NCBI GenBank assembly: GCA_903838415.1
Contig: CAILYI010000198.1
Span: forward strand, 1 to 64,000
Direction: 5' to 3'
Origin: an uncultured Anaerolineae bacterium
Lineage (GTDB): Bacteria > Chloroflexota > Anaerolineae > Anaerolineales > Villigracilaceae
Length of the DNA stretch: 64,000 nt
The notes under the pieces are model-generated. The model ran no database searches and was not told the origin of the DNA. It saw only the letters and a program-made list of their open reading frames with translations. This document shows, piece by piece, positions 1 to 64,000 of this stretch (position 1 is its first letter; every line of letters begins with the position of its first letter). The translations under genes and the position numbers were made by a program.

Positions 1-29
1 CCGTCCAGTTTTTGGGGTCCACTACAGTG

Positions 30-72
30 AATTTGACCCGGTCAAAGTTTAATTTGACCGGGTCAAATTTTT
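30..72 (+). terminator. Intrinsic terminator of a gene left of the window
   Basis: Positions 30-46 and 53-69 are perfect 17-base inverted repeats around a 6-base loop, followed by a T run to 72. Each arm is itself a 15-base palindrome (TTTGACCCGGTCAAA at 32-46 and TTTGACCGGGTCAAA at 53-67), with centres 21 bp apart. The T tail is on the + strand only, so it would end a gene entering from the left. Two palindromes two helical turns apart could also be a tandem operator. Confidence 0.75.
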
Positions 73-136
73 AAAGCCCAAAAACGCCTGCCAGGATGCC
101 CAGCAATTCTCGGGGGACAGATTCTTCCTTTAGCAC

Positions 137-142
137 TATAAT
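137..142 (+). promoter_or_regulatory. Possible -10 box upstream of the first gene
   Basis: A consensus TATAAT lies 44 bp before the chosen ATG at 186, between the terminator and the ribosome binding site. I see no good -35 hexamer at 16-18 bp, so this is only a candidate. Confidence 0.4.
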
Positions 143-185
143 TCATCCAACGAACTTTAATGCCACCAGCGTACCAGGAGACCTT

Positions 186-1091
186 ATGACCCGGGATAAG
201 AAAAAGGCTGAATCAACTTTGGAAGTCTCACCAGCAGAAGAGAATAACCCAACGCCAGCGCTTGCGCCTGAAGTGCAGGAGAAATATATCCCACAGCACC
301 CCGAAAACTCCGCACCGCAGAAAACGCCCACTTTTGGACGACGGGCATGGAGCGTGTTCGTATTCCTTTTCAAACTGACCCTGACCCTCGCCATTCTGGC
401 TGCGCTTGGAATCGGCCTGTATATTGGCGTACCGATCGTCTATAACAAATACATCCTGCCGGTGCAAAACAACACCGCGCAGTTGACAATTCTCGAAACC
501 CGCCAACAACAACTCAGCGCACAGTTAGTCACTTTACAGGCACAAATCGATGCAGTATCCACCCAACAGGCAGACGACATCCAATCCATCACGGAACTGG
601 AGACGCGGCTGAAAACGCTCGAAACAGAAATCGCCGCGCAAACTCAAACCCTGGCGGCGCTCGAAAAATCCCAGGTAACGCTGCAAAACGACAACGACGC
701 GGCGAAAGCGGAACTTGACCGTCAAATCAAACTGCTCAAAAGCATGGAGCTGCTTTCACGCGCGCGCCTGTTCCTGTATCAAAGCAATTTTGGACTGGCA
801 AAACAGGATGTCCAGGCTGCCCGGGAACTCCTCGCGGAAATCCAGCCGACAGCGCCGCAGCCGCTTAACACGGAATTGGCCGAGGTTGTCCACCGCCTTG
901 ATCTGACGCTTGCCAGCCTGCCCGCCTTCCCGGTCGCGGCCAGTGACGATCTGGATATTGCCTGGCAAATCCTGCTGCAAGGCATCCCAACCGCGCCCGT
1001 CATCACAGAAATCCCCACCGGGACGCTGCCGCCCGAAAATACGGACACCCCATCTACAACCCCCACCCCCGCCGCGACAGCCACCCCTTAA
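186..1091 (+). CDS. Membrane-anchored coiled-coil protein (hypothetical)
   Basis: No family recognised; 301 residues. A polar, Pro/Glu-rich N-terminal segment of about 50 residues precedes one strong membrane helix (about residues 55-86). A long Gln/Leu/Glu-rich stretch follows (about 100-190) with heptad-like spacing typical of a coiled coil, and the protein ends in a Pro/Thr-rich tail. This suggests a cytoplasmic N terminus and an extracytoplasmic coiled coil. The start at 186 is chosen because AGGAG at 176-180 lies 5 bp upstream; an in-frame ATG at 96 lacks such a site. The gene is 11 bp from the nuclease gene that follows, so the two are probably cotranscribed, though nothing in the sequence links them functionally. 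Confidence 0.75.
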   Translation: MTRDKKKAESTLEVSPAEENNPTPALAPEVQEKYIPQHPENSAPQKTPTFGRRAWSVFVFLFKLTLTLAILAALGIGLYIGVPIVYNKYILPVQNNTAQLTILETRQQQLSAQLVTLQAQIDAVSTQQADDIQSITELETRLKTLETEIAAQTQTLAALEKSQVTLQNDNDAAKAELDRQIKLLKSMELLSRARLFLYQSNFGLAKQDVQAARELLAEIQPTAPQPLNTELAEVVHRLDLTLASLPAFPVAASDDLDIAWQILLQGIPTAPVITEIPTGTLPPENTDTPSTTPTPAATATP

Positions 1092-1102
1092 TTCCCGCGA
1101 TC

Positions 1103-1945
1103 ATGCCCGAAACCAGCCCGCTCAAAACTGAACTGCCTGCTCCTTTTCTCTTCTCGCAATCGTCCTTGCAAGATTATGACGAGTGCGCCCGACGCTTCCA
1201 ATTGCGCTACATTGAGCAGTTGCGCTGGCCGGCAATCGAAACCGCGCCAGTGCTGGAAAACGAACGCCGCCAGGTTGAGGGCCAGCAATTCCATCGCATG
1301 CTGCAACAGTATCTGCTCAGCCTGCCCGCCGATACTCTGACGCGCATGGCTAACACTGAAAATCTCGGCCGCTGGTGGGAGAATTTCATCAAGTCGGACC
1401 TGGCGAATTTGGGCAAGCAGCAAGACGCCAATCTTTATCCCGAACTCACGCTTTCAGCGCCCATCGGACGGCATCGCATCATGGCAAAATATGACCTGAT
1501 CGCCCTGAAGCCTGGCGCCGCAACCATTTTTGACTGGAAAACCTATCACAAACGCCCCCAGGACGCCTGGATGTCTGCGCGCCTGCAAACAAAAGTCTAC
1601 CGCGCCTTGCTGATCGTCGCCGGAAGCCATCTCAACGCCCGGCAGCCCTTCGCCCCGCAACAGGTCGAAATGGTGTACTGGTACGCCGATTTCCCTGGCG
1701 AACCGGCCAAATTCCCCTACACGGAAGCCCAGCATCAACGCGACTGGAATAGCCTGAACATCCTGGTCAATGAAATTTCGGCCAAGCAAAGCTTTCCCAT
1801 GACCAGCGACGAGAAAAAATGTGCTTTCTGCCCCTATCGTTCCTACTGCGAACGCGGCATCCAGGCGGGCGAAGGCGATGAACTCGAAGCCGAAATCTCC
1901 GTCATGGACGTAACCCTGGAACAAATTCAGGAGATTGAATTTTAA
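1103..1945 (+). CDS. PD-(D/E)XK nuclease, RecB/Cas4/AddB type with Fe-S cysteines
   Basis: 280 residues. The sequence shows a nuclease of the RecB-like PD-(D/E)XK superfamily: His64, Asp131 in AKYDLIAL, and the DWK signature with Asp144 and Lys146. An N-terminal Cys28 and a C-terminal Cys240-x2-Cys243-x5-Cys249 cluster match the four-cysteine iron-sulfur staple of AddB and Cas4 nucleases. No helicase motifs and no cas genes are nearby, so it is a stand-alone nuclease. Its stop overlaps the recJ start by one base (TAATG), implying translational coupling and a shared role in DNA end processing or recombination repair. That role is inferred from context. Confidence 0.85.
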   Translation: MPETSPLKTELPAPFLFSQSSLQDYDECARRFQLRYIEQLRWPAIETAPVLENERRQVEGQQFHRMLQQYLLSLPADTLTRMANTENLGRWWENFIKSDLANLGKQQDANLYPELTLSAPIGRHRIMAKYDLIALKPGAATIFDWKTYHKRPQDAWMSARLQTKVYRALLIVAGSHLNARQPFAPQQVEMVYWYADFPGEPAKFPYTEAQHQRDWNSLNILVNEISAKQSFPMTSDEKKCAFCPYRSYCERGIQAGEGDELEAEISVMDVTLEQIQEIEF

Positions 1946-4245
1946 TGCGCTGGATCGACGCCCCGGCTCCCTCCGGCGCCGCATCCCTGCCCGAATTGCA
2001 TCCGCTCGTCGGGCAGAATTTGATGAAAAGGGGACTGACGGATTCTGCCTCAGCCCGGGCCTTTCTCGACCCGGACTTATACGCCCCGACTCCTGCCGAG
2101 GCGCTGCCGGGGCTTTCCGCCGCCGCTGAAAGGGTGGCCCAAACCATCCGCGCCGTAGAACCGATCTGCGTCTGGGGCGATTTCGACGTCGACGGGCAAA
2201 CCTCCACGACAGTCCTTGTCCAGACCCTGCAAGCCCTCGGCGCGGACGTTTCCTATCACATCCCGGTCCGCAAAAACGAATCGCACGGCGTCAACATCGA
2301 AAACCTGGCACGGATCATCGCCCAGGGCGTCAAACTGGTCGTCACTTGCGACACAGGCATCACCGCGCACGAGGCGGTGCACTACGCTCGGGAACGCGGC
2401 GTTGAAATGATCATCACCGACCACCACGATCTGCCGCCAGAACTGCCCCAGGCGGCGGCAGTCGTCAATCCCAAGCTTTTACCCGAAAACCATCCGCTGG
2501 CAACGCTGGCGGGCGTCGGAGTGGCATACAAGCTGGCAGAAAAGCTCCTGTCGATGCGCGACGAGAAAACAATCGACGGCAAATTTCCCCTCAGCGCTGA
2601 CGCACTGCTGGATCTGGTTGCGCTTGGTCTCGTCGCTGATCTGGCCATTTTGCGCGGGGACGCGCGCTACCTTGTCCAAAAAGGTCTCCAGGCATTGCGC
2701 AATACGCAGCGCCTGGGCTTGAAAACGATCATGGGATTGGCCGAACTTGCGCCCGCCCATCTGACCGAGGAACATATCGGCTTTACGCTTGGGCCGCGCA
2801 TGAATGCGCTCGGCCGTCTCGGCGACGCCAATCCAATCGTCGAGCTGCTGACCACATCCGACCCCGTGCGCGCCAACGTACTGGCCGTGCAACTGGAAGG
2901 GCTGAATATCGAGCGGAAACTGCTCTGCGACCAGGTTTACCAGGCCGCAGAAGCGCAGTTGCGCGAAAACCCGGAATTGCTGGCACAGCCGGTCATCGTG
3001 CTGGCGCATCCGCTCTGGCCGGGCGGCGTGGTGGGAATCGTCGCCAGCAAGCTGGTGGAACGCTACCGCAAGCCCGCCATTTTGATGACAGCGCCTAACG
3101 GTGAGCCGGTGCGCGGCTCCGCCCGCTCCGTGGAGGGGCTTAACATCACCGCGGCGATTGCGGCCCAAAAGGACATTCTGCTCGGCTTTGGCGGCCACCC
3201 CATGGCGGCGGGACTTTCGCTCGAAGCGGAAAAGTTGGCCGAGTTTCGGCGCAAGCTGTCAAAAACGGTGGAAAAGATGCTCGGGGAAGCCCGGATTGAA
3301 GAGGCCGTTCTCCAGATTGACGGCTGGCTCAATCTCGATGATGCCAATCTCGACCTTGCGGAACATCTCGAAAGCCTGGCGCCCTACGGACCGGGCAACG
3401 AAAAACTGACGCTTGCCAGCCGCAATTTGACGGTGAAAACATCTGTCAAGTTAGGCAAAAACAAGGAGCATCTCAAACTGACGGTTGAAGATGAAACTGG
3501 CGCTATTCAGCAAATTTTATGGTGGGATGGCGGCAGCGAGGAATTACCGGATGGCAAATTTGACCTGGCCTACACCCTGCGCGCCAGCGACTGGCGCGGC
3601 GTGCGGCAAGCCCAGCTCGAATTTGTCGATTTTCGGCTAGTGGAAGGTGAGAAGATTGCGGTTCAACGGAAGCCGCTTGAAGTGGTGGACTACCGAAGAG
3701 TAGAGCGAGGCCAGAGTCTGCTTGCGGCCTGCGAGCCAGCTTGCGAAATTTGGGCGGAAGGCGCGGATAAAAAGTCCGTCAACGGCTGCGACCGCCAGGA
3801 ATTGAAACCCGCTCAAACGCTGATCGTCTGGACGACGCCACCTTCACCGGAAGAACTCAAAAGCGCGCTGGAAGCCGTCAAACCGGAAAAGGTGCTTGTT
3901 TTTGCAATCAGCCCCGGCATGGATGAGTTGAAACCGTTTTTGGAACGTCTCGCCGGACTGCTGAAATTTGTGCTGAATAAAAAGGCGGGGAAAACCAGCC
4001 TGACGGAACTCGCCGCCGCTACCGCCCAGAAGGTTGCCGTCGCGCGACTGGGGCTGGAGTGGCTGTCGAAACGGGGGCAGGTTTCGGTGGAGTTTTCCGG
4101 GGAAAATCTCCATTTGACGGCGGGCGGCGTGTTGGATGAAATCGCCGCTTTGACGGTGGAATCCCAACTCCGTTCCCTGTTGCAAGAAACTGCGGCCTTC
4201 CGGGCCCATTTTGAAAAATCTGATCTTAAATCATTGCTGGGATGA
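1945..4245 (+). CDS. recJ: Single-stranded-DNA-specific exonuclease RecJ
   Basis: 766 residues. RecJ degrades single-stranded DNA 5' to 3' in recombination, mismatch and base-excision repair. The DHH-family motifs are clear: DFDVDG at residues 79-84, CDTGI around Asp136, and DHH at 159-161. A DHHA1-type segment with GGHPMAAG and an OB-like region follow. The last ~200 residues are less conserved and make the protein longer than the classical ~570-residue E. coli enzyme, as is common outside the Proteobacteria. It is coupled to the preceding nuclease by a 1-base overlap and to the next gene by a 4-base overlap (ATGA). Confidence 0.95.
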   Translation: MRWIDAPAPSGAASLPELHPLVGQNLMKRGLTDSASARAFLDPDLYAPTPAEALPGLSAAAERVAQTIRAVEPICVWGDFDVDGQTSTTVLVQTLQALGADVSYHIPVRKNESHGVNIENLARIIAQGVKLVVTCDTGITAHEAVHYARERGVEMIITDHHDLPPELPQAAAVVNPKLLPENHPLATLAGVGVAYKLAEKLLSMRDEKTIDGKFPLSADALLDLVALGLVADLAILRGDARYLVQKGLQALRNTQRLGLKTIMGLAELAPAHLTEEHIGFTLGPRMNALGRLGDANPIVELLTTSDPVRANVLAVQLEGLNIERKLLCDQVYQAAEAQLRENPELLAQPVIVLAHPLWPGGVVGIVASKLVERYRKPAILMTAPNGEPVRGSARSVEGLNITAAIAAQKDILLGFGGHPMAAGLSLEAEKLAEFRRKLSKTVEKMLGEARIEEAVLQIDGWLNLDDANLDLAEHLESLAPYGPGNEKLTLASRNLTVKTSVKLGKNKEHLKLTVEDETGAIQQILWWDGGSEELPDGKFDLAYTLRASDWRGVRQAQLEFVDFRLVEGEKIAVQRKPLEVVDYRRVERGQSLLAACEPACEIWAEGADKKSVNGCDRQELKPAQTLIVWTTPPSPEELKSALEAVKPEKVLVFAISPGMDELKPFLERLAGLLKFVLNKKAGKTSLTELAAATAQKVAVARLGLEWLSKRGQVSVEFSGENLHLTAGGVLDEIAALTVESQLRSLLQETAAFRAHFEKSDLKSLLG

Positions 4246-4679
4246 AAATTGTGATGGAAAAAATACCTGAACACGGTTCTTGTTTTGTGTGCGGAACGCA
4301 AAACCCGCATAGTATTGGGCTTTCCTGGTATCAAAAGGAGGATAAGTCCATTTACGCCGAGATGGTCTTCACCGAGGCGCACCAGGGGCCGCCCGCGCAC
4401 GTGCACGGCGGTGCTTCGGCGGCGGTACTGGATGAAGCGATGGGTGCGGTGGTATGGCGCGCGGGCTATTCGGTAGTGGCGGTCAATTTGGAAATAAATT
4501 ACAAGAAGCCGGTGCCGCTTGGAGAAAATATCACCATCGAGGCGCGGATCTTCGAAGTGCGCCCGCGCAAAATCCTGACCACCAGCGAAATGCGCCTGCC
4601 GGACGGCAGCATAGCCGTCACCGGCCGTGGAATTTACGTAGAAGCGCCGCATTTGTTCAAAAATAGCGGCTTCGATTAG
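4242..4679 (+). CDS. PaaI-like hotdog-fold thioesterase
   Basis: 145 residues. The sequence matches the PaaI/YbgC hotdog thioesterase group: HVHGG at residues 53-57 followed by AAVLDEAMG, with Asp64 as the probable catalytic acid, then a NYKKPVP strand typical of the fold. The family hydrolyses acyl- or aryl-CoA thioesters; the substrate cannot be read from the sequence. CFVCG near the N terminus is a CxxC pair. The start overlaps the recJ stop (ATGA); a second in-frame ATG lies 12 bp downstream. It is the last gene of this + strand cluster and is followed by a strong terminator. Confidence 0.85.
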   Translation: MKIVMEKIPEHGSCFVCGTQNPHSIGLSWYQKEDKSIYAEMVFTEAHQGPPAHVHGGASAAVLDEAMGAVVWRAGYSVVAVNLEINYKKPVPLGENITIEARIFEVRPRKILTTSEMRLPDGSIAVTGRGIYVEAPHLFKNSGFD

Positions 4680-4704
4680 GCTTTTGGGGCTATTTTCTGT
4701 ATCC

Positions 4705-4744
4705 AAACAAAAAAACGACGGAAAACCCCGTCGTTTTTTTGTTT
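4705..4744. terminator. Bidirectional intrinsic terminator
   Basis: A perfect 17-bp stem (4705-4721 with 4728-4744) encloses a 6-base loop. A-rich and T-rich flanks give a U tract on either strand. It sits between the convergent thioesterase and ABC ATPase genes. Confidence 0.92.
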
Positions 4745-4763
4745 GCGGCTTTTTCTTTAGGCG

Positions 4764-5516
4764 CTAATGAGTCAAAATCTGCGAAAGGAACAACTTGGTG
4801 CGGTCTTCCCTCGGGGTTTCAAAGACTGCTTTCGGTGTGCCGCTTTCGACAATTTGACCTTTGTCGAAGAAATACATCGTGTCGGCAACCGCGCGGGCAA
4901 AACCCATTTCATGCGTCACCACCAGCATGGTCATACCGGAGCGGGCGAGCTCAACCATCACGTCGAGCACTTCCTTGATCATTTCAGGATCAAGCGCCGA
5001 AGTTGGCTCATCAAACAGCATCACCTTGGGCTGCATGGCCAGTGCACGGGCAATCGCCACACGCTGCTGCTGACCGCCCGAGAGTTGGCCGGGGAATTTC
5101 TTGGCCTGCTCAGGAATGCCGACACGCTTTAACAATTGCAGCGCGGATTCTTCGGCCTTTTCCTTCGACCACTTGCGCACCTGCATTGGCGCAAGCATAA
5201 TATTGTCCATCACGGTCAGGTGCGGAAACAGGTTAAACTGCTGAAAAACCATGCCTGTTTCCATGCGAATCAGCTCGATATTATGCATATCGTTGGTCAA
5301 CTCGATACCATCGACAATGATTTGCCCTTTTTGGTGTTCTTCAAGCCGGTTAATGGTGCGGATGAAGGTGGATTTCCCCGAGCCAGACGGGCCAAAAATC
5401 ACTACCACCTCCCCCTTCTGCACTTCCATGTTCACATCCTTCAGAGCTTGGAAGTGTCCATACCATTTATTGACATCTTTGGCGATAATAATAGGTTGAC
5501 GTGTCTCGTCGCGCAT
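4764..5516 (-). CDS. glnQ: Polar amino-acid ABC transporter ATP-binding protein (GlnQ/HisP type)
   Basis: 250 residues from the preferred start. This is the ATPase that would energise a polar amino-acid importer. The sequence shows Walker A GPSGSGKS at about residues 42-49, the signature LSGGQ at 145-149, Walker B VMLFDEP with Asp-Glu at 169-170, and the TRLFLSQ-like C terminus typical of GlnQ. The ATG at 5516 has GGAG 5-6 bp upstream; a GTG 33 bp further out is less likely. No permease or binding-protein gene adjoins it, so its membrane partners must be encoded elsewhere. The gene symbol reflects the family, not a proven substrate. Confidence 0.9.
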
Positions 5517-5577
5517 GATTACTCCGTTTGAACCGTTTTTGGAAACCACTCGAACTGCAATTATTTCTACACTAAGC

Positions 5578-6093
5578 CTAAATTTCAGCTGCGTCGCTCA
5601 AAGGAACAGAAATGGGCGCCAGGCGCGCGCGCGTCAATTCAACCAAATCTTTTACCGGTAGACACACATTTAACCCGCGTTGCCCGCCCGAGATGTGGAT
5701 TTCATCAAATTGCTGGGCCGAAGCATCGATGAGCACTTGAAAACCTTTATTGATCAGGGCTAGCGGGGAGATACCGCCTGCTTGCAGGCCGGTCAGCCCT
5801 TCGGCTTCCTTCTCCGTGGGCAGGCTGACTTTTTTCTCCCCGAGGGCTGAAGCCGTTAACTTTAAATCCACCTGCCTAGTGCCGGGGATGACCGCTAAAA
5901 CAGGTTTTCCGCTCGACCCGCCAGAACCGGCCTTCGGACGAATCACGACAATCGTTTTAAATACCCGTTCTGGCGGGATATTCAAAATCCGCGCCGTTTC
6001 GAGCGCTCCCAATTTTTCGGCAGGCGTCTCAAAAGCGGTGTATTTAATTTTTTTTGCATCCAAAAAACGGGTAATGTTGTTGACGGGCGGCAT
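5578..6093 (-). CDS. ybaK: YbaK/EbsC-type Cys-tRNA(Pro)/prolyl-tRNA deacylase
   Basis: 171 residues. The family hydrolyses mischarged aminoacyl-tRNA in trans, classically Cys-tRNA(Pro). Supporting features are the N-terminal [13 protein letters not shown], the ERVFKTIVV strand carrying the conserved lysine, LAVIPG, and the GGISPLAL segment near the substrate pocket. The ATG at 6093 is chosen over an upstream GTG/TTG context because the next residues match family N termini. There is no Shine-Dalgarno sequence, and a TATAAT box ends only 7 bp before this ATG, so the message may be leaderless. Confidence 0.87.
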
Positions 6094-6100
6094 GCGCCAT

Positions 6101-6128
6101 ATTATAAAACACCAGCGCAAATGAACAA
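6101..6128 (-). promoter_or_regulatory. Candidate leaderless promoter of ybaK
   Basis: On the minus strand TTGTTC (6128-6123), a 16-bp spacer and TATAAT (6106-6101) are followed by 7 bp and the ATG at 6093. Transcription would begin at or next to the start codon. Confidence 0.5.
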
Positions 6129-6156
6129 AGGGAACAGCCGGGAATTATGTGAATAA

Positions 6157-6192
6157 AAAAGGCAGGAAGCGTGGTCTCACTTCCTGCCTTTT
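6157..6192 (-). terminator. Intrinsic terminator after the two-TM hypothetical
   Basis: A 13-bp stem (6157-6169 with 6180-6192), 10-base loop, and on the minus strand a run of Ts down to 6155. It lies 17 bp past the stop of the gene at 6209-7195 and closes the long ffh-to-topA run. Confidence 0.85.
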
Positions 6193-6208
6193 CAAAGTTA
6201 CAACTGGT

Positions 6209-7195
6209 TTACTTTTTCGCCCAGATAGCCAGTTCGAGCGTGATGCGATCGAAGTAACTACCTTCCGGCAAAGCGCCCTGTCCATATTGCACGTCAGAGA
6301 CGGTGGCAATCATTTGCAGAGTCTGTGTTTCAAGAATAATCTGTTTCTGCGGAACGATGGGCATAAGCTCGCCCTTGGCTTCCAACTTCGAGCGGAAACT
6401 GGGATCATTGTAAGCATGGGGGCTCATCAAAACCTTGGTGACGGTCTGAATATCGTTTTTGTCAAACATCCAGACTTCGAAGGCGGTCACCTTCTTGGGA
6501 TCACCCACACCGATCGTTTCAGAGATGCCCACGCCGCATTCACCGAGGAACTCACCATACGCCGAATCGATGCTGAAGGAGTCATCAAACAAATCATCGC
6601 CGATGACATAAGTCGTCACATATTGAGCCACCGGGGGAGTCTCGCCCATGGCAACAAAGTCGGTTTTCTCAACTGCGCGGGCGATATCAGCGCCCTGCTG
6701 GGCAGGGGTTGTCTCACCGCTGCGACGTCCGCCGCGTAAAAGCCAGAAGGCGGCCGCGGCAACACCGGCCACCGCCAGGAGTCCGCCGAGAATAATCGCT
6801 ATGCTGACTCCAGCGCTGGCAGTGCCTGTCGACTCGGGCTGTGTCTCGCCCGGAGCGTAGGCATTCTTGTTCATCAGCAATTGCTCAAGCTGGGCAATGG
6901 AATTTGGATCCTGTTTCCCAGGGTTGGCTTTGATGCCTTGCAGCAAGTCATAACCATTGGAGCCCAGATCAGTGTAACGCTTGACAGCCAGGTTTTCATC
7001 ACCCGTGACGCGTAGAGAGTCAATCGTCATGCGCAAATACTCATCCTGCAAATCGGCACGCAAGAGACTTACCGGCGCGTTATACCATTCAACCGGCTGA
7101 ATTACCCAGCCCCAGACCAAACCTAGGGCAAGCCCAAGGATAATAGCCAGGGCTGCAACTACAATGGGTCGCTTTAACATCTCAGAAAATTTCAT
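6209..7195 (-). CDS. Two-helix membrane protein of unknown function
   Basis: 328 residues, no family recognised. One membrane helix lies near the N terminus (about residues 12-32) and a second at about 131-152, which ends in the positively charged RGGRRSG. Between them is a helical region of about 95 residues (WYNAPVSLLRADLQDEYLR). After the second helix is an acidic, beta-rich globular region of about 160 residues (VTAFEVWMFDKNDIQT). The likely topology is an external loop and a cytoplasmic C-terminal domain. The start has GGAG well placed upstream. It is 84 bp downstream of topA and is probably the last gene of that transcript. Confidence 0.75.
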   Translation of the reverse strand: MKFSEMLKRPIVVAALAIILGLALGLVWGWVIQPVEWYNAPVSLLRADLQDEYLRMTIDSLRVTGDENLAVKRYTDLGSNGYDLLQGIKANPGKQDPNSIAQLEQLLMNKNAYAPGETQPESTGTASAGVSIAIILGGLLAVAGVAAAAFWLLRGGRRSGETTPAQQGADIARAVEKTDFVAMGETPPVAQYVTTYVIGDDLFDDSFSIDSAYGEFLGECGVGISETIGVGDPKKVTAFEVWMFDKNDIQTVTKVLMSPHAYNDPSFRSKLEAKGELMPIVPQKQIILETQTLQMIATVSDVQYGQGALPEGSYFDRITLELAIWAKK

Positions 7196-7279
7196 CTAGC
7201 GCTCCTTCCGCGGAACGAACATTTTATCTATTATACAAGAAATTGGATTGCTGGTGAGATTTCTACCCACCCAATAATT

Positions 7280-9601
7280 CTACTCCGGTGCTGTCTCCGG
7301 TAATATTTTTTCCAACAGAAAGGTTTCCTGGCATTTCAAGCAAGTGACTTCGCGCTTGTTGGCAATTACCAAAGTTCCCTGGCAATTCGGGCAGGGTTGA
7401 GCCAGCGGACGCTTCCAGGAAGTGAATTCACAGTTCGGATAATTGGAACAGCCGAAGAATACCCGACCTTTGCGGGTTTTGCGTTCGACGAGATCGCCGT
7501 GATCATCAGGGCATACAACACCAATTTTTTCAAGCCAGGGTTCAGTATAGCGACAATCCGGAAAACCTGAGCAGGAGATGAATTTCCCATAACGGCCAAA
7601 ACGAATAACCAGATCCTTCCCACACTTCGGGCAATCCCGCCCAACCGATTCCAGCCCGGTCTTGGTGACCGGCATTTCGGCCTGGGCTTTCTGAACCTTG
7701 ACAGAAAACGGGCGATAAAACAGGTCCAGCACCTTAACCCAGTCGGCTTGTCCATCGGCGATTTTATCGAGATCATCCTCCATTGTGGCGGTGAAATTCA
7801 TATCAACAATTTCCGGGAAGTACTGCACCATCATTTCATTGACCAATGAGCCGGTCTGCGTCGGTTCCAGGCGTTTATCCACGCGGACGACGTATCCGCG
7901 CTCCTGAATGGTGGACATAATCGGCGCGTAGGTGGATGGACGGCCAATCCCGTGCGCTTCAAGCGCCTGCACCAGCGAAGCTTCTGAATATCGAGGCGGC
8001 GGCTGGGTAAAATGTTGCTCAGGGATGAGTCGGAGGAGTTCCTGAGATTGTCCCTCTGCGATATCCGCCGGGATACGGACGTTTTCCTCGCCCTCACCCT
8101 CCACCGGTTTGGCGTCTTCATCCTTGGTCTCTTCGTAGACCACCAAAAATCCAGGGAATTTTACTGCCGACCCCGCGGCGCGGAACATGTAGACATGCGC
8201 AGCGGTCCCCGTTACTTCCACGGAAAGCGTATCATAAACTGCCGATTCCATCTGCGAGGAGACAAAGCGCTGCCAGATCAGTTGATAGAGCTTGAACATG
8301 GCCGGTTCCAGGAAAGGCTTGACCTTTTCCGGATCGCGCAGCACCGACGTGGGCCGGATGGCTTCATGCGCTTCCTGAGCGCCGACCGCGCGTGTCTTGT
8401 ATTCGGGCGGCTGGGCGGGCAAAAAATCGTTGCCATAGCGCCCGGCGATGTATTGGCGGACTTCCGTACGGGCAATATCCGAGATATTGGTCGAATCTGT
8501 ACGCATGTAGGTAATTAAGCCGGTCGCGCCGCCATCGCCGACGTCAATGCCTTCGTACAGGCCCTGTGCCAGCCCCATGGTCCGCTTGGCGGTAAAACCC
8601 AACCGGCGCGAGGCTTCCTGCTGCAGCGTGGAGGTAATAAACGGAGCGGCGGGTTTTCGTCTGCGTTCACCGCGCTTGACCTTGGTCACGCTGTAAGTTG
8701 TTTTTTCCATATCAATCAACAGCGGGCGGACGTCGGCTTCTTTTTTCAGTTCAAAGTCTTTGTCATCAATCCGCGCCAACCTGGCAATAAAGGCCGCTTT
8801 TGGCTTGGCGCCAGGCTGTTTGAATTCCGCGGCAATCGTCCAATATTCCTGCGGGAGAAAGTCGTTAATTTCAATTTCGCGATCCACGATCAGCCTGAGC
8901 GCCACGGACTGGACACGCCCGGCCGAAAGCCGTCCGCGCACTTTTTCCCACAAAATGGGGCTGATGGAATAACCCACCAGCCGATCCAGCACGCGCCGGG
9001 CCTGCTGGGCATTGACCAGATTCATATCAATGGCACGGGAGTGACTGAAGGCTTCGTTGATGGCTGGCGCGGTAATCTCGTGAAAAGTGACGCGCTGCGT
9101 CCGGTTGGGGTCAATTTCCAGGGCTTCGAACAAATGCCAGGAAATGGCTTCCCCTTCGCGGTCAGGGTCGGTGGCGAGATAAATTTCGGCGTGTGATTTT
9201 GCCAGTTCTTTCAGTTCCTTCACAACCTGTTTTTTCTCGTTGGGCACGCGGTATTTAGGCGCGAAATCGTGATCGACATCGACTGAGAGTTGGGATCGCA
9301 ATAAATCTCGAACGTGACCGACGGAAGCTCGCACGGTGTAACCTTTTCCGAGGAAGCGCCCCACCGTTTTGGCCTTGGCCGGTGATTCGACAATGACCAG
9401 TTTCCCGGAGCGTTTGGGTTCGGGTTTTTCAAACTTGGGAGCCACCAAGCCTGCGTGTGCTTCTGAGCGGCCGGTGCGATAAAGTGCCGTGCCGCACACC
9501 AGACAAATGCCACGCGTTACTGGCGCGCCAGATTTGTTGAATGTGGCTTGCGGCTCAGATATTTCGCGCTTGGCCTTACATTTCATGCAATAAGCTTCCA
9601 T
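7280..9601 (-). CDS. topA: DNA topoisomerase I with N-terminal zinc-ribbon fusion
   Basis: 773 residues. Type IA topoisomerase relaxing negative supercoils. In order: an N-terminal four-cysteine module (residues 1-45, CMKC and CLVCG) resembling DUF5679; a Toprim domain beginning at VIVESPAKAK (about residue 69); the catalytic core with active-site Tyr365 in ITYMRTDST; and three C-terminal zinc-ribbon modules (CPKCG...CRY, CPDDHGD...CEF, CPNC...CLKC). Omitting the first 45 residues would still leave a complete enzyme, so the head is an add-on. GGAGG lies 4 bp before the ATG, which supports this start and so the fusion. It lies 57 bp downstream of manC in a co-directional run. Confidence 0.96.
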   Translation of the reverse strand: MEAYCMKCKAKREISEPQATFNKSGAPVTRGICLVCGTALYRTGRSEAHAGLVAPKFEKPEPKRSGKLVIVESPAKAKTVGRFLGKGYTVRASVGHVRDLLRSQLSVDVDHDFAPKYRVPNEKKQVVKELKELAKSHAEIYLATDPDREGEAISWHLFEALEIDPNRTQRVTFHEITAPAINEAFSHSRAIDMNLVNAQQARRVLDRLVGYSISPILWEKVRGRLSAGRVQSVALRLIVDREIEINDFLPQEYWTIAAEFKQPGAKPKAAFIARLARIDDKDFELKKEADVRPLLIDMEKTTYSVTKVKRGERRRKPAAPFITSTLQQEASRRLGFTAKRTMGLAQGLYEGIDVGDGGATGLITYMRTDSTNISDIARTEVRQYIAGRYGNDFLPAQPPEYKTRAVGAQEAHEAIRPTSVLRDPEKVKPFLEPAMFKLYQLIWQRFVSSQMESAVYDTLSVEVTGTAAHVYMFRAAGSAVKFPGFLVVYEETKDEDAKPVEGEGEENVRIPADIAEGQSQELLRLIPEQHFTQPPPRYSEASLVQALEAHGIGRPSTYAPIMSTIQERGYVVRVDKRLEPTQTGSLVNEMMVQYFPEIVDMNFTATMEDDLDKIADGQADWVKVLDLFYRPFSVKVQKAQAEMPVTKTGLESVGRDCPKCGKDLVIRFGRYGKFISCSGFPDCRYTEPWLEKIGVVCPDDHGDLVERKTRKGRVFFGCSNYPNCEFTSWKRPLAQPCPNCQGTLVIANKREVTCLKCQETFLLEKILPETAPE

Positions 9602-9658
9602 CTCACCTCCAAAGCCACAGGGCCTTGTGTTTCCAGGTTCTGTGGGTTCTGCAAATAA

Positions 9659-10750
9659 TTAAAAATAGCGTTCCTGATGATGTTTTTTCAAATGCGCCAC
9701 TACGTCACGGACTTTTTGCGACTGGTCAGATTTACAAATAAGCAGTACGTCACCGGCGTCAACGATGACCAGATCATCCACACCGATAGCAACGATCAGC
9801 CGCTCACTGCCGGGGGTTCCATAAATCAAGGTGTTATGCGTTTCGAGGGCCAACTGCTGCGCATTGACGCCAATGTTGCCGTTCATATCGGGCAATAATA
9901 CTTCAAAAAGCGAATCCCATGAACCCACATCACTCCAACCCAGGCCGCCAGCCGGAAGTACGGCCACTTTTTCAGCTTTTTCCATCACGCCATAGTCGAT
10001 TGTTTCCGTCGCCAGGTCTGGCCAGACGGATTCGATGACGGAATCACGCTCCGGGGAGTCGAGTTTCACGGCGATTTTCTCAAGGGCGGATGAAAGCTCG
10101 GGCATCTGACGACGAAATTCGCTGAGAATCCGTTCCGTTTTCCAGACAAACATGCCGCTGTTCCAGGAATGGTCGCCAGTGCGCAGCATTTTCCGGGCGG
10201 ATTCGTCATCAGGCTTTTCCGTGAAACGGCTGACGTTGTACGCTGGATATCTAAAATTGCCCGCCACCGGCGCTCCCTGTTGGATATAGCCATAGGCAGT
10301 GGACGGATGCGTGGGTGTAATGCCAAGCGTGACCAGGTAATCGGTCTGGGCCACTTCCACAGCAGCGCTCACAAGATAGTGGAACAGGTCGCGGTTGCGG
10401 ATGAAGTGATCGGAAGGCAGGATGATCATCATCGCCTGCGGATCGCGCTTGTGGATGACAGCCGCCGCCAACCCGATCACCGAAGCCGTGCCGCGGGGAG
10501 TCGGTTCGATCAGGTAATTTCCAACCGGAATCTCAGGCGCTTGTTTCTGCATTTCTTCGGCCTGTTCGGCCAAAGTAACCACAAGAATACGCTCTGGTGG
10601 AAACAAGCCAGCGAGACGTTGAACCGTGCTCTGAAAGAGGGTTTCTTCTCCGATGAGCGGCAGCAGTTGTTTGGGGCTTTCCTTGCGCGAAAGTGGCCAC
10701 AGGCGTGTCCCACCGCCTCCGGCCATGATGACAGCATAGGTATGATCCAT
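9659..10750 (-). CDS. manC: Mannose-1-phosphate guanylyltransferase
   Basis: 363 residues. Makes GDP-mannose from GTP and mannose-1-phosphate for surface glycans. The sequence has the nucleotidyltransferase signature GGGGTRLWPLSRKESPKQ at the N terminus, ILPSDHFI, and FTEKP further on. It lacks the C-terminal cupin isomerase of bifunctional ManC/AlgA, so it is the short form. The ATG at 10750 is preferred because AAGGA lies 4 bp upstream; an ATG 12 bp earlier is in frame. It is placed between dprA and topA, which is an odd mixture of functions but is consistent with one long transcript. Confidence 0.92.
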   Translation of the reverse strand: MDHTYAVIMAGGGGTRLWPLSRKESPKQLLPLIGEETLFQSTVQRLAGLFPPERILVVTLAEQAEEMQKQAPEIPVGNYLIEPTPRGTASVIGLAAAVIHKRDPQAMMIILPSDHFIRNRDLFHYLVSAAVEVAQTDYLVTLGITPTHPSTAYGYIQQGAPVAGNFRYPAYNVSRFTEKPDDESARKMLRTGDHSWNSGMFVWKTERILSEFRRQMPELSSALEKIAVKLDSPERDSVIESVWPDLATETIDYGVMEKAEKVAVLPAGGLGWSDVGSWDSLFEVLLPDMNGNIGVNAQQLALETHNTLIYGTPGSERLIVAIGVDDLVIVDAGDVLLICKSDQSQKVRDVVAHLKKHHQERYF

Positions 10751-10778
10751 GGAATCCTTCATTGTTGCTGGCTGACTC

Positions 10779-11897
10779 TTATCCTGTCCTGGTAACTGTA
10801 TAGCTTGACTGTTCTTCTCTCACGGCGACGTAATTCATGCCACCCACCTGGCGCACTATGCCTTTTAATTCCATCATGGTCAGCGCGGCGGAAATCTTCT
10901 CGATGGGCAGTCCCAACCTGGCGCGGATTTCATCAACGTGGGCTGGTTGCGCATCGAGCAAGCGCAGCAAAGCAGATTCAGTTTCGTCAGATGGCACAGC
11001 GCGGCGAACTTCACGGCGTTCCACGTTGCGGGTCAGATCGAGCGCTTCGAGTACATCGTTGGGCTGGAGGTAAACCCTGGCTCCATTGGCGATCAGCCGA
11101 TTTGTGCCTCTGCTCTGCGGGGCGTACACCAACCCTGGCACAGCAAAGACATCCCGGCCTTGTTGTGCAGCGAATTCTGCCGTAATAAGCGCCCCGCTGG
11201 TATCCCCCGCTTCTACTACTACGATCGCCATCGAAAGCCCGCTGATGATTCGGTTGCGTGGTGGAAAGTTGGCGCTATCCGGGGGCGTACCTGGAGCATA
11301 ATCACTGATCACCGCGCCCTGGGAAAAGATTTTTTCTGCCAGTGAACGATGCTCAGGTGGATAGATTTTATCCACACCCGAGCCGAGCACCGCCAGCGTC
11401 CTACCCCCGGCCTTGATCGCCGCGCTATGAGCAATCGCATCCACCCCGCGCGCCAATCCGCTGACCACAGTCACGCCATTTTGAGCGATGACTGTCGCCA
11501 ACTCTTCGGTCACCTGCCGTCCATAGGGCGTCACCGCGCGCGTCCCAACGATGGCAACCGACCAGCCGTCATCGGCTGTGATTGCCCCGCGTACATACAG
11601 CACGGGCGGAGGCTGGTCTACTTCCTTCAGGTGGGCCGGGTAATCAGCGTCGTCCCAGGTGAGAATACTGATACTGTTTTTCTCAACTCTGGCCATAAAC
11701 TCATCCAGGTTGACGCTATTTCTGACCTGCACCACACGTTCAGCCAATTTTGGACTGATACCGGCGGCGACCAGGTCAAAGGGCGAGGACTTCCAGGCTG
11801 ATTCGACGTCACCAAAGTAAGACAGGAGCGCCTGCAATCGCACCGCCCCGATCCCTTTGACGAGAGTGAATCCAACCCAAAAGCGTTTATCGTCCAT
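10779..11897 (-). CDS. dprA: DNA-processing protein DprA (Smf)
   Basis: 372 residues. DprA binds incoming single-stranded DNA and loads RecA during transformation. The N terminus has a helix-hairpin-helix-like region (VKGIGAVRLQALL), the Rossmann-like DprA core follows (VAIVGTRAVTPYG, VVSGLARGVDAIAH, FPPRNRIISGLS), and a small winged-helix domain closes the protein (about residues 300-360). All key core motifs are intact. No competence pilus genes are visible here, so transformation itself cannot be inferred. It ends 28 bp before the manC start. Confidence 0.95.
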   Translation of the reverse strand: MDDKRFWVGFTLVKGIGAVRLQALLSYFGDVESAWKSSPFDLVAAGISPKLAERVVQVRNSVNLDEFMARVEKNSISILTWDDADYPAHLKEVDQPPPVLYVRGAITADDGWSVAIVGTRAVTPYGRQVTEELATVIAQNGVTVVSGLARGVDAIAHSAAIKAGGRTLAVLGSGVDKIYPPEHRSLAEKIFSQGAVISDYAPGTPPDSANFPPRNRIISGLSMAIVVVEAGDTSGALITAEFAAQQGRDVFAVPGLVYAPQSRGTNRLIANGARVYLQPNDVLEALDLTRNVERREVRRAVPSDETESALLRLLDAQPAHVDEIRARLGLPIEKISAALTMMELKGIVRQVGGMNYVAVREEQSSYTVTRTG

Positions 11898-11952
11898 TTG
11901 TTTGATTTCTTCGGAAAATTACGGACGCAAATTGCGCCGTTTACTGTGTAGA

Positions 11953-12531
11953 TTAACCCTCGTTCGCCTCATCCACCAACCCCGGCAGCAGATGAACGCG
12001 CATCGTTTTTGCATCCAGATTGATATCCAGAAGAACCTGCTTAAGGGCCGGGATCAGTATTTCGCGATTATCAGCATTTTTCACCACATACACGTCATTC
12101 GCGCCGGTTTCGATAATTTCGGTGAGAACACCCAGCGCGGTATCATGCTCATCGACCACATTCAAGCCAATAATCTGATGATGATAATATTCACCTTCAG
12201 GTAATGGCGGGCGGTCTCCAGCCGGAACGTAGACAAGCTGGGCGCGGTATTTCGCGGTCTGTTCAGCGTTGGTGATGCCTTCAAAACCCAGGATCAGCCC
12301 ATCGTTGCTCGGACGGCGACGGGTAATTTTGATCGGCTGCTTCTTCTCGCCAACATAGAGAAACGTCCCGGGGCTGAGACGATCCGGAAAATCGGTCATC
12401 ACATCCAGCAGGATATCTCCCCGTATTCCATGAGAGCGGCGCAGCGTGCCTACGGCTAAATAGACGACAGGCCCGCCAGCGGAGGGCGAGCCTGGATTGT
12501 CAGAATTGACTGGCACTTTGGGGGTGGGCAT
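11953..12531 (-). CDS. rimM: Ribosome maturation factor RimM
   Basis: 192 residues. RimM assists maturation of the 30S subunit head through ribosomal protein S19. The sequence shows a short variable N terminus, the RimM beta-barrel start (AVGTLRRSHGIRGDI) and a C-terminal PRC barrel (GANDVYVVKN...ILIPAL). The start overlaps the khpA stop by one base (TAATG). The rpsP-khpA-rimM order is the classical ribosome-maturation cluster, here without trmD and rplS next to it. Confidence 0.95.
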   Translation of the reverse strand: MPTPKVPVNSDNPGSPSAGGPVVYLAVGTLRRSHGIRGDILLDVMTDFPDRLSPGTFLYVGEKKQPIKITRRRPSNDGLILGFEGITNAEQTAKYRAQLVYVPAGDRPPLPEGEYYHHQIIGLNVVDEHDTALGVLTEIIETGANDVYVVKNADNREILIPALKQVLLDINLDAKTMRVHLLPGLVDEANEG

Positions 12532-12764
12532 TAAGGCTCCACCACATCAAGCGTGACCTGCTGACCTTCACGTTCTGCGGCAACCCGCAGAAGCACGCGA
12601 ATGGCGTTGGCCACACGACCACTCTTCCCGATCACTCGACCCATATCGTCTTTCGAGACCTTCAGTTCCAGCCGCACGCGGCTGCCCTGTCGAGACTGGG
12701 TAACATCAACTTGATCGGGGTTTTCAACAAGTGCCTTGGCAATATATTCGGTGAGGGCTTTCAT
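12531..12764 (-). CDS. khpA: KH-domain RNA-binding protein KhpA
   Basis: 77 residues, the usual size. A single KH domain with the GxxG loop in VIGKSGRVANAIR binds RNA; in other bacteria KhpA works with KhpB. Position between rpsP and rimM is the conserved one for the family. Translationally coupled to rimM. Confidence 0.94.
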   Translation of the reverse strand: MKALTEYIAKALVENPDQVDVTQSRQGSRVRLELKVSKDDMGRVIGKSGRVANAIRVLLRVAAEREGQQVTLDVVEP

Positions 12765-12784
12765 TTGCTCCTCTTGTTAAATTA

Positions 12785-12814
12785 TCCCTGGCAGGTTTAA
12801 AGACCTGCCAGGGA
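12785..12814 (-). terminator. Hairpin between rpsP and khpA (weak terminator or processing site)
   Basis: A perfect 12-bp stem (12785-12796 with 12803-12814) and a 6-base loop lie 13 bp after the rpsP stop. The sequence after it on the minus strand is AT-rich but not a clean T run, so partial termination or mRNA end protection is more likely than full termination. Confidence 0.6.
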
Positions 12815-12827
12815 TCTTATAGGATGA

Positions 12828-13169
12828 TTATCTGTTGGTGGTGGCAGGAGCCGAGCGCTTGACTTCAGCGGCCTTGGCTTCTTCGGTCAAAGTTGCAACC
12901 GGTTCGCCCTTCTTGAAACGGGCAAAGCGATCGGCAGTACCGGTGGTTCTGAACAGCTTGGCAACTGACTCAGTCGGTTTCGCGCCATTGCTCATCCATT
13001 CAAAAACGCGAGCTTCGTCAATGGTGATGGAACCGGGTTCGGTGCGGGGATTGTAAAAACCGACGATCTCAAGGAAACGCCCATCGCGGGGTTTTTCTGA
13101 GTCTTGAATAACAATGCGGTAGGATGGCTGGTTCTTGAGACCAACACGACGTAAACGAATGCGAACCAT
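12828..13169 (-). CDS. rpsP: 30S ribosomal protein S16
   Basis: 113 residues, with the standard S16 start (MVRIRLRRVGLKNQPSYRIV) and GRFLEIVGFYNPR. The C-terminal third (after about residue 85) is a basic/Ala-rich extension beyond the ~80-residue core, a common variation. First gene of the rpsP-khpA-rimM group, 193 bp after ffh. Confidence 0.97.
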   Translation of the reverse strand: MVRIRLRRVGLKNQPSYRIVIQDSEKPRDGRFLEIVGFYNPRTEPGSITIDEARVFEWMSNGAKPTESVAKLFRTTGTADRFARFKKGEPVATLTEEAKAAEVKRSAPATTNR

Positions 13170-13216
13170 GGAATTTACTTACTCCTTACTTGGGTTGATT
13201 TGATGAGCATGGCTGA

Positions 13217-13233
13217 GGACACAGGCTGTGTCC
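13217..13233 (-). promoter_or_regulatory. Palindrome in the ffh-rpsP spacer
   Basis: GGACACAG and CTGTGTCC flank a single base, a perfect 17-bp inverted repeat about 50 bp upstream of rpsP in a 193-bp non-coding spacer. It could be an operator or part of a ribosomal-protein leader. I see no RNA family signature or SRP RNA here. Confidence 0.4.
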
Positions 13234-13362
13234 GAGGCGCATACCCTCCGATGGTTGGCGTCAGGGCTGCAGAGGGAGGTTTCGCCAAAGGTAGCGCACC
13301 CTGCATACACTGAAAAGCCTGAAAAAAGATTTTACCTGAAAATTGTTATTATATGAAGGGAT

Positions 13363-14685
13363 TTAACCAAAGAGTTTTGGCATCCCTTTCATCCCCGTCT
13401 TTTGCAAGGTCTTCATCAATTTCTGCGTTTCGCGGAATTGCTTCATCAGACGATTGACAGACTGGACTTCGTTGCCAGAACCGGCGGCGATGCGACGGCG
13501 GCGCGAAGCGTTGAGAATGTCAGGATCGCGGCGTTCTTTACGCGTCATCGAGTTGATGATGGCTTCCATCTGGCTGAAGTTTTTCTCCACATCACGCGGA
13601 TCGATCGATTTGGCAGCCTGCCCCAGTTGACCGGGCAGCATTTCCAAAATCTGGCTGAGCGGCCCCATTTTGCGCATCTGCCGCATTTGTTCGAGCCAGT
13701 CTTCCAAATCCATCTGGCCCTTCATCATCTTTTCAGCCTGTTTTTGCGCCGACTGAGCGTCAAAAGCGGCCTCAGCCTTTTCGATCAGGCCGATTATATC
13801 GCCCATGCCGAGGATGCGCGATGACAAACGCGATGGATCGTACGCTTCGAGGGCGTCGAGCTTTTCGCCGGTACCGATGTATTTAATCGGAACTCCGGTC
13901 ACAGCGCGGATGGAAATTGCCGCCCCGCCGCGCGCGTCGCCGTCCATTTTGGCCAAAATCAACCCGGTGATAGCAACTGCATCCCGGAATCCTTCCGCCA
14001 CGTGCAGCGCTTCCTGCCCGATCATGGCATCCACCACGAGCAGAACTTCGACCGGTGAAATTTTCTTTTCAATGGCCTTGAGTTCAGTCATCAAAGCTTC
14101 GTCAAGCTGGGAACGGCCGGCCGTATCCACAATCATGACGGTGTAACCACCTTTTTGAGCCTGATCGAGCGCATAGGCGGCCAATTCCGGCGGTTTTTTG
14201 GCGATATCCGTGATAACCGGCACATCAACGCGTTCACCCAATTGCTGCAACTGTTGGATAGCTGCCGGGCGATAAGGATCTCCCGCCACCAGCATAACGC
14301 GCTCGCCTTTCGAACGCAGCAATTTGGCCAATTTACCGGTATGCGTGGTTTTACCGGAACCTTGCAAGCCGACCATCAAAATCACGCGCGGCCGGGCGCC
14401 GGTCAAATTCAACGGAGCAGGTTCACCCAGCGTGGAAATCAGCTCTTCGTGAACAATCTTGATGACCTGTTGGCCGGGATTGAGCGCCTTTGAAACTTCC
14501 GCGCCGATGGCGCGTTCGCGCACCCGCGCAATAAAGCTTTTGACCACGCTGTAATGGACATCTGCTTCGAGCAAAGCCAGGCGCACTTCGCGCATGGCAA
14601 CATCCACGTCAGCTTCGGAAAGCTTGCCGCGTTTACGCAGGCCATCAAATACTTGATTGAGTCGATTCGTCAGGTTTTCAAACAT
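13363..14685 (-). CDS. ffh: Signal recognition particle protein Ffh
   Basis: 440 residues. Ffh binds 4.5S RNA and signal sequences and delivers ribosomes to FtsY. It has the four-helix N domain, the SRP GTPase domain with P-loop GLQGSGKTTHTGKLAK, DTAGRSQLDEAL and KMDGDARGGAA, and a methionine-rich M domain (EDWLEQMRQMRKMGPLSQILEM) with the RNA-binding SGNEVQSVNRLMKQF. All key residues appear intact. The gene starts the long - strand run. No Shine-Dalgarno sequence is visible before the ATG. Confidence 0.97.
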   Translation of the reverse strand: MFENLTNRLNQVFDGLRKRGKLSEADVDVAMREVRLALLEADVHYSVVKSFIARVRERAIGAEVSKALNPGQQVIKIVHEELISTLGEPAPLNLTGARPRVILMVGLQGSGKTTHTGKLAKLLRSKGERVMLVAGDPYRPAAIQQLQQLGERVDVPVITDIAKKPPELAAYALDQAQKGGYTVMIVDTAGRSQLDEALMTELKAIEKKISPVEVLLVVDAMIGQEALHVAEGFRDAVAITGLILAKMDGDARGGAAISIRAVTGVPIKYIGTGEKLDALEAYDPSRLSSRILGMGDIIGLIEKAEAAFDAQSAQKQAEKMMKGQMDLEDWLEQMRQMRKMGPLSQILEMLPGQLGQAAKSIDPRDVEKNFSQMEAIINSMTRKERRDPDILNASRRRRIAAGSGNEVQSVNRLMKQFRETQKLMKTLQKTGMKGMPKLFG

Positions 14686-14694
14686 AGCGGGCAG

Positions 14695-14723
14695 ATTGTA
14701 GCGTGTTTGACGGGGATGGTCAA
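14695..14723 (-). promoter_or_regulatory. Sigma-70 promoter of ffh, nearly leaderless
   Basis: On the minus strand TTGACC (14723-14718), a 17-bp spacer and TACAAT (14700-14695). Only 9 bp separate the -10 box from the ffh ATG, so the transcript would start at or within a few bases of the start codon. Confidence 0.8.
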
Positions 14724-14867
14724 GCCAAATTGTTTTTTATTTTTCACATCGGGGTGAGTCTTTCCAATCCAACCATCCTAACCAGCGGGGAAAACCTTGC
14801 TGGCTCATCCCCAAAACATGCACTATGATATGATTATATGGAAGCAACTCTTACCACATGAGGCCCA

Positions 14868-15551
14868 ATGAAAACTCTCAAATTTTTCGTTTTGGATGGC
14901 CTGTTCAGTCTCCACCGGCTGAAAGTGGGCACGTCAATCCCCAAAGCACTCTTTGCCAGTCCCTTCTTCAGCGTCAGCCAGACTGCTGACGAATTGTCCA
15001 TTGTGGCGCCTGAAGCGCTCAAAATCGATGCGGAGAAAACGGAAGCTGGCTGGAGCGCCCTCAAAGTGGCCGGACCGCTGCCCTTTTCCGAGACCGGCAT
15101 CCTGGCTGATATTGCAGCCACGCTAGCCAAGGCGAACATCAGCATTTTTGCCATCTCCACCTTCGACACAGACTATGTTCTCGTAAAAAATGAAAATCTC
15201 AAGGCCGCCAAAGAAGCCTTGAGCGCCGCAGGGCATAAGTTTGGGCGCACCACGAAAAAAGAAACCAAACCGGACGAGGGCTTTCTCATGGAAAGCTATC
15301 ACAGTCTGCTCGAAAAACAAATTCCACTCATCAGCCAACTCATCACCGAAAAAATTGGCCCAGCGGCTTTAACCACGCTGCGCAGCGAAACAGCCATCGC
15401 CGCCGCAGTTGGCGGATTATATGAGTTTCTCCCCACGCCGGTGAGGCTGGTCGTCAATCGCGAGCTGTTTGTCAACTTCTGCGTTCGCAACCTCGATAAA
15501 ATCATCCCTGAAGCACCCCAAATCAAGACCAAAAGCAAGCAAAAAAAATGA
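14868..15551 (+). CDS. ACT-domain protein (ACT_7/CASTOR-like) with extra C-terminal domain
   Basis: 227 residues. The first ~125 residues look like the paired ACT fold of the CASTOR/aspartokinase type: FFSVSQTADELSIVAP, then GPLPFSETGILADIA and ISIFAISTFDTDYVLV, with the usual small-molecule-binding turn. Such proteins sense amino acids. Residues ~140-215 form a second helical region (LISQLITEKIGPAALTTLR) that I do not recognise, followed by a Lys-rich tail. The stop overlaps the start of the membrane glycosyltransferase-like gene by 4 bases (ATGA), so the two are coupled. A regulatory role for the ACT part is inferred only from the fold. Confidence 0.72.
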   Translation: MKTLKFFVLDGLFSLHRLKVGTSIPKALFASPFFSVSQTADELSIVAPEALKIDAEKTEAGWSALKVAGPLPFSETGILADIAATLAKANISIFAISTFDTDYVLVKNENLKAAKEALSAAGHKFGRTTKKETKPDEGFLMESYHSLLEKQIPLISQLITEKIGPAALTTLRSETAIAAAVGGLYEFLPTPVRLVVNRELFVNFCVRNLDKIIPEAPQIKTKSKQKK

Positions 15552-17968
15552 AACACCGCCCCATCCTTTTCACCCTGTGGACAGCACAAGGGCTGGCCGC
15601 GCTTGTTTGGCTGTTCATTCTGCCAACGGACGCAGAAAACGGGCTTTTGTTCGGATTTTCGGCCTCGCGCCTGGCGCTAATCGGATTGATGCTCGTGCTG
15701 ACTGGCGCGTCCGCCGCCATGACCTGGTTCTCCCGCCGGGATAATTTCGACCTCCCGGAAAAAATCCTTTCTCCCCTCTTCCCGCTTTCCACGATCGTGA
15801 CAATTTCCGCCCCGGCAGCGATTCTGATCCTGCGCGCGCTCGGAAAAACGTCCGGATTCATCTTCACCGCCTACGCGGATCGTCTCGCCCCGCTGGCTTT
15901 CTGGCTAACACTTTCCGCGCTGGAATTTGCCATTGTTTATTCGCAGAATCAGAACCCCGGAGATAAAACACTCCCCACTCCGCGCTTTTACCGACTTACT
16001 TTTATCTCCATGCTTGCCCTTGCGCTCATCACCGCCTTCATCCTTATCACGCGCCTCGGCCTGACGCGCTACAACGACGGCTCCTGGGGCACGCCAACCA
16101 CGCCCCTGCTCGAATGGCACATTTTCCTGGCGCTGATTGCCAGCCTGACCTTTCTGTCGTTCGAAACGCGCTGGAAATGGCTCCAAAAAGACAAATTTAC
16201 TGCTGCGCTGATTTACATTTTCACCTGTTTTCTCTGGCTGGCTCAACCCATTCTGCCCGGCTACTTCGCCACTCCGCCGCGCGCGCCCAACTTTGAAATT
16301 TATCCATTTTCTGACGCGCTGATCTATGCCCAATATGCCCAATCCGCGCTGGTGGGAAACGGCTTCATGTGGCCGGACGTGCCTACCCGTCCGCTGTACA
16401 TCACCTTCATCACCTGGCTGCATGTTCTCGCAGGACAGGATTACATCCGCGTCATTTTTCTGCAAACGCTGGTGCTGGCGGCTTTCCCTGCAGTGCTCTA
16501 CCTGCTCGGCAAGGAAGTGGCGGGCCGCCCGCTCGGGCTGGGATTGGCGCTGCTGGCCACCTTCCGCGACCTGACCGCTAATCTGGCCGCGCCATTTGCG
16601 CTGAATTACACCTATTCCAAGTTATTTTTCTCCGAAATTCCTGCCGCGCTGCTGCTCAGTCTGTTCACGCTGATGATGGTGCGCTGGATGAGACAGCCCA
16701 AACCAGCCTGGTATCCCCTGCTCGCCGGTGGAATTCTTGGACTGAGCGCCTTGATTCGACTGCAAAGCGCTGTTTTGCTGGCGGCGGTCATCCCGATCAG
16801 CTTTTTTGTCATCAGCAGCCGCAAAAAGTGGCTGACAGGCTCCGCGCTGTTGGTTCTCGGTCTGACGCTGGCGCTCATCCCCTGGCTGGCGCGCAACTTC
16901 CGCGCCACGGGCGGGCTTGTACTCGACAATCCCATCTCGCAGACCATGGTCCTGGCCCGGCGCTGGGGCGGCGACAACGGCAACCAGATCTTTCCGCACC
17001 TGCCCGGCGAAGGCGACGCGCAGTATTCCAGCCGCATGACCCGGCAGGCGCTGCAAAGCCTGAAAAACAACCCGCAGCGCATCCTGGGTTCGGCCGTAAA
17101 TCACTTTTTCAACAACGAAATCGGCAACTTGCTCGTCTTTCCACTGCGTGACCAGCTCAATAGCCCCGGCGAACTGCTCTGGCCCAAACACGCTTTCTGG
17201 CAAAGCTGGAACAGCCAGCCCTCGGCGGGGCAACTTCCGGTCATCGCGTTTTATCTGACGCTTTTCGGTCTTGGCCTGGCCACCGCATGGCACAAAAACG
17301 GCCTGCTCGGGCTGCTGCCGCTCGGACTCAGCCTGATCTACAACGCCTGGACAGCGCTCTTCCTCAGTTCCGGTGACCGTTTCCTCGTCCCGCTGGATTG
17401 GGCCGCGTATTTATATCTTTTCCTCGGATTGCTGACTCTCGTCAGCCTGATCTTAAGGGACAATGTCGCAGCCTGGATTTTTGCCCGTTTCAACGGCGAG
17501 ACAGGCAGCGGGGAGTCTGTTCCCGTTTCATGGCACGGAATTTTTCTCACCGGCACCGTCATCCTGTTGCTCGGAGCCTCCATCCCGCTGACAGAATCCG
17601 CCTTTCCCCAAAAATACGCCCTGCTAAGCGCGCCGAAGGTACCCGTTTCCGGGACGGGTATCGCCACATCGACAGACATCAGCTTGCATGGACGCGCCAT
17701 CTATCCGCGCTGGTATGACGCGGGCGAAGGCGAGCCGGGCACGGCCAAACTGGGCTACGGCAAAGCGGACGAAGCACGGCTGGTGTTTTTCCTGGTCGGT
17801 GAGCGCAACACGTTGGTCATCTTCCCATTAAGCTCCGCGCCAAAGTTTTTCCCAAACACCTCCGACGTGACGATCACCGGCACGCAGGCGGATGGCTATG
17901 TCCAGGCGCACAGCGCGAACGTGTCAAAAGATGGGAAATCTTTCAGCTATAACGGCGAAGGGCAATAA
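15548..17968 (+). CDS. Polytopic membrane protein, GT-C glycosyltransferase-like
   Basis: 806 residues with more than a dozen hydrophobic segments and a soluble C-terminal tail of about 120 residues. The architecture and the loop IYPFSDALIYAQYAQ followed by RPLYITFITWLHVLAG resemble GT-C (PMT/GT39-like) enzymes that use polyprenyl-phosphate sugars at the outer membrane face. The acidic first-loop motif is only partly matched, so substrate and activity are uncertain. It is coupled to the ACT gene by an ATGA overlap and is 2 bp from the next GT-C-like gene, suggesting a small operon for surface glycan assembly. Confidence 0.7.
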   Translation: MKHRPILFTLWTAQGLAALVWLFILPTDAENGLLFGFSASRLALIGLMLVLTGASAAMTWFSRRDNFDLPEKILSPLFPLSTIVTISAPAAILILRALGKTSGFIFTAYADRLAPLAFWLTLSALEFAIVYSQNQNPGDKTLPTPRFYRLTFISMLALALITAFILITRLGLTRYNDGSWGTPTTPLLEWHIFLALIASLTFLSFETRWKWLQKDKFTAALIYIFTCFLWLAQPILPGYFATPPRAPNFEIYPFSDALIYAQYAQSALVGNGFMWPDVPTRPLYITFITWLHVLAGQDYIRVIFLQTLVLAAFPAVLYLLGKEVAGRPLGLGLALLATFRDLTANLAAPFALNYTYSKLFFSEIPAALLLSLFTLMMVRWMRQPKPAWYPLLAGGILGLSALIRLQSAVLLAAVIPISFFVISSRKKWLTGSALLVLGLTLALIPWLARNFRATGGLVLDNPISQTMVLARRWGGDNGNQIFPHLPGEGDAQYSSRMTRQALQSLKNNPQRILGSAVNHFFNNEIGNLLVFPLRDQLNSPGELLWPKHAFWQSWNSQPSAGQLPVIAFYLTLFGLGLATAWHKNGLLGLLPLGLSLIYNAWTALFLSSGDRFLVPLDWAAYLYLFLGLLTLVSLILRDNVAAWIFARFNGETGSGESVPVSWHGIFLTGTVILLLGASIPLTESAFPQKYALLSAPKVPVSGTGIATSTDISLHGRAIYPRWYDAGEGEPGTAKLGYGKADEARLVFFLVGERNTLVIFPLSSAPKFFPNTSDVTITGTQADGYVQAHSANVSKDGKSFSYNGEGQ

Positions 17969-17970
17969 GC

Positions 17971-19686
17971 ATGGGGCCTAAATGGCTGAAAACCGGTTTG
18001 GCTAATGCCATCCCTGCGCTCTTGCTACTGACCAGCGGTGCAGTTTTATTTTCATCCAGCGGCAGAGATGACGCGCATATCACTTATTGGGCGGCCTACG
18101 CCATTTCTCATTTCGGCAAAATCGTCAATTACTCGGGGGAATTCGTCGAACAGAGTTCGAGCCTGCTGCAAGTGCTGTTCTTGGCTACAATAAACCGGCT
18201 AACCGGCTTTAATATCGTCACACTCGGAAAACTTTCGTCCATCATCTTTGGCAGCGCCATTTTACCGCTGACCTATTTTCTGACGCGCGAGACAAAAAAC
18301 GCCAGGATTGGGATTTATGCCACTCTGATCATTTGCCTGTCCACACCGCTGGTTTATTGGTCTTTCAGCGGTATGGAATCAACGCTGACAGCGCTGATCC
18401 TGCTATTGACGATTTTCTTTCTTGGGAAGATTCTGTCTCAAAAAAGATCTGTCGGAAACCTGATCTGGGCCTTTTTTTGGATTTTCCTGCTCGAAATCTC
18501 CCGCCCTGAAATGCCCGTACTGGTTATTAGCGCGCTTTCCAGCCTTTCAATTTTCCTTTTGTCTTTTCGATCGCGCAGAGAGAAGTTCAGCATTGCCGGA
18601 ACCGCCGCTCTATTGACGGTCATCGCCGCGGCAGGTTTTGGCCTACTCGCCGGATTTCGTTGGTGGTATTTCCACTCCTTTTTCCCGCAACCTGTCATCG
18701 CCAAATCAAGCCACATTCAACTGGAAACCATCCGTCAGGGAATCAATTATTTTACAAATTTCCTTTCCAACCCGGGGAATTTCATCCTGGCAGTTCTGGC
18801 CGCCGTTGGAATGGGCTTGACCATTTTCGGTTTTTTCCGCCGCGATATTCTGAACATTACGCTGTTGCTGGCCGGGGTGATTCTGGCTGGTTATACGGCG
18901 TTCATCATCGTTTCTGGTGGCGATTGGATGGAGGGCGGGCGTTTTTTTGTCCCAATCATTCCGCTGGCCGGGATTTTTGCCGCGATGACACTTGAACGCT
19001 TTCTGAAAGAAAAAAGGCTCGCGCTTTTGGCGATTGGCGCCGTCATGCTGATTCAATTTATTGGTCTGATCCAGTTCTCTCACACATTTTCCACCGGCGT
19101 CAGCCTTGGAACCAAAACCGATTTAAATGTCAATAACCTTGATAAATTCTCCACTTTTGAGCTACACAACCAGGTCAACCTGCGCGATATTCCGCTTTAC
19201 ACTTTTCTGGACAAGACAACACAGGCGATTATTGCCGCCAAAAAAGACAAAGTGATTTTATTGAGCGGACAAATGGGTTTTGTCCCTTATCATCTTGCGC
19301 AAAAATATTTCGGTCAGATCATGATTATTGACAGGCGTGGTTTGGCCGACCGACGAGTAACAGATTGTGAGCTCACCACGAACATTCCCAGGTCCGCGAC
19401 AGGCATTAAATTCACCTATGCCTTTTTCTTTGACCATCTGTCAGACTTCGAATCCTGCCAGATTCCCGCGCCGGACATTATTTTCGATATCGGTTCGTTG
19501 AAAGCGGCTGAATTATCAAATGATTATGTCATTGCCTACCAACAACAAGGCCAGGTCAATTTTCAGACACTGTGGCAACAGGCTCCGCTCGATGCAAGCG
19601 CCTTTATCATCGTCAGGCGGGAGTATATGAAAACCCTGGGCTTATCCGGCACCGTAAGCTATGATTTCAATCAAGGTACCCGGTAG
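17971..19686 (+). CDS. GT-C family membrane glycosyltransferase (AftB/terminal mannosyltransferase-like)
   Basis: 571 residues, about ten membrane helices followed by a soluble C-terminal domain. The first external loop carries RDDAHITYWAA and then VNYSGEFVEQSSSLLQVL, matching the DDAYIxxRYA...GExVEGxxSPLW pattern of GT-C transferases related to arabinofuranosyl/mannosyl transferases. A later GGDWMEGGRFFVPIIPL matches a second conserved loop. The paired Asp residues are the likely catalytic acids. The donor would be a polyprenyl-phosphate sugar; the acceptor is unknown. It directly follows the other GT-C-like gene and is followed by a hairpin terminator. Confidence 0.8.
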   Translation: MGPKWLKTGLANAIPALLLLTSGAVLFSSSGRDDAHITYWAAYAISHFGKIVNYSGEFVEQSSSLLQVLFLATINRLTGFNIVTLGKLSSIIFGSAILPLTYFLTRETKNARIGIYATLIICLSTPLVYWSFSGMESTLTALILLLTIFFLGKILSQKRSVGNLIWAFFWIFLLEISRPEMPVLVISALSSLSIFLLSFRSRREKFSIAGTAALLTVIAAAGFGLLAGFRWWYFHSFFPQPVIAKSSHIQLETIRQGINYFTNFLSNPGNFILAVLAAVGMGLTIFGFFRRDILNITLLLAGVILAGYTAFIIVSGGDWMEGGRFFVPIIPLAGIFAAMTLERFLKEKRLALLAIGAVMLIQFIGLIQFSHTFSTGVSLGTKTDLNVNNLDKFSTFELHNQVNLRDIPLYTFLDKTTQAIIAAKKDKVILLSGQMGFVPYHLAQKYFGQIMIIDRRGLADRRVTDCELTTNIPRSATGIKFTYAFFFDHLSDFESCQIPAPDIIFDIGSLKAAELSNDYVIAYQQQGQVNFQTLWQQAPLDASAFIIVRREYMKTLGLSGTVSYDFNQGTR

Positions 19687-19731
19687 AAGCAAGTCGTTTT
19701 CCATCTGACGCCCGAAGCTGGATTAAAACCA

Positions 19732-19762
19732 ACCAGCCGCCGAGAAGTTTTCGGCGGCTGGT
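19732..19762. terminator. GC-rich hairpin terminator between convergent genes
   Basis: A perfect 12-bp GC-rich stem (19732-19743 with 19751-19762) encloses a 7-base loop. It lies 45 bp after the GT-C gene and 19 bp after the Nramp-like stop on the other strand. U tracts on both sides are only moderate. Confidence 0.75.
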
Positions 19763-19781
19763 CAAGTTTCAAGTCAAGATT

Positions 19782-21062
19782 TTAGAAAAACACCGATACA
19801 ACGGTAAAGATTGAGGCGATCACAATCAGCACCGAGCAAACAATGGAAAACCATTTCTGGAAAGGGTTATTGGCAAATTCGCCCATCAGCGTCCGATCAC
19901 TGGTCAGCTTAATAAGGAAGTAGAACACGAGCGGCAAAGCCACGGCGTTGATAATCTGCGTGACAAGGGCTACCTGAAAGAGCGACACATTTGAAAAGAT
20001 GACGAACGTGGTCGCAACCACCAACTGAACCATATACAGGATGTAGAAGGTTTTGCTTTTCTTGAAGGAATCGTCCAGGCCGCCGGAAACACCAAAAAAC
20101 TCGGCAAAAGCATAAGCGGTGGAGAGTGAGACCACAACCAGCCCCATAAAGCCCGCGTTCAAGATGCCAAGCGCAAAGAGTTTTCCAGCCAATTCACCGG
20201 CAAAAGGCTTGATGGCCAGCGCAGCCTGTTCCCCGGAAGTCAGCACCACGCCATTGACAAACAAAGTTCCAGCGGTTGCCACGATCATGAAAAACGAGAA
20301 AAAATCCGTCAGGAATGCGCCCCAATAAGTTTCCAACTGGGATAGCCCGACCTTGCCTTTTTCAATTTTCTTGTCAAAGGCAAAACTGCTGACAAAAAAT
20401 TGGCCCCAGGGCGTGATGGTTGTCCCAAGTACGCCCATGCCAATGATCAAGTAATCGCGCAGATAGGACTGCGTAAAATTCACTCCGTGTGGATAAAGCA
20501 AGTTGCTGGTAGCCAGCCCCCAATCCGGTTTGGCTTTGATGGCCGAAAAGATGTAGGCCAAAAAGAACAGGCAGGCCAGCAGCATGATATTTTGGGTCAT
20601 TTTATAACTGCCGCGCGTGACGATCAAAAAGGAAACCAGCACAATGGCAATAATCGCCGGGATGGGCGAGATGTTAAACATCACACTCGTGGTCTTAACC
20701 GCAGAAATTTCAGTCACCAGGGTGCCGATATTTGCAATCAACAAAGCGCCGAACATAAATAATGCCGCGCGAACCCCATATCGCTCACGGATCAGGTCCG
20801 CCAGGCCGCGGCGAGTGATAATCGTCAGACGCATGCCCATTTCCTGCGTAATTGCCAGCAGGAGCGTGATGATAGGCAGCAGGAACAGGATGGGGTAGCC
20901 GAGCTTCGCCCCGGCGATGGAGTAAGTCGCCACGCCACCGGCATCGTTATCCGCCATGGCGGTGATCGTCGCCGGGCCAAACACGGAAAGGAAAAGCAAT
21001 ACTTTTTTCCACAAACCGGAAAAAAAGCCCCGGTTGTTATTGATAAAGAGTTCATTCTTCAT
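19782..21062 (-). CDS. Nramp-family transporter of the Mg-type (NRMT-like) branch
   Basis: 426 residues, about eleven membrane helices. The Nramp fold is clear, but the metal site differs from manganese/iron Nramps. In helix 1 the canonical DPGN is D-A-G-G (residues 40-43). In helix 6 the canonical M-P-H is T-P-W (Thr217, Pro218, Trp219), so the transition-metal methionine and the histidine are both lost. Loss of this methionine is known for Nramp-related magnesium transporters. It lies 18 bp downstream of an MgtE_N/CBS protein and under an M-box riboswitch, which supports magnesium as substrate. That assignment is inference; the fold itself is secure. Confidence 0.85.
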   Translation of the reverse strand: MKNELFINNNRGFFSGLWKKVLLFLSVFGPATITAMADNDAGGVATYSIAGAKLGYPILFLLPIITLLLAITQEMGMRLTIITRRGLADLIRERYGVRAALFMFGALLIANIGTLVTEISAVKTTSVMFNISPIPAIIAIVLVSFLIVTRGSYKMTQNIMLLACLFFLAYIFSAIKAKPDWGLATSNLLYPHGVNFTQSYLRDYLIIGMGVLGTTITPWGQFFVSSFAFDKKIEKGKVGLSQLETYWGAFLTDFFSFFMIVATAGTLFVNGVVLTSGEQAALAIKPFAGELAGKLFALGILNAGFMGLVVVSLSTAYAFAEFFGVSGGLDDSFKKSKTFYILYMVQLVVATTFVIFSNVSLFQVALVTQIINAVALPLVFYFLIKLTSDRTLMGEFANNPFQKWFSIVCSVLIVIASIFTVVSVFF

Positions 21063-21080
21063 TTTAGGCCTGCTTTCAAG

Positions 21081-22337
21081 TTAGCGATAGAAACGCGGCA
21101 GGCGCTTCTTCCAGGCCGTCGGGATGATTTTATCGAGCGCATCATCCGCGGTGACGATGCCATGGATGATGTTTTCCTCATCCACCACCGGAACCGCCAG
21201 CAAATCATACTTGGTAATGATCTGTGCCACTTCATCCTGCTCATCCAGCGTATTGACCGTTTTGACGCGATCGTCCATGAATTCGCTGACCAAGGTCGCA
21301 GGTTCAGCAAATATAAGGTCGGTCAGCGAAAAAACGCCCAGCAAGTGGCTATCGATATCGGTCACGTAGACATAAATTAACGTGTCAATATCTGAGGCGG
21401 TTTCGCGCAAAAGCCGAATGGCTTGCTCGGCGGTCACATCCGGTGGGACAACCGCATAGTCGGTGGTCATGATGCCACCCGCGGAATCTTCGGGGAAGGT
21501 CAGCAAATGGCGCACGTCATCGGCTTCTTCTTTTTCCATTAAGGAGACCAGGCGCCGGCTGCGCTCAACCGGGAGTTCAGCGAGCAAGTCAGCCGCTTCA
21601 TCTGGTTCCATTTCTTCCAGCACATCCGCCGCGCGCTCGTCATCCATATCTTCGATCAGGCTGACCTGAAAGTCCGTTTCGACCTGCTCAAGGGCGTCAG
21701 CCACCTGCTCGACGTTCATCGAGTCGAGGAATTGACCGGATTCCAATTTGTTCAGGTCGCTCAAAATTTCAGCCAAATCTGCCGGATGCAAATCAGCCAA
21801 ACTCTCCGCCGGAACGCGTAAACGCATGAACTGGTCATGATGCAACAATTCCACGTTATCCCATGAAATGAAGTTTTTCGGCATACGCAGGCGCAAACCA
21901 GTGGCAATCGCGTTGGTCATGCGCTCCAATCCCACCCGGCGCAGAATCCCCATCATGCCCACTTCCACATTGCTGACATACAACGTCCCGTTGATGCGCA
22001 CCAGTTCCAAATCGTTCACGCGCACCACGCGGGCGCCATCCGTATCGATGATTTGTTTGTCAAGGACATCACGTGAAAGATAAATATCAGCATCGGTCAT
22101 CCCGTAGGATGGCAAATCTTCCACGTGGCACTTCAGCGGAATAGCCGGAGCAAAAAGCGACATGACCGTGGAGTACGGAATAATCTGCTTCTCGCCGCGA
22201 CGATCAATCACCAGCGCATCCACCACCGGGTGCGGGAATTCCGCCAATTCGCGCGCAATCACATCGTCCAATTTTCCAACATAGTTGCCGTCCAAATCAG
22301 TGATGGTGCGGCCCAGGATTTCACTCAAAAAAGCCAT
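21081..22337 (-). CDS. PRC-barrel / MgtE_N / CBS protein without the MgtE channel
   Basis: 418 residues. Two PRC-barrel-like segments (about 1-75 and 85-150; ILGRTITDLDGNYVGKLDDV) are followed by a superhelical MgtE_N domain (about 185-285; LHPADLAEILSDL, EMEPDEAADLLAELP) and a CBS pair (about 290-410; IMTTDYAVVPPD, DDRVKTVNTLDEQDE). In MgtE these cytosolic domains sense Mg2+ and gate the channel. Here the five-helix channel is absent, and a separate Nramp-like transporter follows 18 bp on. I infer that this is the Mg sensor of a split system. The ATG at 22337 has GGAGG 5 bp upstream; longer in-frame extensions run into the leader RNA. Confidence 0.88.
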   Translation of the reverse strand: MAFLSEILGRTITDLDGNYVGKLDDVIARELAEFPHPVVDALVIDRRGEKQIIPYSTVMSLFAPAIPLKCHVEDLPSYGMTDADIYLSRDVLDKQIIDTDGARVVRVNDLELVRINGTLYVSNVEVGMMGILRRVGLERMTNAIATGLRLRMPKNFISWDNVELLHHDQFMRLRVPAESLADLHPADLAEILSDLNKLESGQFLDSMNVEQVADALEQVETDFQVSLIEDMDDERAADVLEEMEPDEAADLLAELPVERSRRLVSLMEKEEADDVRHLLTFPEDSAGGIMTTDYAVVPPDVTAEQAIRLLRETASDIDTLIYVYVTDIDSHLLGVFSLTDLIFAEPATLVSEFMDDRVKTVNTLDEQDEVAQIITKYDLLAVPVVDEENIIHGIVTADDALDKIIPTAWKKRLPRFYR

Positions 22338-22447
22338 AACTACCTCCGTTAGGCATTGAAAAGATCCAATTAAACGGGAGCCAAGGCTCTCAGGTGAATT
22401 GGTCAATCCAATGCAGTTCTTGTAGATCACTTCGAAGGCAACAAAAA

Positions 22448-22472
22448 CCGCCCTCGCTTGTGGCAAGGACGG
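22448..22472 (-). terminator. Second leader terminator upstream of the Mg module
   Basis: On the minus strand CCGTCCTTGC (22472-22463) pairs with GCGAGGGCGG (22457-22448, two G-U pairs), followed by TTTTTGT. It lies 110 bp upstream of the MgtE_N/CBS ATG, so it must be bypassed for expression and is an attenuator, not an operon end. Confidence 0.85.
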
Positions 22473-22577
22473 CATTTCTCAAGTTTGCACTCACTTTCCC
22501 CGAATGGTTGAAAGAACGTGAGAATCTACGCTCCACGAAACCGAAGGAAAGTGCGTGCCTGAGCAAACTTCATGCCG
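22463..22577 (-). promoter_or_regulatory. Unassigned structured leader element (possible second riboswitch)
   Basis: On the minus strand a long interrupted stem can form: CGGCAT (22577-22572) with ATGCCG (22475-22470), AAGTTTGC (22570-22563) with GCAAACTT (22488-22481), and CACTTTCC (22553-22546) with GGAAAGTG (22499-22492), capped by a ~45-base apical region. Its basal 3' strand shares three bases with the 5' strand of the terminator at 22448-22472, so the two could be alternatives. I do not recognise it as M-box, yybP-ykoY or another known class. Short local hairpins also lie between it and the M-box terminator (22578-22680). Confidence 0.6.
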
Positions 22578-22679
22578 TATTGCCAGTGCAACAGTAGACC
22601 TTGTCTAGAACTATCAGCGTCCACGCACAAACCTCCTTCTCATCCGCGCTTTAAATTTGGCAAAACCAGGCGCGGCGGC

Positions 22680-22712
22680 AAAAAGAAACCTCCCGTCCCT
22701 AGGACAGGAGGT
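22680..22712 (-). terminator. M-box expression-platform terminator
   Basis: On the minus strand an 11-bp stem (22712-22702 with 22698-22688, one G-U) is followed by TTTCTTTTT. Its 5' strand ACCTCCTG (22712-22705) is also complementary to CAGGAGGT (22751-22744) at the 3' end of the aptamer, giving the alternative antiterminator. Confidence 0.92.
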
Positions 22713-22743
22713 AGATCAAATGCGCGCCAAAACGAGCCTATCC

Positions 22744-22906
22744 ACCTCCTGGTTTAGCTTTGGCACTGCGCGTCGTAGGGAAATATGCTTCCCAGCCACT
22801 TTGAGTAAAGCCTTAATCCGGCCTTACCTGGTATACCCTTTGGCGTCTTTCGACGTTTCAGGACAATGGCCTGTGTACCTTGCAGCCGCCTGGCCTAACG
22901 AGGGTT
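22744..22906 (-). promoter_or_regulatory. M-box (ykoK) magnesium riboswitch aptamer
   Basis: On the minus strand the conserved M-box blocks occur in order: CGTTAGGCCAGGCGGCTGC at the 5' end, CGTCGAAAGACGCCAAAGGG in the core, and CAGTGCCAAAGCTAAA at the 3' end. They closely match the Bacillus mgtE leader as I recall it. M-boxes bind several Mg2+ ions, close P1 and turn expression off. Here P1 closure would release the terminator strand at 22705-22712 and stop transcription. The element precedes the PRC/MgtE_N/CBS gene and the Nramp-like gene, linking both to magnesium. Confidence 0.93.
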
Positions 22907-22920
22907 CAATTTACTCGGTT

Positions 22921-22949
22921 ACTATACTCCCATGTTAAAGAAACGTCAA
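22921..22949 (-). promoter_or_regulatory. Sigma-70 promoter of the magnesium module
   Basis: On the minus strand TTGACG (22949-22944), a 17-bp spacer and TATAGT (22926-22921). Transcription would start about 8 bp before the M-box, the expected arrangement. Confidence 0.85.
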
Positions 22950-23079
22950 GAATATTAAAGAATGTGACAGGCCTTGTATTGAGTTTGCAAGGCAATTATT
23001 TTTGGAAAATCCGCCCCTTGCGCTTTGATCGAACACCCGGTATCGTTGTCCAATCCACCCGCAGCCAGGAGCACGTTTA

Positions 23080-24120
23080 ATGAAAATTTTCTACTCTGAT
23101 GCTCATCTCCAGCACAACCCGCCGTTTGAAATATTCGACGGCGGAGAAAAAATCCCCAATTTCGAAGTCCCAGAACGCGCCGAACGAATTCTCAGCGCCT
23201 TAAAAGCCACCAGTTGGGCAGAAATCCTGACACCCGAAGATTTTGGGCTCGAACCGATTCTCGCCATCCACGATGCCAATTACATTGACTTTTTGCGCCA
23301 CGCGTATGATGAATGGCTGCTTTCCGCCACTGATGCCGATTACGAAAAAACCGCTCTGCTCCCGGCTACTTTTCCACCAGCGGGCTGGCGCAGACACGTC
23401 CCAAAATCGCTGCTGGGCAGAGCTGGCTATTACATGATGGATCTTTCGGCTCCGATCGTTGCCGGGACTTACCCCGCGGCGCTGGCCTCGGCCAACTGCG
23501 CCTTGAGCGGAGCGAAAACCCTGTCCACAAACCCAACTGCAACCGCCGCATTTGCTTTGTGCCGTCCGCCCGGTCATCATGCCGGGAAAGCCAACTGCGG
23601 CGGATATTGCTATATCAACAACGCCGCCGTCGCCGCCAACTGGCTGGCGAAACTGGGGAAAACCGCCCTGCTCGATATCGACTTCCACGCCGGGAACGGC
23701 ACGCAGGATATTTTCTACCAGCGCGCTGACGTGTTGACCATCTCCATTCACGGTGATCCTGATTTCGAGTATCCCTACTTTTGCGGCTATACCGATGAAA
23801 CCGGCGCAGGCGCGGGACAGGGCTTCCACCGCAATTTTCCGCTGGCTGCCGGAGCGGATGACGTTATCTATAACGCGGCGCTCAGCGAGGCGTTAGGGTT
23901 GATAAGAACTTTCGGGGCGCGCTATCTGGTCGTTTCCGCCGGAATGGATCTGTTTGACGGCGATCCGCTCGGGAAATTCAAAGTCAGCCGGGCTGGAATC
24001 GCTCGTATCGGCCACGAAATCGCGGCTTTGAAACTCCAAACCCTGATTGTCATGGAAGGCGGGTACAATAACGCCGCTTTGGGAAAAAACATGGTGACTT
24101 TTTTGGAGAATTTCGCATGA
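23080..24120 (+). CDS. Histone-deacetylase-family hydrolase (acetylpolyamine amidohydrolase type)
   Basis: 346 residues. Zinc-dependent deacetylase. Key residues are visible: the tandem histidines His166-His167 in RPPGHHA, the zinc ligands Asp201 and His203 in DIDFHAGNGT, and Asp295 in DGDPLG. GYCYINNAAVAA and the long N-terminal section with an acidic loop resemble bacterial acetylpolyamine amidohydrolases more than acetoin-utilisation AcuC, but substrate cannot be fixed from sequence. AGGAG lies 8 bp before the ATG. The stop overlaps the GDPD start by 4 bases (ATGA). Confidence 0.9.
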   Translation: MKIFYSDAHLQHNPPFEIFDGGEKIPNFEVPERAERILSALKATSWAEILTPEDFGLEPILAIHDANYIDFLRHAYDEWLLSATDADYEKTALLPATFPPAGWRRHVPKSLLGRAGYYMMDLSAPIVAGTYPAALASANCALSGAKTLSTNPTATAAFALCRPPGHHAGKANCGGYCYINNAAVAANWLAKLGKTALLDIDFHAGNGTQDIFYQRADVLTISIHGDPDFEYPYFCGYTDETGAGAGQGFHRNFPLAAGADDVIYNAALSEALGLIRTFGARYLVVSAGMDLFDGDPLGKFKVSRAGIARIGHEIAALKLQTLIVMEGGYNNAALGKNMVTFLENFA

Positions 24121-25016
24121 ACAAGATGAAATTTCGTATCCTGGCAGGGATTTTTATTCCGATTGTGGCTTTGCTTGCGCTGGGATTGCTTTTTGCCAGC
24201 CCGGCTCCCGCGCGCTCGTATTACACCAATCCGCGCCCGGCGACGATGGTCATCGCTCATCAGGGCGGAGACGGCCTATGGCCGGGCGATACGTTGTACG
24301 CCTTCGAAAAAGCGGTTGAACTTGGCGCTGACGTGCTCGAAATGGACGCGCACATCACCAAAGACGGCCAGATTGTGTTGATGCATGACGAGAAAGTGGA
24401 CCGGACCACCGACGGCAGCGGCCTGATTGAAGATTTGACGCTGGCAGAGCTCCAAAAGCTGGATGCGGCCTACAAATGGACCAATGACGACGGGAAAACC
24501 TTCCCGTACCGCGGACAGGGCATCCGGGTGCCGACGCTGGAGGAGCTTTTCCAGAAATTCCCCGAGATGCGCTATACCATCGAGATCAAAAAGACTCAAA
24601 ATCCCATCCAAAAACCGTTCTGCGCGCTGATCCGCAAATACAAGATACAGGAAAAGGTGCTAGTGGCTTCCTTCCGTGACGATGCGCTGGCAGCTTTCCG
24701 CAGCGAATGCCCGGAAGTGGCGACTTCTGGAGCAAGCAACGAAGTGACCGGTTTTGTTTTGTTGAGCAAGGTCTTTTTAAGCGGACTGATCTCGCCGCAA
24801 TTCCAGTCGCTGCAAGTGCCGTGGGAACCATCCGAATCCAAGGGCATTCAGGTGATGACGGAACGCTTCGTGCGCGCGGCGCACGCCCAAAACATCGCTA
24901 TCGAACCCTGGACGGTTGATGATCCCGAGCTGATGAAGGAATATATCGCCTGGGGTGTGGACGGAATTATCACCAACCGGCCAGATTTGATGCTCGAAGT
25001 TTTGGGAAAGAAATAA
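24117..25016 (+). CDS. Glycerophosphodiester phosphodiesterase, membrane-anchored
   Basis: 299 residues. Hydrolyses glycerophosphodiesters to sn-glycerol-3-phosphate and an alcohol. A signal anchor or uncleaved signal spans about residues 7-28. The TIM-barrel GDPD motifs follow: AHQGGDGLWPGDT in place of the common HRG..PENT, the metal ligands in LEMDAHITKDG, and the second catalytic histidine in LMHDEKVDRTTDG. Near the C terminus is the usual WTVDDPE. The enzyme would act outside the membrane. It is coupled to the deacetylase gene by ATGA and followed by a strong terminator. Confidence 0.92.
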   Translation: MNKMKFRILAGIFIPIVALLALGLLFASPAPARSYYTNPRPATMVIAHQGGDGLWPGDTLYAFEKAVELGADVLEMDAHITKDGQIVLMHDEKVDRTTDGSGLIEDLTLAELQKLDAAYKWTNDDGKTFPYRGQGIRVPTLEELFQKFPEMRYTIEIKKTQNPIQKPFCALIRKYKIQEKVLVASFRDDALAAFRSECPEVATSGASNEVTGFVLLSKVFLSGLISPQFQSLQVPWEPSESKGIQVMTERFVRAAHAQNIAIEPWTVDDPELMKEYIAWGVDGIITNRPDLMLEVLGKK

Positions 25017-25046
25017 AAAAAGCCGGGCGCGATGGCCCGGCTTTTT
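25017..25046. terminator. Bidirectional intrinsic terminator
   Basis: A 12-bp stem (25017-25028 with 25035-25046) with A and T tails on either side. It follows the GDPD stop directly and precedes the convergent nitroreductase stop at 25049. Confidence 0.9.
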
Positions 25047-25048
25047 CA

Positions 25049-25606
25049 TTAATCTATCCAAACAGTGCGATCTGCGAAAGATGGCCTTTCGGGAACCGGT
25101 GAGGGACTCTCAATATAACCGATGTACAGAAAACCAATCAGGTGCTGATCGGGGGCAAAACCCAGGAATTTTTTGATCTCAGGATCTCGGGCAGTATCAC
25201 CTGTCCGCCAGACGGCGCCCAAATCGAGCGCGGTCGCCGCCAGCAGGATGTTCTGACAGGCCGCGGCAGCCGCTGAAATATTCTCAACCTCGTCCATTTT
25301 CGGCTCGGTTGGCTTGTCAACGGCGACGGCGATCACAAGCGGCGCACGCAGAGGCTTTTGGCGCTCTTTTTCAAACGCTTCAGCCGCGATATCCGGGAAT
25401 TTGGCTTTGAACGAGGCCGCCATCGCGTTACCCAGACCTTCGCGGCCTTTTCCTGTCAGCACCACAAAACGCCAGGGGCGAATTTTGAAGTGGTTCGGCG
25501 CCTGAGCAGCGGCAGATAAAAGCTTTTCGATCAGCTCGCGCGGCAACGGGTCAGGTTTTACCTTTCCGATTGAGTGGCGTTCATAAATAGCGGTAAAAAT
25601 ATCCAC
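25049..25606 (-). CDS. Nitroreductase-family flavoprotein (YdjA-like)
   Basis: 185 residues. FMN-dependent NAD(P)H oxidoreductase fold. The N-terminal ERHSIGKVKPDPLPRE with its FMN-phosphate basic residues, APNHFKIRPWRFVVLTGKGR, and the late AVWRTGD match the short YdjA/TM1586-like branch. The start is a GTG with GGAGG 6 bp upstream. Substrate is unknown; the family reduces nitro-aromatics or quinones, and some members act on other small molecules. It stands alone between convergent and divergent neighbours. Confidence 0.88.
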   Translation of the reverse strand: MDIFTAIYERHSIGKVKPDPLPRELIEKLLSAAAQAPNHFKIRPWRFVVLTGKGREGLGNAMAASFKAKFPDIAAEAFEKERQKPLRAPLVIAVAVDKPTEPKMDEVENISAAAAACQNILLAATALDLGAVWRTGDTARDPEIKKFLGFAPDQHLIGFLYIGYIESPSPVPERPSFADRTVWID

Positions 25607-25715
25607 AAGATGCCTCCATTTTTTTTATGAGAATAAAGCCAAAATGAACCCGCGTCAACCTGGCGCGAGAAAAGTCTACCAGAAAACTTATAATGTTTAA
25701 AGCGCGGATAAATTG

Positions 25716-25721
25716 TAAAAT
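25716..25721 (+). promoter_or_regulatory. Candidate -10 box of a leaderless lipoprotein message
   Basis: TAAAAT ends 6 bp before the ATG at 25728, with no Shine-Dalgarno sequence between. A second TATAAT lies 22 bp further upstream (25689-25694), so the true start point is uncertain. Confidence 0.4.
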
Positions 25722-25727
25722 AACGGT

Positions 25728-26519
25728 ATGAAAAAACCTATCCTGATTTTCCTGATTCTGAATATGATGGCGCTGGCCTGCAGTTTACCGTTTCTGAGCA
25801 CCCCACAAGCAGCGCCCAGCGCAACCGCGCCAGCCTTATCGACAATTGCTCCGAGTGAAACCGTATTGCCGACGAAAACCCCCACCAAAACGGCTGTCCC
25901 CAGCCAGACGGCGACCATCACGCTCACCCCAACCGTGACCGAAACACCCGGGCCGAGCGCCACCCCAACCTTTGCCTTCCCTGCGGTGACAGTCAATAAA
26001 CAGGCGCACTGCCGCTATGGGCCGCATATCGCCTACCTGCACGCCGCTGACCTGTACGCAGGCGAGACCGGCACTGTGCGCGGACGTTTCCAACTGAGCA
26101 AATGGCTTTTCGTCAAGTTTGATAAGCTGAATTATTTTTGCTGGGTGGCTTCCTCCGTGGTTGACGTGGTGGGAGACATTACCACCGTCAAGTTTACGGA
26201 AGTGTATTTGCCAATTCCCGGCGTAAACTTGTATTATCCGCCCAGGAATGTCAATGCCGTTCGCGATGAGAATAAAGTCCACATCACCTGGGAAGTTGTC
26301 CCAATGACCGATGACGATGACCGGGGCTACTTCCTGGATATTTTTGTCTGCCAGGACGGCGCCTATTTATGGTATCCGGTTGCGCTGGATAATCGCGACA
26401 AGAACTCCTACACCATCCGCGATGAAGCCGGTTGCCCGGCGGCCTCTGGCGGGAAAATCTACACCGTGGAAAAGCACGGCTACACCCAGCCGACCAACAT
26501 CAACTGGCCAGCGCCCTAA
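25728..26519 (+). CDS. Lipoprotein with Thr/Pro-rich linker and SH3b-like domain
   Basis: 263 residues. The N terminus is a lipoprotein signal with lipobox ALAC and acylated Cys18. A Thr/Pro/Ser-rich linker (about 25-88) is typical of surface-exposed tethers. Residues ~90-160 look like a bacterial SH3 domain (CRYGPHIAYLHAADLYAGETGTVRG...WLFVKF). The C-terminal ~95 residues are beta-rich (VHITWEVV), fibronectin-III-like in appearance, with two Cys that could pair. Likely outer-surface binding protein; ligand unknown. Confidence 0.8.
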   Translation: MKKPILIFLILNMMALACSLPFLSTPQAAPSATAPALSTIAPSETVLPTKTPTKTAVPSQTATITLTPTVTETPGPSATPTFAFPAVTVNKQAHCRYGPHIAYLHAADLYAGETGTVRGRFQLSKWLFVKFDKLNYFCWVASSVVDVVGDITTVKFTEVYLPIPGVNLYYPPRNVNAVRDENKVHITWEVVPMTDDDDRGYFLDIFVCQDGAYLWYPVALDNRDKNSYTIRDEAGCPAASGGKIYTVEKHGYTQPTNINWPAP

Positions 26520-26529
26520 ACATGGATAG

Positions 26530-26570
26530 AAAAAGGTGACTGTCACTCAGAAAGTGGCAGTCACCTTTTT
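26530..26570. terminator. Bidirectional intrinsic terminator
   Basis: A 17-bp stem (26530-26546 with 26554-26570, one G-U) with a 7-base loop and A/T tails, placed between the convergent lipoprotein and ppdK genes. Confidence 0.92.
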
Positions 26571-26592
26571 TACTTGTCTACTTGTCTACTTT

Positions 26593-29298
26593 TTACTTAT
26601 CTTCTGCAATGCTCTTGCCGCTGTATTTCAGCGCTACATGCCCGGCAGCCAGGCGCGCGATCGGAACGCGGAAGGGCGAGCAGGAGACGTAGTTGTTTCC
26701 GATCAGGTGGCACCACTCGATTGACTCGGGGTCGCCGCCGTGTTCGCCGCAGATGCCCACTTCCAGTTCCGGGCGGGTCTTGCGGCCGTCATCGATGGCC
26801 ATCTTCATCAACTTGCCAACGCCTTCACGATCCAGTGTCTGGAAGGGGTTCTTGGGCAGGATGCCCTGTTCCACGTAGGTGATCAGGAAGTTGCGCTCGG
26901 CGTCATCGCGCGAGTAACCGAAGGTCATCTGGGTCAGGTCGTTGGTGCCGAAGGAGAAGAACTCGGCCAACTTGGCGATCTCGCCAGCGGTGACTGCGGC
27001 GCGCGGGATTTCGATCATGGTACCGAACTTGTAATCGAGGCGGGCAACCTTCTTTTCGGCCAGCACAGTGGCGGCGATGCGCACCAGGCGCGGCTGGATC
27101 CACTCGAGTTCCTTGACGGTGCCGGTCAGCGGGATCATGACTTCGGGCTTGACGACGATACCGCGCAGAGCGCAGTCGGCGGCGGCTTCAAAGATGGCGC
27201 GAACCTGCATTTCAACGATTTCGGGCATGGCGATGGAGAGACGCACACCGCGCAGACCCATCATCGGGTTGGATTCGTGCAGACCCTTGATGGCGTTCAG
27301 CAGGTGTTCCTTCTCAGCCAATCCGGCAGTCTCACCCTTGACGCGCATGGTGATGACCTCTTCGAGCAATTTTTCTTCGTCGGGCATGAATTCATGCAGC
27401 GGCGGGTCGATCAAACGAATAATAACCGGCAGACCATCCATGGCTTCGAACAAACCATCGAAGTCCTTGCGCTGGCTGGGCAGCAGCAGGTCGAGCTGCT
27501 TGGTGCGTTCTGCGCTGCTATCGGCCAAAATCATCTTCTGGACGATGGGCAGGCGTTCCGGTTCAAAGAACATGTGCTCGGTGCGGCACAGGCCAATACC
27601 CTTGGCGCCGTAAGAGCGGGCGCGCTGAGCATCCTTCGGATAATCCGCATTCGCCCAAACCTGCAGGCGGGCGACATCATCAGCCCAGGAGAGCAGGGTC
27701 AGCAGGTCAGTCTGTTCTTCGATGGAAGCGGCCACGGTCGGAATCTTACCGAGGAAAACTTCGCCATTGGTGCCGTCGACGGAAATCCATTCGCCTTCCT
27801 TGATGACCTGTTCGCCGACAACCATGACACGCTTTTCAAGATCGATTTTGATCATGGAAGCGCCGACGACGCAGGGGATACCGAACTGGCGGGCAACCAC
27901 GGCGGCGTGGGAAGTGGCACCACCTTCGCTGGTGAGCACGCCCTTGGAAGCGATCATGCCATGCACATCATCCGGCTTGGTGAACGGGCGCACCATGATG
28001 GTGTCCTGTTTGTGTTCCTTGGCCATCTTTTCGGCCATATCGGCATCGAAATAAGCCTGGCCTACGGCAGCTCCGGGGGAGGCGTTCACGCCCTTGGCAA
28101 TGACAATGGTGGATTTTTTAATCTTTTCATCAAATTGCGGGTGGAGCAGGGTGTCCACGTTTTCAGTGGTCACGCGCTGAATGGCTTCTTCGCGGCTGAT
28201 CAGGCCTTCATTGGCCATATCAACGGCGATCTTGATCGCGGATTTCGCTGTGCGCTTGGCGTTGCGGGTCTGGAGCATCCACAGTTTGCCGCGTTCGATG
28301 GTGAACTCGACGTCCTGAACATCCTTGTAATGCTTTTCCAGCTTGGAGGTGATGCTCATGAATTCGTTGTAAGCTTCGGGCATCTGCTTGACAAGGTGCT
28401 CAATCGGGTCAGCGTTGCGGATACCAGCCACCACGTCTTCACCCTGGGCATTGATCAGGTACTCGCCCATCATCTTCTTGTCGCCGGTAGAGGGGTTGCG
28501 AGTAAAGGCAACGCCGGTAGCAGAGTCATCGCCCATGTTACCGAACACCATCGTCACGATATTGACGGCAGTTCCGAGATCTTCAGAAATATGGGTGGCG
28601 TGGCGATAATCAACCGCTTTTTTACCCATCCAAGATTCGAACACGGCCTTGGTTGCCAGCTCCATCTGTTGGTAGACATCCTGCGGAAAGTCAAAACCAA
28701 TGTGTTTTTTGAAAGCTTCCTTGAAAGTTCCGACCAGTTCTTTCCAGTTCTCGCCGGTCATCTCGGTGTCGAGTTTGTAACCTTTTTTGGCTTTCAATTC
28801 AGCCATCGGATGTTCAAAAATCTCATCGTCCAGGTTGAAAACTGTCGTGCCGAACATTTCAATCAAGCGGCGGTACGAATCCCACACAAAGCGGGGATTA
28901 TCAGTCAGTTTGATCATCCCATCCACAACGCTATCATTCAAACCGATGTTGAGAATGGTATTCATCATACCTGGCATGGAGAACTTAGCGCCTGAACGGC
29001 AGGAAACCAACAGTGGATTCGACGGATCGCCGAACTTCTTGCCGGTCTGCTTCTCGACAACCTTGAGGGCTGAAAGCATCTGCTCAGACTGACCTTCGGG
29101 GAACTTGCCGGACTTGCGGAATTCGTTGCACGCCTCGGTAGTAACGGTAAAGCCGGGCGGCACGGGAACACCCGCACGCGTCATGTCAGCAAGACCAGCA
29201 CCTTTACCGCCGAGCAGGGAACGAACTCCTTCCCAAGATCCAGCGTATTTCTCAACTTCTGATACTTCTTCGAAAAGATAAACCCATTTTTTTGCCAT
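26593..29298 (-). CDS. ppdK: Pyruvate, phosphate dikinase
   Basis: 901 residues. Interconverts pyruvate + ATP + phosphate with PEP + AMP + PPi, serving gluconeogenesis or PPi-linked glycolysis. In order: an ATP-grasp N-terminal domain (GGKGAGLADM), the swivelling phosphohistidine domain with the catalytic His464 in GGATSHAAVVARQ, and the PEP-binding barrel (GIGLCRTEHMFF, GLRGVRLSIAMPEI, FSFGTNDLTQMTFGYSRDD). The length matches the ~870-900-residue family. AGGAGG lies 5 bp before the ATG. It is monocistronic, bounded by a terminator and a long upstream region. Confidence 0.97.
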   Translation of the reverse strand: MAKKWVYLFEEVSEVEKYAGSWEGVRSLLGGKGAGLADMTRAGVPVPPGFTVTTEACNEFRKSGKFPEGQSEQMLSALKVVEKQTGKKFGDPSNPLLVSCRSGAKFSMPGMMNTILNIGLNDSVVDGMIKLTDNPRFVWDSYRRLIEMFGTTVFNLDDEIFEHPMAELKAKKGYKLDTEMTGENWKELVGTFKEAFKKHIGFDFPQDVYQQMELATKAVFESWMGKKAVDYRHATHISEDLGTAVNIVTMVFGNMGDDSATGVAFTRNPSTGDKKMMGEYLINAQGEDVVAGIRNADPIEHLVKQMPEAYNEFMSITSKLEKHYKDVQDVEFTIERGKLWMLQTRNAKRTAKSAIKIAVDMANEGLISREEAIQRVTTENVDTLLHPQFDEKIKKSTIVIAKGVNASPGAAVGQAYFDADMAEKMAKEHKQDTIMVRPFTKPDDVHGMIASKGVLTSEGGATSHAAVVARQFGIPCVVGASMIKIDLEKRVMVVGEQVIKEGEWISVDGTNGEVFLGKIPTVAASIEEQTDLLTLLSWADDVARLQVWANADYPKDAQRARSYGAKGIGLCRTEHMFFEPERLPIVQKMILADSSAERTKQLDLLLPSQRKDFDGLFEAMDGLPVIIRLIDPPLHEFMPDEEKLLEEVITMRVKGETAGLAEKEHLLNAIKGLHESNPMMGLRGVRLSIAMPEIVEMQVRAIFEAAADCALRGIVVKPEVMIPLTGTVKELEWIQPRLVRIAATVLAEKKVARLDYKFGTMIEIPRAAVTAGEIAKLAEFFSFGTNDLTQMTFGYSRDDAERNFLITYVEQGILPKNPFQTLDREGVGKLMKMAIDDGRKTRPELEVGICGEHGGDPESIEWCHLIGNNYVSCSPFRVPIARLAAGHVALKYSGKSIAEDK

Positions 29299-29338
29299 AA
29301 CGGCCTCCTAAAGTGAAAGATATACCCCACACGACCAC

Positions 29339-29375
29339 AAATTGCGCTCAATTACTCAGCGAAAAGCCGCAATTT
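29339..29375 (-). promoter_or_regulatory. Inverted repeat in the ppdK leader
   Basis: AAATTGCG (29339-29346) and CGCAATTT (29368-29375) form an 8-bp inverted repeat with a 21-bp spacer, 40 bp upstream of ppdK. It could be an operator or an RNA stem. The rest of the 295-bp gap to the response-regulator gene is AT-rich; a TTTACA-16-TATAAG candidate promoter reads toward that gene. Confidence 0.35.
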
Positions 29376-29593
29376 GCAATCAGGGACATTGTATGATTGC
29401 GATAGACGCATAACAGGTAAAGTTTACCACAAAGGGTTTTCGATCCGAAGTAATTTTGGGCAACGCAAACACATTACATTTTTACATTGCAGGACCCCTT
29501 ACTATAAGAATAACTTATATATATAATTCTGTTAATGATGTGCAAAGTTAAACCTAACATTAATCTGGCATAATCATACCGAAAGGAAACATT

Positions 29594-30022
29594 ATGGCTT
29601 TCAAAGTACTCACGATTGATGATGATTCGTCAATGACAGAATTATTGGACGTTTTATTGCGTAATTACGGCATGGAAGTGATTTCTTGTGACAGTGGCAC
29701 GAAAGGTATCGAACTTGCCAGAACTGAACACCCGGATATTATCATTTTGGATTTGATGTGGCCTGATAAAGACGGTTGGGAAGTCTGCAAGATTCTCCGC
29801 GCTCTGACTAATGTTCCCATCGCCATTTTATCGGCACTTGATAACACTGAAACCATTTCCACCGCCCTAGATGCCGGCGCGGATGATTATATTGTCAAGC
29901 CCATATCGAGCAGCATCCTGATGGCACATATCAAGACCCTGACGCACAGGCACATGGTCGAAAACGATACGTCCGCCATGATGCGACAACCCAGCAAGAT
30001 CAGACATAAACGGATGCACTAA
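29594..30022 (+). CDS. Single-domain response regulator (receiver only)
   Basis: 142 residues. A CheY-like receiver with the acidic pair Asp9/Asp10, phosphoacceptor Asp53 in IILDLMWPDKDG, Ser80 in the switch position and Lys102 in VKPIS. The sequence resembles OmpR-type receivers, but only ~20 basic residues follow the fold, with no DNA-binding domain. It therefore signals by protein contact or acts as a phosphate sink. AAAGGAAA precedes the ATG. No histidine kinase is adjacent; the one at the window end is 32 kb away. Confidence 0.93.
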   Translation: MAFKVLTIDDDSSMTELLDVLLRNYGMEVISCDSGTKGIELARTEHPDIIILDLMWPDKDGWEVCKILRALTNVPIAILSALDNTETISTALDAGADDYIVKPISSSILMAHIKTLTHRHMVENDTSAMMRQPSKIRHKRMH

Positions 30023-30039
30023 GAATCCAGCAAAAACCT

Positions 30040-30067
30040 TTGCAGGCCCAACTGCCCAGAGTACAAT
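30040..30067 (+). promoter_or_regulatory. Sigma-70-like promoter of the zinc-ribbon gene
   Basis: TTGCAG (30040-30045), a 16-bp spacer and TACAAT (30062-30067), 25 bp before the ATG, with AGGAG between. Confidence 0.65.
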
Positions 30068-30092
30068 AGCTAAAAATTCTAGGAGCCCGGCC

Positions 30093-30389
30093 ATGCAAAC
30101 ATGCTCACGCTGCAACTCTTTTTCGCCCGATACTGCCGAAATTTGCGCAAACTGCAAATCAAACTTGCGTGAATTATCCACCAGCGCGGTGGCGCTTAAA
30201 AATTTCCGCGTCAACCCGCGCGTAACTGCTATTAGAGTTAATGTCGCGAATGATGCCTGTCCGCTATGCTATGAATCGCGCGGAACCTTTCCCAAGGATG
30301 AAACTCCGACTCTGCCGCACGAGGGATGTTCCCACAATCACGGCTGTCGCTGCACCTACGAACCGATTCTGAGCGAAGTTTACCCGTAG
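30093..30389 (+). CDS. Small zinc-ribbon protein of unknown function
   Basis: 98 residues. A CxxC...CxxC zinc ribbon lies at the N terminus (CSRCNSF...CANCKS), and a second Cys/His cluster in the C-terminal half (CPLCYES, then HEGCSHNHGCRC). The overall look is a metal-binding adaptor, not an enzyme. AGGAG lies 7 bp before the ATG. Its 3' end overlaps the 3' end of the convergent hydrolase gene by 10 bp, with no terminator between them. Confidence 0.75.
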   Translation: MQTCSRCNSFSPDTAEICANCKSNLRELSTSAVALKNFRVNPRVTAIRVNVANDACPLCYESRGTFPKDETPTLPHEGCSHNHGCRCTYEPILSEVYP

Positions 30390-31204
30390 GCCCTTATACC
30401 GATAAATTCCTGCCCGCCGATTGGCGGGCAGGTTTGATTCCAGCTGATGAATTTCTGCAAAGCATGTGCCGTTGCGGCGGGAGCTTCCAGCTGTGGTGAA
30501 TGCCCCACGCCGGGAAGTTCCGTCAAAGTGGCATGCGGAGATAATTCCTTGATTTCACGCGCACGCTCCGACGAAACCAGCGTATCCGCCAATCCATGAA
30601 CCAAGACAAGTGGAAAGTGAAAAGTGGGAATTAGCGGGAGCGAATCCGGGCGTTCAGCAATTGCTTTGAGCGCGCCGATAATCCCCTCTGGGCGTTGACT
30701 CTGGATGAGTTCCCTGAAAAACGGTGCGTGACCCGGGTTGGCAGACAGTTTTTCAGCCATTTCCATGACTGCGGAGAAACCCTGCAAGGCGACTTGCTCC
30801 GCCGTGGCGTAGCGCCCGCTTTTCCGCTCGGGCGCATCTGGGGCCGCTTGTGAACCGATCAACCCGAGCCCCAGCACTCGTTGTGGAAACGCGCGGGCAA
30901 ATGACAGGGCCACGTAGCCGCCCATCGAATGCCCGGCAATGTACGTTTTCTGAATTCCAAGCGCATCCAACAAGCTGGCCAGGTCAGCCGCCATCTGTTC
31001 AACGCCATAGGTTCCATCAGGCACATCTGATTGACCAAATCCATGCAAATCGGGCAGAATCAGGTCAAAAGTATCTTTCAAATGCGGCAAGAGCGGTTCC
31101 CAACTGCGCTGGTCGAGCGGAAAGCCATGCACCAGAATAAGCGGCGCACCTATCCCCAAGCGTTCGTAGGCCAGAAAGTTGCCATTTATTTTCAGTTTTT
31201 CCAT
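30380..31204 (-). CDS. Alpha/beta-hydrolase
   Basis: 274 residues. The fold is clear: oxyanion segment VHGFPLDQRSW, nucleophile elbow GHSMGG with the catalytic serine, a late acid in HGLADTLV, and the catalytic histidine in GVGHSPQLEAP. The cap region is short. It resembles the 3-oxoadipate enol-lactonase/BioH-like group, but substrate is not readable from sequence. It is the last gene of the rplU-to-hydrolase run, 6 bp after cca. Confidence 0.88.
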   Translation of the reverse strand: MEKLKINGNFLAYERLGIGAPLILVHGFPLDQRSWEPLLPHLKDTFDLILPDLHGFGQSDVPDGTYGVEQMAADLASLLDALGIQKTYIAGHSMGGYVALSFARAFPQRVLGLGLIGSQAAPDAPERKSGRYATAEQVALQGFSAVMEMAEKLSANPGHAPFFRELIQSQRPEGIIGALKAIAERPDSLPLIPTFHFPLVLVHGLADTLVSSERAREIKELSPHATLTELPGVGHSPQLEAPAATAHALQKFISWNQTCPPIGGQEFIGIRAYG

Positions 31205-31210
31205 CGAGTC

Positions 31211-32869
31211 CTATTTTTCTCGTGCCTTGACCAGCCAGCCGCGCGCAAATGCCAGGGCTTCTTCACGCGTGGACAATTTCCCGGCGGCCTGGGTTTCGCG
31301 GATGGCTTCGAGGAGTCTTCCGATTTCTGGGCCGGGTTTCTGCTTGAGTTCATTGATCAAATCGTCACCGTTGACAAGCGCTATAGGGTGAATAATTTCG
31401 TCCGCTTTTTCGTACCAGGCTTCCAGCAAGCTGCGACAAACGTCGAGCGTGGCGACCCATTTATCCTGAGTCAAGGCATGGTCGTAGGTGGCGCGCGTAT
31501 CCGCCAGGGCCAGCAAAATCAAGTCAATCCCTGATTCCCCACAATCGCGGAAAAAGCGATACATGGCCTTACGACTGATCTCCAGTCCGGCTTCCTTGCG
31601 GCTGGAATGGGCATGTACGCGCATATGCTGGCGAATAATGAGTTTCAGGCGATTAAGCTCGTCATTGCTCAGGTGCAGCGCCATCCCGCGTTTGAGGGCG
31701 GTTTCTGCACCCTGTTCATCATGCCCCAAAAAGCGGATTCTGCCGCTTTCTTCTTCAATCGACCGGGTTTGGGGTTTGTTGACATCGTGATAGAGCGCCG
31801 CTAAAAACAATACAGCGCGCGCCGAACGATCAGTATTCAAGGCCGAAGCGAGATGCTCGCCGATTTGCTGACGATAACGCCCCAGCCGCAGAACGAGCAA
31901 ACCGTTCATCAAATCGGAATTGGCCTTATCTTCATCGTATGCAGGCGCTAAAACGCTTAGAATGCCTTCCAGGTGGCGCAGAACAGCCAGTGTATGCGTC
32001 CAGACCTCATGCACATGCGGCGCAGACTGTTCCACACCTTTTAGAGCTGTCAGCTCGGGCAGGAAGTAAGGAAAAGCGCCCAGCAACTCCAAAGCGCGGA
32101 TGGAGGCGTCGGGTTTTGGGCCCGCCAGGATTTTGAATAACTCGTCTCGCTGTCGTTCCGGGGAAACATTTGCCAGCAGCGGCACAGCCGCTTTCATCAG
32201 TTTGCGGGTTTCGGGATCAATCGAGAAATCGAGCGCCGCTGCCTGTCGCACCGCCCGCAAAATGCGGATGGGGTCATCGCGCAATGATGTCGCGGAACAG
32301 GCGCGAATGCGTTTCTCGCGGATGTCTTTCACGCCGCCCAAAGGATCAATAATTGCGCCGGTGTGGAGGTCCATCGCGACGGCGTTGATGGTGAAATCAC
32401 GTCCACATAAGTCGGCTTCCAGAGATTCGCCGCGATAACCGGCAAAATCGAGCATGTCACGCGAGCCATCGGGGTGGATGACAACGACTCGGGCAGTATC
32501 AAAGCTCGCATCCAACGGAAAAAAGGCCGCGGGCAGCGTATCCGCCACTTTTTTGGCCAACTTCAAACCCTGGGATGTGGCAAAATCCAGGTCGTGAGTC
32601 ACTCGTCCAAGCACGGCATCCCGTACTGCGCCACCCACCAGGTAAACGGAAACATCTTCCGGCAGCAAGACGCGCACTGAATCTAATAAGGGGGAACTGA
32701 CAGGCATGGCAGACATAAAACGGATTTCCGGTTGTTCTTTACGGCGCGCAAGGTGCGCGGCTTGAAAAGCTTGCTCACGAGTTTCGCCTTGGGCGACGAT
32801 TTTCCCACGCACGAGAGCCACCCAGCGCCCGGCATAAGCTGATGCTTCAGGGTTTTGGTGTTCGGCCAT
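31211..32869 (-). CDS. cca: CCA-adding tRNA nucleotidyltransferase with N-terminal DUF5678-like domain
   Basis: 552 residues. Adds or repairs the 3'-CCA of tRNA, or is a poly(A)-polymerase-type relative. Residues ~10-50 (YAGRWVALVRGKIVAQGETREQAF) look like a DUF5678 mini-domain. The class II nucleotidyltransferase head follows, with LVGGAVRD and the metal-binding DLDF, then RDFTINAVAM and the RNA-binding helices (DDPIRILRAVR). A C-terminal HD domain (HDVNKPQTR...) could give phosphohydrolase activity. The start is kept because it lies 5 bp after the hpt stop, although internal ATGs at codons 52 and 55 would skip the N-terminal domain. Confidence 0.92.
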   Translation of the reverse strand: MAEHQNPEASAYAGRWVALVRGKIVAQGETREQAFQAAHLARRKEQPEIRFMSAMPVSSPLLDSVRVLLPEDVSVYLVGGAVRDAVLGRVTHDLDFATSQGLKLAKKVADTLPAAFFPLDASFDTARVVVIHPDGSRDMLDFAGYRGESLEADLCGRDFTINAVAMDLHTGAIIDPLGGVKDIREKRIRACSATSLRDDPIRILRAVRQAAALDFSIDPETRKLMKAAVPLLANVSPERQRDELFKILAGPKPDASIRALELLGAFPYFLPELTALKGVEQSAPHVHEVWTHTLAVLRHLEGILSVLAPAYDEDKANSDLMNGLLVLRLGRYRQQIGEHLASALNTDRSARAVLFLAALYHDVNKPQTRSIEEESGRIRFLGHDEQGAETALKRGMALHLSNDELNRLKLIIRQHMRVHAHSSRKEAGLEISRKAMYRFFRDCGESGIDLILLALADTRATYDHALTQDKWVATLDVCRSLLEAWYEKADEIIHPIALVNGDDLINELKQKPGPEIGRLLEAIRETQAAGKLSTREEALAFARGWLVKAREK

Positions 32870-32874
32870 GGCGT

Positions 32875-33432
32875 TTACCCGGCTGGTTTATATTTACTCA
32901 AGTCGGCAGTGGCAATAAATGGCAGGTGACGATAATGCTCGTCGATATCGATGCCATAACCAAAAACATATTTATCGGGCACATCGAACCCGACGTAATC
33001 AGCATTCGCCGGCACTTCGCGGCGCATTTTCTTATCGAGCAGAACGCACACTTTGACGCTTTTGGGGTCGCGTGTTTTTAGCATCATCAAGACATGAGCC
33101 AGCGTCCGACCGCTATCGACAATATCTTCAACCAGCAAAACATTGCGGCCTTCGATATTCGTCATCAAGTCCAGGTTGACGCGCACATTCCCGCTCGAAG
33201 CATAATTCCCTTTGCCGTAGGAAGAGAGCGACATGCAGTCCATTTCATGGGAGATTGTGATCCAACGCGTCAGGTCGGCCGTAAATATCAGCCCGCCGCG
33301 CAGCAGGCAAACCACCAACAAATCCTGCCCGGCATAATCGCGGCTGATTTGTTCGCCCAGTTCACGCACTCGCTTTTCAATCGAAGCCGCATCGACGAAA
33401 ACTTCATCGATAAATTCGCGATAGTCTTGCAT
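32875..33432 (-). CDS. hpt: Hypoxanthine phosphoribosyltransferase, copy 1
   Basis: 185 residues. Salvages hypoxanthine/guanine with PRPP. The PRPP motif VLLVEDIVDSGRTL, the flexible-loop region SLSSYGKGN and the late KYVFGYGIDID are present. The ATG at 33432 is chosen: GGAGAG lies upstream and the protein then has the same length as its neighbour. A paralogue of identical length lies 33 bp upstream, so this is a tandem duplication. The substrate loops differ in detail (GLIFTADLTRW here), so specificity may have diverged. Confidence 0.92.
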   Translation of the reverse strand: MQDYREFIDEVFVDAASIEKRVRELGEQISRDYAGQDLLVVCLLRGGLIFTADLTRWITISHEMDCMSLSSYGKGNYASSGNVRVNLDLMTNIEGRNVLLVEDIVDSGRTLAHVLMMLKTRDPKSVKVCVLLDKKMRREVPANADYVGFDVPDKYVFGYGIDIDEHYRHLPFIATADLSKYKPAG

Positions 33433-33465
33433 CAGGCTCTCTCCATTTCGGCGGGTGGACAAATC

Positions 33466-34023
33466 CTACCCGACACCTTGGTACCGATTAAGGTCAACCA
33501 CGCCTACGAACGGCAGGTTGCGGTAATATTCATCCAGGTCGAGGCCATAGCCAAAAACGAACTTATTCGCAATGGCAAAGCCTTTGTAATCGATGGGGAC
33601 AGCCACCTCGCGGCGTGATTCTTTATCCAGCAACACGCACACTTTCAGTGTTTTCGGCTTGCGCATGCGCAGCATTTCCAGCACACGCGAAATCGTGTGA
33701 CCGCTATCGACAATATCTTCCACCAGCAGAACGTTCTTGCCTTCAATATTGGTTTGTAAATCCATCGTCACGCGAATATTTCCCGTCGATTCACGCGCAC
33801 CGGCGCCATACGACGAAACTGCCATGCAGTCGATCGCATTCGGCACAGTGAGTTGTCGCATTAAATCCACCATGAAGGGCAAAGCACCGCGCAAAATGCA
33901 AATGAGTAATATGCGCTCCCCCTGATAATCGCGATTGATTTCAGCTGCCAGTTCTATTACTCTCTTTTGGAGTGTTTTCTCGTCGATGAGAACCTCAGCC
34001 AAGAAGTTTTGATAATCCTGCAT
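33466..34023 (-). CDS. hpt: Hypoxanthine phosphoribosyltransferase, copy 2
   Basis: 185 residues. PRPP motif VLLVEDIVDSGHTI, loop AVSSYGAGARE and KFVFGYGLDLDE identify the family. AGGAG lies 5 bp before the ATG at 34023. By eye about half of the residues match copy 1, so the duplication is not recent. Both copies keep the motif residues, so neither looks degenerate. It lies between tdk and copy 1 in a nucleotide-salvage stretch. Confidence 0.92.
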   Translation of the reverse strand: MQDYQNFLAEVLIDEKTLQKRVIELAAEINRDYQGERILLICILRGALPFMVDLMRQLTVPNAIDCMAVSSYGAGARESTGNIRVTMDLQTNIEGKNVLLVEDIVDSGHTISRVLEMLRMRKPKTLKVCVLLDKESRREVAVPIDYKGFAIANKFVFGYGLDLDEYYRNLPFVGVVDLNRYQGVG

Positions 34024-34138
34024 TCCTGCTCCTTTTGTGCCACCTGGCTCGAAAATGATGCGAAATTGTCCATTGCCGTGGTTTTTTCCTGGCAAAGCCC
34101 CAGATGACTATACCATTATAACGAGGATTGCACCCGCC

Positions 34139-34708
34139 TTAGCGAGGCACCTCGTGATGTTTACGACAGCGTGCTTCGTACATTTCAGAAGCGCCGACAA
34201 TCACGACCGGATCGTCATAGCGCGCCGCTTTGCCATTGACCAAACGCTGGGTGCGGGAAGCCGGCTCACCACACACCATGCAAATCGCCTGGAATTTGTC
34301 AACATGTTCAGCCTCGGCCATCAGCGTCGGCATGGGGCCAAAAGGTTCGCCGCGAAAATCCTGATCCAATCCCGCCACCAACACGCGGATGCCATGATCC
34401 GCCAATTGGCGGGTCGCTTCGACGATCCCATCATCAAAAAATTGGGCCTCATCCACGCCGACGACGGTGGTATCCGCGTCCAACTTGGCAAAAATATCAG
34501 CCGCCTTCTCCACCGGGATGGCGTCAAAATCAGCTCCGGCGTGTGAAGTGACCTTTTCGACAGCATAACGCACATCGATGGACGGCTTGAAGACCTGCAC
34601 CTTTTGACGGGCAATCACCGCCCGCCGCATCCGGCGAATAAGCTCATCCGTTTTACCACTAAACATCGACCCACAGATTACTTCGACTGACCCATGAACG
34701 TGTTTCAT
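34139..34708 (-). CDS. tdk: Thymidine kinase (type II)
   Basis: 189 residues. Phosphorylates thymidine in salvage. The sequence shows P-loop GSMFSGKT, the DEAQFF Walker B-like segment with the catalytic Glu, and the zinc lasso CMVC...CRKH near the C terminus. The ATG at 34708 is chosen because GGAG lies 5 bp upstream; in-frame extensions run through a terminator hairpin. It lies after rpmE and before the two hpt genes. Confidence 0.95.
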
Positions 34709-34730
34709 ATCCGCTCCCGTAATAAAATAA

Positions 34731-34763
34731 TGACAGGCAGATGCGCTTTGCACCTGCCTGTCA
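34731..34763 (-). terminator. Hairpin terminator between rpmE and tdk
   Basis: A perfect 10-bp stem (34731-34740 with 34754-34763) is followed on the minus strand by the T-rich TTATTTTATT. Because tdk begins only 22 bp further on, it likely reduces rather than abolishes read-through from the ribosomal genes. Confidence 0.7.
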
Positions 34764-34817
34764 AGTTTACCTGATAATTGGGTTTTGTAGATACGACAGC
34801 TGTCGTATTCCAAAAAA

Positions 34818-35294
34818 CTAAGCGGCTTCGTTCGTGCCTTCGGGCAATTCATAACCCAACGCGCGAATTTTCTTCTTGCTGTCGATCAGCGCCTTGCGGC
34901 CAAAACCATCAATCGCCAGCGCAGCTTCATCACCTTCGCCAAGTTTTGCCATCAGTTGGGCAATCGTCACGATACCGGCCTTCTCAAGAGCACCCGTCAC
35001 GCGGATGCCAAGATCAAGTTCGGTAACAGGCTTCGGGGGCGCCTTGCGGGCTTCTTCCTTGGCCTTCTGGGTTTCAACATATTCCTGGCGAACCTGGAGC
35101 TTCTTGTAGAAGCGGTCTACCTGGCCTTCCACATCGAGAATGCGCGCCTGCTCGCCCGAGAAAAACGGGTGGCACTTCGAGCAAACTTCAACGTGGATGA
35201 CTTTGCGGGTCGAACCGGTCGTCCATTTGCTGCCGCATGAAGCGCAGACAACCTGGGCGTCCGTGTAATAAGTCGGGTGGATTTTTTCTCTCAT
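34818..35294 (-). CDS. rpmE: Ribosomal protein L31 with alpha-CTD-like C-terminal extension
   Basis: 158 residues, about twice the normal L31. Residues 1-72 are a zinc-type (C+) L31 with Cys17, Cys20, Cys38 and Cys41. A charged linker (73-90) leads to residues 91-151, whose pattern [22 protein letters not shown]...[20 protein letters not shown] strongly resembles the helix-hairpin-helix C-terminal domain of RNA polymerase alpha. The frame is open throughout, with no sign of a frameshift. The gene follows rpmA by 17 bp. The function of the tail is unknown; nucleic-acid binding is the natural guess from the fold. Confidence 0.92.
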
Positions 35295-35311
35295 GTCAAT
35301 GAACCTCTGGC

Positions 35312-35584
35312 CTATTCAGCGACCGCGAAAGCCTCTTGTGGGAGGACATTCACGCGCTTGTGGCCATGCACAACGTCAAAAACAACCACGCCATCAATCG
35401 TGGCGAACAGGGTGTCGTCAGTACCGGAGCCCACGTTCAAACCAGGTCTGATGTGCGTTCCACGCTGGCGGATAAGAATGTTGCCCGAAAGCACAGCCTC
35501 ACCAGCATATTTCTTCACGCCCAAACGCTGGGCATTGCTATCACGTCCGTTGCGGCTGGAACCGCCACCTTTTTTATGAGCCAT
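35312..35584 (-). CDS. rpmA: 50S ribosomal protein L27
   Basis: 90 residues, the usual length. It begins [17 protein letters not shown], so it has the standard processed-type N terminus that reaches toward the peptidyl-transferase centre and lacks the cleavable Firmicutes extension. [10 protein letters not shown] and [11 protein letters not shown] are conserved. It lies 11 bp after rplU in the universal rplU-rpmA order. Confidence 0.97.
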
Positions 35585-35595
35585 AGTGACCTCTC

Positions 35596-35913
35596 TTACT
35601 TCTCTTCGATTTTCTCAACAGCAAGACGGGTATAAGACTGGCGGTGACCGGTCTTCTGGCGGATACGCTTCTTGGGCTTGTAGTGGAAGTTGACTGTCTT
35701 CTCACCCCGGAAATGTTCCACAACTGTGACTTTTACGGATGTACCAACGACAGTCGGCGCACCCACGGTAACATTGTCACCATCCACCAGCAGGAGCACT
35801 TCGTTCAAATCAAGGCTCTTACCTGGTTCGACATGCAGCAAGTCGACTTCGATCATGCCGCCTTCGACGGCTTTATACTGTTTGCCGCCACTTTCCAAAA
35901 TTACGTATTTCAT
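35596..35913 (-). CDS. rplU: 50S ribosomal protein L21
   Basis: 105 residues. [18 protein letters not shown] and the C-terminal [19 protein letters not shown] are diagnostic. First gene of the rplU-rpmA-rpmE operon, preceded by a consensus promoter and a ~118-nt leader with a hairpin. Confidence 0.97.
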
Positions 35914-36005
35914 AAACCCTTTCTCCTGGTCTTCGCTTCACCATAGTCACCGCGTTTCTTTCATGTTGCCGCCGCGCTACGGGGAAGCCGGGAATACGAC
36001 ATGCA

Positions 36006-36026
36006 AATACCCCTGATTGGGGTATT
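36006..36026 (-). promoter_or_regulatory. Leader hairpin of the rplU operon
   Basis: AATACCCC (36006-36013) and GGGGTATT (36019-36026) form a perfect 8-bp stem with a 5-base loop, a few bases after the predicted transcription start. It could be a ribosomal-protein autoregulatory leader or a 5' stabiliser. Confidence 0.5.
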
Positions 36027-36037
36027 GGCGAGAGAGC

Positions 36038-36066
36038 ATTATACTCGCCCACTGTTAGGCTGTCAA
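36038..36066 (-). promoter_or_regulatory. Perfect consensus sigma-70 promoter of rplU-rpmA-rpmE
   Basis: On the minus strand TTGACA (36066-36061), exactly 17 bp, and TATAAT (36043-36038). Both hexamers and the spacing are consensus, fitting a ribosomal operon. Predicted start is near 36031. Confidence 0.95.
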
Positions 36067-36225
36067 TTGCGATTCACGTATGAAAACGAGAACTTGACGC
36101 CCCAGCTTGCGGAAAGTATTATACAACAGGGCGCCGTTGTGTGCTCATTCATTTTCATCGCGCAAGAATCGGGTGGATTTCAAAATGGCAGGCCGTTAGA
36201 ATAGATTCAAGAAAGGAAAATGACC

Positions 36226-37095
36226 ATGACCACCCACTTAACCGATTACGAACAACAAAACGCTGACTATTTGCTGATCGAACAAGCCATCCGCTTTCTT
36301 GAGAGCAATTATCAGCGCCAACCCGAACTCAAAGAAGTGGCTGAAAGCGTCGGGTTGAGCGAGTTTCACTTTCAGCGTGTGTTCACGCGCTGGGCAGGCA
36401 TCAGCCCGAAACGTTTTTTGCAATTCCTGACCAAAGAAAGCGCCAAGGAATTGCTCAAACGGTCATCCGTTCTCAGCGCCACTTATTCGGTCGGGCTGTC
36501 CAGCCCCGGGCGACTGCACGATCTGCTCGTCAGCACTGAAGCGGTCTCACCAGGAGAATATAAATCGCGCGGAGATGGGCTGACCATCCGCTACGGCTTT
36601 CATCCCACACCCTTCGGTGAAGCGCTAATTGGGCTGACGGAACGGGGCATTTGCCACCTTTCGTTTGTCCAGGATAATCGCGATTCAGCCTTGAAAAACC
36701 TGATGGGTGATTGGGGAAGCGCGCTTCTGTTGGAGGATGAATCCGCCACCGGAGCGCTCATCGCCCCGATTTTTTCTCTCGAACACAACCTGACCCCGCT
36801 TTCGGTGTTCATTACCGGTACCAACTTCCAGCTGAAAGTGTGGGAGGCACTGCTGAGCCTTCCGCAGGGAACTGTCACAACCTACGAACAGATCGCCGCG
36901 CAAATCGGCAAGCCAGGCGCACTGCGCGCCGTGGGGACGGCTGTTGGCCGCAACCCGATCGCCTATCTGATTCCCTGCCATCGTGTCATTCGCAAAATGG
37001 GAGATTTCGGCAATTACCGCTGGGGCATCCCGCGGAAAAAAGCCCTGCTCGGCTGGGAATCAGCCCTGCCCAACACTCCCGCACCAACCATCTGA
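36226..37095 (+). CDS. AraC-HTH / O6-methylguanine-DNA methyltransferase fusion (Ada-like)
   Basis: 289 residues. An AraC-type helix-turn-helix (about 15-105; LKEVAESVGLSEFHFQRVF...GISPKRFLQF) precedes an O6-alkylguanine transferase with the acceptor Cys251 in IPCHRVI. It lacks the N-terminal zinc-containing phosphotriester domain of E. coli Ada, so it cannot sense methylphosphotriesters that way; it probably repairs alkylated guanine and may regulate transcription. AAGGA lies 8 bp before the ATG at 36226; an ATG 6 bp earlier is possible. The DMT transporter gene follows 11 bp on. Confidence 0.9.
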   Translation: MTTHLTDYEQQNADYLLIEQAIRFLESNYQRQPELKEVAESVGLSEFHFQRVFTRWAGISPKRFLQFLTKESAKELLKRSSVLSATYSVGLSSPGRLHDLLVSTEAVSPGEYKSRGDGLTIRYGFHPTPFGEALIGLTERGICHLSFVQDNRDSALKNLMGDWGSALLLEDESATGALIAPIFSLEHNLTPLSVFITGTNFQLKVWEALLSLPQGTVTTYEQIAAQIGKPGALRAVGTAVGRNPIAYLIPCHRVIRKMGDFGNYRWGIPRKKALLGWESALPNTPAPTI

Positions 37096-37106
37096 AAGGA
37101 TCTTTT

Positions 37107-38024
37107 TTGAAAACAAAAATCTGGGTCGCGCTGCTGGCCGTCTACCTTGTTTGGGGTTCCACTTATCTGGGCATTCGCTTTGCCATCGAAACCATTCCGC
37201 CCTTTTTGCAGGCTGCGATCCGCTTCCTGATTTCCGGCACATTCTTGTTTGCCTGGCGGAGAATGGCTGGCGACCCGGTGCCGACTCGCGGTCAGTGGAG
37301 ATCGGCAATCATCGTTGGCGGGCTGCTGCTGGTCGGTGGAAACGGCCTGATTTCCCTATCCGAAACCAAAATCCCAAGCGGAGTTGCCGCCCTGCTGGTC
37401 GCCACCATCCCGATGTTCATGGTGCTGGTGGAAGCGCTGCGGCCCGGCGGCGTCCGCCCAACGCTGGGACAGGTTGTGGGGTTATTAATCGGCTTCAGCG
37501 GCGTGATCGTGTTGATCGGTCCGGCTGAATTTGGCGGAGTGCGGGAGTTCAGCCTGATCAGCGGCGGCATTGCGCTCTTTGCGGCATTTTTGTGGTCACT
37601 TGGCTCCATTTACAACCGCAATGCCGACCTGCCAAAGTCAACCCTGCTCTTTACCGGCATGGAAATGTTGATGGGAAGTATCGGCCTGTTTATTGTCAGC
37701 GGGCTCAAAGGCGAAATCTCGCAATTCCAGATTGCCGCCGTTTCGACCCGGTCTTTATTGGGTTTGCTATATCTGATTACCTTTGGTTCACTGATCGGGT
37801 TTACTTCCTATGCCTGGCTGCTGCGAAATGCCCCCGTTTCGCTGGTTTCAACGTACGCATACGTCAACCCAATCGTGGCGGTGCTGCTTGGCAATTTGTT
37901 TGCGCAAGAAAAACTCAGCCCACGCATTCTGCTTGCGGCGCTAATTATTGTCGGATCTGTGGTTCTGGTAAATTTGGCCAAAAAGCCTGGGCCACTTTCC
38001 ATTGAACCGGAGGAAGTTGTGTAG
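37107..38024 (+). CDS. EamA/DMT-superfamily transporter (YedA-like)
   Basis: 305 residues, ten membrane helices in two EamA repeats. VYLVWGSTYLGIRFAIETIPPFLQ in the first helix pair and the second-repeat segment LRNAPVSLVSTYAYVNPIVAVLLGN are typical of the YedA branch, exporters of amino acids or other metabolites. The start is a TTG at 37107 with AAAGGA 6 bp upstream. The earlier in-frame GTG at 36840 lies inside the AraC-MGMT gene and gives an implausible N terminus. Cotranscription with the alkylation-repair gene is likely. Confidence 0.87.
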   Translation: MKTKIWVALLAVYLVWGSTYLGIRFAIETIPPFLQAAIRFLISGTFLFAWRRMAGDPVPTRGQWRSAIIVGGLLLVGGNGLISLSETKIPSGVAALLVATIPMFMVLVEALRPGGVRPTLGQVVGLLIGFSGVIVLIGPAEFGGVREFSLISGGIALFAAFLWSLGSIYNRNADLPKSTLLFTGMEMLMGSIGLFIVSGLKGEISQFQIAAVSTRSLLGLLYLITFGSLIGFTSYAWLLRNAPVSLVSTYAYVNPIVAVLLGNLFAQEKLSPRILLAALIIVGSVVLVNLAKKPGPLSIEPEEVV

Positions 38025-38040
38025 CAAAAAAAAACGCACA

Positions 38041-38076
38041 AAAAAACTGCCGAGGGAAATCCCCCGGCAGTTTTTT
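38041..38076. terminator. Bidirectional intrinsic terminator
   Basis: Stem 38041-38056 with 38061-38076, one A-C mismatch, GAAA-like loop, A/T tails on both strands. It separates the convergent transporter and glnA genes. Confidence 0.92.
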
Positions 38077-38106
38077 ATTCTCGCTCCTCCCAGAAAGAGA
38101 AATGGA

Positions 38107-39519
38107 TTAGCAATCGAAATAGAGTGTGAATTCGTATGGTGTCGGGCGGATGCGGACCGGGTCGAGTTCAACCTGGCGTTTGTATCCGATATAAGCTTCG
38201 AGCAGATCGGTCGTAAAGACATCGCCCTTGAGCAGGAATTCGTGATCGGCTTCGAGCGCTTCGAGCACCGCGCCCAAAGAACCGGGCACCTGCTTGATCA
38301 GCTTGGCTTCTTCGGCGGGCAGTTCGTACAAATCCTTATCCTGAGGATCACCCGGGTCGATACGATTCTGAACACCATCGAGACCCGCCATCAGGATGGC
38401 TGCAAAACACAGGTACGGATTGCTGGAAGCATCCGGGGCGCGGAATTCAACGCGCTTGGCCTTGGTGCTTTTGGTGACCGGAATGCGGCAGATGGCCGAG
38501 CGATTGCGCTGGGAATACGCAAGGTTGACAGGTGCTTCAAAGCCGGGAACCAGGCGGCGGAAAGAGTTGGTGGTGGGCGAAGTCAGCGCCAACAAAGCCG
38601 GGGCGTGCTTGAGCAAACCGCCGATGTAATACCGGGCCGTGTCGGACAAACCGGCATAACCTGCGGCATCATAAAAGACGTTGGTATCGCCCTTCCACAA
38701 AGACTGGTGGACGTGCATACCGGAACCGTTATCCCCAAAGAGCGGCTTGGGCATGAAGGTAACGGTCTTGCCGTTCTTGCGGGCGACATTCTTCGCGATA
38801 TATTTATAAAGCAGCAGGTTATCTGCCATGCGGGTCAGGGTGGTGAAGCGCATCCCCAATTCGGTCTGACCAGCGGTGGCCACTTCGTGGTGATGGATTT
38901 CCATCGGCACACCGGCATCCTGCAGGGTTAGCATGATCTGGCTGCGGACAAGCTGCAGCGTATCCGTGGGGGGCACGGGGAAATAACCTCGCTTGGGGGA
39001 AATCTGTCCGCCAAAGTTCTGACGATCGCCGCGGCCGCTGTTCCACCAACCTTCGTCACTGTCGATGTGATAATAGGATTCGTGCGTCCCGCTGGAATAG
39101 CGGACGTTATCAAAGATAAAGAATTCGGCCTCAGGCCCTACAAAAACCGTATCAGCGATGCCGGTTTGCTTGAGATAGGCTTCAGCCTTACGCGCCACAT
39201 AACGCGGATCGCGGCTGTAGGGCTGCAGGGTGATCGGATCAGCCACATCACAGGTAATCACCAGGGTCGGGATATCCGCTACCGGATCGATGAAAGCGGT
39301 CTCGGGATCGGGCAGCAGCAGCATGTCCGATTCGTGAATTTCCTGGAAGCCACGAATGGATGAACCATCAAACGGGATGCCTTCGGTGAAAAGTTCCTCA
39401 TCCAAACGGCGCACCGGGATCGTGAAATGCTGCCAGGTACCGGGCAAATCGGTAAAACGAATATCCACCATTTTGACATCTTTGGCGAATTTGAGAACAT
39501 CTTGAACAGTTTGAGCCAT
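38107..39519 (-). CDS. glnA: Glutamine synthetase type I
   Basis: 470 residues. Makes glutamine from glutamate, ammonia and ATP. GSI signatures are present: [17 protein letters not shown], the metal/substrate loop [13 protein letters not shown], and [12 protein letters not shown]. The residue matching the adenylylated tyrosine is present as Tyr398 in DLYELPAEE, and the gene is divergent from glnE, so it should be controlled by reversible adenylylation. The ATG at 39519 has AAGGAG 8 bp upstream. The promoter has an inverted repeat touching the -35 box. Confidence 0.97.
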
Positions 39520-39570
39520 AAGGTAAACTCCTTTTGGGAACATAAACGGATTTTTGTATTAACAGCGCAG

Positions 39571-39599
39571 ATTATAGATTTGGGGTTGGATGAAGTCTA
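39571..39599 (-). promoter_or_regulatory. Promoter of glnA
   Basis: On the minus strand TAGACT (39599-39594), 17 bp, TATAAT (39576-39571). Transcription would begin about 50 bp before the ATG. Confidence 0.7.
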
Positions 39600-39616
39600 G
39601 TACCCAAACGGGTACT
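39599..39616 (-). promoter_or_regulatory. Candidate operator next to the glnA -35 box
   Basis: AGTACCC (39599-39605) and GGGTACT (39610-39616) are perfect inverted repeats with a 4-bp centre. The repeat abuts and overlaps the -35 hexamer by one base, a position suited to a dimeric regulator. Confidence 0.55.
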
Positions 39617-39630
39617 TTCTAGTTTAGAGG

Positions 39631-39664
39631 TCATAGATCAGATGTCATAGGTTGTAGATCATAG
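39631..39664. repeat. Three TCATAG iterons at 14-bp spacing
   Basis: TCATAG occurs at 39631, 39645 and 39659, each start exactly 14 bp from the last, inside degenerate 14-bp units between glnA and glnE. It may be a regulator binding array or a degenerate tandem repeat. Confidence 0.6.
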
Positions 39665-39714
39665 GTGGACAGGGCTTTCGTCTGGGATCATCCCATCTGA
39701 TTTCCGTTAAGCCT

Positions 39715-39720
39715 TATAAT
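39715..39720 (+). promoter_or_regulatory. -10 box of glnE, leaderless arrangement
   Basis: A consensus TATAAT ends 7 bp before the glnE ATG at 39728, with no Shine-Dalgarno sequence. There is no good -35 hexamer, so an activator may be needed; the iteron array lies 50-85 bp upstream. Confidence 0.6.
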
Positions 39721-39727
39721 CGCCGCC

Positions 39728-42700
39728 ATGGATTCTTCCTTTCCTTCCAGCCAATTTCTTGACGGCGAGCTGACCGAATCTGCCGCGCAAGCGCTACTCA
39801 CTTCGCTCGGTTTCAGTGATTGGCAGGCGGCGCTGCGTCACCTGCAGCACATCGCCACGCGTGACCTTACGGCGCGTCCGGCGCTGGAAGCCATTTTGCC
39901 CTACCTGCTCATCACGCTTTCCAACTGCGCCGACCCGGATCAGGCGTTGGTAAACCTAGAACGCTTTATCAGCGGCGAACGGGCCGGGGAGATCATCCAA
40001 AAGCTACAGAATTATCCGCGCGCACTCGAGATTCTTGCGACCATCTTCGCTGGCAGCCAGTTCCTGACGGAGATTCTGCTGCGCGATGCCAGTCACCTGG
40101 ATGTGCTGACCAACCGTGAACTGCTCGCCCGTCAGAAGAGCGCGGAAGAATTTCACCGCGAAGCGGCGCAGGTGCTGGAAAATCCCATCCCGACTGAACA
40201 GCTCAACGCGCTGCGCCGCTATCAACGCGGGGAACTGCTACGCATTGGCGCCAGCGACCTGCTCAGCTTATATGACCTGCCCGCCGTCACCAGCCAGCTT
40301 TCGAACCTGGCCGATGGCATGGCGCGCACCTGTCTCAGCTACGCCAGCGAGCGCAGCGGCATCAGCCCGAAGGGTTTCGTGGTGCTTGGCATGGGCAAGC
40401 TGGGTGGCGGCGAACTCAACTACAGTTCAGATATTGACCTGCTGTTCATCTCCAGCGAAAACGGCGCGCCATATCTGCGCCTCGGTCAGCATTTCATCGA
40501 CGCGCTCGCCAGTATGACCGCCGAAGGCTTTCTCTATCGCGTGGATATGCGCCTGCGCCCGTGGGGACGTGATGGCACGCTGGTCAGTACCATCAGCGGC
40601 TATTTGGGCTATCTGAACAAAAACGCGCGCCTGTGGGAGAAACAAGCCCTGCTCAAGGCGCGTCCCATCGCGGGCGACTTCGCCCTCGGCGAGGACTTTC
40701 TGAAACAGGTTGAACCGTTCATTTACGGCGAAAACCCCGAAACCCTGCGCGCCAGTGTGCATGCCATGAAGCAGCGCACCGAGGAAATGCTGCGCGCCAA
40801 AGGCCGCGAATGGGGCGAAGTCAAACTCGGCGAAGGCTCCATCCGTGACGTGGAATTTGTGACCCAGTACCTGCAACTCGCACACGGCGCCGCCAACCCC
40901 AAACTCCGTAAAAAATCGACCTTGCAGGCGCTCAGGCGGCTGGTCAAATTTCAACACATCACCATCCATGAAGCGCGCGTGCTGACCGACGGCTACATCT
41001 TTCAGCGCACCGTCGAACACTTCCTACAGATGATGCACTATCGCCAGACCTACACCCTGCCCTCCGACCCGGCCGCCATTCACCTGCTCGCCCGTCGACT
41101 TGGCTTCGAAACCCGCGAACAATTCCTGGAACGCTATCAACAGCACAGCCTGGCCATCCGCGCGGTTTATTCCAAATATATCGGGGGGATTGAAACGACT
41201 CAAACGCCCGAGCCGGAATCGCCCGCAACGGCCGAATCCACCCGCCAGCACCTGGCCCACATGGACGCTTCTTACGCCGCAGCCTTTTCCGCCGTTGAAA
41301 TTGAGCGTCACGCCACCCTGGCCGAACAACTCAACGACGAACAGCTCGTGCACGTCGACGCCATCCCCGGCGATAACGGGCGCTGGCAAGTCAGCGTGAT
41401 CGCCTATGATTACCTGGGCGAACTCTCGCTGATTTGCGGGCTGATGTTTGTCTACGGCCTGGACATCCAATCTGGGGAGGTTTTTACCTACGAAACGGTG
41501 GAAAAACCGGCGGCTGAGTCAGCATCCGCTCCGAGGGGCCGCAGCGGCACCAGAAAATGGATTCCGCCCAAAACGTCCGATCCATCCGAATCCACTCTGA
41601 GCCGCCGCAAAATTGTGGATGTTTTCACCGTTCAACCGCTAGGCGCCGACCCGAATTGGGCGAAATACGCTGATGATTTGCACGCGCTGCTGAAAATGCT
41701 GCACGACGGGCAGCGACGCCAGGCGCGCAGTGAACTGGCCAAGCGCGTCGGCGCGGTTTTTGCCGAAATGGACAGCGCCGAGAAACCGCTTTATCCGATC
41801 GAAATCTCAATTGACAATGACTTATCGAAACGCTACACATCCCTGCACATCGAAACCGCCGACACGGTCGGGTTTTTGTATGAGTTTACCAACGCGCTCT
41901 CGCTGACTCATACCTACATTGCACGCATGGTGGTGCAGTCGCGCGGTCAGCGCGTCGATGACCTGCTGTACGTGACCGATGAAGCGGGCAAAAAGATCAC
42001 TTCGCCCAAAAAACAGCGCGAACTGCGCACCGCCGCGGTTTTGATCAAGCATTTCACGCATTTACTGCCGCGCTCCCCTAACCCGGCCTCGGCGCTACTG
42101 CATTTCCGCGAATTCCTGGCGCAGCTCTTCGAGCGCCCCAACTGGCCCGACGAACTGGCTTCGCTCGAAAACCCCGAAGTAATGGATAATCTGGCCCGCC
42201 TGTTGGGCGTCAGTGACTTTTTGTGGGACGATTTCATGCGCATGCAATACGCCAACCTGTTTCCGGTGGTGAGCGCCGCTGGGGCGCTGGCCACGGCCAA
42301 AAGCCGCGCAGATCTGCAAGACGAACTGGCAGCCGCATTGACCATGGCGCAAACCGATCAGCAAATTCCACGTATTGCGCTGAATAATTTCAAAGACCGT
42401 GAAATGTTCCGCATCGATATGCGCCACTTGCTCGGGCACACCAAGGAATTCTGGGATTTCTCGGAAGAACTGACCGACCTGACCGAAGTGATCGTCAACA
42501 ATGCATATCAACTGACTGACGAGGATTTGCGCCCCACTCACGGCATGCCACGGCTTGCGGACGGTTCCATCGCGCACATGACGGTGCTCGCTTTGGGGAA
42601 ATGCGGCGGGCGCGAATTGGGCTTTGCCTCAGATATTGAGTTGATGTTCGTCTATGCCGGGGAAGGCCAAACTGACGGCCCGGAGCCGCTGGCGAATTCC

Positions 42701-43423
42701 GTCTTTTTCGAAAAAGTGGTGCAAAACTTCCTGAACGCCATCCACGCCCGGCAGGAGGGAATTTTTCAGGTCGATTTACAACTGCGTCCTTACGGAAAAG
42801 CCGGGAGCATGGCAGTATCGCTCGATTCTTTCAAACGCTATTACGCGCCGGAAGGTCCCGCCTGGGCCTACGAACGACAGGCGCTGGTCAAACTCCGTCC
42901 AATCGCCGGAGATAAAAATCTCGGCGAACAGCTCTGCGCCTTGCGCGACGAATTCGTCTACAACGGCGCGCCCTTCGACGTCACCTCCATGCGCGCCATG
43001 CGCGAGCGGCAGGTGCGGCACCTGGTCAGCGCCGGGAAGTTCAACGCCAAATACAGTCCCGGCGGCCTGGTGGATATTGAGTATTTAATTCAGGGAATCC
43101 AAATCACACACGGTGCAACAAATCCAGCCCTGCGGCTGACGAATATCCGTCAGGCTATGGCAGCCTTAAACAAAGCCGGCATCATAAACGACGAGGATTA
43201 CACCAAGCTGCACAAAGCACAAACCTTTTTGCGTTGGCTGATCGATGCCATGCGGGTTGTGCGGGGCAACTCCAAAGATGTCACGGTGCCGGCGTATGGC
43301 AGCGAGGAATTCGCGTTTTTGGCCCGAAGACTGATGTATGGCAACAACGTCCAGCGCCTGCGCGAGGATTTGCTCCGCTACCAGGCGGATGTCGTGGAGA
43401 TGAATCGGCGTTTGCTGAGTTAA
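39728..43423 (+). CDS. glnE: GlnE glutamine-synthetase adenylyl transferase with inserted GlnD-type ACT pair
   Basis: 1231 residues versus about 950 in E. coli. Bifunctional GlnE attaches and removes AMP on glutamine synthetase. The N-terminal transferase half (deadenylylase in E. coli) has GMGKLGGGELNYSSDIDLLF, with Asp235 and Asp237. The C-terminal half (adenylylase) has LGKCGGRELGFASDIE, with Asp969 and Glu971. Between them, about residues 525-770, is extra sequence that looks like two ACT domains: YDYLGELSLICGLMFVYGLDI and, more clearly, HIETADTVGFLYEFTNALSL...VDDLLYVTDEAGKKI, the pattern seen at the C terminus of GlnD. This suggests direct glutamine sensing. The frame is intact across the insertion. 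Confidence 0.93.
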   Translation: MDSSFPSSQFLDGELTESAAQALLTSLGFSDWQAALRHLQHIATRDLTARPALEAILPYLLITLSNCADPDQALVNLERFISGERAGEIIQKLQNYPRALEILATIFAGSQFLTEILLRDASHLDVLTNRELLARQKSAEEFHREAAQVLENPIPTEQLNALRRYQRGELLRIGASDLLSLYDLPAVTSQLSNLADGMARTCLSYASERSGISPKGFVVLGMGKLGGGELNYSSDIDLLFISSENGAPYLRLGQHFIDALASMTAEGFLYRVDMRLRPWGRDGTLVSTISGYLGYLNKNARLWEKQALLKARPIAGDFALGEDFLKQVEPFIYGENPETLRASVHAMKQRTEEMLRAKGREWGEVKLGEGSIRDVEFVTQYLQLAHGAANPKLRKKSTLQALRRLVKFQHITIHEARVLTDGYIFQRTVEHFLQMMHYRQTYTLPSDPAAIHLLARRLGFETREQFLERYQQHSLAIRAVYSKYIGGIETTQTPEPESPATAESTRQHLAHMDASYAAAFSAVEIERHATLAEQLNDEQLVHVDAIPGDNGRWQVSVIAYDYLGELSLICGLMFVYGLDIQSGEVFTYETVEKPAAESASAPRGRSGTRKWIPPKTSDPSESTLSRRKIVDVFTVQPLGADPNWAKYADDLHALLKMLHDGQRRQARSELAKRVGAVFAEMDSAEKPLYPIEISIDNDLSKRYTSLHIETADTVGFLYEFTNALSLTHTYIARMVVQSRGQRVDDLLYVTDEAGKKITSPKKQRELRTAAVLIKHFTHLLPRSPNPASALLHFREFLAQLFERPNWPDELASLENPEVMDNLARLLGVSDFLWDDFMRMQYANLFPVVSAAGALATAKSRADLQDELAAALTMAQTDQQIPRIALNNFKDREMFRIDMRHLLGHTKEFWDFSEELTDLTEVIVNNAYQLTDEDLRPTHGMPRLADGSIAHMTVLALGKCGGRELGFASDIELMFVYAGEGQTDGPEPLANSVFFEKVVQNFLNAIHARQEGIFQVDLQLRPYGKAGSMAVSLDSFKRYYAPEGPAWAYERQALVKLRPIAGDKNLGEQLCALRDEFVYNGAPFDVTSMRAMRERQVRHLVSAGKFNAKYSPGGLVDIEYLIQGIQITHGATNPALRLTNIRQAMAALNKAGIINDEDYTKLHKAQTFLRWLIDAMRVVRGNSKDVTVPAYGSEEFAFLARRLMYGNNVQRLREDLLRYQADVVEMNRRLLS

Positions 43424-43514
43424 TGCGTACTATTTGAATCGAAAGTAACCACAGATAAACGCGGATGAACTTTGAGAGACTCTCTTCGGAGGAAATTATC
43501 CGCGCAGGCGGTTC

Positions 43515-44222
43515 TTAAAACGCAAAGGGATTGAAATCCGTGCCCCGATCGTAGTAATCTTCGTGCTCAGCCTTTTTGAGAAAATTCACAAGCAGATACG
43601 TCACGGGAGTCATCAGCGCCTCGATGACGGTCTTAAACAGGTAATTGGTCAACGCCAGGGTGACGAACAAACTCCACGGGAAAACGCCAAACAGCGAGGC
43701 AACCAACACAAAAAGCATCGAATCGACCAACTCTCCCACCAGGGTACTGCCAATCGTCCGCATCCACAGGTATCGGCCTTCGGTCAGGATTTTCAGCTTG
43801 GCGAGCACAAACGAGTTGGAAAATTCCCCACCCCAGAATCCAGCCAGCGAACCCAGCACAATCCCTCCGCTGGACATGCCACCGAGAATGGCGGCGTAAG
43901 CGGCATCCCCGGCATAAGTTTGCCAGGTAGCTTCTCCCGGCAGGATGCTGATCAACCAGAAAACGGACGAAGCCAACACTAGACAGAAAAAACCTGTCCA
44001 AATCACCCGGCGCGAACGTTTGTACCCGTAAACTTCGGTCAAGATGTCGCCGAAAATATAAGAAATTGGAAAAAGGATGGTCCCGCCATCAAAAGCCAGC
44101 GGGACGCCGAAAAAATTCAATCTCAGGTCAATAATCTTTGCCGAAGAAGCTACATTGCTCACCACCAACACAGTCACAAAGACTGCCATGATGATGTCAA
44201 AAAAGCGAAATTGTCGATCCAT
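43515..44222 (-). CDS. yhhQ: Queuosine-precursor transporter, YhhQ family
   Basis: 235 residues, about six membrane helices. Family features: SNVASSAKIIDL, FPISYIFGDILTEVYGYKRSRRVIW, FGGEFSNSFVLAKLK-like helix, and TIGSTLVGELVDS. Family members import queuosine precursors such as preQ0/preQ1. The ATG at 44222 is chosen because the following residues match family N termini, though AGGAG is 13 bp away; longer in-frame starts run into the ttuA 3' region. No queuosine genes adjoin, but a tRNA-thiolation gene lies next door. Confidence 0.87.
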   Translation of the reverse strand: MDRQFRFFDIIMAVFVTVLVVSNVASSAKIIDLRLNFFGVPLAFDGGTILFPISYIFGDILTEVYGYKRSRRVIWTGFFCLVLASSVFWLISILPGEATWQTYAGDAAYAAILGGMSSGGIVLGSLAGFWGGEFSNSFVLAKLKILTEGRYLWMRTIGSTLVGELVDSMLFVLVASLFGVFPWSLFVTLALTNYLFKTVIEALMTPVTYLLVNFLKKAEHEDYYDRGTDFNPFAF

Positions 44223-44278
44223 GGTCGTTGAAGAACTCCTTTTGTTTTGATCAGGCGGGAACTGCGACCGCCGTATTT

Positions 44279-45205
44279 CTATGGTTTGACCTTTTCCACC
44301 ATCCTGCAAAATGAACACTTGCCCTCATACATGGTTGGCTGCCCACAGGTGGGACAGTTAAACAGCGGCGGGATCACTTTTACGACATCATCAGCAAAGA
44401 AACCCTTCTCACGCGCGTCGAGGAAGTTGAGATAGAAAGTCAGTTTCGCGCCAGGACGTTCGTTTTCAAGCTGATTGAGCAGTTCTTTATAGTAAATGGA
44501 TGTTGATCCAACCGAAAACGGGCATTCATCATAAATATATTCAATTCCGCGCAGCATGGCATAAGCGGTCATTTCTTTTTCATAAAAACGGCAGAGTGGT
44601 TTGACTTTGCGCGCCAATCCGTCATGTTCGGGGAGCACCGGTTTTTGCCGCAACAGATATTCCCGTGACCAATTCAGTGTATTCCCAAACAAGACCGCGG
44701 CCTCGTCATCGAGATTGTGCCCGGTTGCCAGGACGTCATAGCCAAGGTCATGCGCAATTCGGTTCATTTCGTGGCGCTTGGTCACGCCGCAAACCGAACA
44801 GGGACGTCCCTGCCCACGAAGCGTCAGCGCTGCCAATTCTGGAATGCTTTGACCATATTCCTTTTGGATATCGACCACGTGGAGTTTGAGTCCGCGCTCA
44901 GAGGCGAATTTCTCGGTCAACCGGTGCGACTCGTCCGAATAGCCGATGCCCCCATCAATGCCCAGACCGATGTACATGCCATCAGCGTTGTATCCCAATC
45001 GCTGCAGGATATCCCACAAGGAAAGGGAATCCTTGCCGCCGGAAACCGCTACCAGGATTTTTTCATCCGGGCCAAACATCCAGTATTTTTTGATAAAGCG
45101 GGCCGTCTGCTGGGGAATCCATTCCAGATAATGTTCCTTGCACAACGCCAGTTTGTGCTGAGTCATATTGACAACAGCTTTTTCGCCGCAGGTTTTACAT
45201 TTCAT
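44279..45205 (-). CDS. ttuA: TtuA-type tRNA 2-thiolation enzyme
   Basis: 308 residues. N-terminal zinc ribbon (Cys3, Cys6, with Cys22 and His25), PP-loop SGGKDS at 55-60, the Fe-S cysteines Cys136, Cys139 (CSVC) and Cys228, and a C-terminal zinc ribbon (CPTC...CSFC). This matches the TtuA/TIGR00269 group, which thiolates tRNA, in Thermus at U54. Its start overlaps the stop of a ThiS/MoaD-like sulfur-carrier gene by 4 bases, as expected for a TtuA-TtuB pair. In Thermus 2-thio-U54 stabilises tRNA at high temperature; whether that holds here is unknown. Confidence 0.9.
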   Translation of the reverse strand: MKCKTCGEKAVVNMTQHKLALCKEHYLEWIPQQTARFIKKYWMFGPDEKILVAVSGGKDSLSLWDILQRLGYNADGMYIGLGIDGGIGYSDESHRLTEKFASERGLKLHVVDIQKEYGQSIPELAALTLRGQGRPCSVCGVTKRHEMNRIAHDLGYDVLATGHNLDDEAAVLFGNTLNWSREYLLRQKPVLPEHDGLARKVKPLCRFYEKEMTAYAMLRGIEYIYDECPFSVGSTSIYYKELLNQLENERPGAKLTFYLNFLDAREKGFFADDVVKVIPPLFNCPTCGQPTMYEGKCSFCRMVEKVKP

Positions 45206-45405
45206 CGCGAACCGCCCGAAATAACGGATACCAGCTTGACCACCTCGCCATCTTTCAAGATTTCATCTTCAAGAATCATTTCACCCGCGCGCACAGCGAT
45301 CACGCTTTCAGGGAGAATTTTCGATTTTTTGAGGGCATCAAGCAAGTTCATGCCGGCTTTTACTTCAAATTCTTTGTCTCGCAACACCAATTTGACAGTC
45401 ATCAT
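45202..45405 (-). CDS. ThiS/MoaD-like sulfur carrier (TtuB-like) with a -GGSR tail
   Basis: 67 residues with the small beta-grasp fold pattern: VKLVLRDKEFEVKAG, LLDALKKSKI, VIAVRAGEMI, DGEVVKLVSVISGG. Such carriers are adenylylated and thiocarboxylated on a C-terminal Gly-Gly. Here two residues, Ser-Arg, follow the Gly-Gly, so a protease may have to trim it before use, or the annotation of the role is imperfect. Coupling to ttuA by a 4-base overlap strongly supports a sulfur-donor role in tRNA thiolation. Confidence 0.85.
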   Translation of the reverse strand: MMTVKLVLRDKEFEVKAGMNLLDALKKSKILPESVIAVRAGEMILEDEILKDGEVVKLVSVISGGSR

Positions 45406-45538
45406 TACCTCGTTATTTCCAGCTTCTTACCTGGGTCGTCATTCTACCATTAACAGATTAACAAACCGGCGCTGGCAGCGACAGCCTTGGCTATCGTGTT
45501 TGCGGCGCTTTCAGCTTGAATTTATCGACAATTCCTGC

Positions 45539-45586
45539 GGAAACGATACCGGGAACTGGAATTATCCAGCTCCCGGTATCGTTTCC
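45539..45586. repeat. Long near-perfect hairpin between NYN and ttuB genes
   Basis: A perfect 16-bp outer stem (45539-45554 with 45571-45586) continues after one A-C mismatch into a 5-bp inner stem (45556-45560 with 45565-45569) with a 4-base loop. It follows the NYN-gene stop on the minus strand by 14 bp. There is no T tract on either side, so it is unlike the clear intrinsic terminators in this window. Confidence 0.75.
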
Positions 45587-45600
45587 TACAACTTGAAGGA

Positions 45601-46866
45601 CTACTTCGTCCCATTGAGAAGCAGTTGCTTGATATGCTCCAACATACTCTCTCCACGGAAACTGCCATACAATACGCGCGCGGCCACTTCCTTGTTAATT
45701 TTTTCCGGTGAACCAAGCGCTTTGGCGATTTTTTGCAGAATGCCTTTGTCGCACTTATCCAACAGATCGGTGGCGCGCACCACTTCGGGAGAATATGCCA
45801 CCCGGCGATCCCAGAGTTTGGCATCCGTTGAATAATCGGCGCCGCCTTGATCAAACACAAAACAAAACGTATGGAAAAGTTGGTGCGCGGTTTCGGTGAT
45901 GTAGGCGCCGGTAACATGCGGCGCGTTCTCTTCGAAATGCGCATGGACCTTGTCCTTGAGCTCGGTCAGCGAAAGCCCGGAACTTTTGCCAAACTCATGG
46001 AATTTGAAGATGATCGCCGGACGATATTCATTGGGCGTCATGCGGATTTTATGCCCCGCCAAAACCTGCAAATACTGCTCGAGAATGGATTCGGGCGAAG
46101 GCGCTGTCTCAGGAATCAGTTGGACCTCAAGCTGGTCACCGCTGGTCCGCAAAGAAATCAGCTCTTGTTGCGCCTGCAGGAAATCCTTGAAACTGGAAAA
46201 ATCATAGTTCCGCTCGTTGAATGACGGGTTAATGCGCAACATCGACTTTTTCAGCTCAGCCGCCAGCATCCACTCGCCTTCCCAGGATTCCAACACGCGA
46301 CGCAGGAGCATGCGCGCTTCAGAAATATCGAAGGATGGCACAGGTAGCGCTTCGGGGGTGCCCTTCTTCACCGGTCGAACCGGCTTGGGCGCAGCGGCGA
46401 TGAGTTTATCGTAGAAAATAAACTCGTCACAAGCATTGACAAGATATTCAGCGCTGGTACCGCTTATCCCCACGCCAATCACAAACTTTCCCGCCGCACG
46501 CAGTCGATGTACCAACTCGGTGAAATCCCCATCGCCGGAAACCAGCAAAATATGCGTGACCAGGCTATTAGGATTTTGCAGCATCTCAAGCGCATCGATC
46601 ACGATGCGAATATCGGCCGCATTTTTGCCACGCTTGCTTGAAACATGCACCAGGTCGATGCCCAAACCCAACAAGTCACGCTGGGCGCTCGCCTGCGCAG
46701 CCCAATCCGCATAAGCGCGGCGAACAACTGTCCGCCCGGTACGGCTGGCCATTTCCAGAATCTTTTTCCACTCGACTTCCACATCCTTGCCAAGCGTACT
46801 CGTCACACTGATTTCGATATTGTCGTAGTCAATGAAGACGGCTACCTGAGCATTATCATTATTCAT
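45601..46866 (-). CDS. NYN/LabA-like PIN-fold protein with OST-HTH-like domain
   Basis: 421 residues. The N-terminal ~165 residues are an NYN (PIN-like) domain: FIDYDNIEI, then DIRIVIDALEML and LVSGDGDFTELVHRLRAAGK supply the acidic metal site typical of this putative RNase family. Residues ~190-270 have the size and pattern of an OST-HTH/LOTUS RNA-binding domain (NYDFSSFKDFLQAQ). The C-terminal ~150 residues are helical and unrecognised. AGGAGG lies 4 bp before the ATG at 46866. The gene likely acts in RNA processing, but this is family-level inference. Confidence 0.87.
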   Translation of the reverse strand: MNNDNAQVAVFIDYDNIEISVTSTLGKDVEVEWKKILEMASRTGRTVVRRAYADWAAQASAQRDLLGLGIDLVHVSSKRGKNAADIRIVIDALEMLQNPNSLVTHILLVSGDGDFTELVHRLRAAGKFVIGVGISGTSAEYLVNACDEFIFYDKLIAAAPKPVRPVKKGTPEALPVPSFDISEARMLLRRVLESWEGEWMLAAELKKSMLRINPSFNERNYDFSSFKDFLQAQQELISLRTSGDQLEVQLIPETAPSPESILEQYLQVLAGHKIRMTPNEYRPAIIFKFHEFGKSSGLSLTELKDKVHAHFEENAPHVTGAYITETAHQLFHTFCFVFDQGGADYSTDAKLWDRRVAYSPEVVRATDLLDKCDKGILQKIAKALGSPEKINKEVAARVLYGSFRGESMLEHIKQLLLNGTK

Positions 46867-46895
46867 TGGCCCTCCTACTGTACAAAGAATGATAA

Positions 46896-46924
46896 AGTAT
46901 ATAATAATTAAGAAATGCTGGCAA
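46896..46924 (-). promoter_or_regulatory. Sigma-70 promoter of the NYN-domain gene
   Basis: On the minus strand TTGCCA (46924-46919), 17 bp, TATACT (46901-46896), 29 bp before the ATG. Confidence 0.75.
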
Positions 46925-46984
46925 TCCTTATCAACGACCGGTTCGCAAAAGTGGATAATCCGACCTCCTTGAGAATTTTCGCCA

Positions 46985-47338
46985 ATGAAACACAATCAAA
47001 AAATCGGGAAATGGGGCGAGCAAGTCGCCGCAGAATATCTCCAGCAAAGGGGCTATGAATTACTGGAAAAGAACACCCGGACTCCCTTCGGTGAAATCGA
47101 CATTGTCGTCCGATTGGAGGATGTTACCATTTTCGTGGAGGTCAAAGCCCGCACCACCCGCAGCTTTGGTCTGCCAGAAGAAGCATTAACTCGCCGAAAG
47201 CTGGCCCACATGCTGGCCTGTGCCGAACATTACGCCGCCGAACATGAAATCGACACCTGGCAATGCGACGCGATCGCCGTGGAAGGCAGCCCAGGAATAA
47301 CGCCCAGAATTGAGCACTTTGAAAATGTCACAGCCTGA
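46985..47338 (+). CDS. yraN: YraN/UPF0102 family endonuclease-like protein
   Basis: 117 residues, the normal size. GKWGEQVAAEYLQQRGYELLEKN, FGEIDIVV and FVEVKARTTRSFG give the PD-(D/E)XK-like core of this family, thought to be nucleic-acid-processing though its role is unsettled. The 3' end overlaps the miaA start by 14 bp, so the two are coupled. Confidence 0.93.
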   Translation: MKHNQKIGKWGEQVAAEYLQQRGYELLEKNTRTPFGEIDIVVRLEDVTIFVEVKARTTRSFGLPEEALTRRKLAHMLACAEHYAAEHEIDTWQCDAIAVEGSPGITPRIEHFENVTA

Positions 47339-48263
47339 TTCACGCTTGCCCTTAATTGTCATTATTGGCCCGACAGCCGTCGGAAAAACAGAACTCGCCT
47401 TGCAACTGGCCGAACGGTTGAACGGCGAAATCGTCTCAGCTGATTCACGCCTGTTTTATCGCGGCATGGATATCGGCACGGCAAAACCCTCCACCGCTGA
47501 GATGGCACGGGTACCGCATCACCTGATTGACGTGGCAAATCCCGACGAAACCTGGTCACTGTCAGTTTTTCAGCAAAAAGCCTGTCAGGCAATTGACGGT
47601 ATCCATCAAAGGGGCAAACTCCCCTTTTTGGTGGGCGGAACCGGCCAATACATCCGCGCCGTTACCCAGGGCTGGACTCCGCCCGAAGTGAAACCGGATG
47701 AGCGTCTGCGAGCCATCCTGGAAAAACTGAAAGATGAAAAAGGTCCTGACGGAACATGCTGGTTACACGACAAATTAAGAATTTTAGACTCGGTTTCCGC
47801 CGATAGAATTGACCCACGCAACTACCGCCGGACGATTCGAGCGCTCGAAGTGATATTCACCACCGGACAGCCGTTTTCCACTCAAAGGGGCCAGGAAGAC
47901 TCACCCTATCGGTTGATCAGCATCGGGTTGAAACGTCCGCGCCCCGAGTTATACGCCAGAGTCGATGAACGGATCGAGTCGATGTTCAAGAATGGTCTGC
48001 TAAACGAAGTTGAAAAACTGCTCGAAAAAGGATATGCCCCCGATCTGCCAAGCATGTCCGCCATCGGTTATCGCGAGGCAGTAGCCGTTATTCAGGGGAA
48101 AATGTCGCTAGATGAAGCGATTGTGCAAATGAAACGCATCACCCGCGTGTTTGTGCGGCGACAAGGAAACTGGTTTAAGGAAGATGATGCGCAAATTAAG
48201 TGGTTTGATGCCACGATGGAAGTTACACGCGCCGTTGAAAAGTATATCAAATCAATGCTTTGA
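47325..48263 (+). CDS. miaA: tRNA dimethylallyltransferase MiaA
   Basis: 312 residues. Adds the dimethylallyl group to A37 of tRNAs reading UNN codons. P-loop GPTAVGKTEL, SADSRLFYRGMDIGTAKPS, GGTGQYIRAV and DPRNYRRTIRALEV are all present. The ATG at 47325 is preferred over a TTG 15 bp earlier. With the thiolation genes nearby, this region is rich in tRNA modification. Confidence 0.95.
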   Translation: MSQPDSRLPLIVIIGPTAVGKTELALQLAERLNGEIVSADSRLFYRGMDIGTAKPSTAEMARVPHHLIDVANPDETWSLSVFQQKACQAIDGIHQRGKLPFLVGGTGQYIRAVTQGWTPPEVKPDERLRAILEKLKDEKGPDGTCWLHDKLRILDSVSADRIDPRNYRRTIRALEVIFTTGQPFSTQRGQEDSPYRLISIGLKRPRPELYARVDERIESMFKNGLLNEVEKLLEKGYAPDLPSMSAIGYREAVAVIQGKMSLDEAIVQMKRITRVFVRRQGNWFKEDDAQIKWFDATMEVTRAVEKYIKSML

Positions 48264-48312
48264 TGCTCGCCCATTCCACACCAAAAAACTGATTGTGAAA
48301 TTTTTCCCACAA

Positions 48313-48341
48313 TTGACTTTTGTTTTTATTTTCTCTATACT
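48313..48341 (+). promoter_or_regulatory. Sigma-70 promoter of the acyl-CoA ligase gene
   Basis: TTGACT (48313-48318), 17 bp, TATACT (48336-48341), 43 bp before the ATG and followed by GAGGAGGAGA as ribosome binding site. Confidence 0.85.
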
Positions 48342-48384
48342 TGATTAAGTAATTATAAACACACTCGTTGAGGAGGAGATACGC

Positions 48385-50091
48385 ATGGAAACACGTCCGT
48401 GGCTTTCGCATTACGATCAGGGAGTTCCGCAGCATATTGACTATCCAAAAGAGCCATTATTCTATTTTTTGGAGGAGGCGGCCAAAAATCACCCGGGCAA
48501 GCCCTGCACAATTTTCAAAGGGGCGTCGATTTCATTCAAGAAAATGAATGAGATCACCGATCAGGTTGCAGCGGCACTGGCATCTTTGGGCGTAAAAAAA
48601 GGTGATCGGGTGGGAATTTTCATGCCGAATACGCCGCAGTTCGTGATGGCCTATTTTGGCATCCTGAAAGCTGGCGGCGTAGTGGTGGCCACCAATCCGC
48701 TCTATACGCCAACGGAAATTGAACATCAAATTAACGATTCTGGCATCGAAGTTATGTTTGTCATGTCCAATTTCTACAACACGATCAAGGCCGCCCAGCC
48801 CAAAACAAAGCTCAAAACGGTGATCGTGACAAACATCAAGGAAGCTTTGCCGCCCATTGTGAGCATTTTGTTTACGCTGGCCAAAGAGAAAAAAGGCGGA
48901 TTCCGCATCGAAGGCGGCTTGAAGCCCGGCGACCTGTGGATGAAGGACCTGATCGGCAAGTTTTCACCTTCCGACCGCCCCAAAATCGCTCTTAGCCCCG
49001 ATGATACGGCATTATTCCAGTATTCCGGCGGTACAACCGGCGTTTCAAAAGCCGCAGTGGCGATGCACCGCAACGTGGTTGCCAATACACTCCAGATAAA
49101 GCAATGGATGACGACGCTCAAAGACGGGGAAGAAATTGTCTTAATGGCCATCCCACTTTTCCATGTGTATGGAATGGTGGCGGGCATGAACTTCGCCATT
49201 GCAGCCAGTTCAACCATGGTGATGATTCCCAATGCAAGGGATATTCCTGACGTATTGGAAAACATCGACAAGTACCACCCGACCATCTTCCCGGGCGTCC
49301 CAACGCTTTACAATGCCATCAATAACCGTCCAGAAGTAGCCGCCGGAAAATATAACCTGCGCTCAATCAAAGCCTGTCTTTCCGGCTCCGCCCCTTTACT
49401 GCGCGAAACAAAGGAAAAATTCGAGGCATTGACGGGTGGCGTGGTCTTTGAAGGCTTTGGCTTATCTGAAGCGCCCACCGCCACGCACTGCAATCCGATG
49501 CTCGGACAGAACAAAACCGGCTCGATCGGCATGCCGATGTCTGACGTGGAATGCAAAATCATCAGCCTGGATGACAGCGTGACCGAAATGGCAACCGGCG
49601 AAATTGGTGAGCTGGTAATCCGCGGACCGCAGGTGATGAAGGGCTATCACAACATGCCCACCGAGACGACCAATACCCTGCGCGACATGGGCGATGGCGG
49701 CTCACCCTGGCTATTTACCGGCGACATTGCCCGCATGGACGAAGACGGTTATTTCTACATCGTCGATCGCAAGAAGGAACTCATCAAGCCGGGCGGCTAT
49801 CAGGTCTGGCCGCGCGAGGTTGAAGAAGTCATCATCACCCACCCGAAAGTGATGGAAGTGGGCGTGGCGGGCATCCCAGACCCATATCGAGGCGAGACAG
49901 TCAAAGCGTGGATTGTGCTCAAGCCCGGCGAAACGGTCAGCGAAGAAGAGCTTAAAGTTTTCTGCAAAGAAAAACTGGCCGCCTACAAAGTGCCAACGCA
50001 CATCGAATTCCGCGGCGAACTTCCCAAGACCACTGTTGGGAAAATTTTACGGCGTGAATTGGTCCGGCAACACAAAGAAAGCGCGGGGTAG
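48385..50091 (+). CDS. fadD: Long-chain fatty acid-CoA ligase (FadD-like)
   Basis: 568 residues. ANL-family adenylating enzyme converting fatty acid, ATP and CoA to acyl-CoA. Motifs in order: YSGGTTGVSKAAV (P-loop-like A3), FEGFGLSEAPTATHCNP (A5), YFYIVDRKKELIKPGGYQVWP (A8) and PKTTVGKILRREL with the catalytic lysine (A10). Sequence style matches long-chain ligases, but chain length is not provable. It has its own promoter, a very strong ribosome binding site and a terminator, so it is monocistronic. Confidence 0.93.
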   Translation: METRPWLSHYDQGVPQHIDYPKEPLFYFLEEAAKNHPGKPCTIFKGASISFKKMNEITDQVAAALASLGVKKGDRVGIFMPNTPQFVMAYFGILKAGGVVVATNPLYTPTEIEHQINDSGIEVMFVMSNFYNTIKAAQPKTKLKTVIVTNIKEALPPIVSILFTLAKEKKGGFRIEGGLKPGDLWMKDLIGKFSPSDRPKIALSPDDTALFQYSGGTTGVSKAAVAMHRNVVANTLQIKQWMTTLKDGEEIVLMAIPLFHVYGMVAGMNFAIAASSTMVMIPNARDIPDVLENIDKYHPTIFPGVPTLYNAINNRPEVAAGKYNLRSIKACLSGSAPLLRETKEKFEALTGGVVFEGFGLSEAPTATHCNPMLGQNKTGSIGMPMSDVECKIISLDDSVTEMATGEIGELVIRGPQVMKGYHNMPTETTNTLRDMGDGGSPWLFTGDIARMDEDGYFYIVDRKKELIKPGGYQVWPREVEEVIITHPKVMEVGVAGIPDPYRGETVKAWIVLKPGETVSEEELKVFCKEKLAAYKVPTHIEFRGELPKTTVGKILRRELVRQHKESAG

Positions 50092-50125
50092 GGAAAGTGT
50101 AAATTGGTAGACAGGTAGTCAGGTA

Positions 50126-50163
50126 AAAAAAGCCCCTCGAATTGTTTTTCGAGGGGCTTTTTT
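50126..50163. terminator. Bidirectional intrinsic terminator
   Basis: A 15-bp stem (50126-50140 with 50149-50163) with A/T tails between the convergent acyl-CoA ligase and ftsH genes. Confidence 0.93.
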
Positions 50164-50192
50164 CTTGTCTGCTTGATAACTTGTTTCTCGGG

Positions 50193-52073
50193 TTACGAAC
50201 TCGCCGATTGAGGCGTGCCGCTCTTCTTGGAAACGGGCGGAGGAAAGACTTTTTCAAATTCTTCGCGAGTGATGGATTCCTTCTCGAGAAGCAAGGCTGC
50301 CACCGCATCCAGCTCTTTACGATACTTTTTCAAGATATCCTGAGCCTGTTTGTAGGCATCGTCCACCAGTTTGCGGACTTCTGCGTCAATTTGTTGCGCG
50401 ATGGATTCGGAATAATCACGTTGTTCAGAGATTTCGCGCCCGAGGAAAATCAATTCTTCCTTTTGACCGTAAACCATGTTCCCGAGCTTTTCACTCATTC
50501 CGAGGCGGGTGACCATGGTGCGAGCAATGCGTGTGACCTGTTCAATATCATTGGAGGCGCCTGAAGTAATATCGTCAAACACTTCCGCTTCAGCAGCGCG
50601 CCCACCCAGAGCATAAGTCAGCGTGGCCAGGAATTTCTTCCGCGACATGAGAACGCGTTCTTCATCCGGACGGAACCAGGTCACACCACCAGCCTGTCCA
50701 CGGCCGACGATGGTCACTTTCTGAACCGGATCGGCCTCGACAATGGCGTTTCCAACCACGGCATGACCAGCTTCGTGATAAGCAATGATGCGCTTCTCCT
50801 CTTCGCTGATCAGACGGGATTTGCGTTCCGGTCCCATGACCACACGCTCAATCGCTTCTTCCATTTCGGACTGGCCGATGCTTTTCTTGTTTCGGCGCGC
50901 AGCCAGGATAGCCGCTTCATTGACCAGGTTTTCAAGATCGGCGCCGACAAAGCCGGGCGTACCACGGGCCACAGAACCCAGGTCACAATCGGGATCGAGC
51001 GGCTTCCCCTTGGCATGGACTTTCAAAATCGCCTCACGGCCCTTCATATCCGGGCGATCGAGCGTGACGCGTCGGTCAAAACGACCAGGGCGCAGCAAAG
51101 CTGGATCGAGAATATCGGGGCGGTTGGTGGCGGCCATCACGATGACATTGGTGTCGGTGTCAAAACCGTCCATTTCAACCAACATCTGATTCAGGGTTTG
51201 CTCGCGCTCATCGTGCGAACCACCCAAACCAGCGCCGCGTTGACGTCCGACGGCATCAATTTCGTCGACAAAGACGATGCAGGGCGAATGGCGTTTGGCC
51301 TGATCAAACAGGTCACGCACACGACTAGCACCGACACCGACAAACATTTCTACAAATTCGGAACCGGAGATCGAGAAGAAAGGCACGCCAGCTTCGCCGG
51401 AAACAGCCTTTGCCAGCAAGGTTTTGCCGGTGCCGGGAGGGCCAACCAGCAGCACGCCTTTTGGAATCCGGGCGCCCAACTGGATAAATTTCTGTGGCTC
51501 GCGCAAAAACTCAACAACTTCCTTGAGTTCTTCCTTGGATTCTTCTGCTCCGGCGACATCATCAAATGTAACTGTTGGGTGCTCGCCACTGAACATGCGC
51601 GCACGGCTCTTACCAAATGACATGGCCTGATTATTCGAACCTTGCGCCTGGCGGAAAATCCACCAGAACAGGACAAACATCAGGATGAAGGGCAGAACAT
51701 AGCCGATAATACTCAAAATTGAGAGCCAAGAGCTGGGTGGTTGGATTTCCACCTTAACTTTATCTGGCGTCAATTGTTCGGCAGAAACACCAAACTGGAG
51801 CAATTGCTCCACCAATGAGACACCATCTTCCTTTTGAGCAATCTTTTCGAGATCGCCCTGAGCGCCACCACCGGGATAGATCACGCGCAAGCGATTATCC
51901 GCTTCGGAAACAATGCGCTTGACTCTACCCTGTTGAATATCTGCAGCTACCTGGTTAATGGATAAGGTTTCGTCTGTGCCTGGTTGTTGTTTAATTTGAA
52001 AAAACACCATGGCAACAATGGCAACGAACAACAATGCGTAGATTATTAAAGACTGGTTTCGGGAATTGTTCAC
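50193..52073 (-). CDS. ftsH: ATP-dependent zinc metalloprotease FtsH
   Basis: 626 residues. Membrane AAA protease degrading misassembled membrane proteins and regulators. Two membrane helices flank a ~75-residue external domain (first about 8-25, second about 110-130). The AAA domain has Walker A GPPGTGKT, Walker [12 protein letters not shown] and the second region of homology; the protease domain has HEAGH with a later Asp zinc ligand. The start is a GTG with GAGGAGG 5 bp upstream. The leader has a CTTTGG/CCAAAG hairpin at about 52124-52140. Confidence 0.96.
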
Positions 52074-52201
52074 AAAGACCTCCTCTACAGGTCAAGATGG
52101 ATTATATACCAATCAAACGAGCTTTGGTTTCGCCAAAGAATAACTTATATGATTCTCTAATATATTTCGGTCAAAACACTCATATTTACCCGATGAAACC
52201 C

Positions 52202-52963
52202 TTATTCAAACACAAGGGTCACTGGACTGTGATCTGAACCGAAAATATCATCATGGATAATGACATCCTTGACGCGCGACGCAAGCTTTTCAGAAACGAG
52301 AAAATAGTCGATCCGCCAGCCCACATTTCGCTGCCGGGCGGCCATCCGGTAAGTCCACCATGTATATTGGACACGTTCCGGATACAAACGACGGTATACA
52401 TCCACGAAACCGTGCTCGAGATATTTGTCCACCCAGGCGCGCTCTTCGGGCATGAAACCAGAGGTTGACTCATTTTCTTTTGGATTTCGCAGGTCAATCG
52501 GCATGTGCGCGGTATTAAAATCACCGGTGATGATGATATTCTCTCCAGCGGCATGCAATTGATCGCAAGTATCGAGTAAACGCGCGTAGAAATCAAGCTT
52601 GTATTCCACGCGATCATGGCCACGCTGTCCGTTGGGGAAATAGATGTTGTACAGGTGAAAATCGGGGTGGCGGGTGCGAATGACTCTCCCTTCCACGTCG
52701 AAGCGCTCTTCGCCAAGACCCAACGCCGCTTCGAGCGGTTCCTGTTTGCAGAAAGTCGCCACGCCGCTGTAGCCCAGGCGCCCGGCGGGATTCCAAACAA
52801 CGTTATAGCCGGGGAAATCCTTCTGTTCGTCGGTCAGCTGCCCAGGCGTGGCTTTTATCTCTTGCAGACAAAGCACATCGGGAGATTCCGCCAACGTCCA
52901 TTCCTTTAATCCCTTTCCAAGTGAAGCACGAATACCATTAACATTCCAGGTAGTAATTCTCAT
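52202..52963 (-). CDS. xthA: Exodeoxyribonuclease III
   Basis: 253 residues. Major AP endonuclease and 3'-repair exonuclease. TTWNVNGIRA, LCLQEIKA with the metal-binding Glu, GDFNTAH and a late GSDHSPV with the catalytic His are all present. Length is normal for the family. It is the only gene on its transcript as far as the sequence shows. Confidence 0.95.
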   Translation of the reverse strand: MRITTWNVNGIRASLGKGLKEWTLAESPDVLCLQEIKATPGQLTDEQKDFPGYNVVWNPAGRLGYSGVATFCKQEPLEAALGLGEERFDVEGRVIRTRHPDFHLYNIYFPNGQRGHDRVEYKLDFYARLLDTCDQLHAAGENIIITGDFNTAHMPIDLRNPKENESTSGFMPEERAWVDKYLEHGFVDVYRRLYPERVQYTWWTYRMAARQRNVGWRIDYFLVSEKLASRVKDVIIHDDIFGSDHSPVTLVFE

Positions 52964-52977
52964 AAGTGGTGTGCCTC

Positions 52978-52994
52978 GTTTACGTGTGGTAAAC
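52978..52994 (-). promoter_or_regulatory. Inverted repeat just upstream of xthA
   Basis: GTTTAC and GTAAAC flank a 5-bp centre, 15 bp before the xthA start. Possible operator; no clear promoter hexamers pair with it. Nothing else stands out up to 53201. Confidence 0.4.
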
Positions 52995-53201
52995 TTATTT
53001 GCTCATATGTGACGGAATGGCTTTTCGAATATATCCCCAATCACCTTTCCGTTTCGTACTGGGAACGATGGGGTTTTATGATGACTACATTGAAGCCATG
53101 CCTGATACAACGGCACGAAAGTATACCAGCAATTGAAAGTGGAAGATCAGCCCCCGGTAGAAAAACATCCCTGACCATTTAAAACAGACATCCTTTACCC
53201 C

Positions 53202-53576
53202 ATGAGAAACAAAACCGTTCGAATTCGCAATCTGACTAGATCTGCCATTCCTATCATTCAGGCACGCTGGTGTCAGGATTTTTTTTCGCGCCTGATAGGC
53301 TTTACTTTCCGCTCCAGCCTGGAAAAAGAAGAAGGTCTGGTGCTTGTTGAAGCCCGCGACAGCCGTTTCGACACATCCATCCACATGTTTTTTGTTTGGA
53401 CGGACCTGTCGGTTGCCTGGGTCAATTCTGACAACGAAGTTGTCGATAACGTCCTGGCGAAAGCCTGGCGACCCTTCTACGCTCCTGCGAGACCGGCCCG
53501 TTATGTGATCGAATTCCACCCCGCTCGTCACGGCGACTTACGCCCGGGAGAACGCATTTCATTTGAATATGACTAA
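53202..53576 (+). CDS. DUF192 family protein
   Basis: 124 residues. RLIGFTFRSSL, HMFFVWTDLSVAWVNSDNEVVD and ARYVIEFHPA follow the DUF192 pattern of small beta-rich proteins often found exported or next to envelope genes. The N-terminal signal peptide usual in other lineages is absent. Function is unknown for the family. It overlaps the LysM/M23 gene by 8 bp. Confidence 0.87.
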   Translation: MRNKTVRIRNLTRSAIPIIQARWCQDFFSRLIGFTFRSSLEKEEGLVLVEARDSRFDTSIHMFFVWTDLSVAWVNSDNEVVDNVLAKAWRPFYAPARPARYVIEFHPARHGDLRPGERISFEYD

Positions 53577-54981
53577 ACGCATCTTAATTCTGCTACTTCT
53601 GATGGCATTATTGCTGCCCACCAGCCCGGTAAAAGCGCAAGAAACCACCCCCGCATCTGGCCCAGTTTATATCATCCAATCTGGCGATAGCCTTTCGAGC
53701 ATTGCCAGCCGGTTTGGTGTATCGCTGACTGATCTGATGGCAGTCAATAATATTACCGATGCCAACAACATCTCCGCCGGATCACAGGTCATAATTCCAG
53801 GCTTGCAGGGCATCAGCGGCGTACTAATCACCGAAACGATTGGCTACGGCGACACTTTAAGAAATCTCAGCCGCCGCAATCAGGTCTCCGAAGGTTTTTT
53901 ACGAAAACTGAACCACATCACCAGTCCAGCCGAACTCTACGCCGGAGTTGGCCTGGTTTTGCCGCAAAAAGATAAATTCACCCCACTTTCCCGCCGCGCA
54001 ATTCTCTCCCCCGGAGAAAGCCTGCTGGAGGTCGCAGTACGCGAAAACAGCGACCCCTGGACTCTCGCAAAAGTCAATGAATTGAATGGAACCTGGGCGG
54101 CTCAGGCCGACGATATTCTTTATACCCCCGCCGAAAGCACCGATGCCACACAACCGAACGGCATGCCATCAGCCTTCATAAAAGTCACAGTATCTCCGTT
54201 GCCGATGGAACAGGGCAGCACCACGAAGGTCATTGTCCAAACCCAGCCAGGCGTAACCCTGGGAGGCAGCCTGGTTGAATTACCGCTACATTTTTTCCCA
54301 ATGGAAGATGGAAGCTACGCCACTTTGCAGGGAATCCACGCCATGCTCAACCCGGGACCTTATCCGCTTAAATTGGAAGCATCCCTGCCCAATGGCACAA
54401 AGCAGAGCTTTGAGCAAATGGTGCTTGTTGTAACCCCAATTACTCCCTACCCCAATGATCCCATGCTAACGGTAGACCCTGAAACCATCGACCCGGCGAT
54501 CACCAAGCCTGAGAATCAGCAAATTGCAGAAATCACTGCCCCAGCTACCGCTGAAAAATTCTGGCAAGGGATGTTCAATTTGCCCGTCGACCAGATATAT
54601 TGTCTAAAATCATGGTTTGGAAACCGGCGAGCCTATAATGGAGGCGGTTACGATAATTTCCATGCCGGACTCGATTTCGGCATTTGCTCCCCCATCAAAC
54701 CTTTTGATATTTACGCACCCGCCGATGGAGTTGTTGTATATACAGGCAAGCTAATTGTGCGCGGCAATGCCACGATTATTGACCACGGCTGGGGAATATA
54801 TACTGGTTACTGGCATCAGGAAGAAATTCTGGTGAATGTCGGTGATCACGTAAAAGCCGGACAATTAATCGGAAAAATAGGTGATACAGGCCGCGTCACC
54901 GGGCCACACTTACACTGGGAAATCTGGGTGAATGGTATCCAAGTCAACCCATCAGAATGGTTGAATAATACTTATCCATGA
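53569..54981 (+). CDS. LysM-containing M23 peptidase
   Basis: 470 residues. Signal peptide (about 1-23, ending KAQ), a LysM repeat (IIQSGDSLSSIASRFGVSL...INNITDANNISAG), two further LysM-like segments to about residue 205, a beta-rich middle, and a C-terminal M23 (LytM) domain with HAGLDFG and HLHWE as the zinc and catalytic residues. Such proteins cut peptidoglycan cross-links and act in the envelope. Start at ATG 53569 is chosen over a TTG 6 bp earlier. It follows the DUF192 gene with an overlap and ends in a terminator. Confidence 0.93.
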   Translation: MTKRILILLLLMALLLPTSPVKAQETTPASGPVYIIQSGDSLSSIASRFGVSLTDLMAVNNITDANNISAGSQVIIPGLQGISGVLITETIGYGDTLRNLSRRNQVSEGFLRKLNHITSPAELYAGVGLVLPQKDKFTPLSRRAILSPGESLLEVAVRENSDPWTLAKVNELNGTWAAQADDILYTPAESTDATQPNGMPSAFIKVTVSPLPMEQGSTTKVIVQTQPGVTLGGSLVELPLHFFPMEDGSYATLQGIHAMLNPGPYPLKLEASLPNGTKQSFEQMVLVVTPITPYPNDPMLTVDPETIDPAITKPENQQIAEITAPATAEKFWQGMFNLPVDQIYCLKSWFGNRRAYNGGGYDNFHAGLDFGICSPIKPFDIYAPADGVVVYTGKLIVRGNATIIDHGWGIYTGYWHQEEILVNVGDHVKAGQLIGKIGDTGRVTGPHLHWEIWVNGIQVNPSEWLNNTYP

Positions 54982-54986
54982 TATTT

Positions 54987-55027
54987 CGTGGGGCAACGGA
55001 GAATAAACCTGTTGCCCCACGTTTTTT
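54987..55027 (+). terminator. Intrinsic terminator after the M23 peptidase
   Basis: Stem 54987-54997 with 55011-55021 (11 bp) followed by a run of six Ts. Confidence 0.92.
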
Positions 55028-55066
55028 GCGCCAAGTTGCTCCATGGAATTACCCGCGAGGAACCAT

Positions 55067-55555
55067 ATGAACGAACTGATTACTTTCTTAAAACAAAGCG
55101 ATATATTCTATCAATTCACCCAAACACAGCTGGAATTAGTCGCAAACCTGTGCCAGGAAAAAGCATTTGCCGCGGGCGAAACCATCTTCGAAGAAAACAG
55201 CAGCAGCAAAGAACTGTATGTCATTGTGCAGGGAGAAGTTGAGATTCTGGTCGACCCCGGATTTATCGGAGTCGATAATAAAACCAAAAAAGTGAGTATC
55301 GCTACTTTGCGACGAGGCCAGTCATTTGGTGAAGTAGCCCTGGTGGATGAAGGCCTGCGCTCCGCAACCGCAAGATCAATGGGCAAGGAAGCCCGCCTGC
55401 TGGTCATTCCACGCGACAAATTGATCATGCTCTGTGAAACTTACCCCCAACTGGGATATCGATTGATGTATAACCTGGCTGCAGATCTGGCGATGAAAAT
55501 CCGCAACACTGATTTGCAGATTCGCGAGAAGGTTCTTTACGGGCGCAAAGTTTAG
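55067..55555 (+). CDS. Cyclic-nucleotide-binding-domain protein without DNA-binding domain
   Basis: 162 residues. One cNMP-binding fold (about 10-120): AAGETIFEENSSSKELYVIVQGEVEI, GQSFGEVALVDEGLRSATARS, the phosphate-binding cassette. The C-terminal helices carry no helix-turn-helix, so it is not a CRP-type regulator by itself. Start at 55067 has GAGGA 5 bp upstream. It stands between the M23 terminator and the liv promoter. Confidence 0.88.
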   Translation: MNELITFLKQSDIFYQFTQTQLELVANLCQEKAFAAGETIFEENSSSKELYVIVQGEVEILVDPGFIGVDNKTKKVSIATLRRGQSFGEVALVDEGLRSATARSMGKEARLLVIPRDKLIMLCETYPQLGYRLMYNLAADLAMKIRNTDLQIREKVLYGRKV

Positions 55556-55691
55556 CGACTCTGTCAAAAAGCGAGGCGTTTTTCGTGGCAATTTCGCGCA
55601 GTCAACGGTTCTTTGGTCATTAGATTAAGTAATAAAAGACCATAATCAACGCGAGATAGATGATTTAGCCCGACCAAAGTAGTCACTACAC

Positions 55692-55720
55692 TTGACCATT
55701 TCGGAAAAAACCTGTAAGAT
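55692..55720 (+). promoter_or_regulatory. Sigma-70 promoter of the liv operon
   Basis: TTGACC (55692-55697), 17 bp, TAAGAT (55715-55720). Predicted start near 55727 gives a ~105-nt leader to livK. Confidence 0.8.
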
Positions 55721-55733
55721 TTTGGCTTAATTC

Positions 55734-55790
55734 GTCCAGTGAAAGATAAATATGTGGTTGATTCGGCAATCCACAAAAAAGCCACTGGAC
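55734..55790 (+). promoter_or_regulatory. Structured leader RNA before livK
   Basis: GTCCAGTG (55734-55741) pairs with CACTGGAC (55783-55790). Inside, TGTGG-TTG (55753-55760) pairs with CAA-CCACA (55767-55775, one bulge). The two nested stems lie directly after the predicted start; AAGGAGGAAG follows. It may be a regulatory leader; I recognise no known family. Confidence 0.55.
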
Positions 55791-55832
55791 TAATATAAAA
55801 CCCTGTTCCACAATTCCTGAAGGAGGAAGAAG

Positions 55833-57086
55833 ATGACTAAACGTTTGTTTGTTGTTGCTTCATTTTTGATTGTTGCCAGCATGCTGCTGGCTGCCTGCGG
55901 CGGCGGCGCTGCTCCTGCTGCGGTAAAGACTCTCAAGATCGTCGGTAGCGAACCGATGACCGGCTCATCCCTGACCCAGACGCAGACCATCGTCAACGCT
56001 GGCAATCTGCGCATTGAACAAGCCAAGGGTGTCGCCTGCGGTGGTAAGTACAAGCTCGTTTACGAAGCATGGGACGACGCCTCCGCCGCTCTCGGCAAAT
56101 GGGATCCCGCTGTTGAAACCGAAAACGCCAACAAAGCCGCTGCTGATAAGTCAATCATCGCTTATCTCGGTACATTCAACTCCGGCGCTGCCAAGCTCTC
56201 CATCCCGATTTTGAACCAGGCTGGCCCGTTGGTCATGATTTCGCCCGCCAACACCAACCCAGGTCTGACCAAAGCTGACAAAGATCTGCCCGGCGTCACC
56301 GATTCCTACTATCCTTCTAAGGTCCGCAACTACACCCGTGTTGTTGCTGCTGATGACATCCAGGGCAAGGTTGCCGCCAACTTCGTCAAGAGCCTGGGCG
56401 CCAAAACCGTCTACATTCTCGACGATCAGGAACTCTATGGTAAGGGCGTCGCCGACGTGTTCGAAGCCACTGCTAAGGAAATCGGCCTGACTGTTGTTGG
56501 TCACGAAGGTATCGACCCCAAGGCTGCTGATTACAAAGCCATGATGACCAAGATCTCCACCAGCAATGCCGGTGGAGCCCCCGATGCCATCTATGTCGGT
56601 ATGGTCGTTGACAACAACGCCTCCCAGCTGCTCAAAGACAAAGTTGCCATTATGGGCGATAACAACAAGGTTAAGTACGCCGGTCCAGACGGCATCCAGA
56701 CCCAGGCCTTCATCGATGGCGCTGGCGCCGATGTTGCCGAAGGCGCGTATGCTTCCGTAGCAGGTCTGCCTCTCGAAAAACTTGGTCCGAAGGGCCAACA
56801 GTTCGCCAAGGACTACGAAGCCAAATACGGCAAGCTGACCGAACCGTATGCAGTCTATGGCTATGAAACCATGAACGTTATCCTCAAGGCAATTGAAGAT
56901 GTTTGCGCCGCTGGCGGAGATCCCACCGACCGCGCCACCATCAACAAGGCCGTCTTCGCGATCAAGAACTTCGACGGCGCCCTGGGCAATTGGTCGTTCG
57001 ACGCGAACGGCGACACCAGCCTGACCGACATGACCTTCTATCAAGTTCAGAAGGGCGCATACGTCGCCGTCGGCACGTTCAAGTAA
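55833..57086 (+). CDS. livK: Branched-chain amino-acid ABC transporter binding protein (lipoprotein)
   Basis: 417 residues. Periplasmic-binding-protein-like (Leu/Ile/Val type) with lipobox LAAC and acylated Cys22, followed by a Gly-rich tether. Typical segments include KIVGSEPMTG, EAWDDASAALGKWDPA, FNSGAAKLSIPILNQ and a late YETMNVILKAIE. Ligand is a branched-chain amino acid or similar amide; sequence alone does not say. It is the first gene of livKHMGF, with a strong ribosome binding site, a structured leader and a GC-rich hairpin after it, which fits high expression. Confidence 0.92.
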   Translation: MTKRLFVVASFLIVASMLLAACGGGAAPAAVKTLKIVGSEPMTGSSLTQTQTIVNAGNLRIEQAKGVACGGKYKLVYEAWDDASAALGKWDPAVETENANKAAADKSIIAYLGTFNSGAAKLSIPILNQAGPLVMISPANTNPGLTKADKDLPGVTDSYYPSKVRNYTRVVAADDIQGKVAANFVKSLGAKTVYILDDQELYGKGVADVFEATAKEIGLTVVGHEGIDPKAADYKAMMTKISTSNAGGAPDAIYVGMVVDNNASQLLKDKVAIMGDNNKVKYAGPDGIQTQAFIDGAGADVAEGAYASVAGLPLEKLGPKGQQFAKDYEAKYGKLTEPYAVYGYETMNVILKAIEDVCAAGGDPTDRATINKAVFAIKNFDGALGNWSFDANGDTSLTDMTFYQVQKGAYVAVGTFK

Positions 57087-57103
57087 GATTTAGCGCAACC
57101 TAA

Positions 57104-57138
57104 TAGGGGGCGGCGTGTGATTCACATGCCGCCCCCTA
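57104..57138 (+). terminator. Hairpin between livK and livH
   Basis: An 11-bp GC-rich stem (57104-57114 with 57128-57138) continues inward with five more pairs. No T run follows. In binding-protein-first operons such hairpins protect the upstream message or reduce read-through, giving more binding protein than permease. Confidence 0.8.
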
Positions 57139-57183
57139 ACAATATTTACTACCAGGGATGCGCAGTTCGCCGGACGGAGGAAC

Positions 57184-58296
57184 ATGAGCAAGCAATCTAA
57201 ACTCACCCTTAGACGAATCGCAATCACTGCGCTCGTCATTTACATTGTTTTACTAATCGGCCCGATCGCCGGGTTTGATATTCCCAACATTTATAAAGCA
57301 ATCAATGCAAACCCATTTCAACTAGTTCAATTTCTAATTATTGGATTGGCTAACGGTGCGATCATATCCATCATCGCACTGGGTTACACCATGGTTTACG
57401 GCATCATCGAACTGGTTAACTTTGCGCACGGGGATGTGTACATGATTGGCGTCTTTACCTCCCTTACCGTGCTATCGTTGACTGGAACCTTGAATGCCAC
57501 ATCCCCCGGTACAATCATCCTGGGGCTTATTCTGGCGCTGATAGTTTCCATCGCGGTTGGTGCCGGTCTAAATGCTGGTATTGAGCGCATCGCTTATCGA
57601 CGCTTGCGAAATTCATCACGACTCGCCGCTCTCATTTCAGCCATCGGCGTATCTTTCATTCTGGAAAACATCGGCCTAATCTGGGCCGGTCAATCCTGGC
57701 TTGTCCCATCTTTTGGTACTACCGGCGGCGCGTCTCAGAAAGTTTTCCCGGATATGCTGGGAAAGATCATGGCAGCCTACGGAATGGATGTGAATTTACT
57801 CGCAAACACAGGCATTGCCCTGCGATTTACGATTAAAGATTTGCTTGTGATGGTTCTTGCAAGCGTAATGATGATCAGCCTGCGCTTATTTGTGCAGAAC
57901 ACGAAAATGGGCAAAGCCATGCGCGCTGTAGCTCAAAACCGTGACGCATCCAAAATGCTGGGAATCGACATCGACCGGGTCATTTCGACCACCTTTGCAA
58001 TCGGCGGCGGACTCGCTGGCGCAGCAGGCCTGATGGCTGGCTTATACAACAATACCGCCTGGTGGTTCATGGGCTTTCGGGCGGGGTTGCAATCCTTTAC
58101 GGCTGCGGTATTGGGCGGCATTGGCAACATCACGGGCGGTATGCTGGGTGGTTTCCTCATCGGCCTGCTCGCTTCCTTCAGCGATGGATATCTTAATGCG
58201 CGCTGGACAAATGCCTGGGTTTTCGCAACCCTGGTATTAATTCTGCTCTTCCGCCCCTCCGGCTTGCTCGGAGAACATGTTGGCGAGAAAGCGTAA
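57184..58296 (+). CDS. livH: Branched-chain amino-acid permease LivH
   Basis: 370 residues, about eight to ten membrane helices. GLANGAIISIIALGYTMVYGIIELVNFAHG is the family signature, with the late coupling loop MRAVAQNRDASKMLGIDIDRV that contacts the ATPase. GGAGG precedes the ATG. First of two permeases, followed by livM after 7 bp. Confidence 0.94.
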   Translation: MSKQSKLTLRRIAITALVIYIVLLIGPIAGFDIPNIYKAINANPFQLVQFLIIGLANGAIISIIALGYTMVYGIIELVNFAHGDVYMIGVFTSLTVLSLTGTLNATSPGTIILGLILALIVSIAVGAGLNAGIERIAYRRLRNSSRLAALISAIGVSFILENIGLIWAGQSWLVPSFGTTGGASQKVFPDMLGKIMAAYGMDVNLLANTGIALRFTIKDLLVMVLASVMMISLRLFVQNTKMGKAMRAVAQNRDASKMLGIDIDRVISTTFAIGGGLAGAAGLMAGLYNNTAWWFMGFRAGLQSFTAAVLGGIGNITGGMLGGFLIGLLASFSDGYLNARWTNAWVFATLVLILLFRPSGLLGEHVGEKA

Positions 58297-58303
58297 GGCT
58301 GCC

Positions 58304-59863
58304 ATGAATCCACAAATTAAAACAAGTATCATCATTGGCCTGGTTGCCGGATTTATAGTCCTTCTGTTTGGCGGATGGGTCGTCGCAGTGGCTGGCGGAA
58401 TGGCCGGAATGGGCTTGGGTTTTTTTCTGGGCGGGAAAATAAAATCCACCAAACCTGTGGATGCCGCTAAAGAGGCACTCATCCCCACTCTGGTTGCCGC
58501 GGCTATCCTGCTGGCAGTCAGCCTTTTACAGGATATTGTCATTGCTGGAGCGATTGGCAAAGACCCCAACCCAATCGACACGCTCATTCAGGCTAACCTG
58601 GTTGGCGCATTGTCGCTGATTGGTTTTTCGCTGATTCTAACCGCCGTGCATACCCTGCCTGAGCGTCAGCAAAAGCTCGCACAGATCCTTTTGATTAGCT
58701 TCGTGGTAATTTCCTTTCCATTCGTAGATCAGTTTACAGGTCTGCGCTGGACTGCCCAAATTATTTTCGCGCTAATCTTCACCATTCTTGCGCTCGGTTT
58801 GAATATCGTGGTTGGTTTTGCCGGTCTGCTGGACCTTGGTTATGCGGCTTTCTTCGCCATCGGCGCGTACACCACCGGTATTCTGTCATCCCCACAACAC
58901 GGAATTTTCCTGAATTTCTGGATCGTAATCTGGATCGCTGCCGCAATGGCGGGTATCTGGGGCCTGATTTTGGGCGCCCCCACCCTGCCCTTACGGGGCG
59001 ATTACCTGGCGATCGTGACGCTCGGTTTCGGCGAAATCGTGCCTGTCATCTTCAAAAATCTGATCAAGGTTACAATTCAGGAACCGCTCTCCTGCTGGGT
59101 CATTCCAGCCATCACCAGATTATTTGGCGGCAACCCAACCATCGCTTGCATCACTTTCATCAAAGACGTTGATCTTACCGCCGGTGAAAAAGGCATTAAC
59201 CCAATTGGTCGCCCGATCCTGCCCTTTATTGGGGAATTCCAATCAGACAATAGTATTCCCTGGTATTTCCTGATTATCGCGATCATCCTGATGTCCATCT
59301 TCATCATTCGTCGCCTGCGCGACAGCCGCCTCGGGCGTGCCTGGATGGCAGTCCGCGAAGATGAACTGGCCGCTTCACAAATGGGTATTGACCCTGTCCG
59401 CACCAAGTTGCTGGCCTTTGCCATGGGCGCAATGTTCTCGGGTTTTGCAGGCGCTTTTTACGGCGCGTACATCCGCGCAATTTTCCCAAGCGTGTTTGAC
59501 TTCAGCGTTTCCATCATCGTGCTTTGTATGGTCATTCTGGGCGGCTTGGGAAATATCAACGGTGTCATCGTCGGCGGCCTGGTCATCATGACCGCTGACC
59601 GTCTTTTCCTGCCCGCACTCAAGGATTTCCTGGCTGGTTTGCTGAAAAACACAATCCTGCCTGCGCTTTCAAGTTACCCCACAGCCCAGGCGGCTGTCGC
59701 GCAAAATGCCAATCCGATCCTTTACCGCTTTTTACTGTTTGGACTTACGCTGGTGATTATGATGGCCGTCCGGCCGGAAGGTTTAATCCCCAGCGCCCAA
59801 CGAAAAGCGGAGCTACGCAGCGATGAAGAAATCGCCGCCGACCAAGCCGCGGCAGAGGCGTAG
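58304..59863 (+). CDS. livM: Branched-chain amino-acid permease LivM
   Basis: 519 residues from the ATG at 58304, which lies just after livH and has AAGG upstream; an in-frame start at 58277 would overlap livH. The conserved LivM core begins at about residue 150 (LGLNIVVGFAGLLDLGYAAFFAIGAYTTG) and has the coupling loop AWMAVREDELAASQMGIDP. The N-terminal ~140 residues carry four extra hydrophobic segments, so it is longer than the ~425-residue E. coli LivM. A charged Ala/Glu tail ends the protein. Confidence 0.93.
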   Translation: MNPQIKTSIIIGLVAGFIVLLFGGWVVAVAGGMAGMGLGFFLGGKIKSTKPVDAAKEALIPTLVAAAILLAVSLLQDIVIAGAIGKDPNPIDTLIQANLVGALSLIGFSLILTAVHTLPERQQKLAQILLISFVVISFPFVDQFTGLRWTAQIIFALIFTILALGLNIVVGFAGLLDLGYAAFFAIGAYTTGILSSPQHGIFLNFWIVIWIAAAMAGIWGLILGAPTLPLRGDYLAIVTLGFGEIVPVIFKNLIKVTIQEPLSCWVIPAITRLFGGNPTIACITFIKDVDLTAGEKGINPIGRPILPFIGEFQSDNSIPWYFLIIAIILMSIFIIRRLRDSRLGRAWMAVREDELAASQMGIDPVRTKLLAFAMGAMFSGFAGAFYGAYIRAIFPSVFDFSVSIIVLCMVILGGLGNINGVIVGGLVIMTADRLFLPALKDFLAGLLKNTILPALSSYPTAQAAVAQNANPILYRFLLFGLTLVIMMAVRPEGLIPSAQRKAELRSDEEIAADQAAAEA

Positions 59864-59872
59864 GAGATCATC

Positions 59873-60658
59873 ATGGAACTCTTTGAAGCAAAAAACATTA
59901 CAAAGACCTTTGGTGGTCTGACCGCGGTCAACAAAATTGACTTCACAATGGAAAAAGGGATGATCGCCGGTCTGATCGGTCCGAACGGCGCTGGAAAAAC
60001 CACTTTCTTCAACACGATCACCGGCATTTACACCATCACAAGTGGCGAAATGACCTTTGACGGTTCCAGCCTGATCGGTAAAAAATCCTTCGAGATCACT
60101 GAGCTTGGAATTGCCCGCACTTTCCAGAACATCCGTTTGTTTTCCAATATGAGCGCGGTTGATAATGTCCTGGTGGGCAAGCATGTTCGCATGCATTCCT
60201 CCTTAATTGGACAAATCGCACATTCGGCTTTCACGATGAAAGAAGAAAGAGACAGCCGCAAAGAAGCCCTGGAAATGTTGGAATTCGTCGGTTTGCGGAA
60301 ATCTGACGCTGAAACCTACGCCAAGAACCTGCCCTACGGCTTACAACGTCGCCTGGAAATTGCACGCGCGTTGGCGACAAAACCAAAACTGCTGTTGCTC
60401 GACGAACCCACCGCCGGGATGAACCCCAATGAAACCCAGGATTTGACGAATTTTATCAAGCGCCTGCGCAGCGAATTGGGTCTGACCATCCTGCTGATTG
60501 AACATCACATGCGCGTGGTTATGAGCATCTCAGATCGCGTTTCCGTTCTGGACCATGGTGAAAAAATCGCGGAAGGCGTCCCCGCGGAAGTCCAGAGCAA
60601 TACCCAGGTGATCGAAGCCTACCTGGGCAAAGGCAACGCTTCCAAACACAATACTTGA
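59873..60658 (+). CDS. livG: Branched-chain amino-acid ATPase LivG
   Basis: 261 residues. Walker A GPNGAGKTT, signature PYGLQRRLEIARAL (the LivG form of the LSGGQ motif) and Walker B LLLLDEPTAGMNPNET are present. AGGAG lies 6 bp before the ATG. It is 9 bp after livM and 13 bp before livF. Confidence 0.95.
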   Translation: MELFEAKNITKTFGGLTAVNKIDFTMEKGMIAGLIGPNGAGKTTFFNTITGIYTITSGEMTFDGSSLIGKKSFEITELGIARTFQNIRLFSNMSAVDNVLVGKHVRMHSSLIGQIAHSAFTMKEERDSRKEALEMLEFVGLRKSDAETYAKNLPYGLQRRLEIARALATKPKLLLLDEPTAGMNPNETQDLTNFIKRLRSELGLTILLIEHHMRVVMSISDRVSVLDHGEKIAEGVPAEVQSNTQVIEAYLGKGNASKHNT

Positions 60659-60671
60659 GGACTGGTGCTTC

Positions 60672-61379
60672 ATGCTAGAGCTAATCGATGTTCATACTTA
60701 CTACGGTAATATTCATGCCCTCAAGGGGATTTCGCTAAAAGTTAATGACGGTGAAATCGTCACCCTGATTGGGTCGAATGGTGCCGGGAAAACAACCACC
60801 CTGCGAACAATCCAGGGACTTTTGAAGCCACGCACCGGTTCGATTAAACTGAATGACCTGGAACTGCACAAGCTTCCATCTCATCAGGTTGCGGCACATG
60901 GTATTGCCCAAAGCCCCGAAGGCCGCATGATTTTCCCGCGCATGAGCGTGATGGAAAATCTGGAAATGGGCGCTTTTGCTCGCACTGATAAAGATGGCAT
61001 CCAGCAAGATTTGGAGCGTGTCCTCGATCTTTTCCCCCGCTTGAAAGAACGTATCAAGCAAAAAGGCGGCACCCTATCTGGTGGCGAGCAGCAAATGCTG
61101 GCAATGGCACGCGCACTGATGGCCCGCCCGCGCATTCTTTTGCTGGATGAACCTTCCATGGGTCTTGCTCCTATCCTGGTGGATTTGATTTTTGAAACCA
61201 TCATATCGATCAATAAGGAAGGTACCACCATCCTGCTCGTGGAGCAAAACGCACTCATGGCGCTTTCCATCGCCCATCGCGGTTATGTTTTACAAACTGG
61301 CGAAATCATCTTGAGCGACACTGCTGCAAATCTCAAGAACAATGACGAAGTGCAAAAAAGCTATCTGGGCGTGGAGTAA
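60672..61379 (+). CDS. livF: Branched-chain amino-acid ATPase LivF
   Basis: 235 residues. Walker A GSNGAGKTTTL, signature LSGGEQQMLAMARALM and Walker B ILLLDEPSMGLAPI. Pairs with LivG to drive the importer. Last gene of the operon, followed by a terminator. Confidence 0.95.
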   Translation: MLELIDVHTYYGNIHALKGISLKVNDGEIVTLIGSNGAGKTTTLRTIQGLLKPRTGSIKLNDLELHKLPSHQVAAHGIAQSPEGRMIFPRMSVMENLEMGAFARTDKDGIQQDLERVLDLFPRLKERIKQKGGTLSGGEQQMLAMARALMARPRILLLDEPSMGLAPILVDLIFETIISINKEGTTILLVEQNALMALSIAHRGYVLQTGEIILSDTAANLKNNDEVQKSYLGVE

Positions 61380-61401
61380 ACAATCACAAGGTTACTTCAA
61401 G

Positions 61402-61436
61402 AGGCGCAGAGGAATTTTTCCTCTGCGCCTTTCTTA
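61402..61436 (+). terminator. Intrinsic terminator of the liv operon
   Basis: Stem 61402-61414 with 61418-61430 (13 bp) and a T-rich tail. Confidence 0.9.
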
Positions 61437-61956
61437 TTTGAGGGTTTACACATTAAGGTACCGCCCCACATTACAAGGTATTACGAAACACTATATCCGA
61501 CTTCCATATATATGGGTATTTTGGCGTTGTTACCCCCATATATGGTGGTTTTCGCATGTTATTCGGGAAGCTTTAACTATCCCATCCGATCTACAAACTG
61601 TAAGGTTACTGTAGAAATTCGGGGTATTAAACGCGAAAACCCGCTCGGTTAGGAGTGGGTTTTGTGTTGAACAGGATAGTATCAATATTTTATCGCGGAT
61701 GTTCTGATCTATTACTCTGGTAGTCAGGTCGTTCAACTGTGCACTGGTTCTGTTTGTTGCGGCCATTGATAACTGATTTCAGGTCAGTCGGTGCCTCGCA
61801 CCCGCACATTCAAGAGACCCAAATGTCATTCCAGCTTTTTGCATCTGGCGCTGACTCGCAATTCTTTGCTAACGAAGACGGCAGTGTATAATATGCACTC
61901 TGCCTGACCAGTCGGTTCAGAATTTTAGCCTATTGAAGAACGGGAATTTTTTCAGC
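61437..61956. other. Non-coding region before the sensor kinase
   Basis: No gene seen. It holds two similar palindromes, CCATATATATGG (61504-61515) and CCATATATGG (61536-61545), that together form a near-perfect 15-bp inverted repeat (61504-61518 with 61531-61545, two mismatches). Further on is a + strand terminator-like hairpin (61636-61646 with 61653-61663, then TTTTGTGTTG). A small RNA ending at 61663 is possible, but I see no promoter for it. Confidence 0.5.
61887..61892 (+). promoter_or_regulatory. Promoter -10 box of the sensor kinase gene
   Basis: Consensus TATAAT with a weak TTTGCT 16 bp upstream (61865-61870), 64 bp before the ATG at 61957. Confidence 0.55.
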
Positions 61957-64000
61957 ATGCCAAACCTTTATCTCACGCCTGCTTCCATCGGCTACCTGTC
62001 ACAATTCATCCTCAGTTTAGCGATTTCCACTTATCTGCTTCTGCGCTTTCGGATGAAAGAAAGCCTGACGGTTCAAACGGGGTTATTGACCGCTTTTTTT
62101 GTCACTGTAACGCTCTTCCTCGGGTTGTTATTCCTCGATACAGCCTTACTGCCAACGCCACGCCTGGTTTTTGTCTATCTGGAAAACACTGTTCTCGCGT
62201 TGGCGCTGGTGTTTCTGCTGCAGTTTGCATTCCGTTTTCCAACACAATTCCATCAACACAGGTGGGGATCAAGGCTTGTGCTGGTTGGCAGCCTGGCTTA
62301 CCTGCTTTATGAAGCTCTCTTTGCCGCTTATCGCTTCTACTTGCTCCTGGGACAGGCATTTGTAGAATACCGCCCGTCTGAAGCCGATTATGCCCTGGCC
62401 GTCCTGTTCGTCTGCGTGCCGCTGGTGTTCTTATTGCAGAGCATCGCCGCTGATGAACGCCCGCTGGCCTGGTACCGCAAATTCTGGAAACCGCAGGGCC
62501 TGGGCGCTCGAGGTGCGCGGACATTTGCCCAAACCTTCTTCATACTACTGTTGTTAAGCGTGGTAAATATTCTGCGCGGATTTTCTTTCCTCTCCACCGA
62601 AACCTATAACAGCGCGCTCTCAGTGGGTATTCTGCTGACTTTATGGATGTTTTCGACAGCGTATCTCAACTATTTACCAGAAGACACTTCTTTCCAGGTA
62701 AAACTCTCCTGCACTGTGCTCACGCTGCTTCTGGCTATACTGGGTCAGGTTGGCTGGGTGATCGCGCCCGCCTCCAGTGCGGCTTACCATCCCATCATTC
62801 AGGATCACAAATCTTTGTTGTTTACGCCCAATGCCTCCGGCGGCTACACATTGACCGAGGTTCCATTTGTGTTTGAAACGGATCTGGGCACCCGCTTGTC
62901 CGTCACCTCTCGCGGGGAAGGCCGCAACCAGGCAGTTGCCTTTTCTTTCCCACTCTACGGCAAGACCTTTTCAGAAATTGACGTCACCAGCGTGGGATTG
63001 CTCAGCCTGGGGAAGAAGCTGAATCACCCCAACTTGCAGAATGATTACGGCACCTTTCCGGGTATCTTTCCGCTGCTGGTGGACCTGGAACCGGCGCGGG
63101 GCGGCGGTGTGTATGCCCGGCAGGAGCCGCAGCGCTTGATCGTCACCTGGGATCATTTATCCGCGCTTTCCCAGCCTGAAGCAATCTACACTTTTCAAAC
63201 GGTTTTATATTCAGATGGCCGTTTTACATTTACCTACAACGGTTTGCCCGCCCCACTGTTGTTCGGAGCGGATGCCTCGCCTTCCGCCAACCCGTGGCTG
63301 CGCGGCGTGACGCCCGGCCTGGCGCAGCCGGTCAAGCGGGTGGCTGACCTTTCCGGGGCAGGCCTGATTGGTTCCCAGGGCGTCATCCAGGATTTTCACC
63401 TTGATTTCCGTGGCTACGCGAATAATCTTCTGGCGCCGCTGGCCTGGTTGATTCTATTAAGCGGTATGTTGATCCTCATTGCTGTGCCCTTCTTGATTCG
63501 TTCCAATATTGTCAGGCCGCTGGATAGCCTGCTGAACGGCGTAGCCCGGGTACAAACTGGGGATTTGAACGTCGAAATGCCGGTTCACTTTCGCGACGAG
63601 ATTGGCTTTCTGACGGTTTCATTCAATTCGATGGTGGCGCAGTTGCGTGAGCATGTCACGGAGCTGGAGGCGCGTGTCAGTGCGCGCACGCAGGAATTGC
63701 AGACCGTCAATGCCCACCTGCTAAATGAAATCGATGAACGCGAAGCTGCCGAAGAACAAATCATCCAGCAGCAGCGGGAACTGGCGATTGTCGAAGAACG
63801 CGAGCAATTGGGACGCGATCTGCATGACGGCCTGGGCCAGGTGATGGCCTATTTGAACATGGAAACCCAAACGGTGGGCACGTTGTTGGAACAGGGGCAG
63901 GTGCAAGCCGCCTCCGCCAGCCTCAAGCGTATGAATTCTTTAACCAAGAACGCCTATACCCATGTACGCAGATACATCCTGGGGCTGCGCGTGCCACAAA
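61957..64000 (+). CDS. Sensor histidine kinase, NarL/HisKA_3 type (cut by the window edge)
   Basis: 681 codons are visible and the frame is open to the last base, so the stop and catalytic ATPase domain lie outside. The N-terminal ~250 residues hold about six to seven membrane helices (a 7TM-like sensory block). A ~230-residue external beta-rich region (about 265-490) follows, then one membrane helix, a HAMP domain (about 510-565; VRPLDSLLNGVARVQTGDL) and a coiled coil. The dimerisation box GRDLHDGLGQ has the phosphoacceptor His623, which places it with NarX/DesK-type kinases that act on LuxR-type regulators. The ATG at 61957 has only weak ribosome-binding sequence. No partner regulator is in the window. 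Confidence 0.85.
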   Translation, partial: MPNLYLTPASIGYLSQFILSLAISTYLLLRFRMKESLTVQTGLLTAFFVTVTLFLGLLFLDTALLPTPRLVFVYLENTVLALALVFLLQFAFRFPTQFHQHRWGSRLVLVGSLAYLLYEALFAAYRFYLLLGQAFVEYRPSEADYALAVLFVCVPLVFLLQSIAADERPLAWYRKFWKPQGLGARGARTFAQTFFILLLLSVVNILRGFSFLSTETYNSALSVGILLTLWMFSTAYLNYLPEDTSFQVKLSCTVLTLLLAILGQVGWVIAPASSAAYHPIIQDHKSLLFTPNASGGYTLTEVPFVFETDLGTRLSVTSRGEGRNQAVAFSFPLYGKTFSEIDVTSVGLLSLGKKLNHPNLQNDYGTFPGIFPLLVDLEPARGGGVYARQEPQRLIVTWDHLSALSQPEAIYTFQTVLYSDGRFTFTYNGLPAPLLFGADASPSANPWLRGVTPGLAQPVKRVADLSGAGLIGSQGVIQDFHLDFRGYANNLLAPLAWLILLSGMLILIAVPFLIRSNIVRPLDSLLNGVARVQTGDLNVEMPVHFRDEIGFLTVSFNSMVAQLREHVTELEARVSARTQELQTVNAHLLNEIDEREAAEEQIIQQQRELAIVEEREQLGRDLHDGLGQVMAYLNMETQTVGTLLEQGQVQAASASLKRMNSLTKNAYTHVRRYILGLRVPQ

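What the first reader, a model, noticed from the sequence alone, without database searches (positions are those of the whole stretch)
41295..42010. GlnE with a GlnD-like ACT pair built into its centre
Seen: glnE encodes 1231 residues with both nucleotidyltransferase motifs intact (Asp235/Asp237 and Asp969/Glu971). Between them, at about residues 525-770, is a segment matching the ACT-domain pattern at the C terminus of GlnD (clear second copy: HIETADTVGFLYEFTNAL, then DDLLYVTDEAGKKI). Known: in enterobacteria glutamine is sensed mainly by the GlnD ACT domains and relayed by PII to GlnE. Inference: this GlnE could sense glutamine itself, bypassing PII/GlnD. The target tyrosine of the divergent glnA is present (Tyr398).
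Basis: partly seen in the sequence, partly recalled or inferred. Interest (0 to 1): 0.8.

Follow-up and report, generated by a model that had tools for sequence, protein, structure and literature searches.

The report
Glutamine-sensor pair built into GlnE
The enzyme that switches glutamine synthetase off and on in this Chloroflexota bacterium carries, in its middle, the same pair of amino-acid-sensing domains that a separate sensor protein (GlnD) normally provides, and no such separate sensor was found in its genome, so the enzyme may read the cell's nitrogen state by itself.

Summary
Confirmed. The 1231-aa GlnE (39728-43423, +) has both nucleotidyltransferase halves and, between them (about residues 515-785), a pair of ACT domains homologous and collinear with GlnD's C-terminal ACT pair (HHalign 99.6%; AlphaFold pLDDT 89). 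E. coli GlnE lacks it. No GlnD and no PII over cut-off were found in the genome. All 11 assessable GlnE in 400 Chloroflexota genomes carry the pair, against 11 of 58 GlnE-bearing genomes in a Planctomycetota sample. Of 48 distinct GlnE-ACT Chloroflexota genomes none shows GlnD; 8 have a strong PII, and all 8 lack the tyrosine GlnD would modify. ACT-bearing adenylyltransferases form one clade (100/100) with D-x-E, not D-x-D, in the active site. In that tree its first branches are 'half GlnEs': ACT pair plus adenylyltransferase, no deadenylylase; a coarser tree did not show this. Best reading: a glutamine sensor wired in cis to glutamine synthetase adenylylation. Ligand and direction of control are untested. 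My paper searches listed no description.

The parts
39728..43423 (+). glnE with built-in ACT pair, 1231 aa, stop included
40031..41188 (+). N-terminal half (deadenylylase, AR), residues about 102-487
   Evidence: PF03710 102-326 and PF08335 346-483; matches 1v4a, annotated as E. coli GlnE N-terminal domain
40430..40438 (+). AR metal-binding motif Asp235-Ile-Asp237
   Evidence: SDID string in 39 of 39 ACT-bearing AR halves examined
41270..41347 (+). helical lead-in to ACT1 (residues 515-540), alignable with GlnD
41348..41707 (+). ACT1 (residues about 541-660); loop residues about 592-622 low-confidence in the model
   Evidence: Asp561 in 89 of 89 and Gly564 in 86 of 89 inserts
41801..42076 (+). 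ACT2 (residues about 692-783), includes DTVGFLYEF and the VTD strand
   Evidence: PF24931 693-767; Asp712, Phe716, Leu717 in 89 of 89, Gly715 in 87 of 89 inserts
42140..43420 (+). R helices and C-terminal adenylyltransferase (AT) half, residues 805-1231
   Evidence: second PF03710 match 42188-42931; model matches 3k7d
42632..42640 (+). AT metal-binding motif Asp969-Ile-Glu971 (D-x-E, clade signature)
   Evidence: at the aligned site SDxE in 47 of 47 ACT-bearing and SDxD in 18 of 18 ACT-less proteins; SDxE in 72 of 72 A4 rows
38107..39543 (-). glnA, type I glutamine synthetase, divergent neighbour and presumed substrate
   Evidence: TIGR00653 E 1.7e-196
38326..38328 (-). codon of the target tyrosine (KDLYELP), Tyr406 of the long ORF = Tyr398 from the inner ATG
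   Evidence: Tyr in 42 of 42 neighbouring glnA rows that cover the site, some of them the same contig twice
39544..39727 (.). intergenic region between glnA and glnE; TATAAT at 39715-39720, shortly before the glnE ATG; no Rfam family at gathering score

Best explanation
This is a lineage-specific form of GlnE in which a GlnD-type tandem ACT module sits between the deadenylylase (AR) and adenylyltransferase (AT) halves. Shown: the module's homology, predicted fold and conservation; no GlnD and no PII over cut-off in this genome; the ACT pair found with the AT half even where AR is missing. Inferred: the pair binds glutamine (or a closely related amino acid) and switches the enzyme in cis, glutamine favouring AMP transfer to Tyr398 of GlnA (off) and low glutamine favouring removal (on). 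The job done in E. coli by GlnD plus PII would then be done inside one protein.
For: GlnD-collinear ACT pair with ACT fold. Loop Asp and Gly of both ACTs nearly invariant in 89 inserts. No GlnD and no PII over cut-off in the own genome (its best PII hit is a cyclic-di-AMP receptor, PF06153 77.9 bits). Of 48 distinct GlnE-ACT Chloroflexota genomes 0 have a GlnD match above 78 bits (cut-off 519) and 40 lack a PII above 40 bits; the 8 strong PIIs all lack the T-loop tyrosine. glnA found in the flank of 36 of 80 collection loci, with the target Tyr kept wherever covered. ACT pair and AT occur together without AR in 6 genomes. GlnD's ACT domains are regarded as its glutamine sensors (PMC3173338, passages seen).
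Against: No ligand or activity data. No solved GlnD ACT pair turned up to compare binding residues (top 50). Seven of the 10 GlnE-ACT genomes under other phylum names have a full GlnD and 9 of 10 a strong PII; in the Planctomycetota sample 8 of 11 GlnE-ACT genomes show a second, weaker ACT match in another frame of 908-954 aa, as expected of GlnD (confirmed with the GlnD model for G496 only). So ACT-GlnE also coexists with the PII cascade. The D-x-E AT motif could mean altered catalysis. E. coli GlnE is recalled to respond to glutamine without any ACT domain, so the pair is not required for that in principle.
Confidence: 0.65

Rival explanations
1. The ACT pair senses another metabolite (glutamate, 2-oxoglutarate, another amino acid) and tunes GlnE to that instead of glutamine.
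For: ACT domains of different enzymes bind different amino acids (recalled); Foldseek partners include the isoleucine-bound threonine dehydratase domain 9d2r. Ligand residues cannot be read from sequence here.
Against: The module is homologous specifically to GlnD's pair, including the preceding helix, and the neighbouring gene's enzyme makes glutamine.
Confidence: 0.2
2. The ACT pair is only a structural spacer or dimerisation element between AR and AT and carries no signal.
For: Its internal loop (residues about 592-622) is variable and low-confidence; many ACT-like domains dimerise (recalled).
Against: Loop Asp/Gly residues nearly invariant over 89 inserts; the pair is kept in 6 proteins that have no AR half to be spaced from.
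Confidence: 0.12
3. The protein modifies a target other than glutamine synthetase.
For: Distinct AT motif D-x-E and a long stem branch of the clade.
Against: Divergent glnA neighbour with conserved tyrosine; AT half folds like E. coli AT.
Confidence: 0.06

Closest known systems
GlnE of E. coli (bifunctional GS adenylyltransferase / deadenylylase)
   Same: AR and AT halves, order, target motif in GlnA, domain folds (1v4a, 3k7d)
   Different: E. coli has no ACT pair at the AR-AT junction and has D-x-D in AT, and is switched by PII and PII-UMP (PMC12409994, passages seen)
GlnD (PII uridylyltransferase / uridylyl-removing enzyme)
   Same: Tandem C-terminal ACT pair, collinear and homologous
   Different: No HD hydrolase domain matched in this protein; the nucleotidyltransferase halves are GlnE-type; no GlnD or PII over cut-off in the genome
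Plant ACR proteins (ACT domain repeats, ACR9/ACR11)
   Same: ACR11's ACT domains are reported most similar to GlnD's (PMC3173338, passages seen); the second ACT of the window protein matches the ACR9 Pfam family
   Different: Described in the passages seen as ACT-repeat proteins; no nucleotidyltransferase (recalled)
GlnE without ACT in Planctomycetota, Actinomycetota and Proteobacteria
   Same: AR and AT halves
   Different: No ACT pair, D-x-D in AT, other side of the AT tree at 100/100

Membership tests
GlnE (GS adenylyltransferase) | two PF03710 nucleotidyltransferase domains, each followed by PF08335 | tested here: met
   two stretches each; two PF03710 places in G000
GlnE (GS adenylyltransferase) | acidic pairs in both active sites | tested here: met
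   SDID in AR; SDIE in AT, i.e. Glu in place of the second Asp of the 18 ACT-less GlnE compared
GlnE (GS adenylyltransferase) | a GlnA partner with the adenylylation tyrosine | tested here: met
   divergent glnA with KDLYELP
GlnE (GS adenylyltransferase) | an NCBIfam GlnE equivalog model over its cut-off | tested here: not met
   PRK14109 527.3 of 625, PRK11072 479.3 of 487, PRK14108 435.9 of 724 bits. The Pfam GlnE domain is far over its cut-off (327.8 of 24 bits), so I file it as a variant of GlnE, not as a standard one
GlnE (GS adenylyltransferase) | AMP transfer to and removal from GS | not testable with these tools
   needs biochemistry
GlnD | C-terminal tandem ACT pair | tested here: met
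GlnD | HD hydrolase domain and TIGR01693 over cut-off | tested here: not met
   no HD family in the protein; 84.9 of 519.4 bits
ACT domain | curated ACT family over its cut-off | tested here: met
   PF24931 28.8 of 27 bits; PF01842 matches 65 of 89 aligned inserts at E 0.01 but not the window's own
ACT domain | beta-alpha-beta-beta-alpha fold | tested here: met
   AlphaFold pLDDT 89.1; Foldseek partners such as 9c7n, TMt up to 0.79, though at weak E-values
ACT domain | amino acid binding | not testable with these tools
   needs binding assays

The most novel reading that the evidence does not exclude
The ACT pair and the adenylyltransferase form a self-contained one-protein circuit, glutamine in, GS-AMP out, that works without GlnD and PII and that first existed without any deadenylylase: the 'half GlnE' (ACT-ACT-AT) proteins branch first in the clade, so the bifunctional AR-ACT-ACT-AT enzyme of this window may have been built by adding a deadenylylase to an already glutamine-controlled writer.
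Probability: 0.3. Interest if true: 0.85.

Novelty: new variant of a known kind. Interest (0 to 1): 0.68.

Why it matters
Control of glutamine synthetase by adenylylation is a textbook cascade in which glutamine is read by GlnD, passed to PII and then to GlnE. In Chloroflexota the GlnE I could assess has the sensor built in, in genomes without a detectable GlnD and mostly without PII, or with a PII that lacks the modified tyrosine. That offers a compact natural enzyme for asking how glutamine alone can set the direction of adenylylation, and a route to a structure of a GlnD-type ACT pair. The half-GlnE proteins raise the question of how an organism manages GS adenylylation with no recognisable eraser.

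Tried and rejected
Hidden GlnD in the genome: rejected. The GlnD-profile hits at window 31595-32314 (-) belong to a CCA-adding-enzyme-like protein (PolyA_pol and HD). Hidden PII: rejected; the best hit is a cyclic-di-AMP receptor. PDB sequence searches with the insert gave nothing useful. Rfam found no family at gathering score in 37500-44500.

Failed or weak steps of mine: one search lost the AT half of 17 of 18 GlnE without ACT; one search used the same C-terminal piece as 'AR' for 10 of 13 of them. I draw nothing from either. Searches (all 18 GlnE without ACT; 33 of 47 ACT-bearing, 14 dropped on purpose to thin the tree; 15 without ACT, 15 full ACT, 6 AR-less, chosen by hand) replace them. 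The bootstrap had not settled. In one search one AT row (Nonomuraea) falls on the AR side. The earlier tree (72 ACT rows, three distant outgroups, quick method) put the AR-less rows L224 and L225 on long branches among full-length rows, against the early branching seen. The order of events (AR lost at least twice, or added once) is not decided. The 15 Planctomycetota GlnE without ACT were picked from genomes whose GlnE the ACT model had not found, so their lack of ACT is by selection. One of the 47 genomes counted as without ACT (G664) has only a 513-aa GlnE frame. Alignment A3 left out L049 of 90 prepared rows, and A4 left out 11 of 83.

Full report
Observation. The ORF 39728-43423 (+) encodes 1231 aa. 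Pfam finds GlnE and GlnD_UR_UTase in two stretches each and an ACT family at 693-767. NCBIfam's GlnD model TIGR01693 aligns positions 616-843 of 850, the ACT pair, to residues 501-768. The N-terminal half matches the solved domain 1v4a of E. coli GlnE (E 2.5e-45); the model of the ACT plus C-terminal part matches the solved AT domain 3k7d (E 1.3e-18).

The insert. In 19 proteins (window included) from the same genus, family or order the segment is conserved (18 of them aligned as A1). Profile-profile comparison of 89 such inserts with ten GlnD or GlnD-like proteins gives 99.6% probability, E 3e-24, collinear over the lead-in helix, ACT1 and ACT2. Single-sequence Pfam scans of the 89 inserts: 86 match PF24931, 65 match PF01842. 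AlphaFold gives two ACT-type units at pLDDT 89.1, pTM 0.85. Foldseek against the PDB is weak by E-value (one match at 0.001 or better); its partners with probability near 1 are a large mycobacterial glutamate dehydrogenase (recalled to hold ACT-like domains), the threonine dehydratase regulatory domain and the GL3 ACT-like domain, and low-probability unrelated folds such as homing endonucleases are mixed in. Loop residues: Asp561 and Asp712 are invariant in 89 of 89, Gly564 in 86 and Gly715 in 87. Aligned with E. coli GlnE, the segment lies between the AR half (E. coli about 438) and the R/AT helices (about 505); E. coli, Nonomuraea and Tistrella have no counterpart there.

Genome context. The window's genome is 99% complete, 8.6% contaminated, 311 contigs; its same-genus relatives are the same contigs as records named Anaerolineae (Chloroflexota), so I place it there. 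It has no GlnD over cut-off and no PII over cut-off. Its best PII hit is a cyclic-di-AMP receptor (PF06153). glnA is divergent from glnE and keeps the target tyrosine.

Distribution. Of 101 genomes (own plus 100 relatives) 22 match this protein at E 1e-5. In 400 Chloroflexota genomes PF03710 matches 13: 8 full-length with the ACT pair, 3 AR-less with the ACT pair, one 75-aa fragment near a contig end, and one 813-aa desaturase-like protein with a weak match. So all 11 assessable GlnE have the pair. A scan of the species collection for two short conserved patterns confirmed 204 loci, of which the best 80 were kept; 70 bear Chloroflexota names and 10 other phylum names. Some of those 10 may be mis-binned: L106 and L084 sit among Chloroflexota in the tree. 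In 149 Planctomycetota genomes 58 have GlnE and 11 of these have the ACT form.

GlnD and PII. GlnD over cut-off: 0 of 48 and 7 of 10; two more of the 10 have a divergent or partial GlnD-like match (381 and 207 bits); none of the 48 has a match above 78 bits. PII above 60 bits: 8 of 48 and 9 of 10. Of the other 40 many have matches of 17-40 bits, some over the curated cut-off of 25; those whose sequences I printed are short PII-like proteins that by eye lack a PII T-loop, and one was checked as a cyclic-di-AMP receptor. T-loop tyrosine (position 51 recalled from E. coli PII), read in the best PII of each genome: absent in 8 of 8 Chloroflexota PIIs, present in 7 of 9 others, the same 7 genomes that have a full GlnD. 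For comparison, 140 of 400 Chloroflexota genomes have a PII match at E 1e-5, so PII is not rare in the phylum. Many of these genomes are draft assemblies, so single absences carry little weight; the pattern does.

Clade and half enzymes. In a tree of AT halves, 33 ACT-bearing and 18 ACT-less proteins separate at 100/100, although 15 of the 18 come from the Planctomycetota sample that also holds the ACT form. At the aligned site the second catalytic acid is Glu in 47 of 47 ACT-bearing proteins and Asp in 18 of 18 others. Six proteins have the ACT pair directly followed by AT with no AR half and a single PF03710 match in their genomes: three Chloroflexota and three Planctomycetota. They form the first two branches inside the ACT clade (100/98 and 94/59; 100/98 and 98/83); full-length enzymes form one later clade (100/96, 100/99). 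One search, with distant outgroups only and a quick search, did not show this early branching. Either AR was lost at least twice, or AR was joined to an older ACT-AT protein. In either case ACT stays with AT, which argues that the pair controls the writer.

Mechanism. Established knowledge: GlnE's AT adenylylates and AR deadenylylates GS, with a central regulatory domain and PII or PII-UMP deciding direction (PMC12409994, passages seen); GlnD is considered the glutamine sensor, probably through its ACT pair (PMC3173338, passages seen). Inference: the ACT pair here takes over glutamine sensing in cis. Not shown: ligand, direction, dependence on PII.

Literature. Searches for GlnE with 'ACT domain' (0 papers; with two more terms: 0), with Chloroflexi (0), with Planctomycet (2 listed, neither title on this subject), and adenylyltransferase with 'ACT domain' (only the Arabidopsis ACR11 paper) gave no paper describing this architecture. 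Broader searches were seen as listings only (one search listed 30 of 40 papers and one search listed 15 of 46). Passages seen in three further papers do not mention it. The library holds open-licence papers only, and domain databases may list the architecture without comment.

Verdict.

Noticed in passing
L224:2680-5274, L225:2984-5629, L226:4129-6168, L284:1715-4120, L285:914-4186, L286:1615-5064: AR-less 'half GlnE' proteins (ACT pair plus adenylyltransferase only) in three Chloroflexota and three Planctomycetota genomes; L225 (E 8.5e-5) and, weakly, L285 (E 0.01) also carry at the C terminus a piece resembling the N-terminal helices of full GlnE.
   Followed up: partly
L149-L151, L153-L156, L158: Eight Chloroflexota PII proteins in GlnE-ACT genomes lack the T-loop tyrosine (Gly or Trp instead), matching the absence of GlnD.
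   Followed up: partly
window 42632-42640: D-x-E instead of D-x-D in the adenylyltransferase active site marks the ACT-bearing clade (47 of 47 against 0 of 18).
   Followed up: yes
window 39715-39730: TATAAT lies shortly before the glnE ATG, which would suit a leaderless transcript.
   Followed up: no
L227:1042-3480: An 813-aa protein with a desaturase-like N-terminal part (judged by eye) and a weak GlnE-domain match (30 bits) in its C-terminal part; possible odd fusion.
   Followed up: no
L017:1501-1761: Own genome encodes a small cyclic-di-AMP receptor (PF06153) that is its best PII-like hit; similar-looking proteins give weak PII scores in some relatives.
   Followed up: partly
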